From positions 1 through 34,655 of the forward strand of contig PNJK01000037.1 in NCBI GenBank assembly GCA_013821825.1: DNA of 34,655 nucleotides, written 5' to 3'. Each line of letters opens with the position of its first letter. Position 1 is the stretch's first letter. Positions 1-34,655 of the stretch are shown here, one piece after another. This DNA comes from Rhodobacter sp. GTDB lineage: Bacteria > Pseudomonadota > Alphaproteobacteria > Rhodobacterales > Rhodobacteraceae. Position numbers and translations under genes: made by a program. The notes beneath the pieces were generated by a model. That model was given only the letters and a program-made list of their open reading frames with translations, made no database searches and was not told where the DNA came from.

Positions 1-1384
1 AGCTGTCATCTCGATTCAGGACATGGGGGCCGCCGGTCTGACCTGCTCGGCCGTCGAGATGGGCGACAAGGGCGGCCTTGGCATCAAGCTGCAACTGGAT
101 GACGTGCCGCAGCGCGAAACCGGGATGACGGCCTACGAGATGATGCTGAGCGAGTCTCAGGAACGCATGCTGATGGTGCTGAAGCCGGAGCTGGAACCGC
201 AAGCGCGGGCGATCTTCGTGAAATGGGACCTCGACTTCGCCATCGTCGGCGAGACGATCCCCGAGGACCGCTTCCTGATCCTGCACGGCAACGAGGTGAA
301 GGCGGACCTGCCGCTGTCCAAACTGGCCTCCAGCGCGCCGGAATATGACCGGCACTGGGTGGAAACTCCGGCAGCGGCCCCCTTGGGCGCGGTACCGGAG
401 ATTTCGCCGCTGAACGGGCTGCGGGCGCTGATCGGGTCGCCGAACTATGCCCACAAGGCCTGGGTCTATGAGCAATATGACAGTCAGGTGGGCGCCGACA
501 CGGTGGTCGCGCCGGGCCTTGGCGCGGGCGTCGTCCGGGTGCATGGCACCGGCAAGGCCTTGGCTTTCACCAGCGACGTGACGCCGCGCTATGTGAAGGC
601 GAACCCGTATCAGGGCGGCATGCAGGCGGTGGCCGAAGCCTATCGCAACCTCTGTGCCGTGGGCGCGCGGCCTTTGGCCACAACGGACAACCTCAATTTC
701 GGCAACCCGGAAAAGCCCGAGATCATGGGGCAATTCGTTGGCGCGATCAAAGGGATCGGGGTGGCTGTCGCGGCATTGGACATGCCGATCGTGTCGGGCA
801 ACGTCAGCCTTTACAACGAGACGGACGGCAAGGGCATCCTGCCGACGCCGACGATCGGGGCTGTCGGCATCCTTGCTTCGCTGGACGAATTGATCGCGGG
901 GCGTCCGCTGGCGGGTCATGTGGCGGTGGTCGTGGGCGAGACGCATGGACATTTGGGGCAATCGGCGTTGCTGGCCGAGGCCTTCGGGATCGAGGCGGGC
1001 GACGCCCCGCCCGTCGATCTTGCGGTCGAGCGCAAGCATGGCGAGTTCGTGCGGACAAACCGCGCGCTGATCTGCGCCTGTTCCGATCTGTCGGACGGCG
1101 GGCTGGCGCTGGCGGGTTTCGAGATGGCGGATGGCGCGGGGATGGGGCTGGTGCTGGAGGCGGGGGATATACCGTCGCTCTTCGGCGAGGATCAGGCGCG
1201 CTATCTGCTCGCCGTGGCGGCTGAGGATGTCGAGGCGCTGCTGGCCGCCGGGCGTGACGCGGGCGTGCCGGTCAGCAAGGTCGGGCAGTTCGGCGGGGAC
1301 AACGTGGCCTTCGGTACGGATGTCGCGGGTCTGGCAGGCCTTTCGGCGGTGTATCGCACGGCGTTCGGGAAGGCCGTGGGGTGA
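1..1384 (+). CDS. purL: Phosphoribosylformylglycinamidine synthase subunit PurL, 5'-truncated by the window edge
   Basis: The reading frame is open from base 2 and ends at TGA 1382-1384, so about 460 C-terminal residues are present and the N-terminal part (roughly a third of a small-type PurL of ~720-740 aa) lies outside. PurL catalyses the ATP-dependent amidation of FGAR to FGAM, the fourth step of de novo purine synthesis, together with PurS and PurQ. Visible family landmarks are the [15 protein letters not shown] stretch at the left edge, [19 protein letters not shown], the [10 protein letters not shown] motif and the C-terminal [16 protein letters not shown], the glycine-rich ATP-binding segments of the AIRS/PurM-like fold. 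Its stop overlaps the ATG of the downstream GNAT pseudogene (TGATG). No start can be chosen from this window. Identity is very secure. Confidence 0.97.
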
Positions 1385-1700
1385 TGTTGCGGGCTGCGTC
1401 GGAGCGGGATCCGGGGTTCATTCGCGTGTTGGTCAAGCGGCAGCAGAAAACGCGGCTTTCCTGACCGACGAGGACGAGGCGGGGCTGGCCGCCTATCTTG
1501 CCGATCCGACGGCCAGTCTGCTGATCTGGGGAGAGGATACTCCACGCGGTTTTGCGCTGTTTCGCGGCGTTGGCCAGAGATCCGGCACGGTGGAACTGCG
1601 GCGGCTGGCACTGGATACGCCGGGGCGGGGCGAGGGGCCGGGTTCACATTGCACGGGCATTTGCGCCAGCACCACTGCCGACCGGCCGTCGGGCGGGTGA
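1384..1700 (+). pseudogene. Frameshifted GNAT-family N-acetyltransferase remnant
   Basis: An ATG at 1384 overlaps the purL stop and opens a GNAT-like N-terminus ([17 protein letters not shown]) that stops after 26 codons. In another frame from about 1455 the protein continues as AAFLTDEDEAGLAAYLADP, LLIWGED, GFALFRGVG and then VELRRLALDTPGRGEG, which is the beta4 / motif A (acetyl-CoA pyrophosphate loop, R/Q-x-x-G-x-G/A type) of a GNAT enzyme. After about 1637 the frame shifts again (RVHIARAFA) and the rest is unrecognisable. At least two frameshifts therefore break one ancestral gene. The acetyl acceptor cannot be inferred. Alternatively, sequencing errors could mimic the lesions, but two independent shifts plus the missing C-terminal GNAT half favour real decay. 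Confidence 0.75.
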
Positions 1701-1763
1701 TCGATGTCCTGCTTTGCGACATACTGCGCTCTGAATGGGCCGCCCTGCCCCGCCGACGATCCT

Positions 1764-1787
1764 GCTTCCGGGCTTGCTTCCGGGCTT
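1764..1787 (+). repeat. Perfect 2 x 12-bp tandem duplication
   Basis: The 12-mer GCTTCCGGGCTT occurs twice back to back, in the non-coding stretch between the GNAT remnant and bolA. It looks like a simple slippage duplication in decaying DNA; no function is evident. Confidence 0.7.
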
Positions 1788-1841
1788 GCGACGTCCCGGT
1801 CGCAGCCCTACATTCAGCACAGAAGAATAAGGACCCATCCG

Positions 1842-2078
1842 ATGGCGATTGACGCCCGCGATATTGAAACGCTGATCCGTGAAAGCTTTCCCAAGGCGAA
1901 AATCTCTGTCGAAGGTAACGACGGGACGCATTTCGCAGCGGAAGTGATCGACGAAAGCTTTCGCGGCATGAACCGGGTGCAGCAGCAGCGCGCGGTCTAT
2001 GCGGCATTGAAGGGCAAGATGGACGGCTCGCAGGGTGAATTGCACGCGCTGGCGCTAACGACCAAGGCTCCTGACTGA
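1842..2078 (+). CDS. bolA: BolA family protein
   Basis: This 78-aa protein has the compact BolA fold. The start MAIDARDIETLIRESFP is preceded by an AAGGA ribosome site at 1828-1832. The family signature appears as VEGNDGTHFAAEVIDESF followed by GMNRVQQQRAVYAALKGKM, including the conserved His of the [C/H] Fe-S ligand region and the RVxxQRxVY helix. BolA proteins form [2Fe-2S]-bridged heterodimers with monothiol glutaredoxins and act in Fe-S trafficking and iron signalling. A grxD gene lies 200 bp downstream in the same direction, matching that partnership. In-frame codons upstream of 1842 have no ribosome site and no BolA homology, so this start is preferred. Confidence 0.95.
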   Translation: MAIDARDIETLIRESFPKAKISVEGNDGTHFAAEVIDESFRGMNRVQQQRAVYAALKGKMDGSQGELHALALTTKAPD

Positions 2079-2079
2079 C

Positions 2080-2292
2080 ATGACCGGGTCTGCGCTGGGC
2101 CAGTTTGGCGTGGTTGTAATCGGGCTGGTCGGGATTTTCAGCCTTTTTCGGGCGCGTCGGCACCGGGGCAGGATCGATGAGGACGCCGAATCGCGGATAA
2201 CCCGGCAAGTGGAAATGGAGCGGCGGATGGCATCCTATCTGGCCGCACGGTATGATACGAAAATGGAAGGAGCGCGCGATGACCGCCGTTGA
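2080..2292 (+). CDS. Small single-pass membrane protein between bolA and grxD
   Basis: A 70-aa frame begins with an ATG one base after the bolA stop and ends 14 bases inside grxD, so it is translationally coupled at both ends. The N-terminus [17 protein letters not shown] is a hydrophobic helix, followed by the basic RARRHRGR and a charged, probably helical cytoplasmic tail ([20 protein letters not shown]). This predicts an inner-membrane anchor with the tail in the cytoplasm by the positive-inside rule. I do not recognise a named family. Its position inside the bolA-grxD unit suggests expression with the Fe-S proteins, but no function can be assigned. Confidence 0.75.
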
Positions 2293-2638
2293 GACGATCA
2301 AGACCACAATCGAGAAGAACGATGTCGTTCTGTTCATGAAGGGCACCAAGATGATGCCGCAGTGCGGGTTTTCCAGCCGCGTGGCGGGGGTCTTGAACTT
2401 CATGGGGATCGAGTTTCAGGATGTGAACGTGCTGGCGGATGCCGAAATCCGGCAGGGGATCAAGGATTTCTCCGACTGGCCGACGATCCCGCAGCTTTAC
2501 GTGAAGGGCGAGTTCGTCGGCGGCTGCGACATCGTGACCGAGATGGCGCTGTCAGGCGAACTGGATCAGCTTCTGGAAGCCAAGGGCGTGACCTTTGACA
2601 AGGCGGCGGCTGACAAGATCCGCGAAGCCAACGCCTGA
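2279..2638 (+). CDS. grxD: Monothiol glutaredoxin, Grx4/GrxD type
   Basis: The protein has 119 aa. The start [13 protein letters not shown] follows GGAAGGA at 2265-2271 with 7-bp spacing; an in-frame ATG at 2252 lies upstream of this ribosome site and is rejected. The active site CGFS (Cys29) defines the class II monothiol glutaredoxins, which carry a glutathione-ligated [2Fe-2S] cluster. The glutathione-binding WPTIPQLYV (cis-Pro, residues ~67-75) and GGCDIV (~81-86) motifs are intact. The likely role is Fe-S cluster carriage or delivery and iron sensing with BolA, encoded just upstream. The start overlaps the preceding small membrane gene by 14 bp. Confidence 0.97.
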
Positions 2639-2730
2639 TCGGCGGCAAGACAGAATTCTTCAGGAATTCCGTGGCGGAGCCTTCGAGGCTTCGTCACGAC
2701 TTCTTGGAAGAAATCGCGTCAGGCGCGCTG

Positions 2731-3090
2731 TCAGGCCTTCTCCTCGACCCTCGCCGCAATGGCTTCGGCCCTGGCAGCGATCTCGGCCAGCGTTTCGAAC
2801 ACTTGCGACGGGATCACCGCCACATCGCGGGTGCTGACAGGACGGGCCTCCAGCTCGGCCACGCGCGCGCGCAGGACGCGCAGTTCATCCTCGACGGACG
2901 CGGTCTTGTCGGCCAGCAACAGCCCGGCCATCAACAACATCTTCGATTCCGGCAGCCGCCCCATCTGGGAGATCAGGGGTGAGGCCTCGGAGTCCAGCAT
3001 CGCGGCGGCAGCGCGCAGGAAATGCTCTTCGCCTGGCTGACACGAGACCCGAAACGCCTTGCCGCCGATGGTCACTTCCAGATCAGGCAT
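2731..3090 (-). CDS. zapA: Cell division protein ZapA
   Basis: This is a 119-aa ZapA-family protein. The globular head begins [18 protein letters not shown], with the typical beta-strand motif V-T-I-x-G-K-x-F/Y-x-V, then a helix (GEEHFLRAAAAMLDSE). The C-terminal half is a long coiled coil (ADKTASVEDELRVLRARVAELE and ETLAEIAARAEAIAARVEEK). ZapA bundles FtsZ protofilaments and promotes Z-ring assembly at midcell. Its start overlaps the stop of the upstream coiled-coil gene by 8 bp (ATGCCTGA), so the two are almost certainly translated from one transcript. The 3' end faces grxD across ~90 bp with no convincing terminator. Confidence 0.92.
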   Translation of the reverse strand: MPDLEVTIGGKAFRVSCQPGEEHFLRAAAAMLDSEASPLISQMGRLPESKMLLMAGLLLADKTASVEDELRVLRARVAELEARPVSTRDVAVIPSQVFETLAEIAARAEAIAARVEEKA

Positions 3091-3592
3091 GTCCGGCCTC
3101 CGTCAGATGGGGTTCGAGGGCGGCGAGGATTTCGTCCATTTCCGCCACTTCGGTCAGCCGCAGCGCACGCAGGGCGTCAAGTTCGGCCATCAGGGATTTG
3201 TTGATCAGGTGGGGTTCGGTCACGCCCGCCGCCTGGGCGGTCAGCAATGCTGCAAGCTGGTCACTCAGGGTCGCATTGGTGCGGCGCATCCGCTGCAGTT
3301 CCAGCCCTTGCATGTCAAGTTGCTGGGTCAGCCGGTCGATCTTTTCCTGCAGATCGCCCTTCGATTCGCGGTCTTTCGCGACGCGCAGGCGTTCCTGTAA
3401 CTGTGCTGTCAGGGACTTTTCCTCTTCCAGCTGGGCGCGCAGGGCGGCATCGGCGGCAGGAAGCGGAGCGACCGGTGCAGGGCTGGCTATCGGCGCGGAC
3501 GGCCTTGGCGCAGCGGAAATCCGGTCCACCCCCTTGCCGATCCGTTCCAGAGCCGCGGTGATCCGCTGTTCAAGCTCGGTAATGTCCCGCAT
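3083..3592 (-). CDS. Coiled-coil protein co-transcribed with zapA
   Basis: A 169-aa protein starting [19 protein letters not shown], with a GGGG-containing ribosome site a few bases upstream; the same frame is open further upstream but only as antisense to tkt. The N-terminal amphipathic helix is followed by a Pro/Ala-rich linker ([20 protein letters not shown]). A long coiled coil (residues ~60-130: [34 protein letters not shown]) and a C-terminal acidic helix follow. I recognise no named family; its position before zapA and overlap with it suggest a role in division or envelope organisation, but this is inference from context only. Confidence 0.85.
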
Positions 3593-3663
3593 CCCATACC
3601 CCTTGTGTCGTGGTTCGGCCGCCTTGCGCCGGTCCCCGTCAGTCGGAAAGCGAATCGCCTTCC

Positions 3664-3688
3664 CGCGATAAGAACCGATCTTAACGCG
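3664..3688. repeat. Inverted repeat in the divergent tkt / coiled-coil intergenic region
   Basis: CGCGATAAGA, a 5-base spacer, then TCTTAACGCG: 10-bp arms with one mismatch. It lies 72 bp upstream of the coiled-coil/zapA start and 124 bp upstream of tkt. There is no T-run on either side, so an operator is more likely than a terminator. The cognate regulator is unknown. Confidence 0.4.
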
Positions 3689-3811
3689 AAAGCGGGGAAA
3701 GGCGACGGGCCTTTCTTCCCAAGGCCTTGGGCAGCACGCTTGATCTTGCCGGTGGCGGTGGGTAGGACGCTGGCAAAGCCAGCCTATGCCCCTAGCCAAA
3801 GGAACCCAGCC

Positions 3812-5827
3812 TTGGACATCCAGACCCTTCGCGCCAAGCACCCCGATCACTGGATGCGCGCCACTGCGATCCGCGCGCTGACGCTTGATGCCGTGGCGGC
3901 GGCGAACTCGGGCCACTCGGGCATGCCGATGGGCATGGCGGATGTGGCGACGGTGCTTTTTGAAAAACACCTGAAGTTCGATCCCAAGGCACCGCGCTGG
4001 GCCGACCGTGACCGGTTCATCCTGTCGGCGGGGCATGGGTCGATGCTGATCTACAGCCTGCTTCATCTGACCGGCTATGCCGACATGACGCTGGAGCAGA
4101 TCAGGAATTTCCGCCAGTGGGGCGCGATCACCGCCGGGCATCCGGAATATGGCCATGTGGCCGGGGTGGAAACGACGACCGGTCCGCTGGGCCAGGGCAT
4201 CGCCAATGCCGTGGGCTTTGCGATCGCGGAAGAGAACCTGCGCGCCCGCTGGGGGGCCAAGGTGCAGGACCACTACACCTGGGTCATCGCGGGCGACGGA
4301 TGCCTGATGGAGGGCGTCAGCCAGGAGGCCATCGGTCTGGCGGGCAAGCAGCAACTGAGCCGCCTGATCGTGCTGTGGGACAACAACGGCATCACCATCG
4401 ACGGCAAGGTGTCGATTGCGGACGTGACCGACCAGAAGGCGCGGTTTGCTGCCTCGGGCTGGGATGTATTCGAATGCGACGGGCATGACCCTGAGGACAT
4501 CGACCGCGCGCTGAGCGCGGCCAAGGGCTCGACCCGTCCCGCCATGGTCGCCTGCAAGACGCATATCGCGTTGGGACACGCGGCGCAGGACACGTCGAAG
4601 GGCCATGGCGCCCTGACCGACAAGGCGCAGCTGGAGGCGGCGAAAGCGGGCTATGGCTGGACCGGCGGCCCGTTCGAGGTGCCTGCGGACGTCAAGCGCT
4701 GGTGGGAATCGCTTGGGGCAAAGGGCGCCAAGGCGCGGGCCGATTGGGAAGCACGGATTGCGGCGCTGTCGCCCGCGAAACAGGCCGAATTCTCCCGGAT
4801 CTTCTCGCAGGAGGCCCCGGCAAAGCTGGCAGCCACGATCCGCGCGATGAAAAAGCAGGCGGTGGCGGATATGCCGAAGCTGGCAACCCGCGCGGCGTCG
4901 GAAAAGGTGCTGGCGGCGGTGAACCCGGTTCTGCCGGAAACCATCGGCGGGTCGGCCGACCTGACGGGGTCGAACAACACCAGGACGGCCGATCTTGGCG
5001 TCTTCACTCCGGAAGATCGCAAGGGGCGCTATGTCTATTTCGGCATCCGTGAACATGGCATGGCCGCCGCGATGAACGGGATGGCGCTGCATGGCGGCGT
5101 GCGTCCCTATGGCGGCACGTTCATGTGCTTTACCGACTATGCCCGCCCTTCGATGCGCCTGTCGGCGTTGATGGGGATTCCGGTGGTCTATGTGATGACG
5201 CATGACAGCATCGGTCTGGGCGAGGATGGCCCGACCCACCAGCCGGTCGAGCATCTGGCAATCTCGCGCGGCACTCCGAACACCTTGGTCATCCGCCCCG
5301 CCGATCTGGTGGAAGTGGCCGAGGCCTGGGAAATCGCGCTGACCGAAAAGACCCGGCCCACCGTGCTGGCGCTCAGCCGTCAGAACCTGCCTGCGGTGCG
5401 CAAGGTGCATACGGCGCAAAACCTCGTCGCCAAGGGGGCCTATGTGCTGGCCGAAGCGACGGGCAAACGGCAGGTGATCCTGATGGCCACCGGCTCCGAG
5501 GTCGAGATCGCATTGAAGGCGCGCGCTGCGCTGGAGGCCGAGGGGATCGGCACCCGGGTCGTGTCGATGCCGTCGATGGAACTGTTCGCCGCGCAGGACG
5601 AGGCGTATCGCAAGCGTGTGCTGCCCGCAGGCCCGGTCCGTGTGGCAGTCGAGGCTGGCGTGCGCCAGGGCTGGGACCGCTGGCTTCTGGGCGAGCGAGG
5701 ACGGGAGGCGAAGTCGGGCTTCGTGGGCATGTCCAGCTTTGGCGCCTCAGCCCCGATGGAGCGGCTTTATGACGAGTTCGGGATCACGGCGGATGCGGCT
5801 GTGGCGCTGGTCAAGTCGCTGATCTGA
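3812..5827 (+). CDS. tkt: Transketolase
   Basis: A 671-aa thiamine-diphosphate enzyme that moves two-carbon ketol units between sugar phosphates in the pentose phosphate and Calvin cycles. The start is a TTG ([15 protein letters not shown]) with AAAGGA at 3798-3803, 8 bp upstream; no in-frame ATG fits the family N-terminus. Seen are [14 protein letters not shown], the ThDP/Mg motif [13 protein letters not shown]...DNN (from ~residue 161), the catalytic Glu region [13 protein letters not shown] (Glu ~414), the pyrimidine-domain segment [15 protein letters not shown], and [16 protein letters not shown]. The C-terminal transketolase domain begins at ~residue 540. Length matches the family (~660-675 aa). 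It appears monocistronic, closed by the terminator at 5853. Confidence 0.97.
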
Positions 5828-5852
5828 CGCAGGTTTCAAGACTTTAAGAACT

Positions 5853-5884
5853 GGGTCGCTCGGCATCGAGCGGCCCTTTTTTAT
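5853..5884 (+). terminator. Rho-independent terminator of tkt
   Basis: GGGTCGCTCG-gcat-CGAGCGGCCC forms a 10-bp stem with one G-T wobble and a 4-base loop, followed by a T6 run (CCCTTTTTTATT). It begins 26 bp after the tkt stop. Confidence 0.92.
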
Positions 5885-5902
5885 TGCCAGGATCGCTCCC
5901 GG

Positions 5903-6175
5903 TCAGCCGACCGCAAGATAAGGGATGGTCCCGGCAAGATCCGTGTCGTCAATCAGGCGGAAGCGGCTGGTGCTGCCCGCCTGGCGCGCCTTGGCAAAGG
6001 GGGCATAGTCGGGGTCCGTGGCGAAGCCCGTTACCGCCTACCGCGACGAAAACTGCAAAAGAGCGACCAGCGTCCTGGCCGGTTGCTCACCCTCGAGCAG
6101 CCCAACATGGCCCGAGCGACTGAGATAGCGCCCGCCATGACACTCGACCAGTTGGTCGGACCCGAGGGTTGACAG
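5903..6175 (-). pseudogene. DUF1330-like remnant, N-terminus deleted and in-frame stop
   Basis: On the minus strand the frame reads SDQLVECHGGRYLSR, VGLLEGEQPARTLVALLQF, then a TAG at 6038-6040. It continues in the same frame as AVTGFATDPDYAPFAKARQ and FRLIDDTDLAGTIPYLAVG to a stop at 5903-5905. The HGGRYL-x(n)-LEGE-x(n)-LLQF pattern is typical of DUF1330 (dimeric ferredoxin-like alpha/beta fold, unknown function). The expected start and first helix/strand are missing: the similarity ends near 6170, where it abuts a remnant of a different gene in the opposite orientation. A nonsense codon plus loss of the N-terminus mark this as dead. The family call is from pattern recognition and is moderately sure. 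Confidence 0.65.
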
Positions 6176-6350
6176 CGACCTTCATGTGACGACCGATCTG
6201 CGCACGATGACCGCGATCTGGATGGGTCTGACCACCGTGGTCTTTGAGACAGCGCGCCTGACGCTGGACGAGAACCGGGCGATCTGCGAGACGATGCAGT
6301 CCTGGCTCGGGCTTTCGCCGTTTGCAGCGGACGACCGGCAGCGGACCTGA
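6141..6350 (+). pseudogene. C-terminal remnant of an HxlR-type winged-helix regulator
   Basis: From about 6141 the frame reads DPRVDSDLHVTTDLRTMTA, IWMGLTTVVFETARLTLDE and MQSWLGLSPFAADDRQRT, ending with TGA 6348-6350. This resembles the C-terminal (SCP2-like) extension found on HxlR-family winged-helix regulators (DLRTMTxIWMG ... WLGLSPFA). The DNA-binding domain, normally ~100 residues upstream, is absent; instead an oppositely oriented DUF1330-like remnant begins. There is no plausible start or ribosome site. It is read as the 3' stump left by a deletion. Confidence 0.6.
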
Positions 6351-6353
6351 GCC

Positions 6354-7316
6354 CTAGCGACCGGGCACCAGACGGGCCCAAATCGGCCCGACCACCCGGG
6401 TTGCGGCCGGGATCAGCATCACGCCCAGGATCAGGCCGAAGACACCGTCAAGTCCCGCCGTCACGACCCAGGTGACAAAGCCCTGTGCTGTGCCAATGGC
6501 TTGTGCCGCAGCCTTGGCGAAGTCGTTGATGGTGTCATAGGGCCAGGACCAGAGATGTGTCACCTCCAGCCCGTGGATAACGATATTGCCCCCGACCCAA
6601 AGCATTGCAGCGGTGCCGACGGTGGACAGAAACGCCATCAGCTTCGGCATCGCCAGCACCAGCCCCCGGCCAAGCGCCCTGCCCGCACCAGTGCCTCCGG
6701 TTGCGGCAAGGTGCAGGCCCACGTCATCCATCTTCACGATCAGCGCCACAGCGCCGTAGACGGCCACGGTGATGAAGGCCCCGACCACGGCCAGAGTGAT
6801 CGCCTGCATCCAGAAGCTTGGGCTTTCGATGGTGGCCAGGGCGATGGTCATGATCTCGGCCGACAGGATGAAATCGGTCTTGATCGCGCCCGCGACCTTT
6901 TCCTCCTCAAGATGGGCCGGGTCGCGGGTGTCGAAATCGGTTTCGACCGTCTTGTCGGCATGAGGTGCCATGGCGTGGACCACCTTTTCGGCCCCTTCAA
7001 AGCACAGGTAGGCCCCACCCAGCATCAGAAGCGGTGAGATCGCCCATTCCGCAAAGTAGTCCAGTGCCAACAGTCCCGGCAACAGCACGATCAACTTGTT
7101 CTTCAGCGATCCCAGCGAGATGCGCCAGATGATCGGCAGTTCCCGATCGGCGGAAAAGCCATGCACGTATTTCGGCGTGACCGCGGCATCGTCGATGACC
7201 ACCCCTGCGGCCTTTGCCCCGGCCTTGGAGGCCGCCGCGGCGATGTCGTCAACGGACGAGGCAGCCACCTTTGCAATCGCGGCCACGTCGTCAAGTAGGG
7301 CGAGAAGTCCGCTCAT
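6354..7316 (-). CDS. DUF808 family inner-membrane protein
   Basis: A 320-aa protein beginning MSGLLALLDDVAAIAKVAAS, the standard DUF808 (YedI-like) N-terminus; in-frame codons upstream of 7316 are not conserved-looking and are left out. DDIAAAASKAGAKAAGVVIDDAAV and VHGFSADRELPIIW precede several hydrophobic helices (LIVLLPGLLALDYFAEW; LLMLGGAYLCFEGAEKV; ITLAVVGAFITVAVYGAVAL; AFLSTVGTAAMLWVGGNIV; DGVFGLILGVMLIPAATRV). It is predicted to be a polytopic inner-membrane protein of unknown function. The ribosome site is weak (AAGGA ~11 bases upstream). It stands alone, with its 3' end 3 bp from the HxlR stump. Confidence 0.9.
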   Translation of the reverse strand: MSGLLALLDDVAAIAKVAASSVDDIAAAASKAGAKAAGVVIDDAAVTPKYVHGFSADRELPIIWRISLGSLKNKLIVLLPGLLALDYFAEWAISPLLMLGGAYLCFEGAEKVVHAMAPHADKTVETDFDTRDPAHLEEEKVAGAIKTDFILSAEIMTIALATIESPSFWMQAITLAVVGAFITVAVYGAVALIVKMDDVGLHLAATGGTGAGRALGRGLVLAMPKLMAFLSTVGTAAMLWVGGNIVIHGLEVTHLWSWPYDTINDFAKAAAQAIGTAQGFVTWVVTAGLDGVFGLILGVMLIPAATRVVGPIWARLVPGR

Positions 7317-7480
7317 GGTCTGGGGTGTCCTTGCTTCTGCCGGGGTCTGTGCGGGGTCATTTAGACTGCTTGGGACAACAAGGCAAAGTCCTGTGCAACG
7401 AGAAACCGCGTGTCGCCCCTTCACGCGGGGATCGGACTTGCCGTATAGGACGCGGACACCCGACCGGAACATGCGCTGTC

Positions 7481-7624
7481 ATGACCAACACGATCGCTCT
7501 TTACCTTGGCATTTCCCTTCTGGCCGCAATCGGGCTGGATGTCTTTGCCAATGATGCGGCGGCACTGACCTTCACGGCGCGGAAATTCCTGGACCTGGTC
7601 GAATGGGTGGCATTCTGGCGCTGA
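7481..7624 (+). CDS. 47-aa single-pass membrane peptide upstream of gap
   Basis: A short frame starting ATG 7481 (MTNTIALYLGISLLAAIGLD) has one N-terminal hydrophobic helix followed by a conserved-looking tail (TARKFLDLVEWVAFWR). I recall similar short peptides ending in ...FLDLVEWVAFWR in other Rhodobacteraceae, sometimes next to gap, which supports it being real. No strong ribosome site is visible (GCGCTGTC precedes it). It ends 88 bp before gap. Function unknown; a small membrane-bound regulator or structural peptide is possible. Confidence 0.7.
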   Translation: MTNTIALYLGISLLAAIGLDVFANDAAALTFTARKFLDLVEWVAFWR

Positions 7625-7664
7625 CCGCGTCAAACTGTTGTTGTAATCGGCGGTTAACTGCGGA

Positions 7665-7678
7665 TGTTACCGCTATCA
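7665..7678. promoter_or_regulatory. LacI-family-like palindromic operator upstream of gap
   Basis: TGTTACCGCTATCA is an imperfect 14-bp palindrome with a central CG, of the form TGwTAsCGsTAwCA, 34 bp upstream of the gap ATG. A near-identical copy lies upstream of the DUF1127 gene at 8812. LacI-family regulators bind CG-centred palindromes of this shape; the alphaproteobacterial central-carbon regulator CceR is a candidate because gap is a plausible target. The regulator assignment is inference. Confidence 0.55.
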
Positions 7679-7712
7679 GCGACGTGAGTCGCATCCGGAC
7701 GGAGGAAAGATC

Positions 7713-8714
7713 ATGACGGTGAAAGTCGCCATCAACGGGTTCGGCCGCATTGGCCGCAACGTGCTGCGGGCTATCGTAGAATCGGGGCGCACTGACATCG
7801 AGGTCGTTGCGATCAACGATCTGGGTCCGGTCGAGACCAACGCGCATCTCTTGCGCTATGATTCGGTGCATGGTCGTTTCCCGGCCACGGTGACCACCGG
7901 CACCGACTGGATCGACGTCGGGCGCGGCCACATGCTGGTGACAGCGCTGAAGAACCCGGCCGACCTGCCGTGGTCGAATGTCGATATCGTCTTGGAATGT
8001 ACCGGCATCTTCACCTCGAAGGAAAAGTGTCAGGCGCATCTGGAAAACGGCTCGAAGCGGGTGCTGATCTCGGCCCCCGGTGAGGGTGCGGACAAGACCA
8101 TCGTCTATGGCGTGAACCATGACACGCTGACCAAGGCCGATCTGATCGTTTCCAACGCCTCGTGCACCACCAACTGCCTGTCGCCGGTGGCGCAGGTGCT
8201 GAACCAGGCAATCGGGATCGAGAAGGGGATGATGACCACCATCCACTCCTACACTGGCGACCAGCCGACGCTGGATACGATGCACAAGGACCTGTATCGC
8301 GGGCGTGCGGCGGCGCTGTCGATGATCCCGACCTCGACCGGAGCGGCAAAGGCCGTGGGTCTGGTGCTGCCCGAGTTGAAGGGCAAGCTGGACGGCTTTG
8401 CGATGCGGGTGCCGACGCCGAACGTTTCGGTGGTGGACCTGAAGTTCATCGCCAAGCGCGCAACGTCCGTGGAAGAAGTGAACGGAGCGATCAAGGCTGC
8501 GGCCGAGGGGCGGCTGAAGGGCATCCTTGGTTATACCCAGGAGAAGCTGGTTTCGTCGGATTTCAACCACGACTCGCATTCATCGGTGTTCCACATGGAC
8601 CAGACCAAGGTGATGGACGGGACCTTCGTGTCGATCCTGAGCTGGTATGACAACGAATGGGGCTTCTCAAATCGCATGGCTGATACAGCCGTAGCGATGG
8701 GCAAGTTGATCTGA
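7713..8714 (+). CDS. gap: Glyceraldehyde-3-phosphate dehydrogenase, type I
   Basis: A 333-aa enzyme of full family length, oxidising and phosphorylating glyceraldehyde-3-phosphate to 1,3-bisphosphoglycerate, or the reverse in gluconeogenesis and the Calvin cycle. The NAD(P)-binding Rossmann motif [10 protein letters not shown] lies at residues ~7-16; the catalytic [12 protein letters not shown] places the nucleophile at Cys151; [20 protein letters not shown] and the C-terminal [13 protein letters not shown] are intact. A GGAGGAAAG ribosome site precedes ATG 7713. Regulation is probably through the palindrome at 7665, and a terminator follows the stop. Confidence 0.98.
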
Positions 8715-8735
8715 AACTGCTGAATTCTATCGGAA

Positions 8736-8762
8736 AAGGGCGCCCTCGGGCGCCCTCTTTCA
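8736..8762 (+). terminator. Rho-independent terminator of gap
   Basis: AAGGGCGCC-ctcg-GGCGCCCTC followed by TTT, 21 bp after the gap stop. The stem is very GC-rich (at least 7 uninterrupted pairs); the T-run is short. Confidence 0.8.
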
Positions 8763-8810
8763 TTGCCGAAGCTATGCGCCAGACGCATAGCCTCACCGCA
8801 GCATTGGGCG

Positions 8811-8838
8811 TTGTTAGCGCTATCGGTCTTCCTACATA
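8811..8838 (+). promoter_or_regulatory. Candidate promoter with overlapping operator for the DUF1127 gene
   Basis: TGTTAGCGCTATCG at 8812-8825 matches the palindrome upstream of gap in 12 of 14 positions. It overlaps a possible -35 TTGTTA (8811-8816) that is 16 bp from a possible -10 TACATA (8833-8838). The ATG lies about 50 bp downstream of the -10. A protein bound here would cover the -35 box, suggesting repression. The promoter boxes are a weak match; the palindrome is the stronger signal. Confidence 0.45.
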
Positions 8839-8889
8839 CTGACCATGCGAGGAGGACAAGCAGACCCCCGCGACTGAAAGGACGATAAG

Positions 8890-9060
8890 ATGATTACCGT
8901 GATCGACATGCTGAAGACCGCCGCCCGCAATTATGCGATGTATCGGACGACCCGCGACGAGATTGCCAACCTGCCGCTGGATGTGGCGTTGGATCTCGGC
9001 ATCTACCGGGGCGACGCCGACCGCATCGCACGCGAAGCCGTCTATGGCAAGGCCGCCTGA
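8890..9060 (+). CDS. DUF1127 small protein
   Basis: A 56-aa protein (MITVIDMLKTAARNYAMYR, then TRDEIANLPLDVALDLGIYRGD and ADRIAREAVYGKAA). The IAxLPxxxAxDLGIxRxD core is the arginine-rich DUF1127 motif. AAAGGA at 8877-8882 is the ribosome site. Family members are small helical proteins; in Rhodobacter sphaeroides a DUF1127 protein (CcaF1) binds RNA and affects sRNA maturation and stability, and others influence phosphate and carbon metabolism. It has its own candidate promoter and a strong terminator, so it appears monocistronic. The operator-like palindrome upstream is shared with gap. Confidence 0.9.
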   Translation: MITVIDMLKTAARNYAMYRTTRDEIANLPLDVALDLGIYRGDADRIAREAVYGKAA

Positions 9061-9084
9061 GGGCAGGCAAAGGACGCGACGATC

Positions 9085-9106
9085 CGGGGGCCCATGGGCC
9101 CCCTTT
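9085..9106 (+). terminator. Terminator hairpin after the DUF1127 gene
   Basis: GGGGGCC-catg-GGCCCCC followed by TTT, 25 bp after the stop. It sits 8 bp from the 3' end of the convergent coaD gene; on the coaD strand the hairpin is not followed by a T-run, so it mainly serves the plus strand. Confidence 0.82.
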
Positions 9107-9111
9107 GCATG

Positions 9112-9603
9112 TCAGCCGAACTTGGCCTTCAAGGCGACGACAACGGGGGGCGTCACGAACTTCGACACATCCCCGCCCAGTCGGGCGATTTCCTTCACCA
9201 GCTTCGAGGCAATCGCCTGACGGCGCGCGTCGGCCATCATGAAGACGGTCTCGATACTGGAATCGAGCGCGCGATTCATGCCGACCATCTGGAATTCGTA
9301 TTCGAAATCAGCCACCGCCCGAAGGCCGCGAAGAATCAGCGTGGCGCCGACATCGCGGGCGCAGTCGATCAGAAGGTTCTCGAACGGATGCACGATGATC
9401 TCGCCGCCGGTCTTGGCGGTGATCGCGGCGCATTCGGCCTCGATCATCGCCACGCGCTCATCCAGGGTGAAAAGCGGGCCCTTGTCGCGGTTGATCGCGA
9501 CGCCGATAACCAGACGGTCGACCAGCGCCATGGCGCGCTGGATGATGTCGACATGGCCGAGGGTGACCGGATCAAAGGTTCCCGGGTAAAGCCCGATGCG
9601 CAT
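9112..9603 (-). CDS. coaD: Phosphopantetheine adenylyltransferase
   Basis: A 163-aa nucleotidyltransferase transferring AMP from ATP to 4'-phosphopantetheine, giving dephospho-CoA, the penultimate step of CoA synthesis. The start MRIGLYPGTFDPVTLGHVDII contains the T/HxGH nucleotide-binding motif (here TLGHVD). Further landmarks are DRLVIGVAINRDKGPLF, ILRGLRAVADFEYEFQM (RG-R-x-x-x-D-F) and the ADARRQAIASKLVKEIA segment (ISSS-like site). Length matches bacterial PPAT (~160 aa). A GGGG stretch precedes the ATG. It faces the DUF1127 gene convergently. Confidence 0.97.
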   Translation of the reverse strand: MRIGLYPGTFDPVTLGHVDIIQRAMALVDRLVIGVAINRDKGPLFTLDERVAMIEAECAAITAKTGGEIIVHPFENLLIDCARDVGATLILRGLRAVADFEYEFQMVGMNRALDSSIETVFMMADARRQAIASKLVKEIARLGGDVSKFVTPPVVVALKAKFG

Positions 9604-9696
9604 GGTTTACCCCTTCTGACCCCGCTGCCGCAGCAGGCAACAATATCGACCGTCTGCGTGCAAGCAAAAACCTGCCGCGCCTCGCGGCTTGCGAGC

Positions 9697-9732
9697 GCTT
9701 CCTGCCGGGTCGCGACCGGCGCAGCAGGAAGC
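9697..9732. repeat. Nine-bp perfect inverted repeat between the CBS gene and coaD
   Basis: GCTTCCTGC and GCAGGAAGC flank an 18-base centre that is itself palindromic (GGTCGCGACC). The structure begins 6 bp beyond the CBS-gene stop. It lacks a T-run, so it may be a processing or Rho-linked 3' end structure rather than a classical terminator. Confidence 0.5.
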
Positions 9733-9738
9733 GGCGGC

Positions 9739-10173
9739 CTAGAAGCCCTTGATCATGCCTTCCAGCGCGTCCTTTTCGGCGGAAAGCTCCATCAACCGGG
9801 CCTTCACCACATCCCCGATCGAGATCAGTCCGACCATCTGGTCGCCCTCCATCACCGGCATGTGGCGGAACCGGCCTTCGGTCATCCGGCCCAGCACCTC
9901 ATCGGTGCTTTCGTTGCGGGTGCAGGAGACGATCTTCGCCGTCATCAGCGAATCTACCGTATCCGACAGGCAGGAAGCGCCAAGCCTGCCAAGTTCGCGG
10001 ACGATATCGCGTTCGGAAATGATTCCGGCGACGCGCTTGCCGTCGGGCGAGACGACGACCGCCCCGATCCGCCGCGATGACAGCAGTTCCGCCGCCTTGC
10101 TGACAGTGGTTCCGGGCGGGACGGTCACAACCGCGTAGTCCCCCTTGGACTTGAGGATTTGTTGCACGAGCAT
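9739..10173 (-). CDS. CBS-pair domain protein
   Basis: A 144-aa protein made of two CBS motifs. The start MLVQQILKSKGDYAVVTVPP follows a GGAGG site about 12 bases upstream; an earlier in-frame codon would add an unconserved tail. CBS1 spans ~residues 10-70 (TVSKAAELLSSRRIGAVVV, GIISERDIVREL). CBS2 spans ~76-130 (SLMTAKIVSCTRNESTDEVL, FRHMPVMEGDQMVGLISIGD). Stand-alone CBS pairs bind adenine nucleotides (AMP/ATP, NADH or SAM) and often tune partner enzymes or act as energy sensors. There is no partner domain in this protein and the neighbours do not name one. It lies 56 bp downstream of the LysR gene and may be co-transcribed. Confidence 0.9.
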   Translation of the reverse strand: MLVQQILKSKGDYAVVTVPPGTTVSKAAELLSSRRIGAVVVSPDGKRVAGIISERDIVRELGRLGASCLSDTVDSLMTAKIVSCTRNESTDEVLGRMTEGRFRHMPVMEGDQMVGLISIGDVVKARLMELSAEKDALEGMIKGF

Positions 10174-10229
10174 GGGACGGCCCCTCCTCCAGACCGGAGG
10201 GTAAGCGTCAGCCTCGCAAGGGGATTCTG

Positions 10230-11135
10230 TCAAGCCTGCGTTTCAGCGGAGCGCACCGCGCCTTCCAGGCGCGCCATCTCGGCCCGGACCTCACCGGTCA
10301 GCTGGTCGGCAAAGCGGTTCAGCCGGTCCAGCCGCCCGTCGCCTTCATGCCGGATCAGCCAGAAAGCGCGGGTCAGATGGATGCGGTCGGGAATGACACG
10401 GACCAGCTCCGGCGCGGTCGGCAGGGCGAAATCGTGGACGATCCCAATCCCCGCCCCGTGGCGGAGCCAGTTCAGCTGCACCGAGACCGAGTTCGACGTC
10501 AGTGTGGCGGGCCCTGCCCCGATCTCGGCCAGGTAGTCGAGTTCCTTGTCGAAGATCATGTCGGGGATATAACCGACAAAGCGGTGGTGGCGCAGATCTT
10601 CCGGTCCCCGAAACGGGTGCGCGGCAAGATAGGCGCGGCTGGCGGCAAGGTGCAGCTGGTAGTCGGTCAGCTTCTGCACGGTCAGCCGCCCGGCTTCGGG
10701 GCGTGAGACCGCTATGGCCATGTCGGCTTCGCGCTTGGACAGGTTGAAGACCCTGGGAAGTGCGACGATCTGCACCTCCAGCCCCGGGTTCGCGTCGCAG
10801 ATGCGCGCCAGGACCTGCGGCAGAAGGTAATTCGCGCAGCCGTCCGGGGCGCCAATGCGGATCTGCCCGGTCAGGCCACCCGGGCCAGAGAGGCTTTCTC
10901 CGGCACCGAGGGTTGCACGTTCGGCGGCTTCGGCGTGGGGGACAAGGCGGGTGCCTTCCTCGGTCAGGGCATAGCCCTGCGGCGACTTGGCGAACAGGCG
11001 CGCCCCGGTCGCTTCCTCCAGCCGGGCGATGCGGCGGCCTACGGTGGCCGGATCGACTTTCAGCCGCTTGCCAGCCGCCGACAGGCTTTCGGTCCGCGCC
11101 ACGGCCAGAAAGATGCGCAGGTCGTCCCAGTCCAT
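10230..11135 (-). CDS. LysR-family regulator, likely controlling mmsA
   Basis: A 301-aa LysR-type transcription factor. The N-terminal winged HTH (MDWDDLRIFLAVARTESLSA, AAGKRLKVDPATVGRRIARL, TGARLFAKSPQGYALTEEG) occupies residues ~1-62. The effector-binding domain starts at ~90 (LTGQIRIGAPDGCANYLLP) and includes the type 2 PBP fold (ADMAIAVSRPEAGRLTVQKL). It is divergently transcribed from mmsA across 105 bp containing a TTGCA-N4-TGCAA palindrome, the usual layout for a LysR protein and its target. The effector is unknown; a branched-chain amino-acid, propanoate or inositol catabolite would fit mmsA. Confidence 0.92.
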   Translation of the reverse strand: MDWDDLRIFLAVARTESLSAAGKRLKVDPATVGRRIARLEEATGARLFAKSPQGYALTEEGTRLVPHAEAAERATLGAGESLSGPGGLTGQIRIGAPDGCANYLLPQVLARICDANPGLEVQIVALPRVFNLSKREADMAIAVSRPEAGRLTVQKLTDYQLHLAASRAYLAAHPFRGPEDLRHHRFVGYIPDMIFDKELDYLAEIGAGPATLTSNSVSVQLNWLRHGAGIGIVHDFALPTAPELVRVIPDRIHLTRAFWLIRHEGDGRLDRLNRFADQLTGEVRAEMARLEGAVRSAETQA

Positions 11136-11149
11136 GCTGGCCCCTTATC

Positions 11150-11163
11150 TTGCAATAATGCAA
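11150..11163. promoter_or_regulatory. LysR-type palindrome in the regulator/mmsA intergenic region
   Basis: TTGCAATAATGCAA: perfect 5-bp arms around ATAA, containing a T-N11-A spacing typical of LysR boxes. It lies 14 bp upstream of the LysR start codon and 77 bp upstream of the mmsA ATG, so it could serve autoregulation and mmsA activation. Confidence 0.55.
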
Positions 11164-11186
11164 AACCCTTTTGGGATATTTCCGCT

Positions 11187-11214
11187 TTGTCTGGCGTTTC
11201 CGCAAGTGTAAAAC
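11187..11214 (+). promoter_or_regulatory. Candidate mmsA promoter
   Basis: TTGTCT (11187-11192), 16 bp, then TAAAAC (11209-11214), 26 bp before the mmsA ATG. The match to sigma70-type boxes is moderate; position relative to the LysR palindrome (~24 bp upstream of the -35) supports it. Confidence 0.35.
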
Positions 11215-11240
11215 GGCCCCAGCATATTCGGGAGGATTCC

Positions 11241-12740
11241 ATGCAAGAGATCGGTCACTGGATCAACGGACAACTGGTCAAAGGCACTTCGGGCCGTTTT
11301 GCCGATGTCTACAACCCCGCCACAGGCGAAGTTCAGGCGCGGGTCGCGCTGGCAACGGTTGCAGAACTGGATCACGCGATCCGGGAGGCCGCGAAGGCGC
11401 AGGTTGGCTGGGCCGCCACCAACCCGCAGCGCCGGGCGCGGGTGATGATGGCCTTTGGTGACCTGATCAACCGGAACATGGAAAAGCTGGCGGAACTTGT
11501 CAGCCGCGAACATGGCAAGACCATCCCCGACGCCAAGGGCGACGTGCAGCGCGGCCTTGAGGTGATCGAGGTCTGCATGGGCGCACCCGCGATGCTCAAG
11601 GGCGAAATGATGGACAGCGCCGGTCCCGGCATCGACCTTTACGCGATGCGCCAGCCGCTGGGCGTGGTTGCGGGCATCACCCCTTTCAACTTTCCCGCGA
11701 TGATCCCGCTTTGGAAGATAGGCCCTGCTCTCTCCTCGGGCAACGCGATGATTCTGAAGCCGTCCGAGCGTTGCCCCTCGACCTCGCTTTACCTTGCGGA
11801 ACTGCTGAAAGAAGCAGGGCTGCCGGATGGCGTGTTGCAGGTGGTGAACGGCGACAAGGAAGTGGTCGATGGCATTCTGGACAACCCGATCATTCAGGGT
11901 GTGGGCTTTGTCGGGTCGACCCCGATTGCGCAGTACATCTATGGCCGCGCGGCCACGAACGGCAAGCGGGCGCAGTGCTTTGGCGGTGCCAAGAACCACA
12001 TGATCATCATGCCGGATGCCGATCTGGACAAGGCTGCGGATGCGCTGGTCGGTGCGGGCTATGGGGCTGCGGGCGAACGCTGCATGGCAATTTCGGTCGC
12101 GGTACCGGTCGGTCAGAAGACGGCGGATGCGCTGATCGAGCGGCTGATCCCCCGGATCGAGAAGTTGAAGGTCGGCCCCTATACCGCTGGAAACGATGTG
12201 GATTTCGGGCCACTGATCACCAAGCAGGCGCAAGAGCGGGTGCTGGGTCTGATCAACTCGGGTGTCGAACAGGGTGCGAAGCTGGTGATCGATGGCCGTG
12301 GCCTGAAGATCCAGGGTTATGAGAACGGCTTCTTCGTCGGCGCCTCGCTGTTCGACAACGTTACCCCGGACATGGACATCTACAAGCAGGAGATCTTCGG
12401 GCCGGTCCTCTCGACCGTCCGCGCCGGGTCCTATGACGCTGCGCTGAAGCTGGTGATGGACAACGAATACGGCAACGGGACCGCGATCTACACGGCAGAT
12501 GGCGACACGGCGCGTGATTTTGCGTCCCGTGTCAACGTCGGCATGGTGGGGATCAACTTCCCGATCCCCGTGCCGCTGTCATATTTCAGCTTCGGTGGCT
12601 GGAAGCGTTCGGCCTTCGGCGATCTGAACCAGTACGGGCCGGATGCGTTCAAGTTCTACACCAAGACCAAGACCGTGACCGCGCGCTGGTTCAGCGGCAT
12701 CAAGGACGGGTCAAGCCTGAACTTCAAGGCGCTGGACTGA
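11241..12740 (+). CDS. mmsA: Methylmalonate-semialdehyde dehydrogenase (CoA-acylating)
   Basis: A 499-aa aldehyde dehydrogenase converting methylmalonate semialdehyde or malonate semialdehyde plus CoA and NAD to propionyl-CoA or acetyl-CoA, in valine, thymine and inositol breakdown. The start MQEIGHWINGQLVKGTSGRF follows GGGAGGA. Typical MMSDH features are GVVAGITPFNFPAMIPLWK, ILKPSERCPSTS, GFVGSTPIAQYIY and the catalytic GERCMAIS with Cys281, where the Arg before Cys is characteristic of MMSDH. The C-terminal GGWKRSAFGDLNQYGPDAF is also typical. It is divergent from a LysR regulator and ends at a perfect terminator. Confidence 0.95.
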   Translation: MQEIGHWINGQLVKGTSGRFADVYNPATGEVQARVALATVAELDHAIREAAKAQVGWAATNPQRRARVMMAFGDLINRNMEKLAELVSREHGKTIPDAKGDVQRGLEVIEVCMGAPAMLKGEMMDSAGPGIDLYAMRQPLGVVAGITPFNFPAMIPLWKIGPALSSGNAMILKPSERCPSTSLYLAELLKEAGLPDGVLQVVNGDKEVVDGILDNPIIQGVGFVGSTPIAQYIYGRAATNGKRAQCFGGAKNHMIIMPDADLDKAADALVGAGYGAAGERCMAISVAVPVGQKTADALIERLIPRIEKLKVGPYTAGNDVDFGPLITKQAQERVLGLINSGVEQGAKLVIDGRGLKIQGYENGFFVGASLFDNVTPDMDIYKQEIFGPVLSTVRAGSYDAALKLVMDNEYGNGTAIYTADGDTARDFASRVNVGMVGINFPIPVPLSYFSFGGWKRSAFGDLNQYGPDAFKFYTKTKTVTARWFSGIKDGSSLNFKALD

Positions 12741-12766
12741 GCTGAACCTGTTGATTTGATTTGTGG

Positions 12767-12801
12767 AAGGCGCGGAACCGGAATCGGTTCCGCGCCTTTG
12801 C
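12767..12801 (+). terminator. Perfect 14-bp terminator hairpin of mmsA
   Basis: AAGGCGCGGAACCG-gaat-CGGTTCCGCGCCTT: uninterrupted 14-bp stem with a 4-base loop, followed by a short TTT. It starts 26 bp after the mmsA stop. Confidence 0.92.
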
Positions 12802-12925
12802 ATGCGCGCCAGAAAATCGGCGCGATGGCAGCAAGCTGCCGAGGACCGGCGTCAGGCCAGAACGAGGGTGGAACCGGATCATCGGCTGCGGCATTGTTGC
12901 TGCAGATCAATTGCAGGAGTTTCCC

Positions 12926-13264
12926 ATGGCCCGCCCGCGCGCCCTCGTTGCCATCGCCCTTGCCGTCGGCGCCTTGATGATCAGCGTTCCGGCCGAAGCC
13001 AAGAACAAGCATTGCCCGCCAGGACTTGCCAAGAAAGCCGTGCCTTGCGTCCCGCCGGGCCAGGTCGGCAAGTCGTGGCAACGTGGCGACCGGGTGGACG
13101 ACACCTATATCCTGATCCCCCGCTCCGACTGGGACCGCTGGAATCTGCGTGACTATGACGACGGCAGCACCTATCTGCGCGTCGACAACCAGATCCTGCG
13201 TGTCATGCGTGACACGCTGACGGTGATCGAGGCTGTGCGCATCATCGACCGGGTGCTGGACTGA
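12926..13264 (+). CDS. Secreted RcnB-family protein
   Basis: A 112-aa protein with a clear Sec signal peptide (MARPRALVAIALAVGALMIS, cleavage likely after VPAEA). The mature part starts KNKHCPPGLAKKAVPCVPPG, with two cysteines, followed by DTYILIPRSDWDRWNLRDYD and STYLRVDNQILRVMRDTLTV. That tail matches the RcnB (nickel/cobalt homeostasis periplasmic protein) fold pattern Y..I....W.R..L.....G..Y.RV....L. The start has a GCAGGAG ribosome site. It ends 3 bp from the convergent uvrA stop. The RcnB name describes fold similarity; a metal role is not shown by the sequence. Confidence 0.85.
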   Translation: MARPRALVAIALAVGALMISVPAEAKNKHCPPGLAKKAVPCVPPGQVGKSWQRGDRVDDTYILIPRSDWDRWNLRDYDDGSTYLRVDNQILRVMRDTLTVIEAVRIIDRVLD

Positions 13265-13267
13265 CGC

Positions 13268-16132
13268 CTATTCCGCCGCCATCTTCCTGGGTCGAAGAAG
13301 GTCCTTCAGATAACGGCCGGTGTGGCTCGCCTCGACCTTGACGATGTCTTCCGGGGTGCCGGTGGCGACGATCTCACCGCCGCCGTCGCCGCCTTCGGGG
13401 CCGATATCGATGACCCAGTCGGCCGTCTTCACCACGTCGAGGTTGTGTTCGATCACGATCACAGTGTTCCCTTGTTCCACAAGAGAATGAAGGACTTCCA
13501 GCAGTTTCCTCACGTCTTCGAAGTGCAGGCCGGTGGTTGGTTCGTCCAGGATGTAAAGCGTGCGGCCTGTGGCGCGGCGGGAAAGTTCCTTGGACAGCTT
13601 CACCCGCTGAGCTTCGCCGCCTGACAGGGTGGTGGCCTGCTGGCCGACCTTGATATAGCCAAGACCCACCTCACACAGCGCATCCATCTTTTCCCGGATC
13701 GCCGGGACGGCCTGAAAGAAGGATTTCGCATCTTCACAGGTCATATCAAGAACGTTGGCTATGCTTTTGTTCTTGAACTTCACTTCCAGTGTTTCGCGGT
13801 TGTAGCGCTGACCCTTGCAAGTCTCGCAGGTCACATAGACGTCGGGCAGGAAGTTCATCTCGATCTTCAGGACCCCGTCGCCCTGGCAGGCCTCGCACCG
13901 CCCACCCTTGACGTTGAAGCTGAACCGGCCCGGCTGATATCCGCGTGCCTTGGATTCCGGCAGGCCTGCGAACCAGTCGCGAATCGGGGTGAAGGCACCG
14001 GTGTAGGTGGCGGGGTTTGACCGGGGGGTGCGGCCGATGGCGCGCTGGTCGATGTCGATGACCTTGTCGAGGTGTTCGAAGCCCTTGATCGTCTCGCAGG
14101 GCGCCGGGGTTTCGTGCGCGCCGTTCAGGCGGCCGGCGGCGGTCTTGTAAAGCGTCTCGATGGTCAGCGACGACTTGCCGCCGCCAGACACGCCGGTCAC
14201 GCAGACGAATTTGCCCAAGGGGAACTCGGCGGTCACATTCTTCAGGTTGTTCCCTGTCGCGCCGACCACGGTCAGTTTCTTCCCATTGCCCTTGCGGCGG
14301 GTCTTCGGCACCGAGATTTCGCGGTTGCCTGACAGATATTGGCCGGTCAGGCTTGCGGGGTCGGCGGCGACCTCGGCGGGTGTGCCATGGCTGACCACCA
14401 TGCCGCCATGCACCCCGGCACCCGGCCCCATGTCGAAGACGTAATCCGCCTCGCGGATCGCGTCTTCGTCATGCTCCACCACCAGAACGGTGTTGCCGGC
14501 ATCGCGCAGGTTCTTCAGCGTCGTCAGCAACCGGGCGTTGTCGCGCTGGTGCAAACCGATGGAGGGTTCGTCCAGCACATAAAGCACGCCCGTAAGGCCC
14601 GAACCGATCTGGCTGGCAAGCCGGATGCGTTGCGATTCCCCACCAGAAAGGGTGCCGGCGGCGCGGCTCATCGTCAGGTAGTTCAGGCCGACATTCACAA
14701 GGAATCCAAGACGTTCACGGATTTCCTTCAGAATCGCACGGGCGATTTCATTCTGCTGTTTGGTCAGTGTTTCAGCCACACCTTCGATCCAGGCAAAGGC
14801 TTCGGTGATCGACATCTGCACCACCTGGCCGATGTGCAGCTTGGCGATCTTGACGGCCAGCGCCTCGGGCTTCAGGCGGTAGCCGCCACAAGCGCCACAG
14901 GCGCGGTTGGCCTGATAACGCTCCATTTCCTCGCGGGACCAGGCAGAATCCGTCTCGCGGTAGCGGCGTTCCATGTTGGGGATGATGCCTTCGTAGACGC
15001 GCTTGACCTGGTAGACCCGGCCGCCCTCGTCATAGCGGAACTGGATCTCCTCGCCCTTCGAGCCTTGCAGGAAGAGGTCCTTTACCGTGTCCGGCAGGTC
15101 TTTCCACTTGGACTTCAGATTGAAACCGTAATGATTGGAAAGCGCCTCCATGGTCTGGGTCAGGTAAGGCGATTTCGACTTGGACCATGGGGCGATCGCA
15201 CCCTGCAGCAGGGTCAGGTTCTGGTCGGGGACAACAAGCCGGTCGTCAAAGAAAAGCTCGACCCCAAGGCCGTCGCAGGCCGGGCAGGCCCCGAATGGGG
15301 CGTTGAAGCTGAACAGGCGCGGCTCGATCTCGGCGATTGTGAAGCCGGAAACCGGGCAGGCGAATTTCTCGGAATAGGTGATGCGGGTGGAATCCTCGCC
15401 TTCCCTGGTTTCGGCAAGTTCGATCACCGCGATCCCGTCGGCAAGGTTCAGGGCCGTGCGGAAACTGTCGGCCAGCCGCGTCTCGATCCCTTCCTTCACC
15501 ACGATCCGGTCGACCACCACGTCGATGTTGTGACGAAATTTCTTGTCCAGAACCGGCGGGTCTTCGAGTTCGTGGAAGCTGCCGTTAACCTTGACGCGCT
15601 GGAAACCCTGCTTGCGCAGGTCAAGGAATTCCTTTTTGTACTCGCCCTTCCGGTCGCGGATGATCGGGGCCAGGAGGTAGGCGCGGGTGCCTTCGGGCAT
15701 CGTCATCACGGCATCAACCATGTCCTGCACCTGCATGGCCGTGATCGGCAGGCCGGTTGCCGGGCTGTAGGGCGTGCCGACGCGGGCGAAAAGCAGGCGG
15801 AGGTAGTCGTAGATCTCGGTCACCGTGCCGACGGTGGAACGGGGGTTCTTCGAGGTGGTCTTCTGCTCGATGGAAATCGCGGGACTAAGACCAGAGATAT
15901 GGTCGACGTCAGGTTTTCCCATCATATCAAGGAATTGCCGGGCATATGCCGACAACGATTCGACATAGCGACGCTGGCCTTCGGCGTAGATCGTGTCGAA
16001 GGCCAGCGACGACTTGCCCGACCCCGAAAGCCCGGTGATCACCACCAGCCGGTCGCGGGGAATGCTGACATCCACGCCCTTGAGGTTATGCTCGCGGGCG
16101 CCCCGTACCTCGATGAACTTCTGTTCGGCCAT
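13268..16132 (-). CDS. uvrA: Excinuclease ABC subunit A
   Basis: A 954-aa damage-recognition ATPase of nucleotide excision repair, working with UvrB and UvrC. The start [20 protein letters not shown] at 16132 follows a GGGGG stretch; the frame remains open upstream only as antisense to the MFS gene. Walker [10 protein letters not shown] is at residues 34-42. Zinc-binding cysteines are visible in ACPACDG, CGACGG and the C-terminal CEACQGDG...CETCKGQ. Both ABC signatures ([16 protein letters not shown] and [18 protein letters not shown]) and both Walker B segments ([26 protein letters not shown]) are present. An SOS box lies 64 bp upstream, indicating LexA control. Confidence 0.98.
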
Positions 16133-16189
16133 GATCACCCCCGGATGCCGCGCCACAGATAGTGTGTTGCGGCCGAGTCTCCAACCAGA

Positions 16190-16219
16190 ATTTGTGAACG
16201 AAAAGAGAACGAACGTCAA
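16190..16219 (-). promoter_or_regulatory. uvrA promoter with alphaproteobacterial SOS (LexA) box
   Basis: GAAC-N7-GAAC at 16196-16210 (GTTC-N7-GTTC on the uvrA strand) is the direct-repeat LexA operator known for alphaproteobacteria. On the minus strand a TTGACG -35 box (16214-16219) is immediately upstream and the repeat occupies the -35/-10 spacer. The -10 is less clear (CAAATT or ACAAAT near 16190). The -35 overlaps the final codons of the upstream MFS gene. Confidence 0.8.
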
Positions 16220-17376
16220 TCTGCCCGCAGTTGGCGGCGACGTGCCTGAAGGCGGTGCACTCCGATGCCGATGGCGCAGAGACCGATGGCGGCCAGCGCG
16301 AGGCCCGCCGGGCCGCTTGCGGCGATGAGGGCGGCAAGGACGGGCGTTCCGGTCGTGGTCCCAAGATTGCCGAGTTGCGCCACCGCCCCGGCAGCGCGGG
16401 CACGGGCGTCGGGGGTAGCGTTCAACTCGGGGATCAAGGCGAAGCTGGCGCCCTGCACGATTCCAAGTGCGCCGGACAGGATGAAGCCGCCGGCCACCAT
16501 CCCTGCCCCAATGCCCCAGAAGGCCCAGAGGATCAGGAAGCCGGGTATGGCGATGCCGTATCCCCATTGCACCAGACGGACTGCCGGCATCACGCGCAGC
16601 AGGCGCACACCAAGGCTCAGCGAGACCGCGATGGAAACCAGCGGCATTCCGGCGGCGATGAGGGCCCGGTGCGATGCGGGCGTCTCGGGCGGCACCAAGG
16701 TCAGGACGGCGACATAAAGGAAGGTGTAGCAGCAAAAGCCCATCGCCGGGGCGGCAAGGCGGGGCGACGCATAGATGCGGGCGTGTTGCTGCAACAGGTT
16801 GCCAAGCGGTGCCACGGGCTGGCGCGGGTCGATCGGCAGGGTTGCGGCAAGGATTGCCGCCAGCGCCGCCATATAGGCGGAATGGCCGAGAAAGAGGCCG
16901 GTCGCGGTGACACTGGGCCCGATCAGCGCCAGGGCGGTGTAGGTAACGCCAAAGAAACTGGACCACAGCGTCATCGCCAGCGGACGCCGGTTTTCAGGGG
17001 CCAGCATGGCGATCATCGTCGGGCCGACGACGACGATGGCCAGATGCGAGGCGCCCTCGACAATGCGCGAGGCCAGCATCACCGGGTATGCGGGCATGAG
17101 GGACTGCAGCGCCGACATTGCGGCCCCGGCCAGAAGCGCCGCAACGATGGCGCGGCGCGGGCCGATGCGGGCAACCAGCAGGCCTGCGGTGGTGCCGAAG
17201 ATCAGCCCGACCATGCCGACGATGGAGACGACAAGGCCAAGCGCCACCTCGCCGTTGCCGCCATAGGTGCTGCGCAGGGTGTCGTAAAGGATTGAAATCT
17301 TGCCGAATTGTGCGGCAGCCCCAAGGCCTGCGCACCAGAGAAGAATAACAAGGATCATCGGGGGGAGCTGGCGCAT
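16216..17376 (-). CDS. MFS transporter, unknown substrate
   Basis: A 386-aa polytopic membrane protein with about 12 hydrophobic helices, beginning [20 protein letters not shown]. The loop [20 protein letters not shown] between helices 2 and 3 matches the MFS G-x-x-x-D/R-R-x-G-R-R signature. Other segments ([38 protein letters not shown]) are typical of drug/metabolite MFS carriers. The start is uncertain: an in-frame TTG at 17415 would add 13 residues, and neither has a good ribosome site. Its 3' end contains the uvrA -35 box. Substrate cannot be inferred. Confidence 0.88.
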
Positions 17377-17529
17377 GCGACTTGTTAGCCGGTCACCCGC
17401 CGTTGCACCAGTCAATGCGGGTGTAATGCGGAGCGGCTGCAGAGCCGCCGCGCCGTTCTTGGGTCGCCTGCGCGGCTGGGGCCGCTTGGCTCCCGCTCCG
17501 CAAGAGATATTTGCACGGAGAGGAAGACC

Positions 17530-18927
<1,398 letters not shown>

Positions 18928-18942
18928 CATTTCCTCCCACGG

Positions 18943-18966
18943 AAAAAGTAGTTTGCCCTTAAACTA
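18943..18966 (-). other. AT-rich inverted repeat with U-run just upstream of lpdA
   Basis: On the minus strand TAGTTT-aagggc-AAACTA is followed by CTTTTT, only ~13 bp before the lpdA start codons. It resembles a weak intrinsic terminator for the upstream DUF924 gene, but any transcript reaching lpdA must pass it. It may therefore be an attenuator or an operator rather than a simple insulator. Confidence 0.4.
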
Positions 18967-19003
18967 TTCTTCGCGCCCAGGCAACGCAGGCATTGCCGCA
19001 GGC

Positions 19004-19588
19004 CTATGCATCGGGCGCATGGCTTCTTAGCCGGTTGACCACAGCCATGTAGCCGCCCTCGTCGAGATAGGCCTGTTCGTCGGCGGACGAGATGCGCCCC
19101 AGCGCCGCATTGCGGGTCGGAAAGCGGCCGAAGCGGCGGATCACTTCCTGATGCGCGCGGGCGTGCAGGCCCAGGTCGGGCTTGGACGAAAGCCTTTCGG
19201 TCAGATACTCCACGGCAAGGATCTGGTCCTGCGGATCTTCCGAGTGTTCGAAGGGCATGTAGAAAAACTGCCGTTCCGGTTCCGGGGCGTTCATGTCCCA
19301 TCCCTCGGCCACGGCCTTGCGCGCGGCGGCGCGGGCGCGGGCGTCGGTGGCAAAGGCCAGGGGAGTATCGCGGTGGATGTTGCGCGGGAACTGGTCAGTC
19401 ACGATCAGATAGGCCAGCGTGCCGATCGTGCCATCGACCCAATGGTCAAGCCCGCCGTCATGCGCCGCCTGCCAGAGATCGCCAAACCGGTCACGGCAGG
19501 TGGCGTCGATTTCCGCGCCTCCGGCATACCAGCCATTGGGGCCGATCTCGCCGATCCAGAATTCCAGAACTTCCACCGGATCGGACAT
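19004..19588 (-). CDS. DUF924 family protein
   Basis: A 194-aa soluble protein starting MSDPVEVLEFWIGEIGPNGW after a GGGAGG ribosome site. The family pattern is intact: EVLEFWxG..GP..WY, RFGDLWQAAHDGGLDHW, GTLAYLIVTDQFPRNIHRDT, RQFFYMPFEHSEDPQDQ and the C-terminal FGRFPTRNAALGR. DUF924 proteins are all-helical with a TPR-like arrangement and have no established biochemical role. It is the last gene before the insertion with MFS-tail repeats; in the inferred ancestral order the MFS gene at 21719-22951 would have been its immediate upstream neighbour on the same strand. Confidence 0.92.
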   Translation of the reverse strand: MSDPVEVLEFWIGEIGPNGWYAGGAEIDATCRDRFGDLWQAAHDGGLDHWVDGTIGTLAYLIVTDQFPRNIHRDTPLAFATDARARAAARKAVAEGWDMNAPEPERQFFYMPFEHSEDPQDQILAVEYLTERLSSKPDLGLHARAHQEVIRRFGRFPTRNAALGRISSADEQAYLDEGGYMAVVNRLRSHAPDA

Positions 19589-19633
19589 GGTGCCTCCCTC
19601 TTTGACCTCAGCGTTGCAGGGAAACGCGCCCGC

Positions 19634-19727
19634 CGCAACCGGTGATCTCAGGTCCGGGCCTCGTGCCGCTTTTCCAGAACCGCGTCTGCCGCATGCGAGG
19701 ATGTGCCAAGCTTGACGCCTCAGAAAA
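19634..19727 (-). pseudogene. Degenerate duplicate of the 3' end of the MFS gene (left repeat)
   Basis: Plus-strand 19634-19690 matches 21705-21761 with about 3 mismatches in 57 bases (offset 2071). Translated on the minus strand it gives ASGVF-stop-GVKLGTSSHAADAVLEKRHEART, aligning with the C-terminus of the intact MFS protein (VSGAFRGVSPGASS, DAVLEKGHEART). An in-frame TGA replaces a sense codon and similarity fades beyond ~19780. It is therefore a truncated, decayed copy of the MFS tail. It marks the left border of the 2-kb block carrying the cupin, ABM and LuxR genes. Confidence 0.85.
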
Positions 19728-19830
19728 CGCCCGAGGCCGCTACGCCAACATGCGTATTGGGTCCCCGGCGCACCTGGCCTTATGTGTTCCGCATGTTCCA
19801 CAGACCGTGGACAAGAGATGGAGGAAGGAA

Positions 19831-20571
19831 ATGGCGACTCATATGCATGGACTGGACGCAGCACTGGCGAAAGCCGAGGTGAAGGCTTTCGGCAAGGCAG
19901 ACGAAGTCCGGGAATTCCCCAAGGGCAGAGTTGAACTCATCAAGATCGGTGGCGCAATGATCGGACGGGCGGTGTTTGAACCCGGCTGGCGCTGGGCGAC
20001 CTCGGTGCAGCCGCTCGTGAACACGAAAAGCTGCGAAGCGCCGCATTTCCAGTACCACGTCTCCGGCATCTTGCGGGTGAAGATGGATGACGGAAGCGAA
20101 TTCGATTGCAAGCCCGGCGATGTGTCGGTCTTGCCAAGCGGGCATGACGCTTGGACCGTCGGAAACGAGCCGGCTGTCGTCGTCGATTTCCAGGGCATGG
20201 TCGACTACGCTTCAGGCCACACACATGTCGAAGGCGCGTCGTTGCTTGATGGGAAGTCTTACCGCGGCCAGTTCATCGAAAAGGGCAAGAGCAGCGGCGA
20301 TCTCGACACCTTGACCTTCGCCGATGGCCGCTTCCGTTCCAGTGCCTGCGACCAGTATGGTTATGGCGACGCACCCTACAGTGCGATTGCTGACGGCGAA
20401 AATATTCGCTTCAACGCCGAGACGGAGAGCCCCCGCTATGGCAAGCTCGTCTGGAAGGGTGTGGTCGCAGGAGACCGGCTAAAGGGGGAAATCCTGATGC
20501 TGCAGGACGGCAAGGCACCCATCGAGAATTTCATCAATGCTGCTCTCGTACCGTCAGCTGCGAAGGTGTGA
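19831..20571 (+). CDS. Cupin protein with C-terminal beta-barrel (lipocalin-like) domain
   Basis: A 246-aa protein starting MATHMHGLDAALAKAEVKAF after a GAGGAAGG site. Residues ~40-115 are a cupin: FEPGWRWATSVQPL, the metal-ligand-like HFQYHVSGILRV, DCKPGDVSVLPSGHDAW. Residues ~135-240 form a second beta-rich unit (DTLTFADGRFRSSACDQYGY, RFNAETESPRYGKLVWKG, LKGEILMLQDGKAPIENF) that I recognise as recurring in other proteins, often fused to cupins, with no assigned function. It is followed after 3 bp by an ABM-fold gene, so the two form an operon. It lies inside the inserted block, with codon use slightly less GC-biased than its neighbours. Substrate unknown. Confidence 0.85.
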   Translation: MATHMHGLDAALAKAEVKAFGKADEVREFPKGRVELIKIGGAMIGRAVFEPGWRWATSVQPLVNTKSCEAPHFQYHVSGILRVKMDDGSEFDCKPGDVSVLPSGHDAWTVGNEPAVVVDFQGMVDYASGHTHVEGASLLDGKSYRGQFIEKGKSSGDLDTLTFADGRFRSSACDQYGYGDAPYSAIADGENIRFNAETESPRYGKLVWKGVVAGDRLKGEILMLQDGKAPIENFINAALVPSAAKV

Positions 20572-20574
20572 GAC

Positions 20575-20865
20575 ATGACAGCCTTCAACGTCGTTCGCTT
20601 TAAGGTCCGGCCCGGAAAGGACCACGCGTTTCTGAGCGCTCATGGCCCCGGCAAGGTCAATTGGCCGAGCTTGCAGCAGGGTACGATCATCAGAATCGGC
20701 GCGGGTGACTATTGCCTAATCGGAGAATGGCTTGACGAACAAGCGCTGAAGGCTGCGCTGCCGAGCATGCTGGCGACGCTGGACACGTTCCGCGATGTGT
20801 TGTTGCCAACGACCTCGGGCGTCACGGAGGCCATGTCAGGGCAAGCAGTCCTGGCAATTGCCTAA
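20575..20865 (+). CDS. ABM-fold (antibiotic biosynthesis monooxygenase-like) protein
   Basis: A 96-aa dimeric alpha/beta-barrel candidate: MTAFNVVRFKVRPGKDHAFL opens with the strand-turn typical of ABM/EthD-like proteins. IIRIGAGDYCLIGEWLDEQA and LPSMLATLDTFRDVLLP complete the ferredoxin-like unit. It starts 3 bp after the cupin gene stop, so it is co-transcribed and probably coupled. Such proteins are cofactor-free monooxygenases or small-molecule-binding isomerases; the sequence does not say which. It is inside the MFS-tail-bracketed insertion. Confidence 0.8.
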   Translation: MTAFNVVRFKVRPGKDHAFLSAHGPGKVNWPSLQQGTIIRIGAGDYCLIGEWLDEQALKAALPSMLATLDTFRDVLLPTTSGVTEAMSGQAVLAIA

Positions 20866-20989
20866 AGCGTCCGCACCAATCCAACCTCCGCGTGAGCGTC
20901 CGCTGCTCGCGCGGGGGTTGGTCGGTTTGACAGGCCGCCGACCGGATCGTATTCTTTGCACTATCCGGGGTCGAAGGTGCGCTGCGCCT

Positions 20990-21592
20990 ATGGGTGGGAA
21001 AAAGACGACCAATTCTGGGCTTGACCCGGAACCGATTCGCCATCCGGGTGCTGACCATGCAAGCACCGACGTTAATTTTGCGTCCATACAAAGTCTTGAT
21101 AGCACGGGGGGCTGGCACGTTCTTCGCGTTTCGCGTGAGGGTGTGGTGACGGGCGATGTGGCCGCCCAGAAAGTGCTCCGGCAGTTCTTTTTCGACTGCC
21201 CGGCCTGGGAGGGGAGCCTGCCAGCGCCGTTGGCCAACGCTTTCTTTGAAAGCCGTGATTGGGGATTGAGCAGATCACCCAGCCGGGATTGGCGCACCTT
21301 CAGCAAAGTGCAATCCGGCATGAAGCTGACAGCGAATTACATTCCCGACCCAAGCGGTGGCTACGTGGTATTGAGGTCCGGTCGGGCAGTCGCCGCTGTC
21401 GATGCTTCGGCTCTGCCACTCACCGGACGCGAAAAAGAGATCGTCACGCTAGTAGCGGCGGGAAAGACCAACGCCGAGATCAGCCTGATCCTCGCCATCA
21501 GCGCGCGCACTGTCCAAAAGCATCTTGAGAACATGTTTCGCAAACTTGGCGTTGAATCGCGAATGGCCTTGGCGATGCGAGCTACGGTCTGA
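20990..21592 (+). CDS. LuxR-type (GerE) transcriptional regulator
   Basis: About 200 aa from the ATG at 20990 (MGGKKTTNSGLDPE); the frame is open further upstream and the start is uncertain because the only ribosome-site candidate (GAAGG) is ~13 bases away. The N-terminal ~130 residues (WHVLRVSREGVVTGDVAAQK, MKLTANYIPDPSGGYVVLRS) look like a small sensor region without a recognisable named domain; no phospho-acceptor receiver domain is seen. Residues ~136-182 are a classic LuxR HTH: LTGREKEIVTLVAAGKTNAE, ISLILAISARTVQKHLENMF, RKLGVESRMALA. It probably regulates the cupin-ABM pair just upstream. It is convergent with the intact MFS gene. Confidence 0.85.
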   Translation: MGGKKTTNSGLDPEPIRHPGADHASTDVNFASIQSLDSTGGWHVLRVSREGVVTGDVAAQKVLRQFFFDCPAWEGSLPAPLANAFFESRDWGLSRSPSRDWRTFSKVQSGMKLTANYIPDPSGGYVVLRSGRAVAAVDASALPLTGREKEIVTLVAAGKTNAEISLILAISARTVQKHLENMFRKLGVESRMALAMRATV

Positions 21593-21701
21593 GGCGCCGC
21601 CAAGGCAGCCCCGGGCGCTTGCCAGCCCGGGCCGGTGCCATTTCCTGTCAATCGAATTGCCGGTTCAACCGTGACACTCGCCGCATCACCTGCAACAGGC
21701 G

Positions 21702-21775
21702 CGCCGCGACCGGTGATCTCAGGTCCGGGCCTCGTGCCCCTTTTCCAGAACCGCGTCTACCGCCAGTGACGAGGC
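21702..21775. repeat. Right copy of the MFS 3'-end direct repeat
   Basis: Same sequence as 19631-19700 (direct orientation, offset 2071, ~95% over the best 58 bases). It covers the last ~17 codons of the intact MFS gene plus ~17 bp beyond its stop. Weaker similarity extends ~30 bp further on the downstream side. The two copies bracket the cupin-ABM-LuxR block. Confidence 0.88.
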
Positions 21776-22951
21776 CCCGGGCGATACGCCCCGGAAAGCG
21801 CCCGAAACTTCGGGTGCGGCCCGGCGGGTCATCCGGTATAGCGCGTAGCCGGCCAAGGCGATGTAAAGCCCCCCGATGAAAAGGAAAAATCCACCGGAGC
21901 CCACCGTCTCCATCATCCAGCCGGTGACGAGGGGGCCAAAGATCGCCCCGAACCCGTTCAGAAAGATCAACCCGGCCGAGGCCCCAGCCATCTGCTCGCG
22001 CAGCAGGAAATCATTGGTATGCGCGATGAGCAGTGCATAGACCGGGTTGGTGATACCGCCAAGGACGACAGCCACGACGATCAGCGCGGTGAAGGGCAAT
22101 GGGACAAAGGCCGCGACCAGCATCGCCACGGCGGCAAGCGCCGAGAGCCCCATGATCAACATCCGGCGGTCAAGCCGGTCCGAGGCCCAGCCGATCGGAT
22201 ATTGCAGGACCAGCCCGCCGACATAGAGGCTGCCGACGAAGATCGAGATCTCGCGCACGCTGAGTCCGACCTGCGCGCCCCAGACCGAAGCCATGCCGAA
22301 CATGGCCGAAAAGACCCCCCCGGTCAGCAGCATCCCGGCGCAGCCAAGCGGCGAGATGCGGAACAACCGGGCAAAGGAAATGCGCCGCGTGCTGTCAAAT
22401 GCGGGTGCCGGCGTGGGTGCCAGCAGGATCGGCATGAAGGCCAGCGACACCAGCACCGACGGGATGATGAACAGCGCAAAACCCGAGGCGTCCGGCAGGT
22501 TCAACAGCACCTGACTGGCGATGATACCCAGCATCTGCACGATCATATAGGCCGACAGCGCCTGCCCCCGGGTCTCGTTGCTTGCGGTGTTGTTGATCCA
22601 GCTTTCGGCGGTGATGTAGATGCCGGAAAAGCAGAACCCCGCCATCACCCGCAGCACGGTCCAGACGATCCAGTCGGGATAGACCGGGTAGATCACCAGA
22701 ATGGCCGAAATGAACGAGCCAAGGGCCGCGAAAACCCGGATGTGGCCGACCTTGCGGATCAACCGGGGCGCCACCAGCGATCCGAACAGGAAGCCCAGAA
22801 AGTAGGCCGACATGACATAGGAAAGCTCGTAGGTCGAAAAGCCCTCGATATTGCCGCGGATGCCCAGAAGCGTCCCCTGAACGCCGTTGCCGACCATCAA
22901 CAGCATGACGCCCATCAGCAAGGGCCAGGAGTGCAACATGACTTTCAGCAT
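21719..22951 (-). CDS. MFS transporter, YcaD-like
   Basis: A 410-aa, ~12-helix membrane protein starting MLKVMLHSWPLLMGVMLLMV. The start at 22951 is 10 bp after the stop of the small upstream ORF. MSAYFLGFLFGSLVAPRLIR contains the helix 2-3 loop. The sequence ITAESWINNTASNETRGQAL is typical of the YcaD/MFS_1 subgroup, and GWASDRLDRRMLIMGLSALA is the second-half signature loop. The C-terminal ~30 residues are hydrophilic and are the segment duplicated at 19634. The substrate is unknown. It is the last gene of the AsmA-queA-ORF-MFS run and the site next to which foreign DNA appears to have entered. Confidence 0.92.
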   Translation of the reverse strand: MLKVMLHSWPLLMGVMLLMVGNGVQGTLLGIRGNIEGFSTYELSYVMSAYFLGFLFGSLVAPRLIRKVGHIRVFAALGSFISAILVIYPVYPDWIVWTVLRVMAGFCFSGIYITAESWINNTASNETRGQALSAYMIVQMLGIIASQVLLNLPDASGFALFIIPSVLVSLAFMPILLAPTPAPAFDSTRRISFARLFRISPLGCAGMLLTGGVFSAMFGMASVWGAQVGLSVREISIFVGSLYVGGLVLQYPIGWASDRLDRRMLIMGLSALAAVAMLVAAFVPLPFTALIVVAVVLGGITNPVYALLIAHTNDFLLREQMAGASAGLIFLNGFGAIFGPLVTGWMMETVGSGGFFLFIGGLYIALAGYALYRMTRRAAPEVSGAFRGVSPGASSLAVDAVLEKGHEART

Positions 22952-22961
22952 CAGGGGTCTT

Positions 22962-23228
22962 TCAGATCGGCAGGTTGGAACGGGTGCCTGGCCAGAGAAG
23001 CGGCAGCACCATCGGCATCGACGGCCAGAGATCCCGGAGAGTTGCCTCGGCACGGGACGCGATCCGCGCGGTGTCGCAGGCATCGCGCCGGAGCCGGATC
23101 ATGCCCGGGATCGGCACCAGCGGCAAGGCTGCGACCGGGGCGGCAAGACCGGGGCCGCGGCGGGCAATCCCGGAGTTCGCGGCGATGATCATGCCGGAGC
23201 GGATGGTTTTCCGCGCGAAACAGCTCAT
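22962..23228 (-). CDS. Small hypothetical protein coupled to queA
   Basis: An 88-aa frame whose ATG overlaps the queA stop (ATGA) and which ends 10 bp before the MFS start. This spacing strongly suggests a translated gene. The sequence ([20 protein letters not shown], later [20 protein letters not shown] and [20 protein letters not shown]) is rich in Ala, Arg and Pro, with no recognised domain. The first third could form a basic amphipathic segment. No function is assigned; it may also be a non-essential spacer frame maintaining coupling. Confidence 0.5.
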
Positions 23229-24274
23229 GACCGGGACCTTTCGGGGATCAGAAGCGAGCTGTCGCCGTAGGAAAAGAAGCGGTAGCCGCTGGCAATCGCA
23301 TGGTCATAGATGCGGCGGATGCGGGCCTCGCCCATCAACGCCGCGACCAGCATGACCAGCGTCGATTTCGGCAGGTGGAAGTTGGTCATCAGCGCATCGG
23401 TCACCCGGAACCGGTAGCCGGGATAGATGAAGATGTCGGTCTCGCCCTCCCAGGGGTGCAGGGTGCCGTCGGGGCTGGCCGCACTTTCGATCAGGCGCAG
23501 CGCGGTGGTGCCCACGGGGATCACCCGGCCGCCCGCCCGCCTGGTCGCGTTGATCTCCGCGGCGGCGGTGGCGCTGACCCGGCCCCATTCGGCGTGCATC
23601 CGATGGCTGGTCACGTCCTCGACCTTGACCGGCAGGAAAGTGCCGGCGCCGACATGCAGGGTGACTTCGGTGAAGGTCACGCCTTTTGCAGTCAGGGCGC
23701 GCAACAGCGCCTCGTCGAAGTGAAGGCTGGCGGTCGGGGCAGCGACGGCACCAGCATGGCGGGCGAAAACGGTCTGGTAATCGGTGCGGTCAAGGTCGTC
23801 GGCCGCGCGCTTGGCCGCGATATAGGGCGGCAGCGGCATCACACCCGCCTCGGCCAGGGCCTTGTCGAAATCATCGCCTCTCAGGGCGAAGGTCAGCGTC
23901 AGGTCGGTTTCCGTCCTGGCTGCGACCGTGGCGGAAAGCCGGTCGGAAAAGCGGATGACTTCACCCTCATTCACCTTGCGCAGGGGCTTGGCCAGCGCGC
24001 GCCAGCCTTGCGCCCCCGGCTCCAAGAGCGTGATCTCGATCCTGGCCACGGCATCCCCCCTTTGGCGGGTGCCAAACAGCCGCGCCGGGATCACCTTGGT
24101 GTTGTTCAGAACCAGCCGGTCTCCGGGTTGCAGGATGTCGGTCAGATCGCTGACATGGCGGTCGCTGATCTGGTCGCCCTCGGCCAGCAACAGCCGGGCG
24201 GCACTGCGCGGCCGGGCGGGCCGCGTGGCGATCAGCGCCTCGGGCAGGTCAAAATCGAAGTCGGCAAGCTTCAT
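23225..24274 (-). CDS. queA: tRNA preQ1(34) S-adenosylmethionine ribosyltransferase-isomerase
   Basis: A 349-aa enzyme that adds the ribosyl moiety of SAM to preQ1 in tRNA, making epoxyqueuosine. The start [20 protein letters not shown] overlaps the AsmA-like stop by ATGA. Family motifs are intact: [39 protein letters not shown] (two-part), [39 protein letters not shown] and the C-terminal [21 protein letters not shown] with [10 protein letters not shown]. Length is normal for QueA. It sits between a giant AsmA-like gene and a small ORF, with both junctions coupled. Confidence 0.97.
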
Positions 24275-27200
24275 CCGCCGATGTCCTTAAGGTTCGGAGG
24301 GGCGGAGCGGAAGATCTCGCGGAACATTCCGGGTGTCAGCACCGACAAAGGATTCACCGAGACATTCGGCGCATCCGCCGTGCCGGTCACCCGGTAGTTG
24401 AAGCCGAACAGCCCCTCACCCCGGCGCGAGAAGATCTGGCCGACGCCGTTCACAAGGTAGATCGGCGAGATCACCCCCTGAAGGTCCAGCCGCCCGCCTG
24501 CGGTCAGGTAAAGACCGGCAAACGAGATGCCAAGCGAAGCCCCGACCGCCGAGCCTTGGGTGATCTCGACTGCGTCGGGGGTCAGAATGAAATCCACCTC
24601 ACCATTGTTGAAAGCAAGCCCTTCGCCATTCATCTGTTCCAACAGACCCACGACCGAAACCGCGTTGAGAAGGCCGGCCAGCGCCGGGGCATCCTGCACC
24701 CGCATCCGGGTGAAGGTGGCCCTGCCGTCATACTGACCCTCCGGTCCGCGCGGGATCATGGTCATGTCAAGGTTGCCGCCGCGACCGTTTTCGAAGATTC
24801 CCGCCGCCGCCATGACGGTGCCCGCATTGTCCGAGGTGATGCGGAACGCGCTGCCGCCCTTGGCGGGGACGACCACTCCCTCGATGGCGCCGCGACCGTT
24901 CACCGCCGCGTCGAAGCGCCCGTTGAACCCGCCCTGATAGCCAAACGACCCGTGAAAGTCGGTCAACGTGATTCCCTGCGAGATGACCAGCCGATCCAGC
25001 GCAACCTGGATCGGTCCGCCCGTATCGCCGCCGCTGCCCGATTTGGGCATCGCGCGCATGTCAAGCCGCCCGCCGGTGATCGCCACGTCAAGCGCGCGTC
25101 CCGGCCCGTTGCCGGTCAGGGTAACCGGAGCGTCAAGCCAGTCCCCCGCCACGACCCGCGAGAAGCGCGCCGCCGCCAGCCCGCCGCCGTCGCGGGTGGA
25201 AATCGCACCCTCGGCCGTCAGGCCCGGGGCCGACAGCGCCAGACGGTCCACCGTGGGTTGCCGCGACAGCCGCGCCTCAAGGTCAAGCGACGCGCGGGTG
25301 TTGGCGCCCTTCGACCAGCCAAGTGCGTCCAGCCGCAGCGACAGGCCGACAAGGTTGGAGGTCAGCGTCAGTTGTGGCGGCAGGTCCTTGACGATCGCAA
25401 TGTCGATCGCTGCCGGACCCTCGCCCGCAATCGCTCCCTTTGGCAGGTCGATTCCAAGGTCGCGCAACGCGGCATCCGACAGCATCACCGTGCCGTTTAC
25501 CCGCGCCCTGCCCCGCTGTTCTGGCCCGAAGCCCTGCAGATAGGTGAGATCGATCGGCAAGAGGTCAAGCGTACCCTTGCCCGACAGCGACAACCCTTCG
25601 GTATCGACGGCCACGCTGACCTCGGGCGCGGCAAGGATGCGCCCCGCCACCAGCGCGGGCGACGAGAAATCGACGATCCGGCCCGAAACGACATAGCTGA
25701 CCTCTGGCAGGGTCACTCTTGGTTTCAGCGGCATGAACAGCGTGGTAACCAGTTCTGCCCGTCCGTCGCCCAGATTCACAGGCTGCCCTGCCCGCGAAAA
25801 GAAGCTGAACGGTTCCTGATCCAGCAACGACAGGGTGGCGGTAAGGGTCGAGGACGTGACCAGCCTGATTTTCGCCGTTGCCGGACGCTCGGTGATGTCG
25901 AGCACCTGGAAGACCGACCCGTCCGCCTCGATCCGGCCGCCTTCGGGCGCGATGACATGGCCGCGATCAAGGTTGACGGTGTAGGTGTTGGTCTCAAGCG
26001 TCGCATGGCCACGCGCGTTCAGAACCGGCGGCAGGGTCTTGACGAAGCGCACTTCGGCCTCGGCGAATTCGTAGCCAAGACTGAAGCGGGGGGCCACGCC
26101 GGGCGCAAGACGAAGGCCTGCGCGGACATTGGTCAGGGTCGCCTGCCCCACGTTTTCTGCCAGCCAGTCACGGGTCCTAGGCACCACCGACACCGGCCAC
26201 AGCTTCAGCAGCCGGTCGGCGTCGATCCGGTCAAGCTGCACGTCCAACGCGCCGCCCCAGCCGCCCTCTGCCGCCTCGACCGATCCGGCAAGCAAAAGGC
26301 TCTCGTCAGCTTCGACCAGGGCAAGCTGGCCGATGTCCAGCTGGAACGGCGCCAGCCTCAGCCGCAGATCAAGTGCGCCTTTGGTGAAGCGAACCGGTTC
26401 CTCGAACAGCCCCGCTGGGTCCACCATTACTTCCGAAAGGGCGATCTGCGCCAGCACGCTTTCGGGAAGAGCCCCCGCCGCAAGCGGACCGCCCCCCTTT
26501 GCCAGCAGATCGCCATGTCCCTTCGCCCGCAGTCGCAGCGAGGGGCTTTCCACGACAAGATCGGTCAGCGTCAGCCGCGCCTTCACCGGGTCATAGCGGA
26601 GCGCAAGCGCCGCCCTGTCAAAGTCGATCGGGCGCGCGCCGTCGCCGGGGGCGATACTGCCGGCCGCGAATTCAAGATCGGCGGTCAGCCCGGAAATCCG
26701 TCCATCGGCGGCGATTCCCGCCGAAAGCGCGCCAGAGATCGGGGCTTGCACGAAGCCAAGCCAGACCAGAGGCGGGGACATGGCAGCCAGATCTGCGGCG
26801 GCGATGTTGTCGACCCGCGCAGTCAGCCGGGCGCCGCCGCCGCCCTTGGTCGAAACCACGGTCAGCGTCGCTTGTGCCGGTACGGCGCCTTCCAGCAACG
26901 TCAGCCCCAGTTCGGCCGCCACGGAGTCGGGTCGGTTTTCGATGGTCAGGCGACCGTCTCCCACCTGCCATGCCCGGCCCGCGCGCTGGTCCGTCAGGGT
27001 CAGGGTCAGGGCCTCGGCCTCGATCACCCGCAGGCTTTCCAGCGCGGGTGTGGCGAAAACCCCGTCGGCGGCTACCAGCACCTCGCCCAGACTTCTGGGG
27101 CCCGCACCCAAGGCATTATCCCCAAGTTCCAGATCCAGCCGTCCGGCCGGGTCCCGGCGCACCGAAAGCCGCGCCCCGATCAGCCGGACCGAGCTTGGCC

Positions 27201-27678
27201 GGATCTTGCCCGACAAAAGCGCCTTTGGATCAAAGGTCACCAAAGCTTCGGGCAGGGCCAGAAGCGACCTGCCACCAGCCGCGATCAGGCGGATGTCCTC
27301 AAGCCGGAAGCGCGGCACGAAAGTCGCACCGACCGCAAATTCCACACCGCCAAGCGACACGGCGGTCCCCGGTGGCAGGCTGGCCCCCACCAGCCCTGCA
27401 TTCAGCCTTGCCTCGATCTCAGCGACGGCAAGGGTGGGCAGTCTCAGGGTCTTTCCGCTGTAACCCAGCGCAAGGTAGCTGAACCCAAGTGCCAGCGCGA
27501 CCAGAGTGAGAACAACCGTCAGGCTGAACCGTGTGCGTCGGCGCCTTGGTCTGCGGGTCCGAGGCGGCGTGACGGGGGCCGCTTGCGACGGCACTTCGGC
27601 ACAAGCGGTGGTCTCCGGGTCGGCCAACCGGTCCCCGGGCATCGTCCCGTGATCCTGGCCCGCCCTTGCGTCCTGCAT
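24271..27678 (-). CDS. AsmA-like / DUF3971 (YhdP-type) envelope protein
   Basis: A protein of up to 1135 aa with a basic Pro/Arg-rich cytoplasmic N-terminus ([13 protein letters not shown]), one transmembrane helix at ~50-70 ([20 protein letters not shown]) and a very long periplasmic region rich in short beta-strand repeats. The C-terminus ([60 protein letters not shown]) is the AsmA-like C-terminal domain. AsmA/YhdP-type proteins form beta-groove bridges implicated in phospholipid transport between inner and outer membrane. The start could be 27678 or the ATG at 27642 ([10 protein letters not shown]); neither has a clear ribosome site. The gene's end overlaps the queA start. Confidence 0.85.
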
Positions 27679-27837
27679 ATGTGCCTGCGCGCCCCGCTGA
27701 ACTTGTCTACCGGTCCCGGTGGCCCGGGCAGGCCGTTCTCTGGCCCGGGGCAGCAGGATCGTGCGTCCTTGCCTTTATCTTTGCCCGAAGGCAACTAGAA
27801 CGAAAGTCACAATGCATCGCAAAGCAAGGAGCCGCCC

Positions 27838-28299
27838 ATGATTTCCGTCGGACAAACCGCCCCCGATTTCACCCTGCCGCGCGAAGATGGCGCAAATCTG
27901 ACGCTTTCGGCCCTGCGTCCGGACAAGGTGGTCCTTTATTTCTACCCCAAGGACGACACCCCCGGCTGCACGCTGGAAGCGCAGGACTTCAATGCCCGCC
28001 TCGCCGAGTTCACCGCCGCCGGGGCGACGGTGGTCGGCATCTCGAAAGACAGCGTCAAGAGCCATGACAAGTTCTGCAAGAAGTTCGGGCTGTCGATCAT
28101 CCTTGCATCAGACGAAACCGGCCGCACCTGCGAGGATTACGGCGTCTGGCTGGAGAAGAGCATGTATGGAAAGACCTCCTTGGGCATCCAGCGGACAACG
28201 GTGCTGATCGATGGCGTGGGCAAGGTGGCGCAGGTCTGGAACAAGGTCACTGTCAAGGGCCATGCCGATGAGGTTCTGGCCGCCGTGAAGGCGCTTTGA
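27838..28299 (+). CDS. bcp: Thioredoxin-dependent peroxiredoxin, BCP/PrxQ type
   Basis: A 153-aa peroxidase reducing H2O2 and organic hydroperoxides. The start MISVGQTAPDFTLPREDGAN follows AAGGAG. The peroxidatic motif is YFYPKDDTPGCTLEAQDF with Cys44. The resolving Cys found 5 residues later in E. coli BCP is replaced (LEAQD). Instead Cys80 (HDKFCKKFGL) lies 36 residues on, the same spacing as the alpha3-type resolving Cys of Xylella PrxQ (Cys47-Cys83), so an atypical 2-Cys mechanism is likely. A third Cys (RTCEDYGVW) is a family-conserved position. A stand-alone gene or head of the bcp-DUF455 pair (49-bp gap). Confidence 0.96.
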   Translation: MISVGQTAPDFTLPREDGANLTLSALRPDKVVLYFYPKDDTPGCTLEAQDFNARLAEFTAAGATVVGISKDSVKSHDKFCKKFGLSIILASDETGRTCEDYGVWLEKSMYGKTSLGIQRTTVLIDGVGKVAQVWNKVTVKGHADEVLAAVKAL

Positions 28300-28348
28300 A
28301 CTCGGGCGCGCGGCTCTTCGCTTCGAAAACTGCCGGGGGACGGAGGCC

Positions 28349-29164
28349 ATGACGCAGACACTGGCTGAAATGGCGGTCGAGGTGCTGGCCACGGCGGACG
28401 GGCGGGCCAAGACCGCCCTTTGTCGCCGTCAAGCAGCCACATGGTTCGCGGCCCGTGCGTCAGGCACGTCCTTGCCTGTGGGCACCGCCACCCCGCCGGA
28501 CCGGCCTTCCCGCCCGGCGCTGCCCGAGCTTTTGGACCCAAGGGACGTGCCTCGCCGCCGGCCCGGCAGCCCGCAGGGCCGAATCGCGCTTTTGCACGCG
28601 GTCGCGCATATCGAGTTGAACGCCGTCGATCTGCACTGGGACATCATCGCCCGCTTTGCCGACCAGCCAATGCCGATCGGGTTCTATGACGACTGGGTCA
28701 AGGCCGCCGACGAAGAAGCCAAGCATTTCAATCTTATATGTGACTGCCTTGAGGCGATGGGAAGCCATTACGGCGCCCTGCCTGCCCACGCCGGGATGTG
28801 GCGCGCCGCCGAAGATACAGAGGGCGACCTGCACGGTCGCCTCGCCGTGGTGCCGATGGTGCTGGAGGCGCGCGGGCTGGACGTGACGCCCGGCATGATC
28901 ACCCTCTTTCGCAACGCGGGCGAGGCGCAGGCCGTGGCGGCGCTTGAAGTGATCTATGCCGAAGAAGTCGCCCATGTCGCCTATGGCTCGAAATGGTTCA
29001 ACTGGCTTTGCGGGCGTGACGGAACCGACCCGAAAGACGTGTTCCATACCCTGGTCCGCCGCTATTTCCACGGCACGCTGAAGCCGCCCTTCAACGAGGA
29101 AAAACGCGCTGATGCGGGTCTTCCCCCCGATTTCTATTGGCCTCTTGCAGAGACCGAAGGATGA
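28349..29164 (+). CDS. DUF455 ferritin-like domain protein
   Basis: A 271-aa protein of the DUF455 family. The start MTQTLAEMAVEVLATADGRA follows a GGGGGACGGAGG stretch. The ferritin-like four-helix core carries plausible diiron ligands: HAVAHIELNAVDLHWD (E and H), DEEAKHFNLICDCLEAMG (ExxH) and IYAEEVAHVAYGSKWF (ExxH), as in the MiaE/ferritin superfamily. The protein also has PGMITLFRNAGEAQAVAALE. The biochemical role of DUF455 is unproven; related ferritin-like enzymes include tRNA hydroxylase MiaE. It follows bcp closely and may share its transcript. Confidence 0.92.
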   Translation: MTQTLAEMAVEVLATADGRAKTALCRRQAATWFAARASGTSLPVGTATPPDRPSRPALPELLDPRDVPRRRPGSPQGRIALLHAVAHIELNAVDLHWDIIARFADQPMPIGFYDDWVKAADEEAKHFNLICDCLEAMGSHYGALPAHAGMWRAAEDTEGDLHGRLAVVPMVLEARGLDVTPGMITLFRNAGEAQAVAALEVIYAEEVAHVAYGSKWFNWLCGRDGTDPKDVFHTLVRRYFHGTLKPPFNEEKRADAGLPPDFYWPLAETEG

Positions 29165-29259
29165 TCGGCGGTTTCTTGCCGACAAAAACCCTGCCGCACG
29201 CGGAATAGCCCGCCTTCCGGTCAAAATTGTTGCGGGCCTGAAACGGGCTGGCTAAGCAG

Positions 29260-30675
29260 TTGGCAGCCCGAGCGGACACCGTCTGCGGACAAGGGACCAG
29301 CCAGCCGAAAAGCGGCCAAGATCCGGATGACCCCAACTTGCTGAATCGCCTCGCCTATCGGTTTCACCAAAGCCTGGAACGGCATTTTCCTGAACAGCGG
29401 CTGTTCCTGAAGTCCGATACCGAAACCCGATTCATTCGGTTGCGTTCGGCAACCCAGGTGATTGCCCTTGCCGGTGGCACCTTGGCCCTTGCCTGGACCA
29501 TCGTTGCGACCGCCCTGATCATGATGGACAGCATTGGCGCCGGGTCTGCCCGCGAGCAATCCGTCCGCCAGCAAGCGCTTTACGAAGAGCGGCTGAACAC
29601 CCTTTCTGCCGACCGTGACCTGCGCGCTGATGAGGCCGCGCGGGCCCAGGAACGGTTCAACGTGGCGCTTGATCAGGTGTCCGAGATGCAGGAGCGGCTG
29701 CTGGCCTCGGAAGACCGGCGGCGCGAACTGGAAACCGGGGTCGAGGCCATCCAGGAAACCCTGCGCCGCACCATCAAGGAACGCGACGACGCCCGGGGCG
29801 AGGCCGATCGCGTGACCATCGCGCTGAACGAACAATCCGGCGGGTCGACCGAAATGGGCCGCGCCCGTGACGCGGTGGCGACGCTGGAAATCCTGACCGG
29901 CGCCCTTGGCCTGACCGCCGGAGAACGCAACGCGATGCTGGCCGACGCCGAAGCCGCGCGCGAGGAGACCCGCCTGATCGCCGACGAAAAGCGCGGCCTC
30001 GAGCTGCGCAACGACGCCATCTTCGCCAAGCTGGAAGAGGCGGTGGCCATCTCGATGGAACCGCTGGACAAAATGTTCCGCGAGGCGGGGATGTCCCCGG
30101 ATGACCTGCTTGACACCGTGCGCAGCGGCTATTCCGGCCAGGGCGGGCCGCTCACTCCGATTTCCTTTTCCACCTCCGGCGGCGCCTTGACCCCGGAAGA
30201 GCTGCGCGCCAACGCCATCCTTGACGGTCTCGACCGGATGAACTTGTACCGGATCGCCGCCTTCAAGACGCCTTTCGCGATGCCGCTCAGGGACAGTTTC
30301 CGCTTGACCAGCGCGTTCGGCAATCGCAAGGACCCGACGGGTTCCGGAAACCGCATGCACGAAGGTGTCGATATGGCAGGGCCTTATGGCACGCCGGTCT
30401 ATGCCACCGCCGACGGCGTCATTATCCAGGCGGAATGGGACGGCGCCTATGGCCGGATCGTGAGAATCCGCCACGACTTCGGGATCGAGACCCGCTACGC
30501 GCATCTCAGCCAGATCAGGGTCGAAGCAGGACAAAGGGTATCGCGCGGCGACCAGATCGGTGATATGGGCAACTCAGGCCGGTCCACCGGCACTCACGTT
30601 CACTACGAGGTCCGCATCGACGGCACAGCCGTTAACCCGATGACCTTAATAAAGGCAGCGAAAAATGTTTTCTAA
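29260..30675 (+). CDS. M23-family peptidoglycan endopeptidase (LytM domain)
   Basis: Up to 471 aa. The only in-frame starts are TTG (29260, or 29338 giving MLNRLAYRFHQSLERHF); the latter fits the conserved N-terminus better but neither has a good ribosome site. A transmembrane helix at ~70-90 (VIALAGGTLALAWTIVATAL) anchors the protein in the inner membrane. A long periplasmic coiled coil follows (ADRDLRADEAARAQERFNVA ... MQERLLASEDRRRELETGVE). The M23 domain near the C-terminus has the zinc ligands MHEGVDMAG (HxxxD), HLSQI and GTHVHYEV (HxH), all present, so it should be active rather than an EnvC-like adaptor. Its last 11 bp overlap the bactofilin gene. Confidence 0.92.
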   Translation: MAARADTVCGQGTSQPKSGQDPDDPNLLNRLAYRFHQSLERHFPEQRLFLKSDTETRFIRLRSATQVIALAGGTLALAWTIVATALIMMDSIGAGSAREQSVRQQALYEERLNTLSADRDLRADEAARAQERFNVALDQVSEMQERLLASEDRRRELETGVEAIQETLRRTIKERDDARGEADRVTIALNEQSGGSTEMGRARDAVATLEILTGALGLTAGERNAMLADAEAAREETRLIADEKRGLELRNDAIFAKLEEAVAISMEPLDKMFREAGMSPDDLLDTVRSGYSGQGGPLTPISFSTSGGALTPEELRANAILDGLDRMNLYRIAAFKTPFAMPLRDSFRLTSAFGNRKDPTGSGNRMHEGVDMAGPYGTPVYATADGVIIQAEWDGAYGRIVRIRHDFGIETRYAHLSQIRVEAGQRVSRGDQIGDMGNSGRSTGTHVHYEVRIDGTAVNPMTLIKAAKNVF

Positions 30676-31183
30676 GAGCCGCATCAACGAGCCGGGCCCC
30701 AAGGCCGAGGTCGAGAAGCCAAAAGCCCCGGAGGCCCCAATGACGAAACCCAGCATGGACTTCACCCCGTCGGCGCCGAAAGGCAAGGCGGCAGTCTCGG
30801 TTCTGTCCTCCGACCTGACCGTGGTCGGCAACCTGCGCACGACCGGTGACATCCAGGTCGAGGGCACGGTGGAAGGCGACATCCGCGCCCATCTGCTGAC
30901 GGTTGGCGAAAGCGCTACGATTCGCGGTGAAATTGTTGCCGACGACATCGTGGTCAATGGCCGTGTGATCGGTCGGGTCCGGGGCCTGAAAGTGCGCCTG
31001 ACCTCGACCGCGCGGGTCGAAGGCGACATCATCCACAAGACCATCGCTATCGAAAGCGGTGCGCATTTCGAAGGCTCGGTCCAGCGGCAGGAAGATCCGC
31101 TGTCGACCGGACGTGCCCCTGGCGCTGTTTCGTCCTCGATGCGGCTGGACTTACCGGCAACGTCGACCGGCGACGCCAACTGA
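30665..31183 (+). CDS. Bactofilin
   Basis: A 172-aa cytoskeletal protein. The N-terminus MFSKSRINEPGPKAEVEKPK is a disordered, Pro/Lys-rich tail. The bactofilin beta-helix (~residues 45-140) starts SVLSSDLTVVGNLRTTGDIQ and runs through VEGTVEGDIRAHLLTVGESA, TIRGEIVADDIVVNGRVIGR to IESGAHFEGSVQ, with the regular hydrophobic/Gly repeats of a right-handed beta-solenoid. A short disordered C-terminal tail follows. Bactofilins polymerise at the membrane and scaffold cell-wall enzymes; an M23 peptidase gene overlaps its start, a recurrent pairing for shape-determining systems. Ends at a perfect terminator. Confidence 0.95.
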   Translation: MFSKSRINEPGPKAEVEKPKAPEAPMTKPSMDFTPSAPKGKAAVSVLSSDLTVVGNLRTTGDIQVEGTVEGDIRAHLLTVGESATIRGEIVADDIVVNGRVIGRVRGLKVRLTSTARVEGDIIHKTIAIESGAHFEGSVQRQEDPLSTGRAPGAVSSSMRLDLPATSTGDAN

Positions 31184-31207
31184 ACCATTCGTCAGTCTAT
31201 CTGAATG

Positions 31208-31240
31208 CAGGCAGCGGGCATCCCGCTGCCTGTTTTCTTT
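31208..31240 (+). terminator. Rho-independent terminator of the M23-bactofilin operon
   Basis: CAGGCAGCGGG-cat-CCCGCTGCCTG, an 11-bp perfect stem with a 3-base loop, followed by TTTTCTTT. It starts 25 bp after the bactofilin stop and 58 bp before the convergent DUF2189 stop. Confidence 0.95.
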
Positions 31241-31265
31241 GGGGCCGACGCAAGGTGCCTGGCAG

Positions 31266-32030
31266 TCAGCTGATCGCGCGGCGGTAAAGGTGCCAACTGG
31301 CGTGCCCGAACAGCGGCAAGACCAGGAACAGCCCCAGGAACCCCGGCAACATGCCGAGGAAAAGCGCCAGCCCGATCAGTGCGCCCCAGCCCAGCATGAC
31401 CACCGGATTCTCCCGGACGAGCGCAAAACTGGTCAGCATCGCAGTCACGAAATCCACCTCGCGCTCCAGAAGCATCGGCAGACTGACCACCGTCAGGCTG
31501 AACAGCAGCGTCGCGAAGACTGCCCCGACAGCCGTGCCCACAACCAGCATCACCACGCCTTCCGGCGTCATGAAGACGGCCAGCGAGGAGGAAACGTTGG
31601 TCATCGGCGCATTGCCCAGGAACAGCGCAAAGATCATGTGGGCCAGGAAATTCCAGAACAGGAAGAACACCACGATAACTGCCGCGATCGAAGGGATCTG
31701 CCGATCCTTCTGCCGCCAGATCACCCCAAATACCCCCAAGTCCAACGCCTCTCCCGCTTCCAGCCGACGCGAAATCTCGTAAAATCCGCAGGCGATGAAG
31801 GGGCCAAGGATCGGGAAACCAGCGCTGGCCGGCAAGGTCCACCAGATCTGCCCCTTGGTCGTGGTCGCCCACCAGATCAGCCAGCCGCCAAGCACGTAGA
31901 CCGCCGAGAAGACCAGCCCGTAAAGCGGTGCCCGTGTGAAATCACGCCAGCCAAGCGACAGGCTGGCACGGAGGTCGGAGAGGTCAACCTCGTTGATCTC
32001 GGGCGTGGCCGGAGAATGCGTTGCAGTCAT
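31266..32030 (-). CDS. DUF2189 family membrane protein
   Basis: A 254-aa polytopic protein beginning MTATHSPATPEINEVDLSDL; the region SLGWRDFTRAPLYGLVFSAV is the DUF2189 entry motif. About six hydrophobic helices follow (AVYVLGGWLIWWATT; SAGFPILGPFIACGFYEISR; SIAAVIVVFFLFWNFLAHMI; VVMLVVGTAVGAVFATLLFS; VVMLGWGALIGLALFLGMLP), ending HASWHLYRRAIS. An inner-membrane location is clear; function is unknown. It stands alone, convergent with the bactofilin operon. Confidence 0.9.
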   Translation of the reverse strand: MTATHSPATPEINEVDLSDLRASLSLGWRDFTRAPLYGLVFSAVYVLGGWLIWWATTTKGQIWWTLPASAGFPILGPFIACGFYEISRRLEAGEALDLGVFGVIWRQKDRQIPSIAAVIVVFFLFWNFLAHMIFALFLGNAPMTNVSSSLAVFMTPEGVVMLVVGTAVGAVFATLLFSLTVVSLPMLLEREVDFVTAMLTSFALVRENPVVMLGWGALIGLALFLGMLPGFLGLFLVLPLFGHASWHLYRRAIS

Positions 32031-32161
32031 GCCGGAATATTAGGCTTCGCGCGGGCGCTCATGCAAGGCTGAACCTTCCGGGCAAGGACGAGAAGACCGT
32101 CAGAACCGTATCGCCGGGCAATGCCATTGCGCGCCGGACCGCAAGCCAGCCTTTTCCGACC

Positions 32162-33289
32162 TCAGTCGACGTCGTCGAAATCGCTGCGTTTCTTGCCGCT
32201 GGCCTTGAGCGCAAGGGTTGCCGACATGAAACCGTCCAGATCGCCGTCCAGCACCCCGGCGGTGTCGGACGTCTCATACCCGGTCCGCAAATCCTTCACC
32301 ATCTGGTAGGGCTGGAGGACATAGGACCGGATCTGGTTGCCCCAACCCGCGTCGCCCTTGCTTTCATGCGCTTCCAGGATGGCGGCGTTCCGCTTGTCCA
32401 GCTCCATCTGGTAAAGCCGCGACTTCAGCGCCTTCATCGCGATGTCGCGGTTCTGGTGCTGTGATTTCAAGCTGGAGGTCACAACGATATTGGTCGGGAA
32501 GTGGGTGATCCGCACCGCCGAGTCGGTCTTGTTGACGTGCTGGCCGCCCGCGCCCGAAGACCGGTAGGTGTCGATGCGGATGTCCTTGTCCTGCACTTCG
32601 ATATCGATGTTGTCATCGACCACCGGATAGACCCAGACCGAACTGAACGAGGTGTGCCGCCGCGCGGCGCTATCATAGGGCGAGATGCGGACAAGGCGAT
32701 GCACCCCGGCCTCGGATTTCAGCCAGCCATAGGCGTTCTTGCCAGAGATCTTGTAGCTTGCGGATTTGATCCCCGCACCGTCGCCTTCGGATTCCGACTG
32801 CAGTTCAACGGTATAGCCGTGCGATTCCGCCCAGCGAACGTACATTCGCGCAAGCATGCTGGCCCAATCGCAGCTTTCCGTGCCACCTGCCCCGGCATTG
32901 ATTTCCAGGAAGGTGTCGTTGGCATCCGCCTCGCCGTCCAGAAGCGCCTCAAGCTCTTTGGCCGCCGCTGTCTTGGCCAGCTCGGCCAACGCAGCTTCGG
33001 CTTCGACCACGATATCGGCGTCGCCCTCGGCCTCGCCCATATCGATCAGTTCCACGTTGTCGCGCAAACCGCTGTCGATCAGCTTGTAGGTGCCGACCGC
33101 GTCGATCAGCCCCTGGCGGTCCCGCATCAGCTTTTGCGCCTTGGCAGGGTCGTTCCAGAGATCGGGCGACTCGATCAGGGCGTCGAATTCCTCAAGCCGG
33201 TGGGGTGCGGTTTCCCAATCCATACGCTGCGCCAGAAGCTTCAGCGATTTCTGGATCGCTTCGATATTGGCTTGGGTTTCGGCGCGCAT
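32162..33289 (-). CDS. prfB: Peptide chain release factor 2
   Basis: A 375-aa class I release factor recognising UAA and UGA. The start [20 protein letters not shown] at 33289 is the family N-terminus; further upstream in-frame codons belong to the intergenic region. The catalytic GGQ is at residues 248-250 ([14 protein letters not shown]). The codon-recognition tripeptide, SPF in E. coli, is SPY here (203-205, [15 protein letters not shown]), a change I recall as usual in alphaproteobacteria. The reading frame is continuous, so the programmed +1 frameshift seen in E. coli prfB is absent. It lies downstream of the PBP gene (106-bp gap) and may share its transcript. Confidence 0.97.
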
Positions 33290-33395
33290 GGTGGGCTCTG
33301 GTCCTGAGGTGTCTTGCGGGGCTTGATCTTGAGTGGGCGTGATAACGGCAAGGCCGCGCCCCGGCAAGGGTGCGGCCCAACGTCCGAAGGCTTGG

Positions 33396-34655
33396 TCAGT
33401 AAAGGCCGCCGGATGCGACCGTGCCGAAATCGGCCTTCTTGGGCACGACGACGGTCTCGCCATCGGCATTGGTCACGGTGGCGCTGGCTTCGCTGCCTTC
33501 GCCTTCGCCTTCGCCTTCACCGTAGGCAAAGAGCGGCAGGTTCGAACCCATCGCAAAGCCGCCATCTACCATCGCGCCAAGTCCGAAGATCGGGTCTTCG
33601 CCCTGGCGGAAGTATTCGGCCACTACATAATCGCCTGTGGCGTCGTCGGGCAGTTGCTGGCCGGTGAACCGGTCGATCTTGATGAAATAGCCGCCCGGCG
33701 GCACCGCGAACTCTGCCCCGCCGTATTTCTTGATCGCGACCTTCATGAAGTCCTCGAAGACCGGGCCACAGAAGCCGCCGCCCGAGGCGCCCTCCATCGT
33801 CCGCGGCTGGTCATAGCCGATGTAGCAGCCCGCCGCGATGGTCGAGGTAAAGCCGATGAACCACACGTCCTTGCTGTCGTTCGTGGTGCCGGTCTTGCCA
33901 GCTACCGGGACCGGCAGGTTGATCCCCGCTGCCGTGCCGCGCTGGACAACCCCCTCCATCATCGAGGTCAGCTGATAGGCAGTGACTGCGTCTATCACCC
34001 GTTCGCGGTCGGAGGTGATCTTGACCCCCTGTCCCTGCGGCAGATCAGCCGTGGTGCAATCTTCGCAGACGCGCTGGTCGTGGCGATAGATGGTCTTGCC
34101 GAACCGGTCCTGCACCCGGTCGACCAGCGTCGGTTCCACCCTCTCACCGCCATTGGCAAACATCGAATAGGCCGCGACCATCTTGAACAGCGTCGTCTCT
34201 TGCGCACCAAGCGCGTTGGCAAGGAATGGCTCCATCCGGTCATAGACGCCGAACCGTTCGGCATAACCCGCGACAACCTGCATGCCGATTTCCTGCGCGA
34301 CCCGCACGGTCATCAGGTTGCGCGACTGTTCGACCCCGGTGCGCAAGGGTGTCGGGCCGTAGTATTTGTTCGAGGCATTCTTTGGGGTCCAGAGGCCCTG
34401 CGGCGTGTCGATCTCGATCGGGGCGTCGACGACGATGGTGGCGGGGGAAAAGCCGCTGTCGAGTGCCGCCGCATAGACGAAAGGCTTGAAGCTGGACCCC
34501 GGCTGGCGAGTGGCCTGGGTGGTGCGGTTGAAGACCGAATCCTGATAGCTGAACCCGCCCTGCATCGCCAGCACCCGGCCGGTGTTCACGTCCATCGCCA
34601 TGAAGGCGCCCTGCACTTCCGGCACCTGGCGCAAGGACCAGCGGCGGAAGGTGCC
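33396..34655 (-). CDS. mrcA: Class A penicillin-binding protein (PBP1A-type), N-terminus cut by window edge
   Basis: The frame is open to the last base, so ~419 C-terminal residues are present and the glycosyltransferase part lies outside. The transpeptidase domain is intact: [15 protein letters not shown] with the S-x-x-K nucleophile, [14 protein letters not shown] (SxN), and [20 protein letters not shown] (KTG). [24 protein letters not shown] is the usual PBP1A stretch, read in two parts. It cross-links peptidoglycan at the outer face of the inner membrane. The C-terminal tail contains EGEGEGEG encoded by a hexanucleotide repeat, then [18 protein letters not shown]. Gene symbol follows the PBP1A assignment and is less sure than the class. 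Confidence 0.93.
33495..33518. repeat. Four tandem GCCTTC hexamers inside the PBP gene
   Basis: GCCTTC is repeated four times without interruption, encoding alternating Glu-Gly on the minus strand in the disordered C-terminal tail of the PBP. Copy-number change would stay in frame. Confidence 0.8.

Follow-up and report, generated by a model that had tools for sequence, protein, structure and literature searches.

How did three plus-strand genes come to lie within a run of minus-strand genes, between two copies of the end of a transporter gene? This question was raised by a locus of Rhodobacter sp. (contig PNJK01000037.1), studied here in a window, i.e., the whole stretch of DNA analyzed, of 34,655 nucleotides. 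The DUF924 gene, the MFS transporter gene and queA are all encoded there on the minus strand, and a block of three plus-strand genes, coding for a cupin-like protein, a small ABM-like protein and a LuxR-type regulator, stands between the first two, as a first-pass annotation had pointed out. We describe below a real insertion, which the sequence presents either as an island devoid of integrase or as the scar of a Campbell-type integration.

An empty junction in related genomes

The two genes that border the block were clearly recognized, DUF924 (19004..19588, minus strand) by Pfam PF06041 (191 bits), and the intact MFS gene (21719..22951, minus strand), the tail of which constitutes the live copy of the repeat, by MFS_1 (97 bits) and by 93% identity to G012. 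In relatives, these genes are neighbors: DUF924 directly adjoined the MFS stop codon, with no block in between, in 27 of the 27 congeners examined, among the 31 other congeners of the genus. The junctions left out were those of G002 and G009, which had no MFS match, of G025, which had a split match, and of G029, in which MFS was split over two contigs and the locus of which (L029), devoid of DUF924, was dropped. At the family level, the gap between the two genes ranged from 11 to 303 bp (median 117) in 79 of the 394 genomes, i.e., those in which both matches stood on one contig among the matches listed (G439, with its two matches on different contigs, was left out of the count), while the same measure gave 2133 bp in the window. 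Congeners and family genomes together amount to 105 distinct genomes (27 plus 79, G001 being common to both), none of which had a second insertion of at least 1 kb at the MFS-DUF924 junction, and no integration hot spot was seen there in the 79 family genomes, among the matches listed. Further outward, the order of neighbors (lpd-DUF924 and MFS-queA) was the same as in relatives. As observations on the MFS gene itself, the length of its tail differed across the genus, a short in-gene tandem repeat was seen by eye in the C-terminal tail of G014 (L012), and the gene of G025 (G025:C104:3822-5035) gave two overlapping matches suggestive of a frameshift.

The cupin gene and a full-length LuxR were rare in the genus. 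The cupin gene was found in one of the 32 genus genomes, namely its own. The LuxR protein had matches in 29 of the 32, full-length in its own genome and partial, within residues 96-202, in the other 28. Within the family, cupin matches occurred in 45 of 394 genomes including this one, the others being partial and at most 43% identical among the matches listed. In addition, GC3 was 0.64-0.73 in the genes of the block versus 0.78-0.86 in DUF924, MFS, queA and lpd. In view of the empty junctions, of a cupin gene and a full-length LuxR so rare in the genus and of this low GC3, the block is most simply regarded as an acquisition at an otherwise stable junction. The comparison with relatives by which the first-pass annotation had proposed to judge its insertion model hence turned out in its favor. 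Solid support for an insertion at the 3′ end of MFS, accompanied by duplication of its tail, comes both from the empty junction and from the absence of the cupin gene and of a full-length LuxR from the 31 congeners.

A mosaic direct repeat

Pairwise alignment, previously suggested as a means to fix the borders of the repeat, confirmed that the repeat is real and showed similarity between the copies from about 19620 to about 19740, i.e., over some 112-121 bp of the MFS 3′ end; the announced spacing of 2071 bp was correct, and the announced length of 60-90 bp was too short. The direct repeat (19623-19734 and 21694-21805; 112 nt, 81% identical) surpassed all others of the window in both length and similarity when direct repeats of at least 40 nt were sought with a 12-base seed, the runner-up reaching 65 nt and 71%. 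A search of its own genome returned two copies, the second at E = 2.6e-24, and no third. The whole repeat can be aligned without indels, and 19638-19667 is the longest exact run common to both copies (30 bp). The live MFS stop codon (21719-21721) has its counterpart at 19648-19650 in the distal copy, and the in-frame stop already noticed in the latter was located as a TGA at 19720-19722, the matching codon of the live gene being CGG.

Similarity was unevenly distributed along the copies. The outer part of the distal copy (19640..19693, minus strand), which comprises the MFS stop and last codons, was identical to 21711-21764 at 51 of 54 positions (94%), versus 29 of 47 (62%) for the inner part (19694..19740, minus strand), a diverged MFS tail which contains the TGA; over 19694-19734, 27 of 41 inner positions were identical (Fisher test of outer versus inner, p = 0.0007). 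Relatives exhibited the reverse of this pattern, with a mean identity to the live copy of 0.52 outside and 0.66 inside in 28 loci (27 congeners, plus G033 from another genus), gaps being counted as differences, which lowers the outer identity among relatives. The outer-over-inner excess of the two copies, about 0.3, was reached by none of these 28 relatives, and the greatest excess among their 378 pairs was 0.18. As the copies are near-identical outside while relatives show the opposite trend, the outer parts of both copies seem to go back to a recent common source.

By contrast, the distal inner part seems to stand at about the distance from the live copy expected of another species. Identity to its own live copy was 0.62, versus up to 0.68 among the 28 relatives (L019), a comparison over 47 bp which weakly suggests that the live copy is not its closest relative. 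Where the inner parts differ (18 sites), the base of the distal copy was found in other relatives with a mean of 0.25, versus 0.16 under decay (p = 0.009, or p = 0.003 with transition bias), in a test which is short and post hoc, and which an old duplicate with ancestral bases would pass too. At these same sites, the base was unseen in relatives twice for the live copy and four times for the distal one. Overall, the repeat looks like a crossover mosaic: uniform decay would not predict such a structure, whereas a single crossover within the tail would do so, on the left side. The earlier description of a dead and a live copy can be retained as an outcome, but simple decay does not suit an outer part of 54 bp that is near-identical beside a diverged inner part.

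The edges of the block were also compared with host sequences. The left flank carries the ancestral DUF924-MFS spacer, of host type (19589..19639), the score of which against the spacer of the nearest relative (L003) was 36, the highest of 56 loci. The right flank is devoid of it, the 51 bp beside the right copy scoring 7-15 against the 56 loci. When 21694-21710 was placed in register with the left spacer, 13 of 17 positions were identical, versus 2 of 14 just outside, and local alignment of 21660-21710 with this spacer gave a score of 9, shuffled sequences having a mean of 7.4 and a 95th percentile of 10. A mosaic with host DNA outside and donor DNA inside on the left, and the reverse on the right, would fit on the left and at most weakly on the right, where the 13 of 17 identities in register stand beside an alignment score within the range of shuffles. 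The right repeat copy beyond the stop codon (21694..21718) is at most weakly host-spacer-like and is possibly donor DNA.

Gene content of the block and search for a donor

Among the names given to the three genes by the first-pass annotation, that of LuxR was upheld, as the LuxR/GerE assignment is secure (about 20990..21592, plus strand, start codon uncertain; Pfam GerE, 65.9 bits). The other two names correspond to sub-threshold Pfam matches, i.e., 16.9 bits versus a cut-off of 23.5 for the cupin-like gene (19831..20571, plus strand), made of an N-terminal cupin part and a C-terminal part, and 15.8 versus 23.1 for the small ABM-like gene (20575..20865, plus strand). NCBIfam provided no name for either protein, and no solved structure of the cupin-like protein was found by sequence. 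No recombinase or transposase was found among the three genes by Pfam, and a search against PHROGs returned only HTH/sigma-type matches, to LuxR. Downstream of luxR, 21585-21660 folded no better than shuffles and a terminator scan was negative there; no structured RNA was found at gathering scores.

Of the 389 candidate stretches that came out of a scan of genome contigs for the cupin-like protein, 357 were relatives, and the 80 best were kept (L062-L141). The record titles of these best 80 of 357 loci came from many phyla, and the N-terminal cupin part was 65-87% identical in them. An ABM match was present in two of the 80, and a LuxR match lay at most 2 kb from cupin in 16, versus 3 such matches over the other 73% of the sequence. 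One locus, in a Hyphomicrobiales MAG (L062, JAEUMJ010000144.1), harbored cupin, ABM and LuxR in the same order and orientation, with 75, 70 and 65% amino acid identity, respectively (76% over residues 1-245 of the cupin-like protein), while a Hyphomicrobiaceae locus (L064) had cupin, ABM (56%) and a more distant LuxR (38%). DNA similarity to L062 covered 19818-20864 and 21068-21582, which corresponds to the genes and not to the junction DNA, and no flank common to L062 and the window was found. Neither the left junction DNA 5′ of the cupin gene (19741..19830), in which similarity to L062 starts only at 19818, nor the right junction DNA 3′ of luxR (21593..21693) had a convincing match in the fetched loci. 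In L062 itself, a fragment of transposase-type HTH (HTH_Tnp_1, 42 bits) was present just downstream of the cluster (2731-2862), and a tRNA-like, sub-threshold Rfam match upstream of it (481-535); the latter was dropped as evidence, as ARAGORN found no tRNA beside the cluster and the Rfam match was below threshold. In four other loci (L070, L086, L089, and L091), the C-terminal half of the cupin protein matched separately from the cupin part, preceding it in three and following it in one; judging from these separate matches, the cupin-like gene of the window may be a fusion.

No clear donor of the tail emerged when the inner segment was compared with the 56 empty-junction loci, of which 28 were aligned. 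MFS homologues were found in 312 plasmid records, all below 60% amino acid identity. Cupin matches on plasmids (18 records) each had at most 52% coverage and less than 60% identity, and there was no DNA-level match to cupin in plasmid records, no cupin match in phage records and no relative of cupin or LuxR in viral contigs. In the literature searched, no paper was recognized, among the entries listed, that dealt with this junction or with the cupin-ABM-LuxR cluster, an absence that is not proven.

Mechanism of insertion

Campbell integration leaves an insert between direct repeats, with one intact and one truncated copy of the gene and with the crossover block lying within the repeat. Our favored reading, to which we would nevertheless grant slightly less than an even chance, is that a single crossover of this type brought the foreign cupin-ABM-LuxR block into the MFS-DUF924 junction. 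The incoming DNA, probably circular, would have contained the block and, adjacent to it, an MFS tail piece of its own, and the crossover between chromosomal and incoming tails would have taken place in or beside 19640-19693. On the DUF924 side, host spacer and tail end would have been retained and joined to the diverged inner tail of the incoming DNA; on the MFS side, host gene body and tail end would have been retained and joined to DNA other than the host spacer. The MFS gene would thereby have stayed intact, leaving a dead distal tail. Such a scheme supposes that the tail ends of host and donor were already alike, or were made alike by gene conversion or gap repair. It accounts for the arrangement on the left and is not at odds with the right side. 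The failure to find a donor, the shuffle-level score of the right-hand edge and the lack of a flank common to L062 and the window speak against it. Homologous (probably RecA-type) recombination is here preferred to integrase-driven recombination only because there is no recombinase among the three genes and no second insertion in 105 genomes, and because the repeat had no match in phage records and a single 26-bp match in plasmid records (E = 0.09). The Campbell-type option of the first-pass annotation accounts for the data without an integrase; the insertion that it advocated is borne out by the empty junction, while the simple decay of the distal copy was contradicted and the loss of an integrase gained no positive support, neither from the three genes nor from the 105 genomes.

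According to a rather unlikely alternative, the block would be what remains, as in a CIME, of a site-specific element (island, ICE/IME, or satellite) whose insertion into the 3′ end of MFS restored the gene end and whose integrase was later lost, the outer 54 bp being the att core. The near-identical segment does span the stop codon and end shortly after it, the gene being restored and the copies diverging further on, which resembles an att core, and cargo CIMEs of 1.2-13 kb occupy the 3′ ends of protein genes in Streptococcus salivarius, as far as the cited account extends (PMC7563491). However, homology runs about 47 bp past this core into the gene, beyond the needs of an att core, and the points just listed in favor of homologous recombination, together with the HTH/sigma-type nature of the PHROGs matches, argue against such an element.

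Duplication of the tail at the time of insertion, by a staggered break with fill-in or by a tandem duplication followed by insertion, is in our opinion unlikely. The inner part would then have decayed, while selection on the region upstream of DUF924, or else gene conversion involving the live MFS copy, would have preserved the outer part. The location of the distal outer part, 52-105 bp upstream of the DUF924 start codon, alignment without indels and the four distal inner bases out of 18 unseen in relatives are in line with this scenario; however, the outer part is the least conserved among relatives, which makes constraint unlikely, and an extra step of homogenization is required.

It is also conceivable, though decidedly improbable, that small gene cassettes devoid of recombinase move between related species by using the MFS tail as a docking site. 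Recombination between the flanking tail copies would then release a circle with one tail, which would re-enter the chromosome of another species by homology, at the same gene end.

An assembly artefact, in which block and chromosome would have been joined through a shared repeat, is very improbable: the genome is indeed a draft of 234 contigs with a contamination estimate of 4.95%, and the cupin gene is unique in the genus, but there are 3 differences between the copies over the 54 outer sites and 18 over the 47 inner ones, with no exact run above 30 bp, and gene order on both sides (lpd-DUF924 and MFS-queA) matches that of relatives. As for transposition, which would entail terminal inverted repeats, a short target duplication and a transposase, it was rejected, since none of the nine inverted repeat pairs in 19000-22500 joins the ends of the block, the three genes code for no transposase and the duplication exceeds 100 bp.

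Significance and comparison with known systems

This locus appears to be a fairly ordinary case of horizontal gene transfer, of about 2 kb and three foreign genes, with unusually readable scars. It offers a small and clean example of a gene acquisition whose traces are still legible base by base, and it indicates that, when one copy of a repeat is dead, a mosaic structure should be looked for before decay is invoked. As for the cargo, its cupin-like protein has close relatives in many phyla, often with a LuxR regulator nearby.

The locus shares with Campbell integration a repeat-bracketed insert and an intact plus a truncated gene copy, as well as an empty, single-tail site in relatives, but it differs from it in that neither a vector backbone nor a clear donor was found. 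With the L062 cluster, it shares gene order and orientation, but the surroundings differ and DNA similarity ends at the genes. Integrase-free cargo has also been described in Dehalococcoides, where, in the part of the report considered here, 15 ssrA islands have no integration module (PMC3146451). That system involves a proposed integrase and direct repeats of 20 bp, 28 in number, in contrast to one insertion, at a protein gene and with no integrase, here; what the two have in common is cargo that lacks an integrase of its own and lies next to a duplicated 3′ gene end (PMC3146451). CIMEs, finally, are decayed elements which have retained att sites and lost their recombination and conjugation genes; those of S. 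salivarius, within the scope of the cited account, are arranged in tandem with other elements (PMC7563491). Here, no related ICE or IME was seen, the repeats are candidate att sites only and are partly diverged, and the published CIMEs differ in their tandem arrangement, at least in that account (PMC7563491). The block has direct repeats flanking it at a gene 3′ end and no recombination or conjugation genes among the three genes (cupin-like, ABM-like, and LuxR-type) from which this was read, overlapping antisense ORFs being present as well. On the basis of this analogy, it resembles a CIME-type remnant, although we do not file it as a CIME, the att function of its repeats being putative and no parent element having been seen. 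The likeness to the S. salivarius elements lies in a cargo within the range of about 1-13 kb, devoid of recombination genes and lying between repeats at a protein gene's 3′ end, as these elements are presented in the cited account (PMC7563491).
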